From Chlorobiaceae bacterium (GTDB lineage: Bacteria; Bacteroidota; Chlorobiia; Chlorobiales; Chlorobiaceae): a stretch of 53,544 bases of DNA. Shown here in pieces: positions 1 through 53,544 of the stretch (within the stretch, counting starts at the first letter, position 1; each line of letters begins with the position of its first letter). The notes beneath the pieces were generated by a model. It did no database searches and had not been told where the DNA came from. It saw only the letters and a program-made list of their open reading frames with translations. Where the stretch lies: positions 1-53,544 of the forward strand of contig JAAXWX010000009.1 of the NCBI GenBank assembly GCA_013334755.1, read 5' to 3'. Made by a program: the position numbers and the translations under genes.

Positions 1-244
1 AGCCAGTCGAAAAGCCGGCTGAAGAAATCTCTCCGGCTGTTGTTCCTCCAACCATGGGAATATTACCGGCAACCGAAGATATACCGGAAAGAAGTTCACG
101 ATGATTAAAGCGCATCGCAGCGAAAACGATGAGTACCTTGGCCGCGCGGTCAAGTTTTCCAACTGCGCAATGAGCTGCTTCCTGTCCCGCGGAAAATGAA
201 TCGGCAAGGGAACTGAATCCAACACTTATATTATTTATTGCCAT
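1..244 (-). CDS. FIST-domain sensory protein, N-terminal part (cut by window edge)
   Basis: This frame runs off the window edge and gives the first 81 residues of a protein starting at the ATG at 244. An AGGA ribosome-binding site lies just upstream of that start. The N-terminus has the VGFSS start, an AGQEAA segment, a hydrophobic KVLIVFAAM strand and the sequence VGGTTAGEIS, which together are the signature of the FIST N domain. FIST domains are predicted small-ligand sensors, often fused to histidine kinase, GGDEF or chemotaxis modules. The output module here is beyond the window. Two HTH regulators are encoded upstream on the same strand, so this may be a local signalling group. The family call is firm; the function is inferred. 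Confidence 0.75.
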   Translation of the reverse strand, partial: MAINNISVGFSSLADSFSAGQEAAHCAVGKLDRAAKVLIVFAAMRFNHRELLSGISSVAGNIPMVGGTTAGEISSAGFSTG

Positions 245-303
245 TATCTTCTCTTCCTGATAATCAGTTTTAGTGATTACTTACTTGGATCTTGCCGATC
301 CCT

Positions 304-510
304 TCATAGCCGCAAATTGCCGCGAGGGATATATCGTCCAGCATCAGGCATCAGCACAAACTTGAGTTGTCGGGTCTGCCTGAGCAGATTTTTGAGCAAC
401 CCCTGTTGCACATTGAAGATGTTGAGCCAGTAAAAACAAGTGAGTTGCAGCAAATGATCGCTTGCCGTTATTCCGGTGAACTTCAGCTTGCGCAAAAGCC
501 TCTCTTTCAT
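304..510 (-). pseudogene. Possible C-terminal remnant of a DDE transposase (IS1380-like)
   Basis: This 68-codon frame has no credible start or ribosome-binding site. Its second half (FYWLNIF, then a GLLKNLLRQTRQLKF stretch, then GRYIPRGNLRL before the stop) resembles the C-terminal end of IS1380-type transposases, where a helix reading roughly NLF-LFxxxLL is followed by an arginine-rich strand and a GRxxxxGxxLxL ending. No inverted repeats or catalytic part are present nearby. The match is by eye and weak, and it could be chance coding-like sequence. The rest of the 245-553 gap shows nothing else I can name. Confidence 0.3.
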
Positions 511-553
511 TTGAAAAAGAGGCTTTCGGTTTTCATCTCATATGCGGTGCTTC

Positions 554-1039
554 TTATAAAGAAACAGCAAGATCTGAAAGATAGGTCTTGATTGACTGGT
601 GTTTTCCAAGGCCAAGCTTTTTATGCATTCTGTAGCGGATACTTTCCATTCCTCTCGTTGATATTCCCACAGAGCGACCAATCTCCTTTGTATCGTAATT
701 CAGCTTGACAAGAAGACTTATTCTCAGTTCACGCTGGTTGAGGTTGGCATGTTTTTTTTGCAGTTTCGATAAAAAGACTGAATCGGACTCGGTCAGCTCT
801 ATATTCAGACGTTTTTCTATCGTCTCGGTTTCTATGAGGCTCAGGCAGGAGTCGGTCATTATTCTTTTAACAGCCGAATCAATTTCAAGAGCATGTATTT
901 GGTCGAGGAGGTTACGCAAGGAAGTGGTTTTTTCTGCGATTGCCGTGGATACTCTCGTCAGTTCCAGATCCTGATTTGCAATTCTTGTTCGAAGAGCGCT
1001 TATCTCTTTTTCGTAATCCTGAATGGATTTTGTATTCAT
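554..1039 (-). CDS. Coiled-coil / LuxR-type HTH transcriptional regulator
   Basis: This encodes a 161-residue regulator when started at the ATG at 1039. A GTG at 1162 would add 41 residues, but that stretch is AT-rich, unlike the paralogue next door, and has no ribosome-binding site. Residues 5-50 form a heptad-like coiled coil. Residues 100-145 are a LuxR/GerE-like helix-turn-helix: LNQRELR, then a TKEIGRSVGIS helix, then a recognition helix SIRYRMHKKLGL. The C-terminal 120 residues are strongly similar to those of the neighbouring 1237-2454 gene, so the pair arose by duplication. No receiver or other sensor domain is visible, so signal input probably comes through a partner. DNA-binding role confident; targets unknown. 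Confidence 0.75.
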   Translation of the reverse strand: MNTKSIQDYEKEISALRTRIANQDLELTRVSTAIAEKTTSLRNLLDQIHALEIDSAVKRIMTDSCLSLIETETIEKRLNIELTESDSVFLSKLQKKHANLNQRELRISLLVKLNYDTKEIGRSVGISTRGMESIRYRMHKKLGLGKHQSIKTYLSDLAVSL

Positions 1040-1236
1040 TTGTGCTTGTGTGTTTATAGTTGTATGACGTGTTAGCGGAAGTAATATGTGTATTATTTTT
1101 ATAAAAAATGAATAATTTTTACTTTTTCCTAAAAAAAATACTGTTATTTGTTCAGTCTTCACGCCAGTGAAGTAAGTGTATCCGATATTTCGGCGTTATA
1201 TTTTGGGATTATTCATCACCTTAACCGGCTCATCGG

Positions 1237-2454
1237 TTAAAGAAAAGAAGAGATTTCCTGAAGGCCGGTTTTAATTGATTGGTGTTTTTCGAGACCCATT
1301 TTTTTATGCATCCGGTAGCGGATGCTTTCGGAACCTCGCTTTGATATTCCCAGTGCCCGGGCAATTTGCGAGTTGTCATAATTCATTTTCACCAGGAGAG
1401 CGAGTCTCAGTTCCCGCTGATTAAGGCTTGGGTGACTTTTCTGAAGTTTTAACAGGAATTCTGAATCACTCACGGTCAGAGGAATGTTGTCGTGAGGTTG
1501 TTCACTTCTTTCCGATTCAATAAGTTCCTGGCATTGTTTCAGTATTGTTGTTTTCAGTTCGGGGTCAATGTCGATCATGTGGATGGTGCTGCAAAGCTTC
1601 TGAAGTACTGCTGTTGTTTTGTTGATTGCAGTTGTCATTCTTCTGAGCTCATTTTCCTGGGAAGCGGTTTTGCTTTTCAGTGTAATCCTGTCCTGTTCAA
1701 GATCGCGTATCATTTGTTTATTCAGAGCGATCTCGGCGTTTAACTGGATGATCTTTTTTGACAGTTGTTCTTCTTTGTCGATTGCCAGTCGTTCAAGCAA
1801 CAGTTGATGTTCTTTATCCCTTGCGTTCAAATCATTCTGAAGACTTTTAATTGCCATGAAAAAAGGATACAAGCTGTTTTCCCTCGGAGGTATGTTGATG
1901 TGCGGGTTTGTCATCTGCAGGAGACTTATACGGGCAACGGCGGCCAGGAATTCATTTTTGAGCTTTTCATCGCTGGATTCAACAGTGGAGAGGCTAAGTC
2001 TGCCGGTTTTGTATGCGATAACTTTTTCCATGGCATCTTTATAATTTGCGGCATAGAGCAGCCGGGTTTGTTCCGTTGAGATCGCCCCGAAGGTTTCTAT
2101 ATCGATTGCTATATCCGGATGAATGTTGTAGAGTACGACAAGGCGTATATTGCGGCCCCAGTTGAATATGAAGTTGAGAAAATCCTTTTTGTATTTGTAG
2201 GCAATACACCGGACATGATCAAAGTCAGCGATGATGTATAGTGATTTGTCGATCAGGTCAAGATCATTGAGTACTGCATGGAACTTTTTGGCTTCAATGC
2301 CGGAAAGAGTTATATCCGATTTTGCGTTGTGCGTCATAAAAATAATATCCTGTCCGATGCACCGGAACGTAGTATTGTAGCCGTCTTCATTATGCGGGGC
2401 TGTCCATTCAGGTTTTTCCTGAACAGGCAATTTGGATACCAGGCATTTATTCAT
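1237..2454 (-). CDS. STAS-like N-terminal domain / coiled-coil / LuxR-type HTH regulator
   Basis: This is a 405-residue protein with three visible parts. Residues 30-150 alternate hydrophobic strands and helices (SLYIIADFDHVRCIAYKY, then IRLVVLYNI, then AANYKDAMEKVI), a pattern reminiscent of SpoIIAA/STAS-like folds. Residues 205-300 are a long charged coiled coil. Residues 340-390 are an HTH with LNQRELRLALLVKMNY, an ALGIS turn and SIRYRMHKKMGL. The coiled coil and HTH match the downstream gene at 554-1039 closely; the N-terminal domain is extra. The ATG at 2454 follows an AGAAG ribosome-binding site. The STAS comparison is structural guesswork. The HTH assignment is solid. Confidence 0.75.
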   Translation of the reverse strand: MNKCLVSKLPVQEKPEWTAPHNEDGYNTTFRCIGQDIIFMTHNAKSDITLSGIEAKKFHAVLNDLDLIDKSLYIIADFDHVRCIAYKYKKDFLNFIFNWGRNIRLVVLYNIHPDIAIDIETFGAISTEQTRLLYAANYKDAMEKVIAYKTGRLSLSTVESSDEKLKNEFLAAVARISLLQMTNPHINIPPRENSLYPFFMAIKSLQNDLNARDKEHQLLLERLAIDKEEQLSKKIIQLNAEIALNKQMIRDLEQDRITLKSKTASQENELRRMTTAINKTTAVLQKLCSTIHMIDIDPELKTTILKQCQELIESERSEQPHDNIPLTVSDSEFLLKLQKSHPSLNQRELRLALLVKMNYDNSQIARALGISKRGSESIRYRMHKKMGLEKHQSIKTGLQEISSFL

Positions 2455-2966
2455 TTTTCTTCTAAACTGTTGTTCTGAAAAAAACTAAGTTTTTTAGTGC
2501 TGCCCCTGTTTTTTTGGGGGGATCAAGATTGTCCCTGTTGTGCAGGGAGGAATGTTCTCAGTAATAATGGGGGTATATCAGACTTTTGTATGATGTTACG
2601 CTAATTTCTTCAATTATAGAGTATTATACCTTTAATAAATAATGTTAAAGAATAAAATGAAAAAATTATTGTTAACATGATCAGGATAGTGTTTATTTGC
2701 TATGAAGTTGTTGTCAGGTTGGTTCGATTCTGAATGGTTGCCTGCCAGCATGGTTATCCTCCTGATCAACGTGTCACAGCAGCAATAAATTCTCTCAGCA
2801 TTGATCTTTCTTCACTCCTTGTATGTAGTAACAAGGGTATGGATATTCATGCACTTGACTGGATATGGGTTTTTGATCAGGATGTTTGAAGATTTCATTA
2901 TTCCTCATTTCACGGGTGATCAAGGTATAAATTTACAGGTGCCAGCCTTTCTTTTTCTATTCAGCA
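2455..2966. other. 512-bp AT-rich gap with divergent genes on either side
   Basis: The gap separates the minus-strand regulator from the plus-strand lipid kinase, so it must hold promoters for both. I see a small hairpin CCCTG-TTGTG-CAGGG near 2535 and AT-rich tracts around 2600-2690. I find no convincing gene, tRNA or repeat. A forward open frame across 2801-3001 has no ribosome-binding site and runs into the kinase start, so I treat it as non-coding. Confidence 0.5.
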
Positions 2967-3896
2967 ATGATGAACGGTTCCCGTTATCTTTTTATTTTTA
3001 ACCCGGCAGCAAATAAAGGTCGTGCGGCACGTAAGGCGGATTGGCTGAAGGCGCTTGTTGTTGACAGGAATGATTCTTCACTGATTACTACGGCTTATGC
3101 CGGACATGCCGGAGATATTGCCCGTTCCGAGATTCCTGAGAGTTCTTCTCTGATAGCTTGCGGGGGTGACGGAACGCTTCATGAAGTGATCAATGCTGTT
3201 GTCGGAGAGGGAGTCACTGTCGGGATTTTACCGATCGGGTCAGCAAATGATTTTATCAAAACACTGAATCCTCTTAACAAGTCTTATCCTGGAATCAGTC
3301 ATTTTTTCGATGCGGGAAGTAAAAATGTTGACGTCGGGAGCGTTTTGTTTGGCAGAACTGACCACCGCTATTTTATCAACTCTCTTGGTATCGGTTTCAC
3401 CGGCAGAGTTGCCAAGGCAGTTAAACGTCTGCCCTGGTTAAGAGGAGAGCTGAGTTACGTCTATGCGCTTTTCAGTGTTCTTGCCGATTATACATCATTG
3501 CCCATGCATATTACTATTACGCTGGAAGACTCTGTGCTGGAGCTTCATGAACCTGTGTTTGCTTTTTCTGTTTCCAACGGAAAAATTGAAGGTGGTAAAT
3601 TTATGATTGCTCCACATGCAGAGTTATCTGACGGGTTGCTTGATGTCTGCATTCTCAAGGATATGCCGAAGCATGAATTTTTTCGCTTTGTGCTCAAATA
3701 TCTTAAAGGAACACATATCAACGATCCCAAAGTCCTTTACTGCAAGGCGAAGGCGGTTGCCGTGACCTTGATTGCGCCGGATGTGATGCACATGGATGGA
3801 GAGGTCTATGATAATATTCACGGAAGAATTGGAATTTCGGTTGTGCCGGATGCTCTTCGCGTACTTTGCGATTTGCAGTCCGGTCCGAAAGTATAG
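2967..3896 (+). CDS. Diacylglycerol kinase-like lipid kinase (DagK/YegS family)
   Basis: The enzyme is expected to phosphorylate diacylglycerol or a related lipid with ATP at the inner membrane, recycling lipid head-group by-products. The 309 residues are the usual family length. The start shows the FNPAANKG nucleotide-binding loop (residues 11-18), followed by the diagnostic GGDGTLHEV motif (residues 66-74) and the LPIGSANDF segment (89-97). The C-terminal half has the family's beta-sandwich with MIAPHAELSDGLLDVCI. Two adjacent ATGs at 2967 and 2970 could both serve, and neither has a strong ribosome-binding site. It stands alone, with long gaps on both sides. Exact lipid substrate is not readable from sequence. 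Confidence 0.88.
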   Translation: MMNGSRYLFIFNPAANKGRAARKADWLKALVVDRNDSSLITTAYAGHAGDIARSEIPESSSLIACGGDGTLHEVINAVVGEGVTVGILPIGSANDFIKTLNPLNKSYPGISHFFDAGSKNVDVGSVLFGRTDHRYFINSLGIGFTGRVAKAVKRLPWLRGELSYVYALFSVLADYTSLPMHITITLEDSVLELHEPVFAFSVSNGKIEGGKFMIAPHAELSDGLLDVCILKDMPKHEFFRFVLKYLKGTHINDPKVLYCKAKAVAVTLIAPDVMHMDGEVYDNIHGRIGISVVPDALRVLCDLQSGPKV

Positions 3897-3931
3897 GCAG
3901 CTATCCCTTCATTGCAGGATACTTTAAAGAT

Positions 3932-3954
3932 CCGGCAAGTTCCCGGCTTTTTTT
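3932..3954 (+). terminator. Weak candidate terminator after the lipid kinase
   Basis: A four-base CCGG/CCGG stem with a seven-base loop is followed directly by seven T residues. The stem is short, so termination efficiency is doubtful, but placement 36 bases after the kinase stop is suitable. Confidence 0.3.
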
Positions 3955-4058
3955 ATATTCAATTAAGATGTTCAGATGTCCCTCTTTTTGTAAGGTTTTG
4001 TAACTGATCTGTATCCATTGTAGATAAAAAGGCTAATAGAATATAGGGCGTTTACCTT

Positions 4059-5309
4059 ATGCAGGTTCTTGTTTTTGAAGACAGCAGGGTGCTGGATTTA
4101 AAGCCTCTTGTCAATCTTAAGCCGGTATATGGACTTTATGCCGGATTTCGCTCCCTTCAGGAAAAGCTCGAACATTCAATAAGGGGGGAAGTGAAGCTGA
4201 CATACCATCTTCGCGGCTATCTTGCTCCCTTTTATGCCGAGCAGCATGCCGAATGTGTGGTCAACCGGCTTGAAGATAAGGAGGTGTTGCTCATCAATGG
4301 CCGTATAGTCTTTAATCAGGCTGCAGCCAGAGTGATTATCGAAGGTCTCTTTGATCCCGGCACAGCTTATATGCAGGGTGACGATTTGCTGTTTGCAAGA
4401 GTGCAGGCGTCCCTGATTACCGATTCCGCAGGCTTGATGCCGGATCTTATTGATACGTCAGTTCTTTCCGGACAGCTTGTTACTCAAGCGGTGACGGGAT
4501 TCAGGATTATCAGTAATCTCTGGGATCTGGTCGCGTTCCATCCTGACGAGCTGCTCAAGGATGCTGAAACGCTTGAACTTGGGCGTTTTGAGGGGGAGGT
4601 TCACCCTTCGGCTGCCATTGTCAACCGTTCGAATATTTATGTTGGCCCTGGTGCAGTTGTTCGGGCTGGAGCCGTTCTTGATGCTGATGAAGGGTTTGTG
4701 GCAATTGGTGCCGACGCAATTGTTGATCCGCAGGCTGTCCTGATGCAGAATGTGTTTCTTGCTTCCAGGGTGAGGGTGAAAACAGGCGCAAAACTTTACA
4801 GTAATGTAGCGGTAGGGATGGCATCAAGAGTGGGCGGGGAGGTCGAGGATTCTCTTATTGAGCCTTTTGCCAACAAGCAGCATGATGGTTTTCTTGGACA
4901 TTCTTACATCTCTTCCTGGTGTAATCTTGGTGCAGGTACGAATACAAGTGACCTCAAGAATAACTACAGCCGGATACAATTGTTGCATAATGGCCGATTG
5001 CGGATGACTGGTCTTCAGTTTCTCGGATTGCTGATGGGTGATCACAGCAAGAGCTCCATTAATTCGATGTTTAATACCGGAACCATTGTTGGAACAGGAG
5101 CGAACATTTTCGGCGGAGGATTTCCTCCGAAAGAGGTACCCTCTTTTTCCTGGGGTGGTATTGATGGTTTTATACCATATGAAATTGAAAAGGCCGTTGA
5201 AACAGCAAGGAGGGTTATGGAACGTCGTCAGGTTGTGATGAGCAGCTCCTATGAGTCAATGTTCCGTTTTGTTGCTGGCATGGAGAGCGCGTCGCCAATA
5301 TTTGTATAA
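4059..5309 (+). CDS. GlmU-like putative sugar nucleotidyltransferase
   Basis: This 416-residue protein resembles the GlmU-related family found in Bacteroidetes and Chlorobi. The N-terminal ~180 residues are a reduced nucleotidyltransferase-like domain with no clear GxGTRM nucleotide-binding loop. Residues ~185-380 form a left-handed beta helix built from hexapeptide repeats (VGPGAVVRAGAVL, VAIGADAIVDPQAVL, and a LGAGTNTSDLKNNYSRI stretch typical of GlmU acyltransferases). It probably transfers or modifies an activated sugar for cell-envelope synthesis. Because the canonical GlmU uridyltransferase loop is missing, I would not call it GlmU. The next gene, a glutaminase, starts 18 bases downstream. 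Confidence 0.75.
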   Translation: MQVLVFEDSRVLDLKPLVNLKPVYGLYAGFRSLQEKLEHSIRGEVKLTYHLRGYLAPFYAEQHAECVVNRLEDKEVLLINGRIVFNQAAARVIIEGLFDPGTAYMQGDDLLFARVQASLITDSAGLMPDLIDTSVLSGQLVTQAVTGFRIISNLWDLVAFHPDELLKDAETLELGRFEGEVHPSAAIVNRSNIYVGPGAVVRAGAVLDADEGFVAIGADAIVDPQAVLMQNVFLASRVRVKTGAKLYSNVAVGMASRVGGEVEDSLIEPFANKQHDGFLGHSYISSWCNLGAGTNTSDLKNNYSRIQLLHNGRLRMTGLQFLGLLMGDHSKSSINSMFNTGTIVGTGANIFGGGFPPKEVPSFSWGGIDGFIPYEIEKAVETARRVMERRQVVMSSSYESMFRFVAGMESASPIFV

Positions 5310-5327
5310 TTTTAAGTATGGATTTGC

Positions 5328-5891
5328 ATGATTCTTGTTGTCGATAATTATGACTCTTTTACCTATAATCTGGTTCAATATATTGGAGAGTCCGGTAAGA
5401 GTGTTGAGGTGTACCGTAATGATGAGCTTTCTGTCGGAGAGATTGTTGCCATGGCTCCCGAAAAGATTGTTATTTCGCCGGGACCGGGTACTCCGGATGA
5501 TGCTGGTGTATCGGTTTCGCTGATACATGCCGTAAAGGGTAAAATTCCTCTTCTCGGGGTTTGTCTGGGGCATCAGTCAATTGGTGCTGCTTTGGGTGGA
5601 AACGTGGTGAGGGCTTCCACTATCATGCATGGCAAGACCTCGCAGGTTTATCATGATAATCAAGGCATTTTCAGAGGAGTTGATAATCCGTTTACAGCAA
5701 CACGGTATCACTCTCTTATTGTGGAGCGCGAGACGCTTCCTGAGACGCTTGCTATCCGGGCCTGGACGGAGGATGGAATCATCATGGGGATGGATTCAGA
5801 GCAGCTTCTTCTCTATGGTGTTCAGTTTCATCCGGAATCGATCATGACCAGTGAAGGCAGAAAAATTATCAGGAATTTTCTTGAACTGTAG
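5328..5891 (+). CDS. trpG: Anthranilate / aminodeoxychorismate synthase glutaminase subunit
   Basis: This is a 187-residue class I glutamine amidotransferase that supplies ammonia to chorismate for tryptophan (TrpG) or folate (PabA) synthesis. The start [10 protein letters not shown], the oxyanion strand SPGPGTP, nucleophile Cys79 in GVCLGHQ, and His168/Glu170 in QFHPES form the complete catalytic set. Length is normal for the free subunit. No TrpE or PabB partner is encoded nearby. Many bacteria share one such subunit between both pathways, so TrpG and PabA cannot be separated from sequence alone. It lies between the GlmU-like gene and a LOG-family gene with short gaps, probably as one transcript. 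Confidence 0.92.
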
Positions 5892-5916
5892 TATTTGATT
5901 GAGAGGATCCAAGCGT

Positions 5917-6654
5917 ATGGATATTTATCGCTGTTCTTCAGGAAAAGAGAGGGAGAGTACCGGTAATGGCGAAGCCCTGCATGTCGGTTTAAATCGGGAA
6001 AGTGATGCAATGGCTGACGGATGGCGGGTGTTCAAGATCATGGCAGAATTTGTCAGCGGTTTTGAAATGATGTCTGATGCTGGTCCGGCTGTTGCTGTTT
6101 TTGGCTCAACAAGAGTCACTTCAGATAGTCCTGAATATCTTCTCGCCGAGAGACTTGGCTGCCTGCTTGCAGGTGAAGGATTTTCTGTAATAACCGGGGG
6201 AGGACCCGGTGTTATGGCTGCGGCGAACAAGGGGGCACAAAGTGCCGGCGGTGCATCTATCGGTTTCAATATCAAGCTCCCAAACCAGCAAAAGCCAAAT
6301 AAATATATTGATCATGATAAAGTAGTCAGTTTTCAGTATTTCTTTGTGCGTAAGGTGATGTTCATGAAATACGCCCAGGCATTTATAGCCCTTCCGGGTG
6401 GTTATGGTACACTTGATGAAGTGATGGAAGCTATTACATTAATACAGACAGGGAAAAGTGAGCGTTTTCCTGTTATATTAGTGGGAAAGAGCTATTGGGA
6501 AGGGTTGTACCGCTGGATTGAGGAGACCATGTGCAGGGAGAAGGGCTTTATCCATGCTGACGATCTTGGATTCATTTATCTTGAAGATAGTCCGGAAGAG
6601 GTTATAGCAATTATCAAAAGATTTTATCCTGATGGCTATTCCCTGAATTTTTAA
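5917..6654 (+). CDS. LOG-family nucleotide-binding protein (Rossmann fold)
   Basis: This protein of 245 residues belongs to the family first labelled 'lysine decarboxylase'. Characterised members hydrolyse cytokinin-type or purine nucleoside monophosphates to base and ribose phosphate. The diagnostic PGGYGTLDE motif is at residues 160-168, and the glycine-rich TGGGPGVMAAANKGA at about 93-107. I chose the ATG at 5917 because a GAGAGGA ribosome-binding site sits about nine bases upstream; a TTG at 5899 would overlap that site. About 35 non-conserved residues precede the fold. The physiological substrate is unknown, and the neighbours (glutaminase, HTH regulator) do not settle it. Confidence 0.85.
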   Translation: MDIYRCSSGKERESTGNGEALHVGLNRESDAMADGWRVFKIMAEFVSGFEMMSDAGPAVAVFGSTRVTSDSPEYLLAERLGCLLAGEGFSVITGGGPGVMAAANKGAQSAGGASIGFNIKLPNQQKPNKYIDHDKVVSFQYFFVRKVMFMKYAQAFIALPGGYGTLDEVMEAITLIQTGKSERFPVILVGKSYWEGLYRWIEETMCREKGFIHADDLGFIYLEDSPEEVIAIIKRFYPDGYSLNF

Positions 6655-6908
6655 TGAGCAATTGTCTGTCGGAAGCTCTCTTTTCAGCCATCTCAGAAGC
6701 GTGTCCGATTCAGACGCCGTCAGTTGTGGATCAGGTTTCCGGAGTTAAGAGCATTGTTGATGAGCCGACCGTTTTGAAATTCCGCTTTGGATTCGGGCTT
6801 TGTTCTTATATTTCCCTTTCTAAAAAATTCAGAATATTCCGGCCAGATACGACGATGCCGGTGGTCAGCCAGGATCTTCCCCAAAAAACTGAACGTAATT
6901 CCTGTTAA
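6654..6908 (+). CDS. Uncertain small ORF coupled to the LOG gene
   Basis: An 84-codon frame whose ATG overlaps the LOG stop codon (TAATG), an arrangement typical of translational coupling. It ends 18 bases before the next gene. I do not recognise the product. It has no signal peptide, membrane helix or motif, and the sequence looks only weakly protein-like. It could equally be a spacer that happens to be open. Confidence 0.22.
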   Translation: MSNCLSEALFSAISEACPIQTPSVVDQVSGVKSIVDEPTVLKFRFGFGLCSYISLSKKFRIFRPDTTMPVVSQDLPQKTERNSC

Positions 6909-6926
6909 TTTCAAAAGAGTGATATC

Positions 6927-7250
6927 GTGATTTTTCCCTGTGAAAACGCCGTCTGGTATTATCTACCTCAAATCAGGGCTGATCTTGCCATTGAGCTCGT
7001 AAAAACCGGCATGACGCAGTCTATGGCGGCCAAGAAACTTGGTGTTACCCCCGCTGCTGTTTCGCAGTATATTCATAAAAAACGGGGTATGCAATCGATC
7101 AAAAGCCGGAGCTATCGCAAGGAGATTGAGCTGGCGGTTAAAAAAATCTGTGAAGAGGACTCGTCGGATGACCTTCATCGTATAGTCTGCAACTGCTGTC
7201 ACCTGCTGCAAAAGGAAAATGAACAGAAAACGTGCGGCAAACAAGGTTGA
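6927..7250 (+). CDS. Small HTH regulator with clustered cysteines (COG2522-like)
   Basis: A 107-residue putative transcription factor. It starts at a GTG preceded by AGAG. The N-terminus MIFPCE, the helix LPQIRADLAIELV and the HTH at residues 30-50 (TQSMAAKKLGVTPAAVSQYI) match the small predicted-regulator family COG2522, widespread in archaea and anaerobes. Cysteines occur at 5, 75, 88, 90 and 91 (VCNCC). Their spacing suggests a metal or Fe-S site near the C-terminus, which would make this a redox or metal sensor. That last step is inference. It converges on bshC with only six bases between stop codons. Confidence 0.7.
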   Translation: MIFPCENAVWYYLPQIRADLAIELVKTGMTQSMAAKKLGVTPAAVSQYIHKKRGMQSIKSRSYRKEIELAVKKICEEDSSDDLHRIVCNCCHLLQKENEQKTCGKQG

Positions 7251-7256
7251 TGAACT

Positions 7257-8948
7257 TTACAGTTCAACAATGATATGCTCTTCCGTTGCTTGTCCGTTCA
7301 ACAGATTTTTCAGGGTGTCGATCAGTTCCATGCCATATTTGTTGAGATAATAAAAAATATTGATCAACCGTTCCTGCGGTAATCCCTCCGGAAACAGTGC
7401 GGTTTCAGCTTTCAATATCTGATCAAGAAGTTCTTCATGTTTGCGTCGGCTTGCTTTCCATGTTTTTTGTTCAATATTTTCGATAATTTTTCCTGACTGG
7501 ACGGATGATGCCGCCAGAAGCGGTTCAAGAGTCGGGTCAATCTTGGCAAGCACCGGCCCGAGGGCGGCAAACACCCGGTTGATTTCCGCCTTTGTCTCTT
7601 CGAACAGCGTGTCAAGTTGAGGATTTTCATTAATACCGACGGCATTTTTTTTCAGCTGCTGAAGGTTGCCGAATACCGCATGGTAAATTTGTTTGCGCGA
7701 AAATCCCGGTTTTCCCGTGACCTGGAGCAATTTATCCATGATTCGGCTTATTTTAGGTTCAACCAGTGTAAAACTCCCTCTTGGGATGATGAATGGCATG
7801 GTGATGCCAAAGTGCTCGTAGTTTTTCCGGTACTGCGCAAGGTAGCTGATTTCCCCAGGTCCGGCAATGCAGGCGAAGGTTGGCAGGATGTAGTCCTGAA
7901 TAATAGGTCTGAGAACAACGTTGGGGCTGAACTGCTCAGGGTGATCCTGACAGAGTTCAAGTATCTGGTGTTTTGAATAGCGTTGTTTGTCGGGCAGAAT
8001 GGAGAAAGAGTCATCTGACGGGTGTTCAATTTTCTGCCTCTGTCCAAGATGGTTGATATGAAAAAGATTAACCGTTCTTGGTTTTGTTTGTGCTGTGTAG
8101 CCCAGGTTTTCGAGATATGAACTTTGTGCTATCACATTATATGAAGATGCCGGTGAGGATGAAAGCTCTCTCAAAAAGATCTTTGTTGAAAGTTGCTTGA
8201 ACTCGGGATCCTGGCTTGAGAGAAGAATCAGGGGCTGCTCACGGAAAAGCCGCATCATGGTACGGGCAAAGCTCATCTCAAAGGTACTCCCCGGGAAATA
8301 GCACTCCGTGAGGATATCCGACACACTCTGTTTGTGGATGGAATCCGGTAAAAGTCCAAGAAACTCTTCGACGGTTCGGCTGATCTCTTCTCCGAAGCAA
8401 CTGTTTGCAACCATCTGATCCGGCAGTCGCCTGTATGGCTCCTGATTGAAGTGAACGACCTGGTTTTCAGAAAAAATGGCGGTGTGGGCAGATTCATCAA
8501 AGTCATGGTCTTCTCCTTCGAGCCAGAAGAGAGGCACAAAATCGTATTCGGGAAAGAGTGTTTTCTGCCGTTCTGCAAAGATAATTGCGGTCAGCGCTTT
8601 ATAAATCGTATAAATCGGTCCGGTAAAGAGGCCGAGTTGCTGTCCGGTAACGATGACCATGCATCTCGGTGATCGGAGTTTTTCAATTTCTTTGAAGTGA
8701 AGTTCAGTAGCTCCGTAGCGACTGTTTTGCTTTGAAAGGATCCGTACAAGTGTTTCCCTCTCAAAGGTTCTTGTCCCGAGCAGCCCAAGCTGACGGTAAT
8801 AATCTGCCTCTCTCTGGTAATCAAGGTGAAAGCATTCAGCAACTAACTCTGAACGCTCAGATCCTTCCGCTGTATAGTCACGGAAAAGTTTTGAAAATCC
8901 TTTTTTCGGTGTCAGGATATTTTTGTACTCAAGCAGATAGGTGTTCAC
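7257..8948 (-). CDS. bshC: Putative cysteine ligase BshC of bacillithiol synthesis
   Basis: BshC joins cysteine to glucosaminyl-malate, the last step in making bacillithiol, the main low-molecular-weight thiol of many bacteria. Green sulfur bacteria are known to make N-methyl-bacillithiol. The 563-residue product has the family hallmarks [19 protein letters not shown] (about residues 110-128) and [12 protein letters not shown], plus a long C-terminal coiled coil, at normal length. I place the start at the GTG at 8948, giving [12 protein letters not shown], which agrees with family N-termini; a TTG at 8978 would overlap surE. It is four bases downstream of surE on the minus strand and likely cotranscribed. 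bshA and bshB are not in this window. Confidence 0.88.
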
Positions 8949-8952
8949 TTTG

Positions 8953-9750
8953 TTATTTTTGCAGGTTCCATTGTTCAAGGGCGCTGATAAACTGGTGGTT
9001 GGTCAGATCGCATGAAAGTGGTGTAACGGTCACAAACTTCTGCCGTATGGCAAACTCATCTTTGCGCAGCGTATCGTCAAGCAGGCGCAATGTTCCGTTA
9101 AGCCAGTAATAGGGGTTGCCGAACATATCGTTTCGTTCAATGGCATCTTCTTCCCATCGTGATCGGCCCTGTTCGGTGACGACGATACCGGCAATCTGCG
9201 ATTCCGGTACATTAGGAATATTGACGGAAAGAATCGTATCGGCTGGCAACCCTTCAAGAAGCACCTTTTTTGCCAGTTTTCGTGCAAATTTTCCTGCATA
9301 GGTAAAATCGGCATCTTCGTAAGTTGTCAATGAAAAGGCAAGTGAGGTGATTCCCTGAATCGCTCCTTCAAGAGCGGCAGCTACGGTGCCGGAATAAAGT
9401 GTGTTGGTTGCTGTGTTACTTCCATAATTAATGCCTGAGACAATGAGATCTGGTTTTGAGGGTAGTATATGGCTCAGCGCAACCTTGATGCAGTCTACAG
9501 GGGTGCCGGAGACGGTATAGCCAAAAAAGCGGTTGTTTTTGAGGAATTTCTTGATTCTCAGCGGAACACCAAGTGTCATGGCATGGCTCATTCCGCTGTG
9601 AGGTTCGGCCGGAGCCACGACTGTAACCAAACCGATTTTTTTCATTGCGGCTGCCAGTACATGTATGCCCTCTCCTTCAATACCGTCATCATTACAGACC
9701 AGTATGTGAGGTTTTTTAAGAGTATTGATGTTTTTCTGTTCGTTTATCAT
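8953..9750 (-). CDS. surE: 5'/3'-nucleotidase SurE
   Basis: SurE dephosphorylates nucleoside monophosphates (and short polyphosphates) in a metal-dependent way and is linked to stationary-phase survival. The protein has 265 residues. The metal-binding CNDDG is at 19-23, SGMSHAMT at about 52-59, SGTPVDC near 91 and the GINYGSN loop near 117, all in expected order. The first 13 residues are an unconserved extension. The upstream ATG at 9750 has only a poor ribosome-binding site. It leads a two-gene unit with bshC. Confidence 0.93.
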
Positions 9751-9813
9751 GGAGATGTTTCAGGTCTGATGTATCGCGGCAGTTCGTGCGCGTAAAATAA
9801 AAAAAAGTTCTTC

Positions 9814-12555
9814 TCAGAAATTATGGCCAATACTGAAATAAAAGACCGTATCAGAATGTCTGAGTGATGTGAATTCAGTGTTATGTACTTCCTCAAGAAA
9901 CGGGAACGTTGTTGATATAGTGAACCTTGCCGGACCGACAGGGGTTTCCCATATCATGCTGCTTCCAATTCCGTGAATAAGGCGTGTCGAAGAGATATCT
10001 TCCAGCTCCTCCCAGACATTTCCAACGTTGTAGTGCAGGATCAGCGATGCTGGAAAGAGAATGGCAAATGAGGGCTTGTAGCGCAGATGTATTCCTGCTG
10101 CAGCCATATTATTGCAGGGAAGTTCGTTTTCTTTTAACCCTATGAAGCGTTGGCTGTAAGTTGTTCCTGGCCCTCCGAGGAAAAATTTCTCCGACAGCGG
10201 CATATTGCTGCTGCTCAGTCCGAAAAGTCCTGAAAGCTGCAGCGTTATTTTACTTCCTATCCGGATATTTTCTTCGTGGTTGCCCGATACCTGCCAGAAA
10301 ATATCATGATTGTCAAGCATGATAGGTGTCATCGAATATCTCAGGCTTGTATAGGTCCCCGAAGCAGGAATCAGTGGAGTGTCTCTTGAATCAAGGGTAA
10401 ACTGTGTTCCGATGGAGAGCATATTATTATGTCCGGTATTCAGTGCTTCACCATAGCTTTTTTCATCATAGGATTGTGAGTTTTGGAGGGTTATATCGGC
10501 AATAAAGTGTCCGTTTTTTCTGATTCTTGTGCCAAAGGCCTGGCTGATCCCGTATTTCTGGATCCCGTAGTTTTTTATATCGCCGTCTGTGTTGCGGTTT
10601 TCGAACATGTGCTGCTCGTAGAAGAGGCGTGAAGAGGTCGTCAGATGGGATGGCCCTATGCGCGGCATATTGAACTCAAAGTTCACGAGGTTGCTTTTTC
10701 TTCCTGCTTTCAGCCAGCCTCCTATTGAGCTGGTTGTTCCACCGAGATTTTCGTTTCTGATATCAAGGAGTAACTGGGCATTGTTTGTTTCATCATATCG
10801 TAGTCCAAGCCGGAGCACTGATGATGGCTTTTCTTCAAGAGAAAACCTGAGCAGCGGTTTTTTGTCAGGATCTGCTGCTGCCGGAGATTCCGAGGAGATG
10901 GAGACACGACTGAAAACTCCTGTTTCGTAAAGATTGTTGACCGATTCTTCGGCCTTCTGGATGCTGAGTGCTCGTGTGGTATCGATTTTTATTTCCCGTG
11001 CTATAGCAGTTATTCCTGTGTTTTTTTTGTCCCTCTGTATCGCAATGCTATCCGGTTTTCCGGAAGAAACTCTCAGTTGCAGGGTGTCTTGATTTATGGT
11101 GACGCGTTCTAAAGTAACAAGGCTATACCCTTTGTCTCTGTATTTTTTTACCAGTGCTTCAAGAACTCTGCTCCCGGTGGTATTCGTATAGAGTGTTTCC
11201 ATTACCGGTTTGAAACAGGATTCGATCTCTTCGGATGACAGTGTATCGGGAGGACCACCTGTAACCGTTATTTTTTTTATTCTTGGCAGTGGTACAAGGT
11301 GAAAAACCGCTGTTTTGCGCTTTTTGTCAAGTTCCGCATAAACCGAGGTGAAGAGATCAGTCGCCAGAAGTTCCCGAAGGGTTTCGCCGAGATCGGTTGC
11401 ATTGCGGACAATGGCTGAAACAATAAGATAATGTTCCCGGAATTCCGGATTTTCTTCCGCGAACAGGATCGTTTTTGAATACGTTCCTATTGCTATTTTT
11501 ATGTGACTCTTGTTTTCAATACTGCGATTTATGGTTCCTGCCAAAACTTTTCCTTTGGCATAACCTGCATCTACAAGAACCTTGATATCGGAAAAATCAG
11601 TGGCTTTGTGTTCGTTGAGTTCAGGAGTTATGACAATATCTGCTTTGGCAAGCTGTGCAGGATACTGCAGTTTTGTCAGGATAGTCATGGCTTGATCGGC
11701 AGCTTTCCAGGGGAGATCAAGTTCCCCGCCGGTTGCATACATGCTGCCGTGTGTATCGACTGCAATTTTATAGTGAGCATTGAAGGTATCGAGTTCATCG
11801 ACCGGCAGATTTGCAACGAGTCCGCCGTCAACCAGTTGATAACCGTTACGTATGATCGGTTCAAAAAGAATCGGAATGGTACTGCTTGCCCGCATAGCTT
11901 CTGACAGGGAGCCTGAGGTTAGCGTAATACGCTTTCCCGAGACAAGGTCAGTCGTTACCGCCTTGAAGTTGACAGGAAAGGTTGAAAAATCACCCGAAGC
12001 CTTGTAAATACTGTTCAAAACCAGGCTGTCAAGGGTTTTTGTCAGATTTTGTGAGGAATTAAGCGATTTAGGCATCAGCAGTTTCATCTTGTAGAAACGG
12101 ATCGCTATGGAGGAACGGTCGCGGATCCTTTGCTGCTCAAGAAAAATGTTTGAGCGGGCATAATCATTATGAAGAGAAATCATGGATTGCCAGGGGAGGG
12201 TATGGGCAATCTCATCAAGTTCTTCAGGGCTGTACCCGCAACTGTAGAGCCCTCCTATAATGGCACCCATGCTTGTGCCGGCAATAAAATCAATCGGGAC
12301 ATTTTCCTCATCAAGCGCTTTGAGGACACCTATCTGTGACAGCGCGTTGGCTCCCCCCCCTGACAGTGCAAGTCCAACGGTTTTTCTGGAAGGCCTCATT
12401 GCGTGGCGCAGAGTATAGCGGTGCAAGGGAAGTTTAAGCGTGTCGGGATAGACCAGCATGGTCGGCGAAGCAATAACATCGGAAGGAGCTGTTACTTCCG
12501 ACAGTAGAGCGGCAATAAGGGCTGCTATGCAGAAAAGTGTTCGGACGTTCAACAA
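9814..12555 (-). CDS. Patatin-like phospholipase fused to POTRA and outer-membrane barrel
   Basis: A 913-residue predicted outer-membrane phospholipase of the type V-d autotransporter / PlpD class. A signal peptide covers about residues 1-30. The patatin domain follows with oxyanion loop LSGGGANALSQIG (64-76), nucleophile Ser95 in GTSMG and Asp243 in VDGG, a complete Ser-Asp dyad. A POTRA-like segment lies near residues 420-560, and the last ~350 residues alternate amphipathic strands with the terminal aromatic IGHNF typical of BamA/Omp85-type barrels. The start is TTG at 12555, supported by an AGGAG eight bases upstream. It is divergent from accD. Whether the lipase is released or stays surface-anchored is unknown. 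Confidence 0.88.
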   Translation of the reverse strand: MLNVRTLFCIAALIAALLSEVTAPSDVIASPTMLVYPDTLKLPLHRYTLRHAMRPSRKTVGLALSGGGANALSQIGVLKALDEENVPIDFIAGTSMGAIIGGLYSCGYSPEELDEIAHTLPWQSMISLHNDYARSNIFLEQQRIRDRSSIAIRFYKMKLLMPKSLNSSQNLTKTLDSLVLNSIYKASGDFSTFPVNFKAVTTDLVSGKRITLTSGSLSEAMRASSTIPILFEPIIRNGYQLVDGGLVANLPVDELDTFNAHYKIAVDTHGSMYATGGELDLPWKAADQAMTILTKLQYPAQLAKADIVITPELNEHKATDFSDIKVLVDAGYAKGKVLAGTINRSIENKSHIKIAIGTYSKTILFAEENPEFREHYLIVSAIVRNATDLGETLRELLATDLFTSVYAELDKKRKTAVFHLVPLPRIKKITVTGGPPDTLSSEEIESCFKPVMETLYTNTTGSRVLEALVKKYRDKGYSLVTLERVTINQDTLQLRVSSGKPDSIAIQRDKKNTGITAIAREIKIDTTRALSIQKAEESVNNLYETGVFSRVSISSESPAAADPDKKPLLRFSLEEKPSSVLRLGLRYDETNNAQLLLDIRNENLGGTTSSIGGWLKAGRKSNLVNFEFNMPRIGPSHLTTSSRLFYEQHMFENRNTDGDIKNYGIQKYGISQAFGTRIRKNGHFIADITLQNSQSYDEKSYGEALNTGHNNMLSIGTQFTLDSRDTPLIPASGTYTSLRYSMTPIMLDNHDIFWQVSGNHEENIRIGSKITLQLSGLFGLSSSNMPLSEKFFLGGPGTTYSQRFIGLKENELPCNNMAAAGIHLRYKPSFAILFPASLILHYNVGNVWEELEDISSTRLIHGIGSSMIWETPVGPARFTISTTFPFLEEVHNTEFTSLRHSDTVFYFSIGHNF

Positions 12556-12675
12556 TGGTGGTGCTCCTGGTTCATGAGTCTGTGATAAGGGTTCTTTCTG
12601 CCGGCTGCTTTTGAGATCTCATACGGACTTCATATCTTGAGCTTTAATGTATAACCTTTACTTCTCATTGTAAAA

Positions 12676-13515
12676 ATGGCTTGGTTTAAACGGGTAAAAC
12701 CCTCAATACGTCCGACCGACAAACGTGATATGCCGGAAGGGTTGTGGTGGAAATGTGAAGAGTGTGGAGCGATGCTTCATAAAAAACAGTTTGAAGACCA
12801 TTTCTTTACCTGTTCGGAATGCAGTCACCATTTCAGAATCTCCCCCTATAAATATTTTTCGATTCTTTTCGACGACGACAAATACTCCGAGTTTGATGAT
12901 CATCTGCGTTCGGCCGATCCTCTTGGTTTCATTGATACAAAAAAATATCCTGACCGTGTTCATGATACCATTGAAAAAAGCGGAAAAACAGAAGCATGCC
13001 GGAATGCCCATGGAGAGAGCGGCGGGAATGCTCTTGTTGTTTCAGCGATGGATTTTGGTTTTATCGGTGGTTCAATGGGGTCGGTTGTTGGTGAAAAAAT
13101 TGCGCGTGCCGTTGATAAGTCACTTGAACTTGACGCACCTCTTCTTGTTATTTCCCAGTCGGGAGGAGCCCGAATGATGGAGGGCGCCTTCAGTCTTATG
13201 CAGATGGCCAAAACCGCAGCCCGGCTTACCCGGTTGAGTGAAAGAAAACTGCCGTTTATCTCTCTGATGACTGATCCGACCATGGGCGGAATCAGTGCCT
13301 CCTTTGCCATGCTTGGGGACATCAATATCAGTGAGCCGAAAGCCCTTATAGGATTTGCGGGTCCCAGAGTGATCAGGGATACCATCAAAAGGGATTTGCC
13401 CGAAGGATTTCAGCGAGCCGAATTTCTGCTTGAACACGGTTTTCTCGATCGGATTATCCATCGAAGGGATTTGAAAAATGAACTGGTCAGCATGCTTGCT
13501 ATGCTGAAGGTTTAG
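12676..13515 (+). CDS. accD: Acetyl-CoA carboxylase carboxyltransferase beta subunit
   Basis: AccD forms the carboxyltransferase with AccA, moving CO2 from carboxybiotin to acetyl-CoA to give malonyl-CoA for fatty acid synthesis. The 279-residue protein has the four-cysteine zinc ribbon Cys27, Cys30, Cys46, Cys49, then the crotonase-like core with [11 protein letters not shown] (about 155-165) and [15 protein letters not shown]. Length is normal. It is a single gene; accA is not in the window. Its stop codon overlaps the stop of the convergent thyX gene by four bases. Confidence 0.96.
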
Positions 13516-14162
13516 CTCCACGAAAGTGCTGCCGATGTAACAGGAAATTGTGTCATGAAGATTTTTTTTATTTCAAGGGCAATTTCCTGGTGTTCCTGCT
13601 GTGTGCTTTTGTCGGTTCGCACCTCCAGATAGTGGATCCAGCTTCTTACTGAACCCTTCATATAGAGTTTTGTCTGGGTTCCCATAGGCAGGAGCACTCT
13701 TGCGCACTCCTTGGCGATTCCCTTTTCAAGAGCTTCATTGTACGCTTCAAGCGTCAATTGGGCAATGCGGTACTGTGCCTCATCAAACCATTGTATTGTT
13801 TTTTCGTCGAGATCGTTCAGCGAGTTCTGCCGGTTTTTACTGTCCTGGCGTCTCGGCTGGTATCGCTCAATTTCCTGGGCTTTGGCGTAGCGTTGTGAAA
13901 ATTCCTGGAACTGAAAACTTTTATGGCGGAGAATCTGTGGTGAAATGGCTCTTGAGGTCACAATTTCAACGGTCATATCAACCATTTCAAAGACGCTCCA
14001 GTGCTTGTGTGCAATACAGTAGGCGAGCAGTTTTTCATAATCGGGCGTCTCCTGATGCGGGCTGGATACTCGTGCGCAATAGGCAATTAGACCTTCGGGG
14101 GAGAGCGGCTGATTTTCAACCTGGATAAGCGGAGAGGTGACCGAGATGAGCCGTACCTGCAT
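13512..14162 (-). CDS. thyX: Flavin-dependent thymidylate synthase ThyX
   Basis: ThyX makes dTMP from dUMP using methylene-tetrahydrofolate and FAD/NADPH. The 216-residue product carries the ThyX signature at residues 79-91 as [13 protein letters not shown], a variant of RHRxxSxxExSxR with lysine for the third arginine. I choose the ATG at 14162 because GAGGA precedes it and it gives the normal family length; the open frame continues upstream to 14669, but that part overlaps clpP on the other strand and is not real. A C-terminal [14 protein letters not shown] matches the substrate-binding end of the family. Confidence 0.94.
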
Positions 14163-14409
14163 GTTCCTCAATGTTTTGGTTGTGTTGAAACTCAATATAG
14201 AGAAATGGATGCAGTTTTCCTGCCTCTCCGTTTTTGGTGGAAAGCATCCTTTTTTGCTAATTGGAACCGGATTTCTTGATTTGTTGTTATCACTACGTAT
14301 TTTAACCATTCGTATCAGGGTTTCGGGTATTGGGTAGCATGGAAATAAACCCGATCCGATCTCTATGTGGTTGTGCAAAGACTTACCAAACTCAAACGAC
14401 AGGGCAGTT

Positions 14410-15087
14410 ATGGCAAATATTAATTTCGGTTTTGAACACCATGCCAGAAAAATGTATTCAGGGGCAATAGAAGAGGGAATCACCAACACTCTTGTTCCCA
14501 TGGTTATAGAAACTTCCGGGCGGGGTGAGCGTGCTTTCGATATTTTTTCACGGCTTTTGCGTGAACGCATTATTTTTCTCGGCAGCGGTATTGACGAACA
14601 TGTTGCAGGGCTTATCATGGCCCAGCTTATTTTTCTTGAGTCAGAAGATCCTGAGCGCGATATATACATCTATGTCAACTCTCCGGGCGGCAGTGTCTCT
14701 GCCGGTCTTGGAATCTACGATACCATGCAGTATATCCGTCCCGATGTTTCGACCGTCTGTGTCGGTATGGCTGCAAGCATGGGCGCATTTCTTCTTGCCA
14801 GCGGAGCGAAAGGCAAGCGAGCATCCCTTCCCCACTCAAGGATCATGATTCATCAGCCATCCGGTGGTGCACATGGACAGGAGACTGATATTGTCATCCA
14901 GGCCCGGGAGATCGAGAAGATTCGAACGTTGCTTGATGAACTGCTTGCAAGCCATACCGGCAAGGATGTACAGAAGATACGTGAAGATTCAGAACGGGAT
15001 AGATGGATGAATGCCACGGAGGCGCTTGATTACGGTATTATCGACGCCATTTTCCAGAAACGTCCCCTGCCTGAAAAGAAGGACTAA
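14410..15087 (+). CDS. clpP: ATP-dependent Clp protease proteolytic subunit
   Basis: ClpP forms the tetradecameric peptidase chamber used with ClpX or ClpA-type unfoldases. The product has 225 residues starting at the ATG at 14410, which has an AGGG element upstream. The catalytic triad is present: Ser123 in GMAASMGAF, His148 in IMIHQP and the Asp in the DSERDR segment near residue 195. The ~30-residue N-terminal extension before the conserved core could be a propeptide. No clpX is adjacent; valS begins 16 bases downstream, suggesting cotranscription. Confidence 0.96.
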
Positions 15088-15103
15088 CCCCGACCGATTT
15101 ATC

Positions 15104-17815
15104 ATGAGTGATCAGACCGAAGTATTCAATCTGGAAAAAAGCTATAATCATCACGAAGTCGAAGAGCGGTGGGGAAGTGCACACTGGGAGGCCTTAGGCA
15201 GCTTCCATGCTGAAAGCTCCAGCGTGCTGGAAAAGGGAAAAGAGCCCTATACGGTTCTCATGCCCCCGCCTAATGTGACAGGAAGTCTGACGCTTGGCCA
15301 TGTACTGAACCATACCCTGCAGGATATTTTTATCCGATACAACCGTATGACGGGAAAAGAGGCCTTGTGGCTTCCGGGTACCGATCATGCTGGTATTGCA
15401 ACGCAGACGGTCGTTGAGCGCAAGCTGAAGAAAGAGGGAATAACCCGCCACGATCTTGGCCGCAAGGAGTTTCTCGGCCATGTCTGGCAGTGGAGGGAGG
15501 AGTATGGCGACCTTATTCTCCGGCAGCTTCGCCGGCTTGGTATCTCCTGTGACTGGCGGCGAAACCTCTTTACCATGGATGAAAGCGCCTCAAAAGCGGT
15601 CATCAATGCCTTCATTACCCTCTACCGTGACGGATTGATCTACCGTGGCACCCGTATCATCAACTGGTGCCCCGTGTCACAGACGGCGCTCTCCGATGAA
15701 GAGGTGATCATGAAGTCACGCAAGGATCAGCTTGTCTATGTTCAGTATGCGCTTGTAAGCCATCCAGGCCGATTTATCACCATCGCTACCGTCAGGCCTG
15801 AAACCATTCTTGCCGACGTTGCCATTGCTGTCAATCCCGCAGATCCCCGTTATGCTGATCTTGTGGGCGAGCTTGCTGTTGTGCCGGTTGCCGGGCGCTA
15901 TATTCCCATTATTGCGGACGACTATGTTGATATTGAGTTTGGTACCGGTGCGCTGAAAATCACTCCGGCACATGATGCCAATGACTATGAGGTTGCCAAA
16001 CGCCATAATCTACCCATCCTCTCTGTTGTCGGCAAAGATGGCAAAATGACCGACGAGTTCGGTTATGGCGGTATGGACCGGTTTGCTGCCCGTGAAAAAA
16101 TTCTCAAGGATTTGGAAGAACTTGGCGACCTTGTCCGGGTTGAGGAGTATGAGCACAATGTGGGCTATTCCGAAAGGGCCGATGTGGTTGTTGAACCCTA
16201 TCTTTCCGAGCAGTGGTTTGTTAAAATGAAGCCGTTGGCCGAATCTGCCCTGCAGGTCGTCAATGACGGCGAAATACGCTTTCATCCTCCTCACTGGATC
16301 AACACCTACCGTCACTGGATGGGAAATATCCGTGACTGGTGCATCTCCCGCCAACTCTGGTGGGGTCACCGCATTCCGGCATGGTACGATGGTGACGGAA
16401 AAGTATGGGTTGCCGCATCCTATGAAGAGGCCTGTCATCTTGCCGGTACTGACAAACTGGTGCAGGACGATGATGTGCTCGATACCTGGTTCTCTTCGTG
16501 GCTCTGGCCACTGACAACGCTCGGCTGGACGGACAGGCAGAGTGATAATCAGGATCTCAGGGCCTTTTATCCCACCGATACGCTGGTAACCGGACCGGAT
16601 ATCATTTTTTTCTGGGTTGCCAGAATGGTGATGGCCGGACTCTATTTCAAGGGGGCGGTTCCTTTCCGTGACGTCTATTTTACAAGCATTATCCGTGACA
16701 TGAAGGGGCGCAAGCTCTCAAAGTCACTTGGTAATTCGCCTGACCCGATCAAGGTGATGGATACCTATGGTACCGATGCCCTGCGTTTCACTATCATCTA
16801 CATTGCTCCTCTCGGGCAGGACGTTCTGTTTGGCGAGGAAAAGTGCGAACTTGGCCGTAATTTTGCTACCAAAATATGGAATGCCTCCCGCCTTGTTTTC
16901 ATGCAGCGCGAGAAATATTTCCGCGATCATGAAGAGTTTTCCGCCCTGTATCTCAAGTTCGATGCCCGTTCCGCAGCAGTTGATCTTGCCGGTGAGTGGC
17001 TCCTGGCAGGATATCACGGCATGCTTGACCGCTATCACACTGCCTTCAGTCAGTTCAGGGTCAATGACATCGTCAAAACGCTCTATGACTTTTTCTGGCG
17101 TGACTATTGTGACTGGTATCTTGAAGCCCTGAAGGTTCAGCTTTCAGGTGATTTGACGAGGGCAGAGGCCCAGCAGGCAGTCTGTCTTGCGGTTCATGTG
17201 CTTGAAGGTACCCTTAAGGCGCTCCATCCGGTTATGCCGTTCATTACTGATGAAATATGGCATCAGGTTCTTCAGCGTTCGTCGGAGGAGAGCGTAGCCC
17301 GTTCGCCGATGCCCCTTTCCGATCCGGATCTTGCAGCAACCGACCTCCGCGGGTTTTCCCTGATACAGAAGCTGGTTACCGAGGTCAGAAGTCTCCGTTC
17401 GCTTTTCGGTGTTCCTCACAGCAGCCGGGCATCGGTTCTACTCAGGCCGGGCAGTGAAGTTGACAAGCAGCTTTTTGAAACCAGCCTGCCTTTGATTGCC
17501 TCGCTTGGCCAATGCATTCCGCAACTCATGGCAGATGCAGAACGTCCGCCACACGCCGCAGGTTCAGTGGTTGAGGGCAATGAACTATTTATACTGCTTG
17601 AGGGGTTGATATCATTTGACAAAGAGCGGGTTCGTCTTCAGAAAGAGATTGGTAATATTTCCTCCTATGTTGCCTCAATTCACAAAAAACTGGCAAACAG
17701 GGGATTTGCAGATAATGCCCCACCGGATGTGATTGCAAAAGAGCGTGAAAAACTTCGTGAGGCTGAGGATAATCTCGAAAAACTCAATAGCAATCTTGCC
17801 GTTCTCAGTGACTGA
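15104..17815 (+). CDS. valS: Valyl-tRNA synthetase
   Basis: Class Ia synthetase charging tRNA-Val, 903 residues from the ATG at 15104. An upstream frame would add 31 residues inside clpP and is not used. The HIGH-type motif [14 protein letters not shown] is near residue 53, the CP1 editing domain covers roughly 190-350, the KMSKS-type loop reads [10 protein letters not shown] near residue 535, and the anticodon-binding and C-terminal coiled-coil ([12 protein letters not shown] onward) domains complete the fold. Full length, with no disruption seen. Confidence 0.97.
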
Positions 17816-17885
17816 AGATGATGAACCGGCTTAATTATTTACTGATAACAGTCGGGTTGTTTTTGGAACAAAAAAACTTTTTTTT

Positions 17886-17902
17886 CAGGTTAACTTAACC
17901 TG
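17886..17902. promoter_or_regulatory. Perfect palindrome in the rpoD upstream region
   Basis: The 17-base sequence CAGGTTAACTTAACCTG is an inverted repeat with eight-base arms around one central base. It sits about 90 bases before the rpoD start, and a TATATT element (17909-17914) lies seven bases after it. A run of T precedes it and no T-run follows it on either strand in the direction a terminator needs, so an operator is more likely than a terminator for valS. Confidence 0.45.
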
Positions 17903-17988
17903 AAATGCTATATTCCGACTTTTACGGTGTTTCATGCAAGCCGTAACGAGAGGTATTAAACGCTGAAGTTCGCAAGGAGACGTTATAC

Positions 17989-18888
17989 ATGAGGCAACTC
18001 AAGATAAGCAAACAGATAACCAACCGGGAGAGCCTCTCTCTTGATCGTTACCTGCAGGAGATAGGCAAATATGACCTGTTGACAGCAGAAGATGAGGTCA
18101 AGTTGACCAAAGCGATCAAGGAGGGTTTTGATATGCCGGTCGATACGACGGAATACAAGCGGGCAAAACGTGCGCTTGACAAGCTGATCAAGGGTAACCT
18201 GCGGTTCGTTGTTTCTGTTGCCAAACAGTACCAGAATCAGGGGCTTACACTTGGTGACCTGATCAACGAAGGAAATCTTGGCCTTATAAAGGCTGCAAAG
18301 AGGTTTGATGAAACCCGGGGCTTCAAGTTTATTTCCTATGCGGTTTGGTGGATTCGTCAGTCTATTCTTCAGGCACTGGCAGAACAGTCCCGGATTGTCA
18401 GGCTTCCTCTTAACAGGGTAGGCACACTCAACAAAATCAGCAAAGCGTACAGTCAGCTTGAACAGGAATTTGAGCGCGACCCGAACACAAGAGAACTGGC
18501 GACCCTTCTTGAAATGGATTCGCAGGATGTTGCCGATACCCTGAAAATTGCAGGCCGGCATGTTTCGGTCGATGCCCCTTTTGCCCAGGGTGACGATAAC
18601 CGTCTGCTCGATGTGCTGCAGAACGATGGCCATCTGCCCGATTACGGTCTTAACCGCGATTCACTGACCCTTGAGGTCGAACGCTCACTCTCCGTCCTTG
18701 CACCGAGGGAAGCAGACGTCATCAAGTCCTACTTCGGTATTGGCATGGATAATCCGCTCACGCTTGAAGAGATCGGTGAAAAGTTCCGCCTGACCCGCGA
18801 ACGCGTCCGCCAGATCAAGGAAAAGGCAATACGCAGACTCCGCCAGTCGGCTTACAGCAAGATTCTTAAGGAGTATATCGGAAGCTGA
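17989..18888 (+). CDS. rpoD: Primary RNA polymerase sigma factor (sigma-70)
   Basis: This 299-residue protein is a housekeeping sigma factor. It has region 1.2 ([16 protein letters not shown]), region 2 with [30 protein letters not shown] and the -10 recognition helix [10 protein letters not shown], region 3, and region 4 ending with the -35 helix [19 protein letters not shown]. Region 1.1 is absent, as usual in the Bacteroidetes/Chlorobi group. An AAGGAG site lies ten bases before the ATG. A terminator follows, and the gene appears to be monocistronic. Confidence 0.95.
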
Positions 18889-18930
18889 AGTAACGCTATT
18901 ACTTTATTCCAGGGTTTATCCCATTTTTAT

Positions 18931-18965
18931 AAAGGCATCGGAAACAAACCGGTGCCTTTGTGTTT
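18931..18965 (+). terminator. Rho-independent terminator of rpoD
   Basis: AAAGGCATCGG pairs with CCGGTGCCTTT (one G-U pair) around the loop AAACAAA, followed by TGTGTTTA. The stem is 11 bp and lies 43 bases after the rpoD stop. The T-tract is interrupted, which lowers confidence slightly. Confidence 0.7.
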
Positions 18966-19025
18966 ATAGCCAGGCACTACGGAGTCCAAGATCCTAATAT
19001 TCTATGGTGGAGGAGCGAAAAGTGT

Positions 19026-19067
19026 TTGATTGATTGGGTGAAAAAATGTATAGTCATTGTATATACT
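19026..19067 (+). promoter_or_regulatory. mazEF promoter with overlapping palindrome
   Basis: TTGATT (19026-19031) and TATAGT (19049-19054) are spaced by 17 bases, a good sigma-70 promoter. The -10 element lies inside an imperfect palindrome, GTATA...TATAC (19048-19066), a plausible binding site for the MazE/MazF complex and therefore for autorepression. A strong GAGGAGG ribosome-binding site follows at 19073. Confidence 0.55.
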
Positions 19068-19083
19068 AAAACGAGGAGGCGTT

Positions 19084-19326
19084 ATGATTACAAAAGTTCA
19101 GAAATGGGGCAATAGTCTTGCCTTGCGAATACCCAAAGCATTTGCTATCGGCACTCGACTTGAAAATGAGTCTTTGGTGGAAATAACTGTTGTTGAAGGT
19201 CAGCTTATCGTTAAACCGGTTGTTGCACCGGATTGGACGCTTGACGCACTGTTAGCAGGCATCAACAGCAATAATCTCCATCACGAAGTTGATACTGGTG
19301 CTGTTTCAGGAAATGAAGTATGGTGA
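19084..19326 (+). CDS. mazE: MazE-type antitoxin (AbrB fold)
   Basis: An 80-residue antitoxin starting at the ATG at 19084 just after GAGGAGG; a further upstream in-frame start would bury that site. The swapped-hairpin AbrB/MazE domain is clear at residues 1-50: TKVQKWGNSLALRIPK, then a VEITVVEGQLIVKPV strand pair. The acidic C-terminal tail (about 50-80) should wrap around and inhibit the toxin. It overlaps mazF by seven bases, so the pair is translationally coupled. Confidence 0.88.
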   Translation: MITKVQKWGNSLALRIPKAFAIGTRLENESLVEITVVEGQLIVKPVVAPDWTLDALLAGINSNNLHHEVDTGAVSGNEVW

Positions 19327-19682
19327 AAACTATGGCATATATTCCTGAAAGCGGAGACATCATCTGGATTACGCTTAATCCGCAAGCAGGACATGAGCAG
19401 GCTGGACGACGGCCGGCATTGGTTTTATCCCCGGCGGCTTATAACGGGAAAGTCGGATTAGCTGTTCTCTGCCCCATTACAAGCCAGATAAAGGGTTATC
19501 CTTTTGAAGTCAAAATACCGGATGGTCTGGAAGTCAGCGGAGCAATTCTGTCTGATCAGGTGAAAAGTCTTGATTGGAACGCGAGAAAAGCAGAGTTTGG
19601 CTGCAAATTGCCATCTGCCTCATTCAACGAAGTTGTGCAAAAGTTAAACACATTACTTCCTCAGAAAAGTCAAGGCGTGTAA
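19320..19682 (+). CDS. mazF: MazF/PemK-type mRNA endoribonuclease toxin
   Basis: A 120-residue toxin expected to cleave mRNA at a short sequence and arrest growth when free of MazE. Conserved features are GDIIWITLNPQAGHEQAGRRPALVLSP (given here in two parts: GDIIWITLNP, and QAGHEQAGRRPALVLSP), the CPITSQIKGYPFEV strand containing the catalytic Thr, and SDQVKSLDW. Length and motifs are intact, so the toxin is probably active. It is convergent with the SAM hydrolase gene, 44 bases apart. Confidence 0.9.
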   Translation: MVKTMAYIPESGDIIWITLNPQAGHEQAGRRPALVLSPAAYNGKVGLAVLCPITSQIKGYPFEVKIPDGLEVSGAILSDQVKSLDWNARKAEFGCKLPSASFNEVVQKLNTLLPQKSQGV

Positions 19683-19726
19683 AATTCGCGCATTTGTTCT
19701 GTTCCCTCTTCGGGTTGGTTTTCTGT

Positions 19727-20557
19727 TCAGGTTCTCCCGCAACTTCCAATATTCAGTTTGACGCTGTTAGCCCTGACAGTATCTCCGTCTCTTAGTCCGA
19801 GTGTTTCTGCGGCGTTGCCGTTTCTGATGGCGATTTCAATCATGCCGAAACTTCCCTTGTAGGCGAGCGGATGGCGGTCGGGAACTTCGCCATAGGTGCC
19901 TGAAACCGGCAACTGCTCTTCTCCGGCACTGATCAGCCACTGTTTAGAGTGATCAAGCAGTTCCGCTTCAAGCGAAGTTACCAGATTGCCGAAATGATCG
20001 GTAAAGATGATGCGGCCTTCCCATGAGTCACCGTGATCACGGGTATGGCAGCGAGGCATCGGAATTCTTTGGCATTCCGCCGGATCGAGTTCTCGGCCAA
20101 GTTCATGGATCGCAACGCCGGAAGCGAGGTGCGCGGCAGCAGGAGAAAAGAGATCCCTGCCGTGAAAGGTTGAACTCAGGAGTGGCAGCAGGTATCGCTT
20201 GTCAGTGATGGTGACACACTGTTTTACTGCTTTGTATTGAAGAATCGGTGTAAGCAGTCCATTATCCGGTGCAAGGAAGATGGCGCGCTCTGTTTCAAGG
20301 GCAATTGCATTTCTTGATGTGCCGACGCCGGGATCGACTACCGAAACAAAAATGGATCCTTCGGGGAAGAAATCGGCTGACTTTTCAAGAAGAAACGCAC
20401 CCTGAACGATGTTCTGGGGTGTAATGGCATGCGTCAGGTCAATGATGCGGGCAGCAGGGGCGATCGACAGGATGACGCCCTTCATCTGCCCGACATAGGT
20501 GTCGCTGATACCGAAATCGGTCATCAGAACGATAACAGGAGGTGCGTCGGTCTGCAT
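19727..20557 (-). CDS. SAM hydrolase (SAM hydroxide adenosyltransferase, DUF62 family)
   Basis: Members of this family hydrolyse S-adenosylmethionine to adenosine and methionine; the fluorinase and chlorinase enzymes are relatives. In this 276-residue protein the catalytic Asp-Arg-His set is visible as Asp75 and Arg82 (VVDPGVGTSR) and His132 (FHGRD), with spacing typical of hydrolases rather than halogenases. The N-terminal TDFGISDTYVGQMKG loop binds the nucleoside. It is five bases after the LptG-type gene and likely in the same transcript. Why a cell wastes SAM this way is not known. Confidence 0.88.
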   Translation of the reverse strand: MQTDAPPVIVLMTDFGISDTYVGQMKGVILSIAPAARIIDLTHAITPQNIVQGAFLLEKSADFFPEGSIFVSVVDPGVGTSRNAIALETERAIFLAPDNGLLTPILQYKAVKQCVTITDKRYLLPLLSSTFHGRDLFSPAAAHLASGVAIHELGRELDPAECQRIPMPRCHTRDHGDSWEGRIIFTDHFGNLVTSLEAELLDHSKQWLISAGEEQLPVSGTYGEVPDRHPLAYKGSFGMIEIAIRNGNAAETLGLRDGDTVRANSVKLNIGSCGRT

Positions 20558-20562
20558 GGTTT

Positions 20563-21642
20563 TCAGTCTACAGCGGTTTTATAAATGGCATAACCGACGC
20601 CGAGAAAGAGGATATTCGGCAGCCATGCGGCGAGCATCGGGTTTATAATGCCCTGGTATCCGGCGATGGCGGTGGTTTTCTGCAGTCCCAGAAAGAGGAA
20701 ACCCGCGAACAGTGTGATGCTTATTTCAGAGGCGAGCCCGCCCCGCTTTTTTTTGGCGGAAAGGGGAACACCGATGAGAATGATAATAAGCGAGGCGAAG
20801 GGCAGTGCAATTTTATTGTGAAGCTTTACCATTGAGCGCTCCAGCCCGGAAAAACCGGCATGTTGTTTTTCTGCAAGGTACCGGTAATGGCGGATGATGT
20901 TCATTTCGTCCGGCTGCAGATTGAGTTCCGCCAGTGTCTTCGGTGAAAGGCCAAGTTTTACCGATTTCAAAGGGGTGAAGTGAAATTCCTCATTCTCTGC
21001 GGCAAACAAGCGGGTTGACGCATTCTGCATCATCCACAGGCTCTTTTCCGGATCATAACGCATGGTGTCAGCATCGATTCGCGATATCAGTCTGGTGCCA
21101 ATGAACTCTTCAATGGAAACCTTCAGGAGCTTTGCGTTGTCAGGAGCAAGGGTTCCTATCGAGATGATGCGGTTTTCATTATCAAGGATATGAACATTGC
21201 GGTTTTCATGAGGCATGGAGGGATTTCTTGTCAGATAATTTTGTTCAAACGTATTTTTTCCGCTGAATGTGGCAGGAGAGATCCATCCTGCATTGAGCAG
21301 ATTCAGAATCAGAATAAGTATGCCGCCGGTAAAAAAGGGAGTGAGCAACTGGCGCATACTGACACCGGCAGAGCGAATTGCCGGAAGTTCACTTGAAGAG
21401 GAGAGTTTTCCGGCAACAAGGATTGAAGAGAGAAGCGCGCTTACCGGAGAGGTGATCAGGAGGGTGGAGGGAATCGTGAGCACATAATATTGTGCAATTG
21501 CCAACATGCCGAGATTCTTGTCCATGAACTCATCAAGTTTCTCAACCATGTGGATGAGAATAAACAGGCAGACAAAGGCAATGGAGGTAAAAAGAAATGC
21601 CTTTGCAAACTGCCTGAATATATACTTGTCGAGAATCTTCAT
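20563..21642 (-). CDS. LptF/LptG-family lipopolysaccharide export permease
   Basis: A 359-residue inner-membrane protein of the YjgP/YjgQ family, which with LptB extracts lipopolysaccharide for transport to the outer membrane. N-terminal helices (FLFTSIAFVCLFILIHMVE; LLITSPVSALLSSILVAGKL), a periplasmic beta-jellyroll (about 110-260) and C-terminal helices give the expected six-helix layout. The ATG at 21642 is preferred over a TTG six bases upstream. It lies between an M16 peptidase gene and the SAM hydrolase gene. LptF and LptG cannot be told apart reliably here. Confidence 0.88.
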   Translation of the reverse strand: MKILDKYIFRQFAKAFLFTSIAFVCLFILIHMVEKLDEFMDKNLGMLAIAQYYVLTIPSTLLITSPVSALLSSILVAGKLSSSSELPAIRSAGVSMRQLLTPFFTGGILILILNLLNAGWISPATFSGKNTFEQNYLTRNPSMPHENRNVHILDNENRIISIGTLAPDNAKLLKVSIEEFIGTRLISRIDADTMRYDPEKSLWMMQNASTRLFAAENEEFHFTPLKSVKLGLSPKTLAELNLQPDEMNIIRHYRYLAEKQHAGFSGLERSMVKLHNKIALPFASLIIILIGVPLSAKKKRGGLASEISITLFAGFLFLGLQKTTAIAGYQGIINPMLAAWLPNILFLGVGYAIYKTAVD

Positions 21643-21678
21643 AGTCAAAAACCCCGTTGAATCCGGGCAGACAAGTGT

Positions 21679-24600
21679 TTAATAACCGAAAATGTCTTTC
21701 AGCTTGAGTTCCTTCACCGTGCCGTATTTTTTCAGGGTGTTCATGTCAAGATTCTTTTTCTTGCCAAGCACCAGCATGACATGTTTTTTATTCCTGAAAT
21801 GGTGGTTGTGAAATTTTTCAATATCGGAGAGGCTGAAGTGCGAGGCGTCACGATAGATATCACGCCTGATGTCATGTTCATGTCCGAGTCGGACAGCTTC
21901 TTCGTAGTTGAAAAGAATTTCCGTTCTTGTAAGTCGTTCAGTTGAGATTTTCTGCAGTATACCGTTTTGAGCTGAAGCAAAGAGTTCAGGTGATTCGGGC
22001 AGCTTGTTCATCAGCGTGCTGATACCGTCAAGTGCTTCGGGAAGCTTGTCTGCCTGGGTGCCGATATAGCTGACAATGTAGTTGTGTTCATCTTTTTGTT
22101 TCGGTGTTTTGTAGACCGAAAAAACAGAGTAGGCCAGAGCTTTCGCTTCGCGCAGTTCCTGGAAGACAACTGAAGACATTCCTCCGCCGTAGTATTCGTT
22201 GAACAGGGTTGACAGCGGGAGTATCGATGGATTGTACAGCTCGTCTCTCGTCAGGAGAATGACCTCAGCCTGGGTCATATTGTAGTCAACAACATAGACC
22301 AGATTGTCGGGTTGTTCAAGATCACGGAATGGGTCTGCAACCTGTGGGTTTTTGAATGATTCTGGATAATGCCTTACTGAACGAAGTTCGCCAAGCACTC
22401 CCTGGGCTGTTGCCGGGCCGTAGTAAAGCACCCGATGGCGGTATTGCAGGAGATCTTTCACCTCTCCAAGCAGCTCTTTTGAGGTGACTTTTTCAAGTTC
22501 CTGATTGCTGAGGATATTGGTGAACGGAGAAGAGGGGCCGTATTTGCCGTAATTGGTCATAGCCTCGAAGAGGATCTTCTTTTTGGACAGTTTTGCATCG
22601 GTACGTTCTTTTAGAGTACCAGCTTTCAGCTTCTCAAGCGCCTCTTTATCAGGCCGGGCATCAACAAGAAGACTTTCAAGCAGTCGAATGGCGGCAGCAG
22701 AGTTCTTTTCAAGTCCGGACAATTTCAGGTAGACGTAATTGTCGGATGTAAATGCTGAAAAGCTTGCGCCAATTTTATACAGCTCCTGGCTGAACTCCTT
22801 GGGAGAAAGTTTGGACGTGCCGAGATAGGAGAGGTAGTCGAGTGCAAGTTCAATTTTTTTACTGTTGTTTTTGCCGACATCAAAAACATAATAGAGCGAG
22901 AAGAGCTCGTTTTCCTTGTTTTGCAGATAATGCAGTTTGATAGAAGGGTTGACATCAAAAAAACCGATATCTTTTGTATAGTCAATAAAGACAGGTTCGG
23001 TTTTTTCGGATTTAAGAGCCAGGAGCTTCTCGGCGAATGGTGACGAGGTATCCCGGTTCACTTTCAGAGGAGTGATCGGTGGTTTCTGGATTTTCGTCTC
23101 GCTTTTCGGAGTGCCGTGTTCCTTGTAGACTGCGACATAATTCGAGCTGTAATGTTTGCGGACAAACGCCACGAGATCCTTTTTTGTTATTTTCTGGAGC
23201 CGTTCGATCTGGCTGACATAGTCAGGCCATGCCATACCCCATACAAAGGCATCAACATATGCTTCAACACGCCCGCGGTTGCTTTCGTACAGTTTAAGCT
23301 GTTCGATTTTCAGGTCATTAATTGCGGCTTCAAGCAGCCAGTCGGGAAACTTCCCCTCTTTAAGCAGTTCGAGCTGCTCGAGCAGCATGTTCTTCACTTC
23401 ATCAAGGCTCTGCCCCTCCCTTGGTTTTCCACTGAGAATATGGGTTGAGTAATCTTTCATCATCACCAGCATTGAGCCTGCATCCAGTACTTTCTGTTGC
23501 TGGTTCAGGTTAAGATCAATAAGACCTGCAGTCTGATTGAATAACACCTTGTCTGCAAGGGTCAGGTAATCGGTCTCGGAACTGTTTATTCCATCGAAGC
23601 GGAATCCGATGACCAGCTCTTCAGATTCCGGCCCCTTTATTTTGATAACGGCGGGTTTAGTGATTGCCTCTTCAACCGCAGGAGTGAAGAGAGGGATCTC
23701 TTTAGGCTGAAGCACCGAAAATTTTTGATCGATAAGCTTTATGGTTGCATCCGGATCGAAATCTCCGGCAATGCAGAGCGCCATGTTGTTCGGCACATAG
23801 TAGGTGCGGTAGTAGTTTATGACATTGCGGATCGAGGGATTTTTCAGATGCTCTGCCTTGCCGATGGTGGTCTGCGTTCCGTAGGTGTGTTTTTTAAAGA
23901 GTCCGGCAAAAAGATTTTCCCATACTTTCCTGCTGTCACTGTCCATTGTCATGTTCTTCTCTTCATATACCGTTTCGAGTTCGGTATGAAAAAGCCTCAT
24001 GACCGGATTACGAAAGCGTTCAGCTTCCATGGTGAGCCACTGGTCAAGTTTGTTTGAGGGGATATCGTTGACATACACGGTTTGTTCAACCCAGGTGTAG
24101 GCATTCGTACCTTGAGCGCCTATGGAGTTCAGAATCTTGTCATACTCGTTCGGTACGGTATAGCTGGCGGCAACGTTGGAAATGCTGTCAATATCCTTGT
24201 ATATCGCAGCGCGTTTTTCAAGGTCTGTTGTTGAACGGTATTGTTCGTAGAGTTCGGAGATCTTTTCAAGCTCGGTATGCTCCTTTTCATAGTCAAGAGA
24301 GCCGATTGAATCAGTTCCCTTGAAGAGCATGTGCTCAAGATAGTGTGCAAGACCGGTTGTTTCAGCGGGGTCATTTTTGCTTCCTGCCCGGACAGCAATG
24401 GAGGTATAAATTCTTGGTTCGTCACGGTAAGGGCTCATGTAGACTGTTAATCCGTTTTTGAGCGTATAGATTCTTGTATGGAGGGAGTCTCCGGGAACCG
24501 TCGAGTATGGATATGGCTTGTCTTGGTTGATCATGGGCTTACAGGAAATTAGATGCAAAAAAAGTATCCCGATGGTAAATATGGGGATACGGCGTTTCAT
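21679..24600 (-). CDS. Zinc-dependent M16 (pitrilysin-type) peptidase lipoprotein
   Basis: This is a 973-residue M16 metallopeptidase. Started at 24600 it has a lipoprotein signal peptide with lipobox LISC (Cys20), so it should be anchored in the envelope. The inverted zinc motif HYLEH is at residues 86-90, with the distal glutamate in the ETVYEEKNM helix about 75 residues later. A second, inactive M16 repeat covers the C-terminal half, giving the usual clam-shell. It likely degrades peptides in the periplasm. It appears to be the first gene of an operon with the LPS permease and SAM hydrolase. Confidence 0.9.
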
Positions 24601-24812
24601 AGCTGACTGAAAATTATCCGGCATCAAAAAAAAAGATAATAATGGGATTTAAAGGGCATAATTGCAACCGCCTTCAATGACTCTTATTAAAATAAACAGT
24701 TCATTAAACCGGGAGATGCTGGATAACTTTCATATTCTCATAAGGATTGTCTGTTCAGGTGGGCTTGCACAAGAGGGAAACCCTTTTTTACTATGATACA
24801 TAATCATTGTGG

Positions 24813-24842
24813 AAGAACTAACAAATAGCATTAATAGTTCTT
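24813..24842. promoter_or_regulatory. Inverted repeat upstream of uvrB (candidate damage-response operator)
   Basis: AAGAACTA and TAGTTCTT form eight-base arms 14 bases apart, centred about 67 bases before the uvrB start. The GAAC...GTTC core resembles Gram-positive type LexA boxes, but the spacing is wider (N18 between GAAC and GTTC, against N4 in the Bacillus box). uvrB is a standard damage-inducible gene, which makes an operator plausible. Confidence 0.4.
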
Positions 24843-24894
24843 TTACGATACCGAAGAGAAGAGTGTAAAAAATATCAAGTGTGGAGTGTTGTTT

Positions 24895-26949
24895 ATGCAG
24901 GTGAACGGGAGCGGAATTTATAATCTTGTCAGTCCTTACAGCCCGGCGGGTGATCAGCCAAAAGCCATTGAAGCCCTTTGTGAAGGGGTGCAGTCAGGGA
25001 GTCCTTACCAGACGCTGCTTGGTGTTACCGGGTCCGGCAAAACCTTTACCATTTCAAATGTTATTGCCCAGTTCGACAAGCCTGTTCTGGTGATGAGCCA
25101 TAACAAGACGCTGGCAGCACAGCTTTATGGAGAGCTTAAGCAGTTTTTTCCTGATAATGCCGTTGAGTATTTTATCAGCTACTACGATTTTTATCAGCCT
25201 GAAGCCTATCTTCCTTCGCTTGACAAGTATATCGCCAAAGATCTGCGAATTAACGACGAGATTGAACGTCTCAGGCTCAAGGCTACCAGTTCATTGCTCA
25301 GCGGCAGGAAGGATGTTATTGTGGTCAGTTCTGTCAGTTGTATCTACGGTCTTGGCTCACCTGAAGACTGGAAAGCTCAAATTATCGAACTTCGTTCAGG
25401 AATGGAGAAAGAGCGGGATCTCTTTCTTAAAGAGCTGATCGCACTGCATTATGTTCGAGACGATGTTGAGCCGAGTTCAGGCAAGTTCCGTGTCAGGGGG
25501 GATATCATCGATCTTGTTCCCGCTCATGAAGAACTTGCTCTCAGGATAGAGTTTTTTGGTTCCGAGATCGAAAGCATTCAGACCTTTGATATCCATAGCG
25601 GAGAAGTTCTTGGTGTGGAAAAATATGCATTTATTTATCCGGCACGGCAGTTTGTTGCTGAAGAGGCGAAACTCAAGGAGGCCATGCATGACATTGAAGA
25701 TGAGCTTGCAGGGCGTCTGAACTACTTCCGGTCTGAAAACCGTTTTCTCGAAGCCCGCAGGATTGAGGAACGGACCCGCTATGACCTTGAAATGATGAAG
25801 GAGCTTGGATACTGTTCCGGCATTGAAAATTACTCAAGGCATCTTTCAGGACGTGCTCCGGGTGAGCGTCCGTACTGTCTTCTCGATTATTTCCCTTCGG
25901 ATTATCTTGTTGTCATTGATGAGTCGCATGTTACGCTTCCACAGATACGTGGCATGTACGGCGGAGATCGTTCCCGTAAAACCATTCTGGTTGAGCACGG
26001 TTTCCGTCTTCCCTCAGCGCTTGATAACCGTCCGCTTCGCTTTGAGGAGTTCGAGGAGATGGTACCTCAGGTTATTTGTGTCAGTGCTACACCAAGTGAA
26101 CATGAACTGCTCCGTTCCGGCGGCGTGGTTGTTGAACAGCTTGTTCGTCCTACCGGTCTGCTTGATCCTCCGGTTGAGGTTCGTCCAGTTACAGGCCAGA
26201 TTGACAATCTTCTGGCTGAAATCCGCATCCATACCGCAAAAGGCAATAAAGTGCTTGTCATGACCCTGACCAAGAGAATGTCGGAAGATCTGCATGATTT
26301 TTTCAGAAAAACCGGCATCCGGTCACGTTATCTGCACTCGGAGATCAAGAGTCTGGAGCGTATGCAGATTCTCAGGGAGCTCAGGGTTGGGGATATTGAT
26401 GTCCTTGTCGGGGTCAACCTCCTTCGAGAAGGGCTTGATCTGCCGGAAGTCTCTCTTGTTGCGATTCTTGATGCCGACAAGGAGGGCTTTTTGCGCAACA
26501 CCCGTTCGCTTATGCAGATTGCAGGCAGGGCCGCCCGTAATGTTGATGGCCTGGTTGTGCTGTATGCTGATGTACTGACTCGTTCAATACGTGAAGTGCT
26601 TGATGAAACAACAAGACGCCGCACTATCCAGCAGAAATACAACGAAGATCATGGCATTACTCCCCGCTCCATCATAAAATCGGTTGACCAGATTCTTGAT
26701 ACCACCGGAGTAGCTGATGCTGAGGAGCGTTACCGGAGAAAGCGCTTCGGTCTTGAGCCTAAACCAGAACGAGTTCTTTCAGGTCTGATTGACACCTTGA
26801 CGCCGGCACAAGGCTATGCTATGGCAGCGGAACTCCGACTTGAAATGCAGGAAGCAGCTGCCGAGATGGAGTACGAAAAGGCAGCATATCTGCGGGATGA
26901 AATTACAAAAATCGAGCAGGTTCTGCAGCGATTGCCTGCCGGGGGATGA
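24895..26949 (+). CDS. uvrB: Excinuclease ABC subunit B
   Basis: UvrB verifies DNA lesions and helps UvrC incise in nucleotide excision repair. The 684-residue protein has Walker [10 protein letters not shown] (near 44-52), the beta-hairpin region [12 protein letters not shown] used to probe damage, DEAD-like DESH, the helicase C-terminal motifs [14 protein letters not shown] and QIAGRAARN, and a UVR coiled coil at the end ([14 protein letters not shown]). The ATG at 24895 has GGAG eight bases upstream, better than a GTG at 24886. Confidence 0.97.
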
Positions 26950-27055
26950 TGTTTTTCTGCGGTTTGTTAAGTTATATAGAAACGTTATATACAGATATAA
27001 TGCTTTATGGCCGTCTACCGTTTTTTAATTTGTTGTTCACTACAGTTTACCGGCA

Positions 27056-29254
27056 ATGTTAGCCCAGATAGAGAAGGATCATTACAATAAACTCCACGAG
27101 ATACTTCTGCTTTCCCGCAAGAATCTCAAAAATTTTGATGAATCACTGATTCAGCGTGCTTTTTTTATGTGCTACCGGGCACATGAAGGCGAAAAAAGGG
27201 CTTCAGGTGAACCGTTTTTCTACCATCCTGTCGAAGTTGCAACCATTCTGCTCAACGAACTTCCCCTTGATGGTGTCTCTGTAGCGGCAGCGCTTCTGCA
27301 TGATGTTATTGAAGACAGCGGCTATACTTATGAAGATATTGTTGCTGAACTTGGTGTTGAAGTTGCTGAAATTGTTGAGGGGCTCACCAAGATTTCCGGC
27401 ATCATGATTAACCGGGAAACTACCCAGGCGGAAGGTTTTCGCAAGATGCTGCTCTCGATGGTCAAGGATATCAGGGTTATTCTCATCAAGTTCTGCGACC
27501 GGCTGCACAACATGAGAACACTTGAATCGCTTCCCGAACACCGGCGCTTGAAGATAGCTCTTGAAACAAGGGATATATATGCGCCACTTGCGCACCGGTT
27601 CGGTCTTGGGAAAATGAAGGTTGAATTCGAAAACCTTGCCCTCAAATTCATTGATCCGGAGATGTACGATTTTCTTCAGCAGAAAATCCGCATGAGCAGG
27701 GGGAACCGGGTCAACTATCTGAACAAAATGATTGTCCCGATAAAGGCCGATCTTGAACAGCAGGAGTTCAAGGTGGAAGTACAGGGTCGGGCAAAGCATC
27801 TGTTTTCGATTTATAACAAGATGCGTAACAAGAACAAGAGCTTTGAGGATATTCACGATCTTTATGGTATCAGGGTGATTGTTGATACGGAACGTATAGC
27901 CGACTGTTTTTCAGTGTATGGTTTTATTACACAGAAATATCCTCCTGTACCACAGTACTTTAAAGACTATATCTCGGTACCAAAGCATAACGGATACCAG
28001 TCCCTGCATTCAGCGATTATCGGCCCGAAAGGCCATATGGTGGAACTGCAGATTCGCACGAAGCGCATGCATGAGTTTGCCGAACTCGGTGTTGCAGCCC
28101 ATTGGAGATACAAGGAAAAAATATCAAGGGATGATGTCAACATTGATTCATTTCTTCGCTGGGCCAGAGAGCTGATCAAGGATGCCGATTCGGCATCTTC
28201 TTTTATGGAGGGGTTCAAGCTTAATCTCTACCATGATGAGATCTATGTTTTTACTCCGAAAGGGGATATGAAAACCATGCCGGCTGGTGCCACGCCGATC
28301 GATTTTGCATATGCCATCCATACTGAGATCGGCAATGGCTGTATCGGAGCCAAGGTGAACGGCAAGATTGTTCGTCTGAATGCGCAGCTTAAATCCGGTG
28401 ACCGGGTAGAAATTATTACATCGAAAAACCAGAAGCCGAAATCTGACTGGCTCAAAGTAGTTGTAACGCAGCGGGCAAAGCTGAAAATACGATCCGCCAT
28501 CAATGAGGATCGGCGTTTGCAGATCGAGAAAGGACGGGGTATGTGGGAGAAGATGGTTGCCGGCACCAAAAAGCTTTTGTCGGATAGTGAGATCATCCAG
28601 CAGGTTAAGCGGTATGGTCTTAAAACCCCGGCTGATTTCTTCAGCGCCCTTGCCAGCCAGCAGATCAACGGTGAAGAGGTAATTGAGCGGGCTACCAGTT
28701 CCCGTAAGGATGAATCTGCAGTCAAAACCTTCAGCGATGAAGTGAGGGAGGTTGAGGATTATCTGCAAATAGCCCGGCAGGATCAGGATCAGCAGGGCTT
28801 ACCTTCAAAAAAAGATGATGTTGTAATTGCCGGTATGAGCAATATCGCCTATGCTTATGCGAACTGTTGTCAGCCTGTTCCCGGCGATGATGTGATCGGT
28901 TTTGTTACCGCAGATGGTGTCAAGATTCACCGCAAGAACTGTGTCAATGTCAGTAACGAGAATTTGCTGAAGAGTGAGCGAATAGTTTCGGTATCGTGGA
29001 ACCGGAAAGTCGAGACTGATTTTCTTGCCGGCATCAAGATTGTCGGTGAAGACCGTTTGGGTATCATGAATCAGCTCACGACTGTTATCTCCAAATTCGA
29101 CACCAATATCCGCACTATTTCATTGAACGCTCATGACGGGATGTTTGTCGGCACCATGATGATTTATGTTCGCAATGCAGAAAAGCTGAATACTCTTATG
29201 GACAAGCTGAAAAAAGTGCAGGGAATTTTTACAGTTGAACGGCTTATAAGCTGA
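27056..29254 (+). CDS. relA: RelA/SpoT-type bifunctional (p)ppGpp synthetase/hydrolase
   Basis: This 732-residue stringent-response enzyme has, in order, an HD hydrolase domain with AALLHDVIED (near 83-92), the synthetase domain (about 230-345, with YISVPKHNGYQSLH and LQIRT), a TGS domain (VFTPKGDMKTMPAGATPIDFAY split here as VFTPKGD and GATPIDFAY), a helical and zinc-finger-like segment with CCQPVPGD, and a C-terminal ACT domain. The intact HD motif suggests it can hydrolyse as well as synthesise (p)ppGpp. No second Rel gene is seen in the window. The ribosome-binding site is weak. Confidence 0.95.
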   Translation: MLAQIEKDHYNKLHEILLLSRKNLKNFDESLIQRAFFMCYRAHEGEKRASGEPFFYHPVEVATILLNELPLDGVSVAAALLHDVIEDSGYTYEDIVAELGVEVAEIVEGLTKISGIMINRETTQAEGFRKMLLSMVKDIRVILIKFCDRLHNMRTLESLPEHRRLKIALETRDIYAPLAHRFGLGKMKVEFENLALKFIDPEMYDFLQQKIRMSRGNRVNYLNKMIVPIKADLEQQEFKVEVQGRAKHLFSIYNKMRNKNKSFEDIHDLYGIRVIVDTERIADCFSVYGFITQKYPPVPQYFKDYISVPKHNGYQSLHSAIIGPKGHMVELQIRTKRMHEFAELGVAAHWRYKEKISRDDVNIDSFLRWARELIKDADSASSFMEGFKLNLYHDEIYVFTPKGDMKTMPAGATPIDFAYAIHTEIGNGCIGAKVNGKIVRLNAQLKSGDRVEIITSKNQKPKSDWLKVVVTQRAKLKIRSAINEDRRLQIEKGRGMWEKMVAGTKKLLSDSEIIQQVKRYGLKTPADFFSALASQQINGEEVIERATSSRKDESAVKTFSDEVREVEDYLQIARQDQDQQGLPSKKDDVVIAGMSNIAYAYANCCQPVPGDDVIGFVTADGVKIHRKNCVNVSNENLLKSERIVSVSWNRKVETDFLAGIKIVGEDRLGIMNQLTTVISKFDTNIRTISLNAHDGMFVGTMMIYVRNAEKLNTLMDKLKKVQGIFTVERLIS

Positions 29255-29309
29255 ACACTCCCCAGGGAAGCCATAGTATAATTTTTTAACCAACAGGAAG
29301 GAGAGAGAT

Positions 29310-29897
29310 ATGAAGACGGTAATGGTGAGACTTATTGCAATTTTTCTTTTTTTCAGCACCCTTTCCGGGTGTGGATATAACAGCATTCAGCAGAATGAAG
29401 AAGCAGTCAACAGCTCATGGGGGAATCTTGAGTCCCAGTTGCAGCGAAGGGCTGATCTTGTTCCGAATCTTGTTGCAACAGTAAAAGGCGCGGCAAACTT
29501 TGAAAAAGAGACACTGACAGCGGTAGTGGAGGCAAGAGCAAAAGCAACCGCCATTCAGCTTTCGCCTGAAATGCTCAGCGATCCTGCGGCTATGGCAAAA
29601 TTTGGTAATGCTCAGGGAGAGCTTTCTTCAACCCTTTCGCGCCTGCTTATTACGGTTGAGCGTTATCCTGAACTGAAAGCCAACCAGAATTTCCGTGATC
29701 TTCAGAATCAGCTTGAGGGTACTGAGAACCGTATCAGCGTTGCCCGTCAGCGCTATAACGAGGCGGTACAGATTTTCAACTTCTCAATAAGGAAGTTTCC
29801 AAACTCTCTTACCAACAGTATTCTGTTGAAACTGAAAGCCAAGGAGTACTTCAAGGCTGATGCTGCTGCCAAGGCGGTGCCTGCGGTTAAATTCTGA
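29310..29897 (+). CDS. lemA: LemA family lipoprotein
   Basis: LemA proteins are membrane-anchored four-helix coiled-coil proteins of unsettled function. The 195-residue protein begins with a signal ending in the lipobox LSGC (Cys21), unlike the transmembrane anchor of many LemA members. The conserved core includes [26 protein letters not shown] and LENxxV-type helices ending in RRYNEAV-like [12 protein letters not shown]. An AAGGAGAGAG site precedes the ATG. It is followed directly by two TPM-domain genes, a combination common in Bacteroidetes/Chlorobi. Confidence 0.93.
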
Positions 29898-29911
29898 AGG
29901 TGAAATTTTTT

Positions 29912-30661
29912 ATGAGTGAACTGAAGAGATCCTGTTCTGGGGCTGCCCTTTTTTTACTGTTTACACTGCTGCAGCTTATGCCGCTCAGCACTCTCAGGGC
30001 TATTGAAGTTCCGGCGCTTTCAGGGCGGGTCAACGATTATGGTGCCATGATATCGGCTCCGGTGAAGGCTGAGCTTGAGGCAAAGCTTCAGCAGTTTGAA
30101 GCTGCTGAATCAACGCAGATAGTCATTTTGACGGTTCCATCGCTGAAAGGTGATCCGGTCGAAGATTTTTCGATACGGGTCGCCGAAGCGTGGAAAATAG
30201 GCCACAAAGGATCCGATAACGGAGCGCTGCTTATTGTTGCAAGGGATGAGCACAAGGTGCGCATTGAAGTAGGTTATGGTTTGGAAGGCAGGCTGACCGA
30301 TCTTCTTGCCGGTCGGATTATCAATGACGAGATTGTGCCTCTCTTCAAGGCTGGCCAGTTCGATGCCGGATTTGTCAGAGGGGTTGATGCCATTATTGCG
30401 GCTGTTCATGGAGAGTACAAGGCAAAGCCTCAGACAGAACGAAAAGGAGATCAGCCCTCCATTGCTCTGCTTGTCATTATTTTACTTGTGATCTATTTTA
30501 TCAGTCAGATTTTCCGTGGTCATAGAGGTGGTGGCCCGATGGCTCATGGCGGTCTGGGAGGGGGGTTCTATGGCGGCGGGGGAAGCTTCGGCGGTGGTGG
30601 AGGTGGCTTCAGCGGCGGCGGTGGAGGTTTCGGAGGTGGCGGAGCGTCAGGGGACTGGTAG
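29912..30661 (+). CDS. TPM-domain protein with glycine-rich tail (YgcG-like)
   Basis: This 249-residue secreted-then-anchored protein has a signal peptide (about 1-33), a TPM domain (35-160; VNDYGAMIS, STQIVILTVPSLKG, NGALLIVARDEHKVRIEVGYGLEG), one transmembrane helix (LLVIILLVIYFISQIF) and a tail almost entirely of glycine ending GASGDW. TPM domains have been linked to photosystem II repair in plants and acid phosphatase activity; the bacterial role is not established. I use the ATG at 29912, with GAAGG upstream, rather than GTG at 29900. Confidence 0.9.
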   Translation: MSELKRSCSGAALFLLFTLLQLMPLSTLRAIEVPALSGRVNDYGAMISAPVKAELEAKLQQFEAAESTQIVILTVPSLKGDPVEDFSIRVAEAWKIGHKGSDNGALLIVARDEHKVRIEVGYGLEGRLTDLLAGRIINDEIVPLFKAGQFDAGFVRGVDAIIAAVHGEYKAKPQTERKGDQPSIALLVIILLVIYFISQIFRGHRGGGPMAHGGLGGGFYGGGGSFGGGGGGFSGGGGGFGGGGASGDW

Positions 30662-30687
30662 ATGCACAGAAAACGAAAGGTCGATTT

Positions 30688-31329
30688 ATGAAAGATCCGG
30701 CAGAAAAATTTCTCACAGAGACGGAACGGCTCAAGATTGAAGAGCGTATTGCGGATGCGGAAAAGCGCACATCCGGAGAGATTGTTGTCATGGTGGTTCC
30801 ATCAAGCTACCATTATCCTCTTGCAAGCATGCTGGGCAGTTCGTTGCTGGCTGTTCTTGTTGGAATTGCGGCAGCACTTGTTTTTGGCAAGGATAATATG
30901 TGGTTTTTTCTTGAAGTTTTTGGCATATCGTTCATGCTGCTTCATCAGTTGATAAAACGTGTCAATGTTCTCAAGCGTTTTTTTGTGACAGCATCCGACA
31001 TGAAGGAAGAGGTTGAGGAGGCTGCCATTCATTCTTTTTATCACAAGGATATCAATCAGACTGCAGATCATACCGGTATTCTCATTTATATTTCATTGTT
31101 TGAACATAAAGTCCGAGTGATTGCCGATAAAGGCATTAGCGCGAAAGTTGACAAGGCTGTCTGGCAGGAGATCGTAAATGTCATTGTCCTCGGTATGCGA
31201 GCAAAAGAACATGCCAAAGCACTTGCCGCAGCCATTGACCGGTGTGGCGATATACTTTCCAGCCATTTCCCCCTGAATTCCGAAGATCGCAATGAACTTG
31301 GTAATGAGATTATTATTGGACGGGGTTAA
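30688..31329 (+). CDS. TPM-domain membrane protein
   Basis: A 213-residue protein with the second TPM domain of this cluster. An N-terminal helix and strand (RTSGEIVVMVV) are followed by two transmembrane segments (SMLGSSLLAVLVGIAAALVF; FFLEVFGISFMLLHQLI), inserted before the rest of the domain (TGILIYISLFEHKVRVIADKGIS). The insertion of helices within the TPM fold distinguishes it from the preceding gene. It sits 26 bases after that gene and probably forms one complex with it and LemA. Confidence 0.85.
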   Translation: MKDPAEKFLTETERLKIEERIADAEKRTSGEIVVMVVPSSYHYPLASMLGSSLLAVLVGIAAALVFGKDNMWFFLEVFGISFMLLHQLIKRVNVLKRFFVTASDMKEEVEEAAIHSFYHKDINQTADHTGILIYISLFEHKVRVIADKGISAKVDKAVWQEIVNVIVLGMRAKEHAKALAAAIDRCGDILSSHFPLNSEDRNELGNEIIIGRG

Positions 31330-31507
31330 AACAAGCTCGTCATACTTTTTAATCAGCCAGCTATCCCTTCAGATCAGTTTTGTTCTGTTCGGATAAAAAA
31401 CAGAAATATCAGTGTACTGGAAAAAGTGCTTTGATTTCCCTGTTTAAATGTTTTTTTACAGTCAGTTGTAACTCCGCTCAATAATTTTAAGTGTAGAGAG
31501 AGTCGTT

Positions 31508-32605
31508 ATGAAAAAAACAGCATTGTATACCTGGCATGAACAGGCAGGAGCTAAAATTATCGATTTCGGAGGCTACCTGATGCCTGTCCAGTACAGGGGA
31601 ATCATTGCCGAGCATAATGCTGTCCGGAATGCGGCCGGACTTTTTGATGTTTCGCATATGGGTAACTTTTATGTCAAGGGCCCAAAGGCAAAGGAGTTTC
31701 TCCAGTACATGACAACCAACGACCTTGACAGGGCGGGAGATGGTCAGGCGCAGTACAACCTTATGCTTTATCCTCATGGTGGCATTGTTGATGATCTGAT
31801 TATCTACCGTATTGACAGCGAAACTTTTTTTCTGATTGTTAATGCGAGCAACGCCCTGAAGGATTTTGAGTGGCTGCAGCAGCATCTTACGGCTTTTGAA
31901 GGGGTTGAGCTTGAGGACCATACCGACAGGTTATCACTGATTGCCCTTCAGGGTCCACTTGCTCTGACTATTCTTGCCACTGTTTTTCCATCGCTGGATG
32001 TTGAGGCACTCGGTTCATTCCAGTTCTGTAAAGTCCTGTTTCAGGGCTCTGAAGTGATCATAGCACGAACCGGTTATACCGGCGAAAAGGGAGTGGAGAT
32101 CTGTTTGCTTAATGAGATGGCGTTACCGTTATGGGAAGCTTTGTTTGAAGCGGGGAAAGAGAGTGGTATTCAGCCTATTGGACTTGGCGCACGCGATACA
32201 CTTCGCCTTGAGATGGGGTATTCGCTCTATGGTCATGAGATTGATCAGGATACCAATCCGCTTGAGGCACGACTGAAATGGGTAGTAAAAATGGGTAAAG
32301 GGCATTTTATCGGCAAGGAGGCTTGCCAGCAGGTTGAACTTAATTTGAAGCGGGGAGTTGCCGGTTTCAGTCTTGATGGCCGTGTTCTTCCGCGTCAGCA
32401 TTTCAAGGTTTATAACACTGACCGGCAGGAGATTGGCTGGGTGTGCAGCGGAACTCTTTCGCCGACCCTTCAGGAACCGGTTGGTACCTGTAATGTGGTA
32501 CGGGAGTATCTCATGCCGGGGACTCCCATTATGGTTGAGGTTCGCGGGAACTTCCATACCGGTGTGATCAGGAGCCTGCCGTTTGTTACAACGTCCTTAG
32601 GCTGA
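31508..32605 (+). CDS. gcvT: Glycine cleavage system T protein (aminomethyltransferase)
   Basis: GcvT moves the methylene group from the aminomethyl-lipoyl H protein to tetrahydrofolate, releasing ammonia. The 365-residue protein has the N-terminal [26 protein letters not shown], the folate-binding [12 protein letters not shown] near residue 190, and [21 protein letters not shown] split here as [11 protein letters not shown] and GYSLYGHEI. Length is normal. gcvH and gcvP are not adjacent. It is separated by 178 bases from the TPM cluster and by 32 from ftsK. Confidence 0.95.
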
Positions 32606-32637
32606 AAGAAACAAGATATCACAGGAGTGACTGCAGG

Positions 32638-35064
32638 GTGAGAATGAAAAAAAACAGTAAAGGTGCCAAGGAAAGTCCAATGGATATGGCGTCGCTGAAA
32701 AAAGAGATAACGGGCATTGTGCTGATGCTGCTCGCTCTCTTTTTAATCGGGGCTCTTCTAAGTTTTCATCCGGATGACGAGGCTGGTCTCGGGGCGCTTG
32801 CATGGCACGATATCTTCAGCAAGGCTGCCAGAAACGTGTCAGAAAGCATCCACAATCCATTCGGGCTATTCGGAGCAAGGCTTGCCGCCTTTTTTATCCG
32901 TTCATTTCTTGGTTATTCGGTAATTATTCCGCTGATCTCCATTTTTTTCTGGGGCTGGTCGCTCTTTCGGGATAAAAGCCTTAAACCAGCCATACTGTTT
33001 TCTCTTTACACACTCTTCATTTCACTTGATATTGCAACCATCTTCGGTCTTACCTCGGCTCCTTTCAGTGATGTTATGGCTGGCGCAGTTGGACGGATGC
33101 TTGCAGAGTTTCTTTCCATAGTGATTGGTTTTACAGCAGCATCTGTTCTTCTTGGTGTCATTGCTGTGGTTTTGTCCATTTATATGGGACGGAATTTTTT
33201 TGCAGGTGGTACGCGATTAGTTATGGCTTTTATTAAAAAGAGCAGCAATTCGTTGGCCGTGTTCAGGGCAAATCGTGCGGAGAAGCGAAAAAAAAAAGAT
33301 GAACTTCGGAAGCTGAAAGAGCATAAGAGAGAAAAGAAAAGGGATCTACTGAAAAAAGATGAGACAAGACTGGACCCGTTTGGATCCGGAACATTAGTTA
33401 CGCCTGTTGCACCGGGTCAGCATGAGCTTTTTCAGCAAGAAAATTCTCTCGCAGAGCCATTTTCTGATGAGATCCGGCCATTGGTACAGCAGCCGGAGAA
33501 GTCTGGAGAACCTGAAATGATCATTCACCAGGCAGTACGTGAAAAGGAGGCTGACCTTGACGAGCGCCGTCTGAAAGTTCAGACCAAGGATCGCGAGCCA
33601 TACCGTTTTCCGTCGATTGATCTCCTGGAAAAAGTCCCAGATGATGATGATCATATCGATGAGCACCATCTGGCCGAAAGCAAGCGTAAACTGCTTGAGA
33701 AACTCAAAATCTACAAGATAGAGGTGAAGAGAATTTCAACCACGGTCGGTCCCCGTGTTACTCTCTTTGAGCTGGAGCTTGAGCCGGACGTCAAGGTCAG
33801 TCGGGTCAAGTCTCTGGAAAATGATCTTGCCATGGCGCTGTCGGCAAGAGGTATCCGGATCATTGCCCCTATTCCGGGAAAGAATGCTGTCGGTGTTGAG
33901 ATTCCCAATGGCAAGCCAAAAACAGTCTGGCTTCGTTCGGTGCTGCAGGTTGAAAAATTCAAAAACAGTACGATGATGCTGCCGATTGTTCTCGGTAAAA
34001 CCATCGCGAATGAGGTTTATATTGCTGATCTGGCTACGATGCCGCATCTGTTGATTGCCGGTGCGACTGGAGCAGGAAAGTCGGTATGTATCAATGTCAT
34101 TATCTCCAGTCTGCTTTATGCCTGCAGTCCCGACAAGGTCAAATTTGTGCTGATTGATCCAAAAAGGGTTGAGCTCTTTCAGTACCAGCATTTGAAAAAC
34201 CATTTTCTTATGCGTTTTCCCGGTATCGATGAGCAGATTATAACTGATCCACAGAAGGCGGTTTATGCGTTGAAGTGCGTTGTCAAAGAGATGGAAATCC
34301 GATATGAAACTCTTGAAAAAGCAGGTGTTCGCAATATCGGGGATCATAACCGTCGTATTCCTGAAGAGGCGCTGCCCTATATTGTCGTAGTTATTGATGA
34401 ACTTGCCGATCTCATGATTACGGCCGGTCGGGATGTTGAAGAGCCTATCATCAGGATAGCACAGCTTGCACGAGCAGTTGGTATTCACCTTATTGTGGCG
34501 ACTCAGCGGCCTTCGGTCGATGTCATTACCGGTATTATCAAGGCGAACTTTCCTGCAAGGATTGCTTTCCAGGTGGCAAGCAGGGTTGATTCGCGTACCA
34601 TTCTTGATGGTTCCGGTGCTGAACAGCTTCTCGGAAACGGCGATATGCTCTATCAACCATCTAATCAGCCGAAATCCATGAGAATTCAGGGGCCTTATGT
34701 CTCTTCGGGTGAGGTTGAAGAGATTACCTCTTTTATAGGATCGCAGCACGCCTTGAAGAATATGTATGTGCTTCCTTCTCCCGATCTACAGAAGGGGAAT
34801 GGGGGCCAGTCGTCGGGATACCAGGAAAAAGATGGTATGGACAGTATGTTTGAGGAAGCCGCAAGGCTTGTGGTGACACATCAGCAAGCCAGTGTTTCGC
34901 TGCTGCAACGACGACTTCGACTTGGATTCAGTCGTGCAGGCCGGGTTATGGACCAGCTTGAATTCAGCGGTATTGTCAGTGAGGCTGATGGAAGCAGAGC
35001 AAGGGAAGTCCTCATTAACAATGAAGACTCCCTGGAACTTTTATTGAGAAATCTCGACAGATAA
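32638..35064 (+). CDS. ftsK: DNA translocase FtsK/SpoIIIE
   Basis: FtsK pumps chromosomal DNA across the division septum and helps resolve dimers. The 808-residue protein has an N-terminal membrane domain of about four helices (30-185), a highly charged linker (about 200-340), the alpha/beta motor with Walker A GATGAGKSVCIN and Walker B VVVIDELADLM, and a C-terminal gamma winged-helix domain (SVSLLQRRLRLGFSRAGRVM) that reads orientation sequences. The start could be GTG 32638 (AGGAG ten bases upstream) or ATG 32644; the difference is two residues. Confidence 0.96.
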   Translation: MRMKKNSKGAKESPMDMASLKKEITGIVLMLLALFLIGALLSFHPDDEAGLGALAWHDIFSKAARNVSESIHNPFGLFGARLAAFFIRSFLGYSVIIPLISIFFWGWSLFRDKSLKPAILFSLYTLFISLDIATIFGLTSAPFSDVMAGAVGRMLAEFLSIVIGFTAASVLLGVIAVVLSIYMGRNFFAGGTRLVMAFIKKSSNSLAVFRANRAEKRKKKDELRKLKEHKREKKRDLLKKDETRLDPFGSGTLVTPVAPGQHELFQQENSLAEPFSDEIRPLVQQPEKSGEPEMIIHQAVREKEADLDERRLKVQTKDREPYRFPSIDLLEKVPDDDDHIDEHHLAESKRKLLEKLKIYKIEVKRISTTVGPRVTLFELELEPDVKVSRVKSLENDLAMALSARGIRIIAPIPGKNAVGVEIPNGKPKTVWLRSVLQVEKFKNSTMMLPIVLGKTIANEVYIADLATMPHLLIAGATGAGKSVCINVIISSLLYACSPDKVKFVLIDPKRVELFQYQHLKNHFLMRFPGIDEQIITDPQKAVYALKCVVKEMEIRYETLEKAGVRNIGDHNRRIPEEALPYIVVVIDELADLMITAGRDVEEPIIRIAQLARAVGIHLIVATQRPSVDVITGIIKANFPARIAFQVASRVDSRTILDGSGAEQLLGNGDMLYQPSNQPKSMRIQGPYVSSGEVEEITSFIGSQHALKNMYVLPSPDLQKGNGGQSSGYQEKDGMDSMFEEAARLVVTHQQASVSLLQRRLRLGFSRAGRVMDQLEFSGIVSEADGSRAREVLINNEDSLELLLRNLDR

Positions 35065-35070
35065 GCTGTT

Positions 35071-35331
35071 TTATACTGATTCTACACGTACAATTTCCGG
35101 AATTGCTTTTTTGATTGCCTGTTCGACACCGGCACGCAAGGTAAGCGTACTCATTGGGCATGAACCGCACGCGCCAAGCAGTTTTACATCAACGGTCATA
35201 TCTTTGGTGATGCCGACAAGCTGGCAATCCCCGCCGTCTACCTGAAGATAAGGGCGGACTGTTTCAAGTGCTGTAATAACCCTGTCGTAGAGTGCATCGC
35301 TGTTCGGCAGATAATCCTTGCTGGAGCTCAT
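35071..35331 (-). CDS. NifU C-terminal (Nfu) domain iron-sulfur carrier
   Basis: An 86-residue Nfu-type protein that binds and delivers [4Fe-4S] clusters through the CxxC in GACGSCPMS (near residues 53-61). The preceding VRPYLQVDGGDCQLVGI is also typical. It is the last gene of a minus-strand group with mrp and der, and stands six bases from the convergent ftsK stop. Pairing with Mrp fits a joint Fe-S maturation role. Confidence 0.92.
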   Translation of the reverse strand: MSSSKDYLPNSDALYDRVITALETVRPYLQVDGGDCQLVGITKDMTVDVKLLGACGSCPMSTLTLRAGVEQAIKKAIPEIVRVESV

Positions 35332-35425
35332 GGTATAATTGGTTTACAATGATTGAAAATAATTGTTGCTTCGTCATGCACAGAATTTAATATCAAACCT
35401 CTTGCTGAAAAAAACAATATGAAAT

Positions 35426-36322
35426 TTATGATTGTTTTTCTTCAGCCGCTGCAGTCGTTATGGAAATCCTGCGGACAACTTCCATTGCGGCCTGATTGAT
35501 GGCTCTTGATGTTGCTGAATCCGGATGGCTGAGCATATAGGGGGTTCCGTTATCTCCGCTTTCACGTACAGCACGGTCGATCGGGATGGAGCCGAGAAAG
35601 GCAAGTCCCTGGGTCCGTGCAAATATTTCTCCCCCGTGGTGCCCGAAAATATAGTCTTTTGTCCCGTCTGGAAGTTCATAATAGCTCATGTTTTCTACCA
35701 GACCGAGAATGGGAACATGAACTTTGCGGAACATGCTGACGGCTTTCGAGACATCAGCAATGGCAACATCCTGCGGAGTTGTAACTATAATAGCTCCAGT
35801 TAATGGAATAGTCTGGGCAATGGTGATCTGGATATCACCGGTACCGGGTGGAAGATCGAAAATCAGGTAATCGAGCTCATCCCACTCCACTTCACTGATA
35901 AACTGTTTAATAGCGCTCGACACCATCGGACCCCGCCAGATGACTGCGGTATCGATTTCGATCAGAAAGCCGATCGACATAAGTTTGACGCCCCATTTTT
36001 CCAGCGGAACAAGATTTTTTCCCGCCACTTCTGGTTTGGCGTTGATAAGTCCAAACATGGTTGGAATACTCGGGCCGTAAAGGTCGGCATCAATCAGGCC
36101 CACTTTTAAGCCGGTTTTGGCCAGAGCGATGGCAAGGTTTACGGCAAAGGTCGATTTTCCGACGCCACCTTTTCCTGACGCTACCGCAATGATATTTTTT
36201 ACCTGTTGCAATGGACGGTCATGATTGCATTGATGATGACCACAGGACGCATGTGCTGATTCATGATTACCTTGATGATGGCTGCAGGAAGAATTCGCTG
36301 ATTCATCATGTACTGTAGACAT
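35426..36322 (-). CDS. mrp: Mrp/ApbC family P-loop Fe-S carrier ATPase, His/Cys-rich N-terminus
   Basis: Mrp/ApbC/Nbp35-type proteins carry Fe-S clusters to target enzymes. The 298-residue protein has the deviant Walker A SGKGGVGKST near residue 49, LIDADLYGPSIP and the DLPPGTGD Walker B-like loop. Two things are unusual. The N-terminus has no MIP18 domain but two copies of a 14-residue His/Cys motif (residues 7-34). The CPxC pair that normally follows ENMSY is missing; the sequence reads ENMSYYELPDGTKDYIFG. It lies between der and nfu on the minus strand. Confidence 0.92.
   Translation of the reverse strand: MSTVHDESANSSCSHHQGNHESAHASCGHHQCNHDRPLQQVKNIIAVASGKGGVGKSTFAVNLAIALAKTGLKVGLIDADLYGPSIPTMFGLINAKPEVAGKNLVPLEKWGVKLMSIGFLIEIDTAVIWRGPMVSSAIKQFISEVEWDELDYLIFDLPPGTGDIQITIAQTIPLTGAIIVTTPQDVAIADVSKAVSMFRKVHVPILGLVENMSYYELPDGTKDYIFGHHGGEIFARTQGLAFLGSIPIDRAVRESGDNGTPYMLSHPDSATSRAINQAAMEVVRRISITTAAAEEKQS
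36221..36304 (-). repeat. Tandem 42-bp repeat encoding a His/Cys metal-binding motif
   Basis: Two adjacent copies encode ESANSSCSHHQGNH and ESAHASCGHHQCNH within the N-terminus of Mrp. They share most bases, including CATCATCA and AATCATGA. The 28 residues hold eleven His/Cys residues, so they probably bind metal. Confidence 0.85.
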
Positions 36323-36385
36323 AGAGTTTTATCGTTAAAAATTTGCAAAAAAATAGAAATGATATGGTTGAGTCTGTCAACGCGA

Positions 36386-37699
36386 TTATTTCTGCATGAA
36401 ACGCATGGAAATAGGCACCCCTTCGAGACTGAAATGTTCTCGAAGCTTGTTTTCAAGAAATTTCCTGAAATTGGCCTGAACCAGGAGAGGGTCATTGCAG
36501 AAAAAAGCAAAAACAGGCCATGCTGCATTGATTTGTGTCATGTACTTGATCTTCAGCTCTTTGCCTGATTTTGTGGAAGGGTGTGTGTGTGAAAGTGCCT
36601 CCTCAAGAAATTTGTTGAGAACACTCGTGCTGATTTTACGGGATCTATTCTGGCTGATCTCCTGAGCGGTGTCGATGGCCCGGTAGAGGTTTTTTTTGGT
36701 GAGTGCTGAAACAAAGAGAACCGGTACATAGGAGAGGTTTCCCATGTTTGAGCGGAGGTTATCCTCATATATCTTGCTTGTTTTTGAATCCTTCTCAATC
36801 AGATCCCATTTATTGATCAGAAGGAGTGCCCCTTTTTTTCGCTCCACAGCCATATTGATGATTTTCATATCCTGTTTTTCAATACCCGGTGCGGCATCAA
36901 GCATGACCAGGGCAACATCGCAGCGCTCAATGGCTTTTTCTGTTCTCAGAGAGCTGTAGTACTCGATGCCTGCATCGATTTTTGTCCGTTTCCTCAGCCC
37001 GGCCGTATCTATCAGAATGAACTCCTGCTGCTTTCGGGTAAAGCGGCTGTCAATGGCATCTCGTGTCGTGCCCGGTATATTCGATACAATGAGGCGGTTT
37101 GAACCAAGCAGGGCATTGACGAAACTTGATTTCCCAACATTTGGTCTTCCGACCACGGCAAGCTGGATAGCGCATTCCTTCTCCTGTGGCTGTTTCTCTG
37201 TTTCAGGCAAGGATTCAAGGATGTCGTCAAGCATATCGGCAACACCGCTGCCATCTCTTGCCGATATAAAATAGGGTTTAGTGAATCCTGTACTGATAAA
37301 CGACTCGGCATCAAGGGAGAGTTGCGGAGATTCAACCTTATTGACGGCAAAGAAAAGCTGTTTGTGCTGGAAGGTACGCTGCAGAAGCCTTCCGAGTTCG
37401 AGATCCTCGTATGAGAGACCGGCACGAACATCTGTCACAAAGATAACAATATCGGCATCACGGATGGCCATCAACGTCTGTTCGAGCATTGCCATGCTGA
37501 TGATGTCAGCGTCAGCGTTATAACCACCGGTATCCATTAAAAGGAACTGCTTCCCTTGCCACTCGCCTTCTGCGATGTGCCGGTCTCTTGTTACACCAGG
37601 GGTAGGGTCGACAATGGCGCTTCGTTGGCGCAAAATTCTGTTGAACAGGGTGGATTTGCCGACGTTAGGCCGGCCTACCAGAGCAATTAAAGGCTTCAT
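36386..37699 (-). CDS. der: Ribosome-associated GTPase Der (EngA)
   Basis: Der is an essential GTPase with two tandem G domains needed for 50S subunit assembly. The 437-residue protein shows G1 motifs [13 protein letters not shown] (residues 8-20) and [13 protein letters not shown] (near 184), DTGG and DTAGLRKR switch regions, NKVE and NKWD specificity motifs, and a C-terminal KH-like domain. All motifs are intact. It is divergent from rplM with 152 bases between. Confidence 0.97.
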
Positions 37700-37851
37700 A
37701 AGAACAGATGCGGTCTTGGTAAAAAAAATTGGTACAGGCTCTACAGGAAATTCCTGATTAGATATAAGGTATAATTTGTAGAATTAAGTGGAATAATTTA
37801 CATTGATAAACTTTATTTTTCGGAAAAGTCCAGTTAATCTATAGTAAGAGC

Positions 37852-38301
37852 ATGAGTAAGACGTTAAGTTTTAAAACATATTCGGCAAAGCCTGCAGAAG
37901 TCGACCGGAAGTGGTATGTTGTTGATGCCGAAGGTCAGGTATTGGGCAGAATGGCTTCGGAAATTGCAAAAGTCCTCCGGGGCAAGCATAAACCTCAGTT
38001 TACGCCGCATATCGATACCGGTGATTTTATTGTGGTAACCAATGCTGAAAAAGTTGCTCTCACCGGCAAAAAAGAGGAGCAGAAAAGCTACTTCTCGCAC
38101 TCCCAGTACCCAGGTGGTGTAAAGATTGATCATGTCAAAGACCTTCAGAAGAAAAAACCTGAAAGAATTATCGAAAATGCTGTGTGGGGAATGTTGCCGC
38201 ACAATAATCTCGGACGCCAGTTGTTCAGAAAACTCAAGGTTTATGCAGGCGCTGAGCACCCGCATGCTTCGCAGTCTCCTGTTGAAATGAAGGTAAACTA
38301 A
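37852..38301 (+). CDS. rplM: 50S ribosomal protein L13
   Basis: A 149-residue L13, with [20 protein letters not shown] at the start and HPHASQSP at the end. It stands 17 bases before rpsI in the universal rplM-rpsI pair. The 152-base upstream gap should hold the promoter, and I did not find a clear leader structure there. Confidence 0.97.
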
Positions 38302-38318
38302 ATATTAAAGAATAGGGA

Positions 38319-38708
38319 ATGAAAGAGGTTATCGATACAGTAGGTCGCCGTAAAACCTCGGTGGCTAGAGCTTTTATGATTCCGGGAAAAGGCCGGGTTA
38401 TTGTCAACAAACTGCCGATTGAAGAGTATTTTAAAGATGAATTCAAGCGTCAGCAAGCCCTCAGACCTCTTGTGATTACCGAAAGAGCGGAAGAGTTTGA
38501 TATCAAGATCAATGTTCAGGGAGGCGGAGTAAGTGGCCAGTCCGGGGCGGTAAGCCTTGCAATTGCCCGTGCACTTACAGAATTTGATGAAACTGCCCGT
38601 GCTATTCTTAAAACAGAGAAGCTTCTGACAAGGGATCCTCGTATGGTTGAACGGAAGAAATTCGGACGCAAAAAAGCCCGTAAACGCTTCCAGTTCTCGA
38701 AACGTTAA
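38319..38708 (+). CDS. rpsI: 30S ribosomal protein S9
   Basis: A 129-residue S9 with [12 protein letters not shown] at the start, [19 protein letters not shown] in the middle and the conserved basic tail [17 protein letters not shown] that reaches the ribosomal P-site. Coupled to rplM. Confidence 0.97.
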
Positions 38709-38799
38709 TTCGTTGTTATTTCGTTTTATTTTATTTCAGATCACAACTTCACATATCGTGTCATTCTGAAAGCATTTCAGATGAAGCTCTCCGGAAGTG

Positions 38800-38818
38800 T
38801 CCGGCGCATTGCGCCGGA
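38800..38818 (+). promoter_or_regulatory. Stable hairpin in the rpsB leader
   Basis: TCCGGCGC and GCGCCGGA form a perfect 8-bp G+C-rich stem around the loop ATT, in the 163-base gap between rpsI and rpsB. No T-tract follows it, so it is not an ordinary terminator. A role in autoregulation by S2 is possible, as rpsB leaders do this in other bacteria, but the structure is not one I can match to a named family. Confidence 0.4.
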
Positions 38819-38871
38819 TACCGGGCAGTACAGGCATGGTAGAGGGACAACTAAATCACAAAAGAGCAGTT

Positions 38872-39633
38872 ATGTCACATTTTCAGCTTGAAGAGATGCT
38901 CCGCGCAGGAGTCCACTTCGGTCACCTTGCACGACGCTGGTGTCCAAAAATGAAGCCGTACATTTTCATGGAGAAAAACGGTGTTCATATTATCGATCTC
39001 CAGAAAACCGTTGTCCTTGCTGATGAGGCACTCAAGGCACTTGAGGCAATAGCCCAGACCGGCAGGGAAATCATGTTTGTGGGAACGAAGAAACAGGCAA
39101 AACATATTATTGCAGAGCAGGCAGAACGTGCAGGTATGCCTTATGTCTGCGAGCGCTGGCTGGGTGGTATGCTTACCAATTTCCAGACTATCCGTCAGAG
39201 TATCAGACGCATGAACTCCATCGACAGAATGGCTACTGATGGCACCTATGACATGATTACCAAGAAAGAGCGTCTCATGCTTGGTCGTGAAAAGGAAAAG
39301 CTTATGAGGATTCTCGGTGGTATTGCCACCATGACAAGGCTTCCAGCTGCGCTTTTTATTGTAGATATCAAAAAAGAGCATATTGCCATCAAGGAAGCTC
39401 GTTCACTCGGGATTCCCATTATTGCCATGGTTGATACCAATTGCGATCCTGAACTCGTGGATTTCGTCATTCCTGCAAATGACGATGCTATACGCTCGAT
39501 TCAGTTGATGGTCAAGGCTGTTGCTGATACTGTTATCAACGCACGGGCTCTGAAAGTTGAAAATGAAGTCCTTGCCGAGATGGATGAAGAGGAAGAGGAT
39601 GGAGATGTTGAAAAGGAAGAGATCAGCGAATAA
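38872..39633 (+). CDS. rpsB: 30S ribosomal protein S2
   Basis: A 253-residue S2 starting at the ATG at 38872 with AGAG just upstream; the open frame reaches further back but that part is leader. Conserved blocks are LLRAG-like [33 protein letters not shown] and [12 protein letters not shown]. The acidic C-terminal tail ([12 protein letters not shown]) is typical. It forms an operon with tsf. Confidence 0.97.
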
Positions 39634-39666
39634 TCGGTGTTTATAATCAAAAAGAGTGAAATTTCA

Positions 39667-40533
39667 ATGAGCCAGATTTCAGCAACAGATGTTAAAAATC
39701 TTCGTGATATAACAGGCGTAGGTATGATGGACTGCAAAAAAGCCCTTGATGAGAGTGGTGGGGATATGCAGAAAGCTATCGATTATTTGCGCAAGAAAGG
39801 TGCAGCTCTTGCTGCGAAGCGTGCAGACAGGGAAGCCAGGGAGGGTATGGTCGGAATGAAAATAACTGCTGACCATAAGGCTGGAGTTATTTTTGAACTG
39901 AACTGTGAGACCGACTTTGTTGCCCGGGGTGAGGTTTTTACCGCGTTCACGGCGGCACTTGGTGAGCTTGCTCTTGCAAGCTGCACCACATCGCCTGAAG
40001 CATTGTTGAAACTGCAGCTCGGCGAAGCATACGGCGGCGAAACGGTAGACGATGCCATTAAAACAATGACGGGTAAACTGGGTGAAAAGATCAGTCTCAA
40101 GCGCCTTGTTTTTATTGATGCCGCTGATGGACTTGTCGAGGCTTATATTCATCCGGGGTCGCAGCTTGGTGCTATCATTCATATTGCTACAGATCAGCCT
40201 GATGTTGTCAGGGAGCTGGCAAAAGATCTTGCCATGCAAGTAGCTGCAGCGGCTCCGATCGTGGTTGACCGCTCCTGTGTTCCAGCCGATTATATAGCAA
40301 AAGAATCGGAAATTTATCGCCAGCAGGCTCTTGAACAGGGAAAGAAAGAGGAATTTGTCGACAAGATTGTTCTTGGCAGGCTTGAAAAGTACTATCAGGA
40401 TGTAGTACTCAGCGAACAGTTCTTCATTAAAGACAACAACGCAAAGGTGTGTGACGTTCTCGGTGAGTTCCGAAAAAAGCATCAAGTAAAGGTTGATGTA
40501 ATCGGATTTGTACGTTGTAAGTTAGGAGAGTAA
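39667..40533 (+). CDS. tsf: Translation elongation factor Ts
   Basis: EF-Ts exchanges GDP on EF-Tu. The 288-residue protein has the N-terminal [19 protein letters not shown] segment, the [11 protein letters not shown] core motif and the C-terminal coiled-coil domain. It starts 33 bases after rpsB and ends directly at a strong terminator. Confidence 0.97.
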
Positions 40534-40567
40534 AAAAAAAGCCTCGTTGTTCGAGGCTTTTTTTTTG
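40532..40567 (+). terminator. Rho-independent terminator of rpsB-tsf
   Basis: AAAGCCTCG and CGAGGCTTT form a 9-bp stem around TTGTT, followed by a run of T residues. The stem begins within the A-tract next to the tsf stop codon. This is the clearest terminator in the window. Confidence 0.92.
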
Positions 40568-40621
40568 TACATAACTTGATGGTTTCGTTTTTTATTAATC
40601 CTTTTTTTTGGGGATAAGGAT

Positions 40622-41332
40622 ATGCTTCACTACAAGCGCATCTTGCTGAAATTAAGCGGCGAAGCACTTGCCGGAGAAGACGGGTATGGCATAAATCCTG
40701 AGATGCTTGAACGTTATGCCGAGGAAATAAAGGAGGCCCGCGAGTTGGGCGCACAAATTGCCATCGTGATAGGCGGGGGTAATATTTTTCGAGGTATGTC
40801 AGAGGCTGCAGCGAAAATGGACCGTGTGCAGGCAGACTATATGGGGATGCTTGCAACAGTGATCAATGCGCTAGCTTTTCAGGATGCCCTTGAACGCAAA
40901 GGGGTCTTTACCCGACTTCAGACGGCCATCAAAATGGAGCAGATGGCTGAACCGTTTATCAGGCGGAGAGCTGTCCGTCATCTTGAAAAGGGACGGGTTG
41001 TTATTTTCGGCGCTGGCACAGGGAATCCATATTTTACAACGGATACTGCTGCTTCACTGAGGGCTATCGAGATTGAGGCTGATATTATTGTAAAAGGCAC
41101 CAGAGTGGATGGTGTCTACGATTCCGATCCCGAGAAGAATTCCAATGCACACTTTTTTTCGGATATATCCTATCTTGATGTCATACGCCAGAACCTTCGC
41201 GTTATGGATATGACGGCAATCACTCTCTGTAGTGAAAACGCACTGCCCATTGTGGTCATGAACATGAACGAAAAAGGGAATTTGACCAGGCTGCTGCTGG
41301 GTGAAAAAGTTGGTTCGCTTGTGCATGAGTGA
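40622..41332 (+). CDS. pyrH: Uridylate kinase (UMP kinase)
   Basis: PyrH phosphorylates UMP to UDP. The 236-residue hexameric-type kinase has KLSGEALAG (residues 9-17), [25 protein letters not shown], and [17 protein letters not shown] near residue 125-140. An AAGGA site precedes the ATG. It follows the tsf terminator and so has its own promoter. It converges with recX, six bases between stops. Confidence 0.97.
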
Positions 41333-41338
41333 TGAAAC

Positions 41339-41821
41339 TTAACAGGGATCCTCAAAATCCGTACCGGATAGAAACAACTGTTTGAGTACGGTTTGAATTT
41401 CCTGCCATTCAAATCCCCGGTTATAGAGAAAAACTTCAAGTTTTCTTTTTCGTTCAACTTCAGTTGCTTCATGCAGAGATCCGATTTTTTTTTCTGCTGC
41501 CCGAAGGCACTGCGCAGCACTGTTGTACTCTTTCAGGAGATCGACGATAATGGTTTCCGAAACTCCCTTTTTCCGGAGTTCAGTTCTTATTTTCAACTTT
41601 CCTGAAGGTTTTCGCTTTGATCGGCTTCTGATCAGCTCAATGCCGAATATCCGGTCGTCAAGTACTCCCTGCATGGTCAGTTTCTCCAGTATCGGTTTGA
41701 TGCATTCCGAGCCAAACCCCTTCTTCAGGAGTTTGCGTTCAAGTTCCTCCCGGCTGTGATTGCGCAATCCAAGCAGCTTGAGGGCGAAAGCCATTGCGCT
41801 TGAGGTATTGTTGTCGGCCAT
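41339..41821 (-). CDS. recX: RecX family regulatory protein
   Basis: RecX binds RecA filaments and limits recombination. The 160-residue protein has the expected three-helix repeats: ALKLLGLRNHSREELERKL, DDRIFGIELIRSRS with the following GKLKIRTELRKKGVS, and a C-terminal NRGFEWQEIQTVL. I used the ATG at 41821; another start 24 bases earlier is possible. recA is not adjacent, so regulation is separate here. Confidence 0.88.
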   Translation of the reverse strand: MADNNTSSAMAFALKLLGLRNHSREELERKLLKKGFGSECIKPILEKLTMQGVLDDRIFGIELIRSRSKRKPSGKLKIRTELRKKGVSETIIVDLLKEYNSAAQCLRAAEKKIGSLHEATEVERKRKLEVFLYNRGFEWQEIQTVLKQLFLSGTDFEDPC

Positions 41822-42096
41822 GATCAGGAGAATGAGACTTTGCAAGTAGTTTATCAGCTTTGTGAAAAGATCAGCCCTTCACAATTTCAAATGTAATGTA
41901 ACAGGTCGTGGCTCTCTGATCAATAGAAATGTTTGCGCCGCTATTTACTGTCATTCTGCTTATCAATACTCCTTTTGCGGGGAGCTTTTTCTCTCTCGTC
42001 AATTTTACTATATTCAATGCGTCCAATGTAAGCGTATTGATTTTGGTTCCCGCGATCTCCTCGTTCTGTTATTTTATCAGTTAAGAGTAAAAGAAG

Positions 42097-42570
42097 ATGG
42101 CTCGTTATACCCCGGAACAGTTGGCTAAAAGAAACGCTTCCATATGGACTGATATCCAGATTATTCTTGCTCCGATACAGTTTCTTTTTTTTGTTGCTGG
42201 TGTTGCCATAACAGCTCTTTATGCAAACACTCTTTTTGTCACCAGTTTTTACTGGGTCAGTATAGTTATTCTGTTTAAAACGCTCTTTTTTGCCCTTCTT
42301 TTCATAACAGGCATGTTTTTTGAGAAGGAGGTGTTTGATAAATGGGTCTACTCAAAAGAGTTTCTGTGGGAAGACATCGGAAGTACTGTCGCAGCAGTGT
42401 TTCATCTTCTCTATTTTTTCATGGCCTACCTGGGTTATCCCGAACAAGTGCTTATCTGGGAAGCTTTTCTTGCCTATTTCACCTATGTACTCAATGCGTT
42501 GCAGTACCTGATCAGGATTATCCTTGAAAAACTCAACGAACGGAAACTTCGGATTGATGGTCAAATCTGA
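42097..42570 (+). CDS. bchV: 3-vinyl (bacterio)chlorophyllide hydratase BchF/BchV
   Basis: This integral membrane enzyme adds water to the 3-vinyl group in bacteriochlorophyll synthesis. The 157-residue protein has the family start [19 protein letters not shown], then helices with [11 protein letters not shown], a [14 protein letters not shown] loop and EFLWEDIGS, and about four membrane segments. Green sulfur bacteria have two paralogues, BchF and BchV. I prefer BchV because, as I recall, its gene lies near the RLP gene in Chlorobaculum tepidum, which matches the order here; this is from memory. It has a 275-base upstream gap after recX and is followed by a small membrane protein. Confidence 0.85.
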
Positions 42571-42608
42571 CCGGATCAATTCCTGCAGTCAAGACGATCA
42601 CTATCAAA

Positions 42609-42827
42609 ATGAAATACAGTTTTAGAAGACTCTGGAATACCATGTTTTTGTTTGTCGGGCCAGCCTGGTATCTCCTTGTTTGGATGATCTGGTCTTCCGG
42701 CCAGTTGCAGACCATCGGTGACAAGATCTTGTTTCTTGGAATTGTGATTCCCGGGTTTCTCTTTATCTATAGCTCGGGCTTTTTAATTGAAGGGTGGCAT
42801 GAAAACAAGAAAAAAGGGAGATACTGA
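42609..42827 (+). CDS. Small two-helix membrane protein next to bchV
   Basis: A 72-residue protein of unknown family with two predicted membrane helices (TMFLFVGPAWYLLVWMIW; ILFLGIVIPGFLFIYSSGFL) and basic ends (KYSFRRLW at the start, ENKKKGRY at the end). The hydrophobic pattern and Trp/Phe content look like a genuine small membrane protein. It starts 38 bases after bchV, so it may be cotranscribed and could be an accessory of the hydratase or of pigment delivery. Confidence 0.7.
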   Translation: MKYSFRRLWNTMFLFVGPAWYLLVWMIWSSGQLQTIGDKILFLGIVIPGFLFIYSSGFLIEGWHENKKKGRY

Positions 42828-42906
42828 ACAGAAAGTTACTTTTTAGGATATCGTTACTATTTTCAACAATACACTCCGGATTTCGGTGTGAGAAGTATAA
42901 TCTTTT

Positions 42907-45024
42907 ATGCAGAACCTTTGGAATGACGTTGAACTTCAACGCTCCGTAAGCGAGCAGTGCAGTTCATCCGACATGCAGGCAGAACTTGCTGAGCTGGTCT
43001 ATGCGTCCCATCTGCTAGGCAGTGAAAGTTCGCTGGTGATGCACGGCGGAGGTAATACCTCAGTCAAATGTGAACTGGTGGATATGGTTGGCAACCGTGC
43101 TGAAGTCCTCTTGATTAAAGCAAGCGGTGTCGATCTCAGCCGTGTTTCGGGTTGTGATTACACCCCGCTTCGGCTTGGCCCTCTGCGCAAACTTGGTGCA
43201 CTCTTCAGCCGCAACGATCTGGTAAGCGAAGAGGCACTTCGGCGGTTTTCAACGAAAGAGTTCAAACATCTTCTGCTCTTGAACATGTTCAGTCTGACTG
43301 ACCATATGGATGAGCACCGGCTTACTCCTTCGATTGAAACCCTCCTTCACGCCTTTCTGCCGCACAAGTTTATTTTTCATACCCATTCATTCGCCTTGCT
43401 TACCCTCAGCAATCAGCCTGATGGCGACAAGCTTTGCAGGGAAACGCTTGGAGAAAGCTTCGGCTCGGTGCCCTATATCAAGCCCGGTCTTGGTCTTGCC
43501 CGTTCGGCAGCAGTTGTTTATGAGGCAAAACCTGATATTGAAGGTCTTGTGCTTCAAAAACATGGTCTGGTTACTTTCGGAGCCACAGCCAAAGAGGCAT
43601 ACAGTCGTATGATCGAGGCTGTCAGCACGCTTGAAGCGCGTATTGCTGCCGCAGGAAGGAAAACGTTTCCATCAATAACGTTGCCGGCGGAGATTGCTTC
43701 GATTGAAGTGGCGGCTCCTGTGATCAGGGGAGCCTGTGTTGATGAAAAGGCCCCCGGTACGCGTGAGTTTCATCAGTTTATTCTTGATTTTCGTACCTCG
43801 CAGGCTATTCTGGACTATGTTAACAGTTCCGATCTTTTGCGGATGAGTCAAAAGGGTGCAATGACTCCTGATTTTATTATCCGGACCAAGAACAGGCCAT
43901 TGGTCGTTCCTGCTCCTGATGCCAGCGATATTCCGGGATTCAAGGTCGCGGTGCATGAAGCTGTTCAGCGATATCGTCAGGAGTATACTGCTTATTTTAA
44001 TGCCCAGCAGAAAGCTGCCGGTATGAAGGTAACCATGCTTGATCCGTTGCCAAGAGTTGTGCTTGTTCCCGGACTGGGATTGTTCGGGCTCGGTAAAAAC
44101 GCTGAATCAGCCGCAGTCAATGCCGATATTGCAACAGGTACAGCCTCGGCCATCCTTGATGCCGAATCAGTCGGCAACTTTGAATCTATCACTGACCGTG
44201 AAGCTTTTGAGATAGAGTACTGGGACATGGAGCAGGCCAAGGTGACCAAAGTTCACCATGACGTTTTTGCAGGAAAAATCGTTATGGTTACAGGCGCAGC
44301 AAGCGGCATCGGTCTGGCGACAGCCAAAGCCTTCCGCCAGAAAGGGGCTGAACTGGTTATTCTCGATCTGACCAGGGAGGTACTTGATCGTGCCGTTGAA
44401 GAACTCGGCGGTAACGTCCTTGCCCTCACTTGTGATGTTACGTCAAGGGTCGAAATCCAGGCAGCTTTTGATTCTGCCTGCCGTCGGTTTGGTGGTGTAG
44501 ACATTATCGTTTCCAACGTTGGTGCTGCCATTCAAGGCCGTATCGGTGATGTTTCCGATGAACTGCTGCGTAAAAGCTTTGAGCTGAACTTTTTTTCACA
44601 TCACTCCATTGCTCAGGCAGCTGTCAGGGTTATGAAACTTCAAGGCACTGGTGGTGTGCTCCTGTTCAACGTTTCAAAACAGGCCGTCAATCCAGGACCA
44701 GACTTCGGACCTTACGGCCTGCCAAAAGCTGCGACCATGTTTCTTGTGCGTCAGTATGCGCTTGATCATGGCCGTGATGGCATCCGTTCAAACGGTATAA
44801 ATGCCGACCGTATTCGCAGTGGTCTGCTTACAGAAGAGATGATCAGAGCTCGTTCTACAGCCCGGGGTCTGAGTGAAAAGGAGTATATGGCAGGAAACCT
44901 TCTGCAGCTTGAGGTGACAGCTGAAGATGTTGCAGAAGCCTTTGTCCATCTTGCACTTGAAACCAGAACCACCGGTTCAATTACCACTGTGGATGGTGGC
45001 AATATTGCAGCCGCACTCCGCTGA
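42907..45024 (+). CDS. Bifunctional class II aldolase / short-chain dehydrogenase (RhaEW-like)
   Basis: This 705-residue fusion joins a class II (zinc) aldolase domain and a short-chain dehydrogenase. Zinc ligands are visible as His158 and His160 (FHTHS) and His219 (KHGLVTFG). The dehydrogenase has TGAASGIG at 462-469 and Tyr603/Lys607 in YGLPK. The closest characterised architecture is rhamnulose-1-phosphate aldolase/lactaldehyde dehydrogenase, but no rhamnose isomerase or kinase is nearby. It lies first in a run of plus-strand genes containing an LsrF-like aldolase and RLP. Cleavage of a phosphorylated ketose followed by oxidation of the aldehyde is the expected chemistry; the substrate is unknown. 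Confidence 0.88.
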
Positions 45025-45080
45025 ACCAAAGAAAGAGTAGAGATATAACAATCACAACAGAAAAGAGGAGAACAGTCATT

Positions 45081-45962
45081 ATGGCGGAATACGATAAAGA
45101 CAAACAAGCTAAAGAGTATTACCTTGATACTCCGATTAATAACTACGGTTTTTTTCTGAAAGGAGCACACTCGCTTGACTGGGGCATGAAAAACCGTCTG
45201 TCGAGAATATTCCGTCCGGATACCGGAAAAACAGTTATGCTTGCTATCGATCATGGCTACTTTCAGGGTCCGACCACTGGTCTTGAACGTCCCGACGTTA
45301 ATATTGTCCCGCTCATGCCTTATGCTGATGCAATCATGCTGACCCGCGGTATTCTGCGTACAACTGTTCCCCCGAGCCTCACCAGGGCGGTCGTCATGCG
45401 CTGCAGCGGAGGTCCGAGTATTCTCAAAGAGCTGTCAGATGAAGAGCTTGCCGTTGATATCGAGGATGCCATTCGTATGAACGTTGCAGCAATAACCCTT
45501 CAGATATTTATTGGAGGCGAATTTGAGACCCGCTCTATTCATAACATGACAAGGCTTGTCGACATGGGCCTGCGTTACGGTATTCCAACCATGGCTGTTA
45601 CAGCAGTTGGCAAAGATATGGTACGCGATTCCAAATATTTCAGGCTTGCCTGCAGGATGGCTGCTGAGCTTGGTGCCCAGATTGTCAAAACGTATTACGT
45701 GCCTGAAGATTTCGATACAGTTGTCGCTTCGTGTCCAGTGCCGATTGTCATGGCTGGTGGTAAGAAACTACCTGAGCTCGAAGCACTCACAATGTCACGG
45801 CGTGCTATTGACGAAGGTGCTTCAGGTGTTGATATGGGTCGCAATATTTTCCAAAGCGATGCTCCACTTGCCATGATGAAAGCGGTTAACAAGGTCGTAC
45901 ATGAGCAGATGAGTCCGCAGGATGCTTTTGATTATTTCAATACCATAAAAGCTGAAGGGTAA
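45081..45962 (+). CDS. LsrF-like class I aldolase/thiolase
   Basis: A 293-residue TIM-barrel enzyme of the DeoC/LsrF/FbaB-like group. E. coli LsrF acts on phosphorylated AI-2 breakdown product, using a Schiff-base lysine. Here Lys203 in [13 protein letters not shown] is the likely equivalent, with [10 protein letters not shown] near residue 54-63 and [12 protein letters not shown] binding phosphate at the C-terminal end. Length matches LsrF. No lsrK or lsr transporter is nearby, so AI-2 processing is unlikely to be its only job. A good AGAGGAGAA site precedes the ATG. Confidence 0.85.
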
Positions 45963-46083
45963 TCGCCTAAAGTGATGCAATCGCTGCAGCAGGCTTGATG
46001 GTCTGTTGCGGTAATCTTTAACAGTTCTATTTTCTTAATTGGCACCTTTTTGCTGCGCCCGGCGGGCCGGAAGAGTGGGGGTT

Positions 46084-46107
46084 ATGACTTTATTCTATGA
46101 ATACTGA
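46084..46107 (+). CDS. Possible seven-codon leader ORF overlapping the RLP start
   Basis: ATG with a GGGGG site three bases upstream opens a frame MTLFYEY that stops inside the first codons of the RLP gene. RLP's own ATG at 46097 has no close ribosome-binding site, so coupled translation through this mini-ORF is possible. It could equally be chance. Confidence 0.22.
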
Positions 46108-47398
46108 GGATATTAAAGGGTTTTTCGCCTCAAGGGAGCAGCTTGAAATGGCTGATTACCTGACGCTTGAATACTACCTGGAGTGCGTGGGAGATATTGA
46201 GACGGCGCTTGCCCATTTTTGCAGTGAACAATCTACGGCACAATGGAAACGTGTAGATTATGATGAAGATTTCCGTCCGAAGTATGCTGCAAAAGTTATC
46301 AGTCTGACGATAGAAAAAGAGCTTCCTGCGCTCAGTTATCCGGTACTTCATTTTGAAACAGGTCCGATCCATGCATGCCGAGTCACCATTGCTCACCCTC
46401 ATCGCAATTTTGGCGCAAAACTGCCGAATCTGCTCTCAGCCGTCTGCGGAGAAGGAGTTTTTTTTACCCCCGGAGTTCCGGTGGTAAAGCTGCTGGATAT
46501 CAGTTTTCCAGAGTCTTATCTGATGGCTTTTGACGGTCCGAAATTTGGAATTGAGGGTATCCGTGATCTTTTGCAGGCCTATAATCGTCCGATTTTTTTC
46601 GGAGTTGTGAAGCCGAATATCGGACTCAGCCCTGCACATTTTGCCGAAATCGCTTACCAGAGCTGGCTTGGCGGGCTTGATATCGCCAAAGATGATGAAA
46701 TGCTCGCTGATGTTGACTGGTCGACACTTATCGAACGTTCTCATGCTCTTGGAGAGGCCAGATTACGAGCTGAAAAGGAGACTGGGGAACCGAAAATATA
46801 TCTTGCCAACATCACCGATGAGGTTGATCGACTGATTGAGCAGCATGATATTGCCGTCACTAACGGGGCAAATGCCCTGCTTATTAATGCTCTTCCTGTC
46901 GGGCTCAGTGCAGTCAGAATGCTTGCCCGACATACGAAGGTTCCTCTTATCGGGCATTTCCCGTTTATCGCTGCCTTCAGCAGGATGGAAAAATATGGAA
47001 TTCATTCAAGAGTTATGACCAAGCTTCAGCGTCTTGCAGGTCTTGATTCCATTATCATGCCTGGTTTCGGCAGCAGGATGATGACTCCTGAAGAGGAGGT
47101 AAAGGAAAATATCGAGGAGTGTCTGCAGGAGTTTGGCCATATCAAGCGTTCACTTCCCGTACCGGGAGGTAGCGATTCAGCGCTTACGCTTGAAACGGTC
47201 TACAGGAAAGTAGGCTGTGTAGATTTTGGTTTTGTACCTGGTCGCGGGATTTTTGGTCATCCTATGGGTCCTAAAGCTGGGGCAGCCAGTATCCGTCAGG
47301 CATGGGAGGCAATTGAGCAGGGCATTCCCCTTGAAAGCTATGCAGTCGGCCGCCCGGAACTTGAGGTGATGTTTGACGGGGTGAAAAGAAAACAGTAA
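46097..47398 (+). CDS. Type IV RuBisCO-like protein (RLP)
   Basis: A 433-residue homologue of the RuBisCO large subunit that should not fix CO2. The carbamylation lysine is kept (Lys198 in AKDDE with Asp200 and Glu201), as is Lys172 (KPNIG). RuBP-binding positions differ: the second lysine of KPKLG is Asn174, the Arg of the HRAMH motif is Phe288 (GHFPF), the loop-6 lysine region reads GFGSRM, the serine of SGG is Pro (VPGGSD), and the GGG phosphate loop is GRG. Mutants of the Chlorobaculum tepidum homologue are known to be affected in sulfur oxidation and stress, yet its reaction is unknown. It sits in a cluster with two aldolases and two dehydrogenases. Confidence 0.95.
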
Positions 47399-47424
47399 GC
47401 AGCAGAAAAGAAAGCCGTTTTCTC

Positions 47425-48249
47425 ATGGGTATACTTGATAATAAGGTTGCCGTTATTACCGGTTCCACCAGAGGAATCGGTAAAGCCATTGCTCATGAGT
47501 TTGTTCGTCAGGGGGCAAGGGTGGTTATCACCTCCTCTTCGGCAGTCAATGTTCATGAGGCTGTTGAGGAATTTCCTCCTGACACGGCATATGGCTGTGT
47601 CTGTGATGTTGTTTCGACTGCCGATATCGAAAAGCTTATTGCCGAAGCAGTCATCAGATTTGGTCGGATTGACTGCTTTATCAATAATGCCGGGATTTCC
47701 GATCCATTCAAAAACATTACAGACAGCGATCCTGAAGTGTGGGGAAGGGTCATTGATACCAATCTTAAAGGAACCTATAACGGGTGTCGTTCAGCGATTG
47801 GTTATTTTCTCAGGGAAAACATTCCGGGAAAGATCATCAATATGGCGGGTTCCGGTACTGACCCGGGCTCCAATACACCCTGGACGAGTGCCTATGGTTC
47901 TACCAAAGCAGCCATAGCCCGTTTTACCTTTGCGGTTGCTCAAGAATACAAACATACCGGTATTTCTGTCATGCTGCTTCATCCCGGTCTTGTCAGGACC
48001 GGGATGGTCAGTGCCGATAACCCTACACCCGAATTGTCCCGGCAATTGGCTACGTTCAACACCATCCTTGATATATTTGCCCAGCCGCCAACGGTTGCAG
48101 CGAAGCTTGCGGTACGATTGGCTTCATGCTGGAGTGACTCAAAAACCGGTATTTATCTCTCGGCGCTTCATGGAAGAAGAAAAAAATGGTTGCTCTTCAC
48201 CTATTCCTTCCGTAAAATACTTAACAGGATTGATCGCCGAACCTATTAA
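47425..48249 (+). CDS. Short-chain dehydrogenase/reductase
   Basis: A 274-residue NAD(P)-dependent classical SDR. The nucleotide motif TGSTRGIG is at 12-19, NNAG near 88-91, and the catalytic Tyr157/Lys161 in AYGSTK. The cofactor is not certain; the Arg at the TGSTRG position often accompanies NADP preference. It begins 26 bases after the RLP stop and is in the same strand run, so it may act on the RLP product. It then runs into lptE after 14 bases. The basic C-terminus (RRKKWLLF) is unusual and suggests a membrane or nucleic acid contact. Confidence 0.88.
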   Translation: MGILDNKVAVITGSTRGIGKAIAHEFVRQGARVVITSSSAVNVHEAVEEFPPDTAYGCVCDVVSTADIEKLIAEAVIRFGRIDCFINNAGISDPFKNITDSDPEVWGRVIDTNLKGTYNGCRSAIGYFLRENIPGKIINMAGSGTDPGSNTPWTSAYGSTKAAIARFTFAVAQEYKHTGISVMLLHPGLVRTGMVSADNPTPELSRQLATFNTILDIFAQPPTVAAKLAVRLASCWSDSKTGIYLSALHGRRKKWLLFTYSFRKILNRIDRRTY

Positions 48250-48263
48250 CACCGAGGATTGTC

Positions 48264-48773
48264 ATGCTGAAAGCAGCTTTCCCCATCCGCATGCTTTTAT
48301 TTCTTGTACTTGCGATCCTTCAGGGCTGTTACAGCTTTACAGGATCTTCTCTGCCTGCGCATCTCAAAACCATTGCAATTCCAGTTTTTGAAGATCGTTC
48401 CGGTGCAGGTATCGCACAGTTAAGAGGAGAGCTTACCGGCGGGCTTGTCAATAAAATAGAGTCGCAAAGCACACTTCGCTTTACCCCATTCATTGCCCGT
48501 GCCGATGCAATGCTGGAAGGATCTATCATCTCTTTTGCGGATGCTCCGAGCCAGCTCTCCAGTAAAACCGAGCGTGCAATAACAAACAGGGTTACGCTTG
48601 TCGTGCAGGTGACGATGGTAGACAGGGTGAAAAAAACACCGATTTTTGCGCAATCGTTTGTCGGATTTGCTGATTATCATACAGGTGACTATGTCAATCA
48701 GCAGAAGGCTCTCCGATATTGCGTCAGCCAGATTGTCGATGATATTTATGACCAGATTGTTTCCGGATGGTGA
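48264..48773 (+). CDS. lptE: LptE-family lipopolysaccharide-assembly lipoprotein
   Basis: LptE is the outer-membrane lipoprotein plug partner of LptD, which inserts lipopolysaccharide. The 169-residue protein has signal peptide and lipobox LQGC (Cys22), followed by the short conserved segment TIAIPVFEDRSG and a GSIISF strand typical of the DUF-type LptE in this phylum. It sits 14 bases after the SDR gene with a GAGG ribosome-binding site. The low sequence conservation of this family leaves slight doubt. Confidence 0.85.
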   Translation: MLKAAFPIRMLLFLVLAILQGCYSFTGSSLPAHLKTIAIPVFEDRSGAGIAQLRGELTGGLVNKIESQSTLRFTPFIARADAMLEGSIISFADAPSQLSSKTERAITNRVTLVVQVTMVDRVKKTPIFAQSFVGFADYHTGDYVNQQKALRYCVSQIVDDIYDQIVSGW

Positions 48774-48883
48774 ACCCACCTGTATCACTCATCGAAACAG
48801 GCTTGGGATGGAGAATTTAGATTTTCTCGTTATTTTAGTAATGCAAAAACTGCATTCTGCAGGTATTGTAAACGGAGGTTGAA

Positions 48884-49315
48884 ATGGGATTTCAGAAGGA
48901 TGTTGAATATCGTCTTGAACTTGCCCGAGGATTTTTGAATGAAGCAGAACAGGATTACTCCCTCAAACGCTGGCGGGCTTGTGTTTCCGGCAGTATACTT
49001 GTTCTTGAAAATACCGGTCTTGCCGTGCTGATGCTTTTTGGAGTATCTCCTCTTACTCATAAACCTGGCAGGCATTTATATCAGCTTATATCCGAAGGAA
49101 CTGTTCCGGATGAGATTACCAAACGAATAGAAGAGATTCTTCCTGAGCTGGACAAGCACGATTCCTATGAAAAAATGCTCGCGAAGTATGGCGATGAAGC
49201 GGAATACCGGTTGCCCTGGGAGCTTTTTACTGAGCATGAAGCGTTATCTACGATAGAGGCTGCGCGAAAAAGTATGCGTGTATGCTCTGAAATTGCTGAA
49301 TTAACTGCGCAATAA
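48884..49315 (+). CDS. HEPN-domain protein
   Basis: A 143-residue all-helical protein with a HEPN-like pattern: a long first helix (VEYRLELARGFLNEAEQDY), a WRACVSGSILVLENTGLAVLML helix pair and a C-terminal helix bundle. HEPN proteins often act as RNases in toxin or defence systems with an MNT nucleotidyltransferase. Here no MNT gene is adjacent, and the catalytic RxxxxxH-type motif is not visible (no Arg lies 5-7 residues before a His). A perfect GGAGG precedes the ATG. It may be a non-catalytic HEPN with a binding role. Confidence 0.7.
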   Translation: MGFQKDVEYRLELARGFLNEAEQDYSLKRWRACVSGSILVLENTGLAVLMLFGVSPLTHKPGRHLYQLISEGTVPDEITKRIEEILPELDKHDSYEKMLAKYGDEAEYRLPWELFTEHEALSTIEAARKSMRVCSEIAELTAQ

Positions 49316-49806
49316 AAGCGTTTTTCATTGCAGCCAAATGAATTGCGTTCTTATGAAGCAAGAGGCTTATAACCATTGAAATCTTTACGTTAGAGCACAG
49401 TGGATGTCGGGTATACTTTTCAGTCAGTAATATTTTTTGTTTTTATAAAAAATAAGTAAATTTTTTAATTATACTTGCAGTGGTTTACTGTCACCGGTAG
49501 CCCTATTGATACCGATCCCTCAATAACCTTTTTTGTGACATAGCATCATTTTGAAACAGAATTCGCATCCTTTTACGACAGGATAACGGGTTTACATGAA
49601 TACATGGGTCTTTTATACTCGTTAGATTAATACATATAGCTTTCTTTTGCTAACTGGCATGATAATTGATGTATTTATCCTGATGATGCGTTTATTGTTA
49701 TTTATAGATTGTAATCGTATGCCAGTATAACTCAGAGTATGGTGTCAGCAGAATAGACAGTTCAAGACGTTATTTTAATTCAACAAAAACTTGAAGGGGC
49801 GGGTTT
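49316..49806. other. 491-bp AT-rich gap before the exopolysaccharide genes
   Basis: The region has no credible gene. It contains a long A/T-rich stretch near 49430-49470 and a good promoter at 49591-49619 (listed separately). The ~190 bases between promoter and ATG form an unusually long untranslated leader with no structure I can name. Confidence 0.6.
49591..49619 (+). promoter_or_regulatory. Sigma-70 promoter of the exopolysaccharide locus
   Basis: TTTACA at 49591-49596 and TATACT at 49614-49619 are separated by exactly 17 bases. It is the best promoter match in the gap and would drive the SLBB export gene and the chain-length gene. Confidence 0.6.
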
Positions 49807-50364
49807 ATGAAAATAGTAATGAAAAGGCTCGTTGCGTGTATTCTCATTATTCAGGTGTTTTTAATGCCTGTGATGACCATCAAGGTATGTGCCGCTCCTC
49901 CTTTTGATTCTTTCGAATCCCTGTCGCCAAGAATTAATTCCGGTTTCAGTGGTGAAGGGAATGCAGGGGAACCCTTGTCTCCTGATAAGGCTGAAGGCTA
50001 TTTTGTCGATGTCAACGGCAATATTCTCATGAGTATAAATGTATGGGGAAATGTTAACCATCCAGGTCAAGTGGTTGTGCCGGAAGGTTCAAATATTTCC
50101 ACACTTATCTCAATGGCAGGTGGACCAACCGGAGATTACAATCTGAAAAAGGTGCGCATCAATCGTGCTTATCCTGACGAACGCGGTAAAATGACGTATC
50201 TTGTCGATCTGGAAAAATATATTAAAACTGGAGATCGTTCCACGCTTATGGACCTGCAGCCGAATGATACCGTTATCATTCCTGAGAGTAAGGCGCTTGA
50301 TGTAGGAACAATTTTAGGCATTGTGGGTATTGTATTGTCTATTTACACTATATCAACCGATTAA
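49807..50364 (+). CDS. SLBB-domain polysaccharide export protein
   Basis: A 185-residue protein of the polysaccharide export (Wza-like) group. It has a signal peptide (about 1-30), an SLBB ligand-binding domain (about 75-165; VWGNVNHPGQVVVPEGSNIS, then LISMAGGPTGDYN) and a C-terminal membrane helix (VGTILGIVGIVLSIYTI). The polysaccharide export (PES) domain that normally precedes SLBB is absent and no lipobox is seen, so it is a reduced member. It lies 47 bases before a Wzz-type gene. Confidence 0.85.
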   Translation: MKIVMKRLVACILIIQVFLMPVMTIKVCAAPPFDSFESLSPRINSGFSGEGNAGEPLSPDKAEGYFVDVNGNILMSINVWGNVNHPGQVVVPEGSNISTLISMAGGPTGDYNLKKVRINRAYPDERGKMTYLVDLEKYIKTGDRSTLMDLQPNDTVIIPESKALDVGTILGIVGIVLSIYTISTD

Positions 50365-50411
50365 CCTGATTTGTTTATTACTTATTCTTTATTGATAAAA
50401 GGAGTTCATCT

Positions 50412-51851
50412 ATGGTTGATTTGAATAATCCAGTTACCGGAACAAATACTCGTGATTTGATTCTTAAACTGTGGCGTGGGAAATATATTATTATTGCACT
50501 TTCCATTCTTGGGGTATCCATAGGACTTGGATATTATTATTACTTTGTTATTCCCAAATATACTGCCCAGGCAGTTATTATGGTACAGCCATCGGGTAAT
50601 GACAAATTGATCAATAGTCAATCGGCAGCCAGTGCTCCTTCATCGCTTGACACGGACATCGAGCTGTTAAAGTCCTATCCTATTTCTGAAGGAGCGGTTC
50701 AAATTCTCTTGAACAGTCCACGAAGAAATAATCTCGATTTGTTTAGATCTCCCGGATCGAATGTAAAAAAAGGGTCAAACACGACTAAACTGAAAGGACC
50801 CGATCCGAAAAGAACAAGAGCATATACCGAGGATCTTCAAAGCAGGATCAATGTGGAGAATGTACGAGGAACTTCCCTGATTAAAGTATCGGTTTCAAGC
50901 CGGTTTCCAGAAGAAGCCGCTTTACTTGCAAATACGGTTTGTCAGACCTATCAACAAAAAGACAGTGAATGGAATGCTGCTCAGGATATGACGGTAGGCA
51001 GGATAATCGGTCAACAGATTGAACAACAGAAGAAAAAAGTTGAAGGAATAGAGCGCGAGTTCGGCTCGTTTATGCAAACCCATGGAATTTATGAAGAAAC
51101 CGGAAATATTGGGGAGATTCAAAGAAATTCAGATGCTGCTGAGAAAGAATACAATAACAACAGGGTACAGTATGAAATTCTGAAGAATCAACTGTCATTT
51201 GTTGATACAAAGCTTACAGACACTGAAAAAATTTTCAGTCAAAATCTTACACAGAATTTAGTTTCCCAGTTGCGTTCAATACGGGATAGTCTAAAAACCG
51301 TAGAAACCGAATACATTAAACTTGTTTTGCAGAAAGGAGTTAATGATGCAGAGGTGAAAGCATTCCGTGATAAGATGATACTGTTAAAGGCGAATTACGA
51401 ACAGATTGCACGAAAGAAAGTAGCAGGTGAACTTGGAAATGCCAGCAATACCCAGAAGCTCAGGTTTGATTTGATTGCCTCTAAAATGCAGGTGCTCATA
51501 AAGCTTTCCGAGCTTGATAACAGTGCCAATGAATTCATGAGAATTAAAAATAATTATCAGAGTCAACTGAAAGAGTTGCCTCAAAAACAGATTACCTATG
51601 CCAAGCTGAAGCTTGATCATGAAGTGGCAAACAAAACCTATGCCTTTTTGAAAGAACGACTTGATGAAGCCCGTATCAAAGTAGCTTCAAATGCGAGCAG
51701 GATCGTGATTCTCAAGCCTGCTTTGACACCAGCTGAACCAGATTCTTTAAATTTAAAGAAAAGTCTTTTAATTGGACTTGGAGTAGGTTTGATTTTGGGA
51801 GTCTTTATTGTTAGCGCAATAGACTGGTTTAAAAATGTTTTCAGCTCTTAA
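50412..51851 (+). CDS. Wzz/GumC-type polysaccharide co-polymerase
   Basis: This 479-residue inner-membrane protein controls chain length or export of exopolysaccharide. Two membrane helices (about 29-50, IIIALSILGVSIGLGYYYYF; and about 449-473, LIGLGVGLILGVFIVSAIDW) flank a large periplasmic coiled-coil region (about 190-440). The Wzz motif YTAQAVIMVQPS follows the first helix. No cytoplasmic tyrosine-kinase domain is fused, so a separate kinase or none is used. It has an AAAGGAG site and follows the SLBB gene in one apparent operon. Confidence 0.9.
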   Translation: MVDLNNPVTGTNTRDLILKLWRGKYIIIALSILGVSIGLGYYYYFVIPKYTAQAVIMVQPSGNDKLINSQSAASAPSSLDTDIELLKSYPISEGAVQILLNSPRRNNLDLFRSPGSNVKKGSNTTKLKGPDPKRTRAYTEDLQSRINVENVRGTSLIKVSVSSRFPEEAALLANTVCQTYQQKDSEWNAAQDMTVGRIIGQQIEQQKKKVEGIEREFGSFMQTHGIYEETGNIGEIQRNSDAAEKEYNNNRVQYEILKNQLSFVDTKLTDTEKIFSQNLTQNLVSQLRSIRDSLKTVETEYIKLVLQKGVNDAEVKAFRDKMILLKANYEQIARKKVAGELGNASNTQKLRFDLIASKMQVLIKLSELDNSANEFMRIKNNYQSQLKELPQKQITYAKLKLDHEVANKTYAFLKERLDEARIKVASNASRIVILKPALTPAEPDSLNLKKSLLIGLGVGLILGVFIVSAIDWFKNVFSS

Positions 51852-51879
51852 TTACTGTCAATACTATATTTTCTATCGA

Positions 51880-52008
51880 TTAATTATTCGAAACTCCAGA
51901 GTAGTTTTCAGGATCTACGAAAACAGAGGATAAGGGGCTTATAATGTCGTTTTGCTCATTCATAAAGGTGACTGCGGATTCATCATTATTCAGTGAAAGA
52001 ATAGACAT
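51880..52008 (-). CDS. Uncertain 42-residue small ORF
   Basis: A minus-strand frame with ATG at 52008, preceded by AGGAAGGGG, reads MSILSLNNDESAVTFMNEQN and continues to a stop at 51880. Composition is protein-like and acidic with no low-complexity bias. No family is recognised; in-frame residues before the ATG read TSAGRGI, reminiscent of the end of GHKL ATPases, so it might instead be a gene remnant. It lies between the chain-length gene and a decayed insertion element. Confidence 0.22.
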   Translation of the reverse strand: MSILSLNNDESAVTFMNEQNDIISPLSSVFVDPENYSGVSNN

Positions 52009-52126
52009 TATGCCCCTTCCTGCAGAAGTTGTGACATTTTATTGATATTCAAGTATTTTAGCGCTGTTCGATTGAAGCATTTGAAAAGATTGTTATCAAT
52101 CTTAGCCTCTGTGAGAAAATAGTTCT

Positions 52127-52729
52127 TTATATCCGCCACATCCATTTTTCAATGATCTTTACTGCAAATCCAACCCTCTTGATTTCAGGCAGTCCTTTCT
52201 TCCGGTAAAGCCTGTCAAGCACTTGAAAGCTTCTTGTGTTGTTGATTAATGAGTCGACAATGTTGCAAGCAAACCTTAATCTATCAGAATAATCAACAGC
52301 CTGAACTTTGTGCCATCGACCAGCTTGTGGCTTATGATGTAAAAGTATAAGTCTACTGAATTTTAAGCTTGCTGCCGTTTTCTTGCCACTTCTGATCAGT
52401 AACTGCAAGCCCTCTTCACGGTATAGTTTCTCCGTTCGTTTATGGTTGATGATAATGTCTTCACGACCCGGAATCTCATGCGTTTGCCGACAGCCCAAGC
52501 GGCGCCTTTATCCGGAAAAGTAACATAAGCTCAAGTGATGAGAGCGGATTCTCATACGTATTAGGTTAAGAAGGCATGATTTCAATATCCCAATGATAAG
52601 GAAGATTCCCTGCTTGATCTGTCCGAATCGTTCCTGAAAATATTTGACAGTCATACCTTTCGTTTCAGTCGCTTCCACTTTTTTGTTAAAATCTCCCTTA
52701 TAGCAATGTCGCTGGATCAGATCAGTCAT
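52127..52729 (-). pseudogene. Decayed IS3-family (IS407-like) transposase orfB
   Basis: Two minus-strand pieces together resemble the DDE transposase of IS3 elements. The first (52508-52729) has KGMTVKYFQERFGQ and FLIIGI, matching the start of orfB. The second (52127-52498) has NHKRTEKLYREEGLQLL, the standard helix-turn-helix segment, and LRFACNIVDSLINNTRSFQVLD, aligning (with decay) to the first catalytic Asp region, usually WSMDFVSD. The catalytic residues are not intact and the frame is broken between the pieces, so it is not functional. I found no clear terminal inverted repeats. Confidence 0.8.
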
Positions 52730-53102
52730 GACCGCTTCCGGAAAAGTTGGTTGATCAGCAAATCAGTTTCTGCATTGTTTGACAAAGAAAATCCATAATA
52801 ATTCATCCGGTTCAGCTTTATATGCGCCTCCTTATTTATGAGTAAAGGAGCAGATTTAGTATTCGGATAGTCATTCACATTACAAAACAATGTTCTAAAA
52901 TAGCTCCATTATAAGACGTTACAGGTGTTTCATTTTGGAACAAGATAAGGTTTTACAAAATGCAGAAAAATTGTGCAATGCATAAGGATCAGTAGGGACG
53001 TGATATAAGTATGCATTTTATGGTGGCAGCTTGTTCTGGCATGGCTATTGCTGATAAAAAGCAAAGAACTATACCTGTAACAAACAATGACGATCGGCCC
53101 CC
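52730..53102. other. 373-bp gap upstream of the glycosyl-1-phosphate transferase
   Basis: No gene is evident. It has a short inverted repeat CTCCTT/AAGGAG around 52827-52850. The region may hold the promoter of the following gene as well as leftover insertion-element flank. No ribosome-binding site is clear before the ATG at 53103. Confidence 0.5.
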
Positions 53103-53544
53103 ATGTTTAGATATTTTTTAATATTAGCTTTGTGCCTTTTTCTTGCCGGATTATCTGCTGTGGGGCAGTTTGCATTCGGGCTGACCTACGATTCCTATTG
53201 GGCACATTTATTAGCAGAGTCACTGGATGACACTCGTATATATCTGGTATCCTTGTTTGTGGCGTATGTTTCTATATATGGTTTGTCGGCATTGGCTGAA
53301 AAGCTCAAGCTGCTGGATCTGCCTGACAATGATCGTAAAGTGCATTCCGAGGCAAAGCCGCTTGTTGGAGGCCTTGGGATTGTTTCTGGCGTTCTTGTGG
53401 CAATGCTGCTGTTTTTTCCTGTCATCAAGTATATCAGTCTCATCATTTCAATTCTGCTGATTCTTGGAGTAGGGGTTATTGATGATCGATTTGATATAAG
53501 CTTTAAGTGGCGTTTTGGCGTTCAAATTACGGCAACAGTGATAA
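53103..53544 (+). CDS. WecA/TagO-type polyprenyl-phosphate glycosyl-1-phosphate transferase, N-terminal part
   Basis: The frame from the ATG at 53103 is open to the window end (147 codons) and encodes the start of a multi-span membrane protein of the MraY/WecA family. Visible motifs are LDLPDNDRKVHSEAKPLVGG (about residues 71-90), matching the RKxHxxxxPxxGG signature, and GVGVIDDRFDIS (about 123-134), the DDx metal-binding motif. It would load a sugar-1-phosphate onto undecaprenyl phosphate to begin exopolysaccharide or O-antigen synthesis. It is cut by the window edge. Confidence 0.9.
   Translation, partial: MFRYFLILALCLFLAGLSAVGQFAFGLTYDSYWAHLLAESLDDTRIYLVSLFVAYVSIYGLSALAEKLKLLDLPDNDRKVHSEAKPLVGGLGIVSGVLVAMLLFFPVIKYISLIISILLILGVGVIDDRFDISFKWRFGVQITATVI

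Follow-up and report, generated by a model that had tools for sequence, protein, structure and literature searches.

A Probable FIST–Hybrid Kinase Module in the Syntenic Slot of a Coiled-Coil/LuxR-Type Regulator Pair of Chlorobiaceae

Gene Order at the Locus

The window, a stretch of 53,544 nucleotides, is the entire contig C58 of the assembly of a Chlorobiaceae (Chlorobium-group) genome. Because it is the whole contig, there is no sequence left of position 1, and the minus-strand order of long regulator, short regulator, and FIST gene ends in a FIST gene cut by the contig end (table 1). An earlier note on this DNA had described a FIST gene and two paralogous LuxR-HTH genes on one strand, and they are present as claimed.

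Table 1. Features at the FIST end of the window.
Feature	Positions	Strand	Evidence
FIST (FIST_N) gene, first ~80 codons	2..244	-	PF08495 match; alignment to relatives
Terminator-like hairpin between short regulator and FIST	493..528	-	Folding
Short coiled-coil/LuxR-HTH regulator	554..1039	-	Orthologue identity; start analysis
Long regulator, 405 aa: STAS-like domain, coiled coil, LuxR HTH	1237..2454	-	ORF, model, folds
LuxR-type HTH, long regulator, residues 340-402	1249..1437	-	DosR/VraR/LiaR matches, Z about 9
Predicted continuous helix (coiled coil), long regulator, residues 196-293	1576..1869	-	DSSP on model
STAS/SpoIIAA-like domain, long regulator, ~residues 21-149	2008..2394	-	Fold match

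The FIST frame stays open to the first base of the contig. Its fragment matches FIST_N (29.5 bits; cut-off 23.2) and aligns with 14 relatives of about 400 aa, while PDB sequences gave only weak matches to FIST, for example F-box protein 22. In the window's own assembly we found no second FIST_N match, only a sub-cut-off FIST_C (PF10442) match to this same fragment, and no trace elsewhere of the rest of the gene. The kinase and the aldehyde dehydrogenase that flank FIST in relatives were likewise not found in that assembly, the best matches being 39% and 26% identical, respectively.

The Two Regulators

The long regulator and the short one (listed as a 202-aa ORF at 554-1162) are 44% identical over query residues 182-402, the short protein being of the same kind minus an N-terminal STAS-like domain. 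GerE, the LuxR HTH profile, scores 18.8 and 16.2 bits for the two, below its gathering cut-off of 23.5. Neither has a Response_reg match at E ≤ 1, which upholds the claim that both HTH proteins are without a receiver domain. An AlphaFold model of the long regulator (72-sequence alignment, mean pLDDT 86.8, pTM 0.54) has a NarL-type HTH fold matching the C-terminal domains of DosR (Z 9.1, 65 residues, rmsd 2.3), VraR, and LiaR. The C-terminal fold is thus shared with the NarL/LuxR-type regulators, unlike which the Chlorobiaceae proteins have a coiled coil, with or without the STAS-like domain, in place of a receiver.

The STAS-like domain was missed in the earlier note, and Pfam STAS has no match to the long regulator by sequence. 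In the model, this domain resembles SpoIIAA (1tid_D; Z 11.3, 112 residues, rmsd 2.5), and the best Foldseek match of the protein is also a SpoIIAA-like fold (E 0.0033, probability 1.00); unlike SpoIIAA, it is fused to a DNA-binding domain. Searches of the long regulator against PDB sequences returned weak matches only, one of them coiled-coil. Tyr88-Lys89 of the STAS-like domain is invariant. By a hand count against the SpoIIAA motif, rather than by superposition, there is presumably no serine at the phosphosite, near which Tyr88-Lys89 would lie.

The short regulator is about 81-92% identical to orthologues of 167-189 aa in the same chromosomal slot. Its ORF as listed reaches a GTG at 1162, and the start is probably the ATG at 1039. 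The window reads ATA at 1055-1057 (minus strand), where all 12 short-regulator orthologues compared start with ATG; the next in-frame ATG, at 1039, is six codons on. A third coiled-coil/HTH paralogue occurs in the window's own genome (G000:C88:717-1172; L062).

The Stretch between FIST and the Short Regulator

The earlier note had placed an apparent transposase remnant between FIST and the HTH genes, and comparisons with Pfam, the genome, and the genus lend it no support. The 68-aa ORF at 304-510 has no Pfam match at E ≤ 1, and the stretch 245-553 occurs once in its own genome. Against 60 other genomes of the genus it gives only 27-34-bp matches, in 10 genomes; the seven inspected fall in long ORFs that, read by eye, do not resemble transposases. 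We therefore rejected the remnant.

The stretch holds instead a terminator-like hairpin (-22.6 kcal/mol, z -4.2). Hairpins with z of -2.9 to -6.7 lie 3' of the regulator gene and before FIST in all six loci folded, from a set of 15 that includes the window. A consensus promoter/terminator scan performed no better than on shuffled sequence and did not list the window's hairpin. From the predicted hairpins, we take the regulators and FIST to be two putative transcription units.

Distribution of the Regulators and Their Slot

The regulators match in all 61 genomes of the family and, in a phylum-wide set of 296 genomes, in each of the 65 Chlorobiaceae, most of which carry them without FIST. The full regulator profile also matches 160 of the 231 non-Chlorobiaceae genomes. 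The STAS-like domain alone is found in 58/65 Chlorobiaceae and 0/231 others, so the outside matches run through the coiled coil and HTH. Judged by these profiles, the STAS–coiled-coil–LuxR regulator pair is Chlorobiaceae-specific. A contig search with an alignment profile gave 78 loci from the best 80 of 120 matches, all titled Chlorobium, Chlorobaculum, Pelodictyon (a Chlorobiaceae name), Chlorobiaceae, Chlorobiales, Chlorobi, or Chlorobiota; an earlier search with a single protein as query had given no matches. We found no published description of such regulators in green sulfur bacteria, most subscription journals lying outside the search.

The regulator slot is syntenic, with an aldehyde dehydrogenase block (identified by Pfam) on one side and, on the other, what we take from reading the sequence to be a diacylglycerol-kinase-like gene block. 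It holds tandem long forms, a long and a short form, a short form alone, or a long form alone. One slot protein (L094, 443 aa) combines the STAS-like domain with a C-terminal region that shares 89.8% identity with the short protein of the window. The short form therefore most likely arose, in many Chlorobium, through loss of the STAS-like domain. Among 15 FIST-less Chlorobium slots inspected, 11 carry the short form (G056, G023, G060, G044, G054, G019, G033, G029, G053, G013, and G059), and the other four hold long forms only (G003, G005, G025, and G041).

The short regulator is, by codon comparison, under purifying selection both with and without FIST. Over 13 pairs, for many of which dS is near or above 1 and saturated, dN/dS (Nei–Gojobori) was 0.026-0.063 in the six FIST-less pairs and 0.018-0.070 in the other seven. 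Slot regulators with and without FIST are mixed in the regulator tree (113 rows; proteins shorter than 150 residues dropped, identical last 150 residues kept once). One row (L004, from G045) is labelled FIST-less though G045 has FIST, and only the mixing is used here, with no group counts.

FIST and Its Kinase Partner in Relatives

FIST occurs in 18 of the 48 Chlorobium genomes of the phylum sample, the window's included, whereas all 17 sister-genus genomes of that sample are without it. The relatives' protein is stand-alone, consisting of FIST_N and FIST_C only, with scores above the curated cut-offs (150.1 and 125.5 bits; 137.7 and 115.6 bits). Directly downstream lies a hybrid histidine kinase gene in all 16 other Chlorobium loci in which downstream sequence is present, a seventeenth (G037) being cut and left out. 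Three of these 16 kinases are fragmentary or only partly visible: that of G027 has 607 aa, that of G039 runs for 577 aa up to the contig end, and that of G266 is represented by its N-terminal 213 aa, which are 76% identical to a full-length one. The kinase of the slot is a PAS-hybrid with HisKA-HATPase-REC-REC domains, and no cognate response regulator is evident beside it. The kinase partner that the earlier note had named as counting against its proposal is largely borne out in the relatives, as a separate gene and not as FIST's own end.

In G041 and G299, which hold two of the three FIST loci that lie outside the slot, the kinase is about 990 aa long; the G041 kinase carries an Hpt domain, and the two proteins share 71% identity over 995 columns. 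FIST-partner kinases of this size lie at L048:3384-6368, with an Hpt domain unlike the scanned slot kinases, and at L206:7474-10443. Elsewhere in the phylum, an adjacent same-strand kinase was present at 31 of 37 FIST loci, a fetched subset of those outside the family. None of the 37 had an HTH regulator within three genes by a profile that was built from Chlorobiaceae sequences and may miss distant LuxR HTHs. In another family of the phylum, FIST lies within a 1040-aa protein beside a hybrid kinase (L231:5640-8762).

The arrangement recalls two known systems. In NosP-NosK/NahK, which sense nitric oxide/heme, a stand-alone FIST gene likewise adjoins a histidine kinase gene, and NosP is reported to control NosK autophosphorylation (PMC12570481). 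In Vibrio cholerae, a published study (PMC4398556) places a FIST gene, vpsV, upstream of that of a cytoplasmic kinase, VpsS, and proposes VpsV as the sensing partner of VpsS; we liken the Chlorobium pair to this one by gene layout, not sequence. Unlike NosP, the FIST proteins of four relatives score 73.0-83.4 bits against the NosP model (NF041558; cut-off 450), and the window's fragment scores 26.8 bits. The partner kinase reaches 151-188 bits against the 400 of the NosP-associated kinase model, and no NosR-type c-di-GMP regulator was recognised among the neighbours scanned. By score, Chlorobium FIST falls outside NosP proper. Papers on NosP in Chlorobium, judged by titles and abstract openings, gave nothing relevant. 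Since FIST stands beside a kinase as in both systems and the NosP score is not reached, we name the pair a FIST–kinase module of NosP/VpsV-like design.

Linkage of FIST to the Regulator

The co-occurrence that the earlier note had set beforehand as a test was found: in 15 of the 18 Chlorobium FIST genomes (window included), the short regulator lies directly upstream of FIST on the same strand, at a spacing of 294-781 bp, and in all 15 it is the short, STAS-less form and not the long one. The slot descends from a common ancestor, and the 15 cases are therefore not independent. The stretches fetched from G270 (13.0 kb) and G299 (11.0 kb) carry no regulator of this kind, and in G041 none occurs in the 520 bp to the contig end. 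Chlorobium ferrooxidans (G056) is without the FIST–kinase pair, having 34 bp (L061:10845-10878) between the regulator and the aldehyde dehydrogenase; its regulator shares 99.4% identity with the one in G045 (L052), a sister genome that has the pair.

Interpretation

The observed gene order, domain make-up, and conservation are best explained, at a probability of roughly 0.75, by two separate things: a NosP/VpsV-like FIST–hybrid-kinase module and the Chlorobiaceae-specific regulator pair in whose syntenic slot it sits. The FIST protein would bind a small ligand and thereby control autophosphorylation of the adjoining PAS-hybrid kinase, as NosP does with NosK and VpsV is proposed to do with VpsS; a kinase probably follows FIST in the window's own genome too. 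What speaks against this reading is that neither the kinase nor the flanking aldehyde dehydrogenase turned up in the window's own assembly. The regulators probably dimerise through the coiled coil, with the long one controlled through its STAS-like domain and the short one by abundance or partner binding. Given that FIST in relatives has its own kinase and that the regulators occur without FIST, the pairing looks like a conserved neighbourhood in one slot and not a proven new pathway.

A stronger form of this reading, to which we would give slightly under an even chance, holds that an old neighbourhood gained the FIST–kinase pair and then often lost it again, the pair being functionally independent of the regulators and having its output partner at another place in the genome. 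The mixing of FIST and FIST-less slot regulators in the tree and the absence of the pair from G056 but not its sister are in its favor, while the tightly kept order and strand in 15 genomes speak against it. Such linkage, always with the short form, could be explained by a functional link; shared ancestry explains it as well.

One functional link would have the FIST–kinase pair feed the short regulator, phosphorylated REC domains binding or releasing its coiled coil, so that a sensor in trans replaces the lost STAS-like one. With no evident cognate response regulator beside a kinase that has two REC domains, the neighbouring HTH could act as its output, and the 15/18 linkage with the STAS-less form in every FIST slot points the same way. 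We nevertheless regard this as unlikely, because the STAS-less form also occupies 11 of the 15 FIST-less Chlorobium slots, the short regulator is strongly conserved without FIST, a hairpin separates the genes, and three FIST–kinase pairs have no regulator nearby. It is quite improbable that a FIST-sensing hybrid kinase of Chlorobium, lacking a response regulator of its own, has in this way come to act via the coiled coil on a LuxR-type regulator that has no receiver, and so to control it.

The proposal of the earlier note, that FIST itself contacts the coiled coils of the regulators without a kinase, finds nothing in its favor beyond the neighbourhood. The kinase adjacent to FIST in Chlorobium and at most loci elsewhere, the regulators that persist without FIST, the hairpin, the three of 18 genomes in which the genes are apart, and the 0/37 loci outside the family together make direct signalling of this kind very improbable indeed.

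The module places FIST–kinase sensing in the anoxygenic green sulfur bacteria, and the locus points to a regulator family, built of a STAS-like domain, a coiled coil, and a LuxR HTH, in every sampled Chlorobiaceae genome. Further short coiled-coil/HTH paralogues (L066, L082, L083, and L086) repeatedly adjoin one four-gene block encoding proteins of about 367, 1040, 140, and 425 aa.

Follow-up and report, generated by a model that had tools for sequence, protein, structure and literature searches.

Two adjacent genes of a green sulfur bacterium (Chlorobiaceae) probably encode the terminal module of a pathway for the salvage of 5'-deoxyadenosine and, probably, also of 5'-methylthioadenosine (MTA). 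The genes code for a fusion of a class II aldolase with a short-chain dehydrogenase (SDR), denoted FUS hereafter, and for a thiolase-family protein, LsrF (together 42907-45962), and are best interpreted as an unrecognized variant of the DHAP shunt. The DHAP shunt, or 5-deoxyribose salvage, consists of MtnN or MtnP, MtnK/DrdK, MtnA/DrdI and Ald2/DrdA. As in the shunt, the genome encodes MtnA and a single class II aldolase, as well as a nucleoside phosphorylase, although one of the purine-nucleoside rather than the MTA type, and DHAP would be the expected product. Unlike in the shunt, there is no stand-alone aldolase of the DrdA/Ald2 type, FUS being the only PF00596 protein of this genome, so the system is to be considered a variant rather than a standard member. 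It further differs in the fusion of the aldolase to an SDR domain, in the pairing with the LsrF thiolase, in that the genes of the pathway are unclustered in green sulfur bacteria, and in the C2 product, which is probably acetyl-CoA as opposed to the acetaldehyde of the known shunt.

The window, that is, the whole analyzed stretch of 53,544 nucleotides, is contig 58 of a 2.1 Mb draft genome comprising 103 contigs; gene families in it were assigned using Pfam and NCBIfam, and structural matches were identified by PDB searches. The four open reading frames that had been placed on one strand at 42907-48249 in the preliminary description are indeed all on the plus strand, with intact frames, as are the flanking genes listed here. 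They are preceded by bchF (3-vinyl bacteriochlorophyllide hydratase, 42097-42570), a conserved upstream neighbor of FUS and LsrF in Chlorobiaceae, and by a conserved 72-aa open reading frame, orf72 (42609-42827), that matches no Pfam family. FUS (42907-45024, 705 aa), a putative 5-deoxyribulose-1-phosphate (5-methylthioribulose-1-phosphate) enzyme, combines the Aldolase_II and adh_short domains and scores 1367 bits against NF006193 (cut-off 1213). Both of its active sites are intact: the aldolase domain (PF00596, residues 29-243, 42991-43635) retains the invariant Glu and His metal-site motifs SIET, HTH and KHGL, and the SDR domain (residues 457-698, 44275-45000) contains the TGxxxGIG motif (as TGAASGIG), the Ser and the YxxxK motif. 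Downstream of FUS are the genes for LsrF (45081-45962, 293 aa), a member of the class I (Schiff-base) CoA-dependent thiolase family with a proposed role in thiolysis to DHAP and acetyl-CoA, for a RubisCO-like protein (RLP; RuBisCO_large, 46097-47398, 433 aa), for an SDR oxidoreductase (adh_short, 47425-48249, 274 aa) and for an LptE-like lipoprotein (48264-48773), the constant downstream neighbor of the SDR.

The earlier observation that no methionine-salvage isomerase is encoded in the window is correct for MtnA, but mtnA is present on another contig of the same genome (C19:8250-9131; TIGR00512, 379 bits vs 279), where it adjoins the sole PF01048 nucleoside phosphorylase gene; the phosphorylase-mtnA pair is thus on a contig other than that of FUS-LsrF. 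In terms of scores, this phosphorylase is of the purine-nucleoside type (386 bits vs the cut-off of 218) rather than an MTA phosphorylase (MTAP; 73 vs 275); it is therefore uncertain whether it acts on 5'-deoxyadenosine, and prior deamination may be required. Among the 98 genomes of the class, 78 carry FUS, which in each of them is the only PF00596 class II aldolase, whereas in each of the 11 Chloroherpeton-like and outgroup genomes that lack FUS, a single class II aldolase is present, and it is a stand-alone protein. By score, these stand-alone aldolases could be either DrdA or FucA, with 111 bits to a FucA and 99.6 bits to the DrdA structure 6BTD. Nine draft genomes of Chlorobiaceae encode neither form, and in several of these the cluster is interrupted at contig ends.

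In other bacteria, the fusion occupies the position of the shunt aldolase: FUS is linked to mtnA, MTAP or mtnK in eight loci of unrelated bacteria. It is located immediately downstream of mtnA in five loci outside green sulfur bacteria (Woeseia, Methylopila, Chelatococcus, an alphaproteobacterium and Rhizobium sp. Q54), the last of these being an MTAP-mtnA-FUS locus in which both MTAP and FUS score over their cut-offs. On three plasmids of the rhizobial type, the genes accompanying FUS are mtnK and those for a sugar ABC transporter and a sugar-binding regulator; in two of the three, mtnA comes next. Relatives of FUS in rhizobia are also encoded in polyol and sugar operons that contain no mtn genes. 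In a tree of 30 fusions, the mtn-linked members fall on several branches, and FUS of green sulfur bacteria forms a clade of its own. Three independent lines, namely the mtnA-phosphorylase pair, the complementary distribution of the two forms of class II aldolase, and the mtn linkage elsewhere, converge on the product of MtnA as the substrate of FUS, and we consider a substrate of the 5-deoxyribulose-1-phosphate type to be quite probable. The notion of aldolase chemistry on a phosphosugar, proposed previously for all four genes, is supported for a FUS-LsrF module ending in DHAP, with 5-deoxy- or 5-methylthioribulose-1-phosphate as the likely type of substrate, and is not supported for the RLP and the separate SDR. 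A thio-sugar substrate for FUS is possible; 5-deoxyribose derived from radical-SAM enzymes fits better.

The substrate of LsrF from Escherichia coli is 3-hydroxy-2,4-pentadione-5-phosphate (P-HPD). By its structure, P-HPD is 5-deoxyribulose-1-phosphate with the C4 hydroxyl oxidized, so that the SDR domain of FUS and LsrF together could convert 5-deoxyribulose-1-phosphate to DHAP and acetyl-CoA. For the E. coli enzyme, formation of DHAP and acetyl-CoA from phosphorylated autoinducer-2 (AI-2) is stated in PMC7828210 with reference to Marques et al. LsrF from the window belongs to the DeoC/LacD family, scores 508 bits against the LsrF equivalog model NF006081 (cut-off 297), matches the E. coli LsrF structure 3GLC with 391 bits, and is 60% identical to E. 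coli LsrF, with an invariant Lys203. Its assignment as a gluconeogenic fructose-bisphosphate aldolase was rejected (NF040816, 115 bits vs 430; the gene is missing from the Chloroherpetonaceae genome G086).

In the route that we propose, 5'-deoxyadenosine released by the radical-SAM enzymes of bacteriochlorophyll synthesis would be converted by the nucleoside phosphorylase and MtnA to 5-deoxyribulose-1-phosphate, which would be handled by FUS, the enzyme taking the place of the class II aldolase (DrdA/Ald2) that normally stands alone. Oxidation of the C4 hydroxyl by the SDR domain would most likely yield P-HPD, and LsrF would then cleave P-HPD with CoA to DHAP and acetyl-CoA; the aldolase domain of FUS could provide a non-oxidative branch (DHAP and an aldehyde) or assist in the main one. 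The identity of the C4-oxidized compound with the known LsrF substrate suggests DHAP and acetyl-CoA as products, oxidation ahead of thiolysis is plausible at somewhat under an even chance, and the oxidative, CoA-dependent scheme taken as a whole is put forward tentatively. We know of no FUS or LsrF of the present type that has been assayed on 5-deoxyribulose-1-phosphate.

Alternatively, FUS might act as an aldolase first, splitting 5-deoxyribulose-1-phosphate into DHAP and acetaldehyde, with the SDR domain oxidizing or reducing the aldehyde as in RhaEW (L-rhamnulose-1-phosphate aldolase/L-lactaldehyde dehydrogenase), a member of the same two-domain fusion family; LsrF would then have another substrate or be an ordinary class I aldolase. 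This scheme, which we regard as rather unlikely, agrees with the intact aldolase site of FUS, with the production of DHAP and lactate by RhaEW in vitro (PMC3870299) and with the mtnK-mtnA-FUS loci, in which LsrF is absent. RhaEW forms neither DHAP nor lactate without NAD+ (PMC3870299), and the equilibrium of the aldol cleavage is unfavorable, with a constant of about 10^-4 (PMC6079011); the NAD+ dependence is consistent with oxidation preceding cleavage as well as with a pull on the unfavorable cleavage. In Sagittula, the aldolase half alone, with no SDR half, is paired with LsrF, in a locus that also encodes an FGGY kinase and a glycerol-3-phosphate dehydrogenase/oxidase. Together with the mtnK-mtnA-FUS loci that lack LsrF, this arrangement points to an importance of the aldolase domain and makes the oxidation-first order less likely. 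What speaks against a role of LsrF apart from FUS is its score well above the equivalog cut-off and its tight retention beside FUS in green sulfur bacteria, a pairing seen again in Pseudolabrys (LsrF, 483 bits) and, with a related fusion, in Shinella, where the FGGY kinase and glycerol-3-phosphate dehydrogenase/oxidase genes are present as well. Other contexts of LsrF include a Zn-dehydrogenase with a VOC protein (G209 and G293) and DhaK/DhaL (G358, Aureibacter and Parabacteroides).

The conservation of the gene order in green sulfur bacteria is well above chance: the complete string bchF-orf72-FUS-LsrF-RLP-SDR-LptE is present in 49 of the 64 FUS loci, and most of the others are broken at contig ends. 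The preliminary description read the four genes as a single pathway in which the RLP rearranges a phosphorylated (thio)ketose, the aldolases cleave it, and the SDRs oxidize or reduce the product. The comparison of relatives supports this to the extent that the order is fixed in Chlorobiaceae; in Chloroherpetonaceae, the genes are scattered, the very outcome that the preliminary description had set as refuting it. In one genome of this family (G087), FUS with LsrF, RLP, and SDR with LptE are on three different contigs, and in the other (G086), RLP and SDR are 1.4 Mb apart and both FUS and LsrF are missing. The SDR gene adjoins LptE in five of seven outgroup loci, including those in genomes that lack RLP, FUS and LsrF, and two genomes (G026 and G047) contain a second FUS-LsrF pair elsewhere, whose neighbors are a radical-SAM gene and a paralog of bchF, with no RLP gene. 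Thus, the cluster resolves into three modules, FUS with LsrF, RLP, and SDR with LptE, and we judge the RLP and the terminal SDR to be separate modules that have become adjacent, outside the salvage route. The longest of the median gaps, 124 bases between LsrF and RLP (compared to 55 for FUS-LsrF, 27 for RLP-SDR and 14 for SDR-LptE), marks the boundary between FUS-LsrF and RLP-SDR-LptE. The SDR at 47425-48249 was rejected as a pathway enzyme because it tracks LptE.

The RLP is of the Photo type, as indicated by its matches to the structures of the Chlorobaculum tepidum RLP (1TEL and 1YKW, 764 and 762 bits, respectively), of which it is an ortholog, and of the Rhodopseudomonas palustris RLP2 (2QYG, 673 bits). 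R. palustris RLP2 reportedly catalyzes a slow 1,3-isomerization of 5-methylthioribulose-1-phosphate in vitro (discussed in PMC5893883), a point on the side of a four-gene pathway, but the role of this protein in MTA metabolism is negligible, if any (PMC5893883), and on these grounds we rejected such a role for the RLP. Together with the breaks in synteny, this leaves little room for the RLP as the enzyme that rearranges the ketose; the associated link to sulfur metabolism is not supported either, and the pathway of four genes appears improbable. The recurring neighbor of the RLP elsewhere is instead YjbQ (UPF0047), which is encoded immediately adjacent to it in both Chloroherpetonaceae loci and, in Candidatus Thiodictyon syntrophicum, within the arrangement puf-idi-YjbQ-RLP-crt. 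UPF0047 is represented in every RLP-bearing genome of the class, save for one draft that is 77% complete, and in none of the 10 RLP-less genomes of the outgroup families f3 and f4, the family being widespread elsewhere. Our literature search returned no paper connecting RLP and YjbQ. In Chloroherpetonaceae, the RLP gene also has a large neighbor, which was initially taken for bchH but encodes an alpha-amylase-type protein.

FUS shares its architecture with RhaEW and matches TIGR02632, but an actual role as rhamnulose-1-phosphate aldolase/lactaldehyde dehydrogenase in L-rhamnose utilization is very improbable: the score of 447.7 bits is below the RhaD_aldol-ADH cut-off of 567.75, the gene neighbors are different, with no rhamnose kinase or isomerase genes near the cluster in any of the loci that were inspected, FUS is linked to mtnA and mtnK in other phyla, and salvage is a better match for both the pairing of the phosphorylase with mtnA and the complementary distribution of the aldolases. 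Even less credible is the breakdown of phosphorylated AI-2 (P-DPD) by LsrF as in E. coli, notwithstanding the 60% identity and the conserved lysine, since none of the 98 genomes of the class encodes LuxS, so that AI-2 is not the source of the LsrF substrate, no lsr operon surrounds the gene in the loci examined, and its partner is FUS rather than the lsr genes.

The preferred reading, a FUS-LsrF variant of the DHAP shunt, can be placed in the context of chlorosome pigment synthesis, which involves the radical-SAM enzymes BchQ, BchR and BciD (PMC7242693). Green sulfur bacteria make abundant bacteriochlorophyll through such enzymes and can be expected to generate 5'-deoxyadenosine in quantity, a compound that inhibits radical-SAM enzymes (PMC6079011); in the literature searched, we found no route for its disposal in these bacteria. 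The radical-SAM gene beside the second FUS-LsrF pair fits the description of bciD, a radical-SAM gene clustered with a bchF paralog (PMC3613366). As bciD is present in 9 of the 98 genomes and the pair is located next to it in only two of these nine, we dropped this linkage as a general rule and retain it as supporting evidence only.

The present proposal names enzymes for the salvage and ties LsrF, known as the AI-2 thiolase, to the recycling of a radical-SAM by-product. It also takes the Photo-type RLP out of the presumed pathway and gives it a new recurrent partner, YjbQ; the effects of insertions in the RLP gene could be exerted via the SDR and LptE genes, which lie a few bases downstream. 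If the proposal is correct, LsrF would have a role independent of quorum sensing, P-HPD having been known so far as an intermediate of AI-2 breakdown, and these autotrophs would recover all five carbons of the radical-SAM by-product.

Outside the Chlorobiaceae locus, the gene for the class II aldolase-SDR fusion protein, or a class II aldolase gene without the SDR part, is found in several other contexts. In two RLP-less Chlorobia relatives, the gene after the stand-alone class II aldolase resembles one for a low-specificity threonine aldolase (L083:1480-3223; L085:1480-3216), which would be a further enzyme linked to acetaldehyde. In four Gemmatimonadales loci (L197, L198, L201 and L207), the fusion gene is followed, at a distance of roughly 1.2 kb, by an amidohydrolase gene; the product of the latter is related to the MTA/5'-deoxyadenosine deaminases, with scores below the curated cut-offs. 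Plasmids of Shinella and Sagittula combine LsrF (the thiolase-family gene) and the fusion or aldolase half with genes for an FGGY kinase and a glycerol-3-phosphate dehydrogenase/oxidase (L216:8001-16876; L217:1618-6947), possibly a deoxypentitol catabolic route. In two genomes, a second fusion-LsrF copy has as neighbours a bchF paralog and a radical-SAM gene resembling bciD (L043:7414-12549; L044:8439-12735). A transposase-like gene is located close by at L044.

In the window, a 72-aa hydrophobic ORF of unassigned family (42609-42827), conserved in nearly all Chlorobiaceae, separates bchF from the fusion, and a HEPN-domain protein gene (48884-49315) lies downstream of the LptE-like lipoprotein gene. 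Only a few bases separate the RLP, SDR and LptE genes (46097-48773); part of the phenotype of the C. tepidum RLP insertion mutant, which is reportedly pleiotropic, might reflect a polar effect on SDR-LptE.

Photo-type RLP genes directly adjoin YjbQ/UPF0047 genes in two Chloroherpetonaceae and one purple sulfur bacterium, Candidatus Thiodictyon syntrophicum (L038:8994-10727; L041:8804-10536; L218:7579-9314). In the latter, the pair is embedded in the photosynthesis gene cluster, with idi and crt genes adjoining. YjbQ/UPF0047 is a candidate for the true functional partner of RLP.
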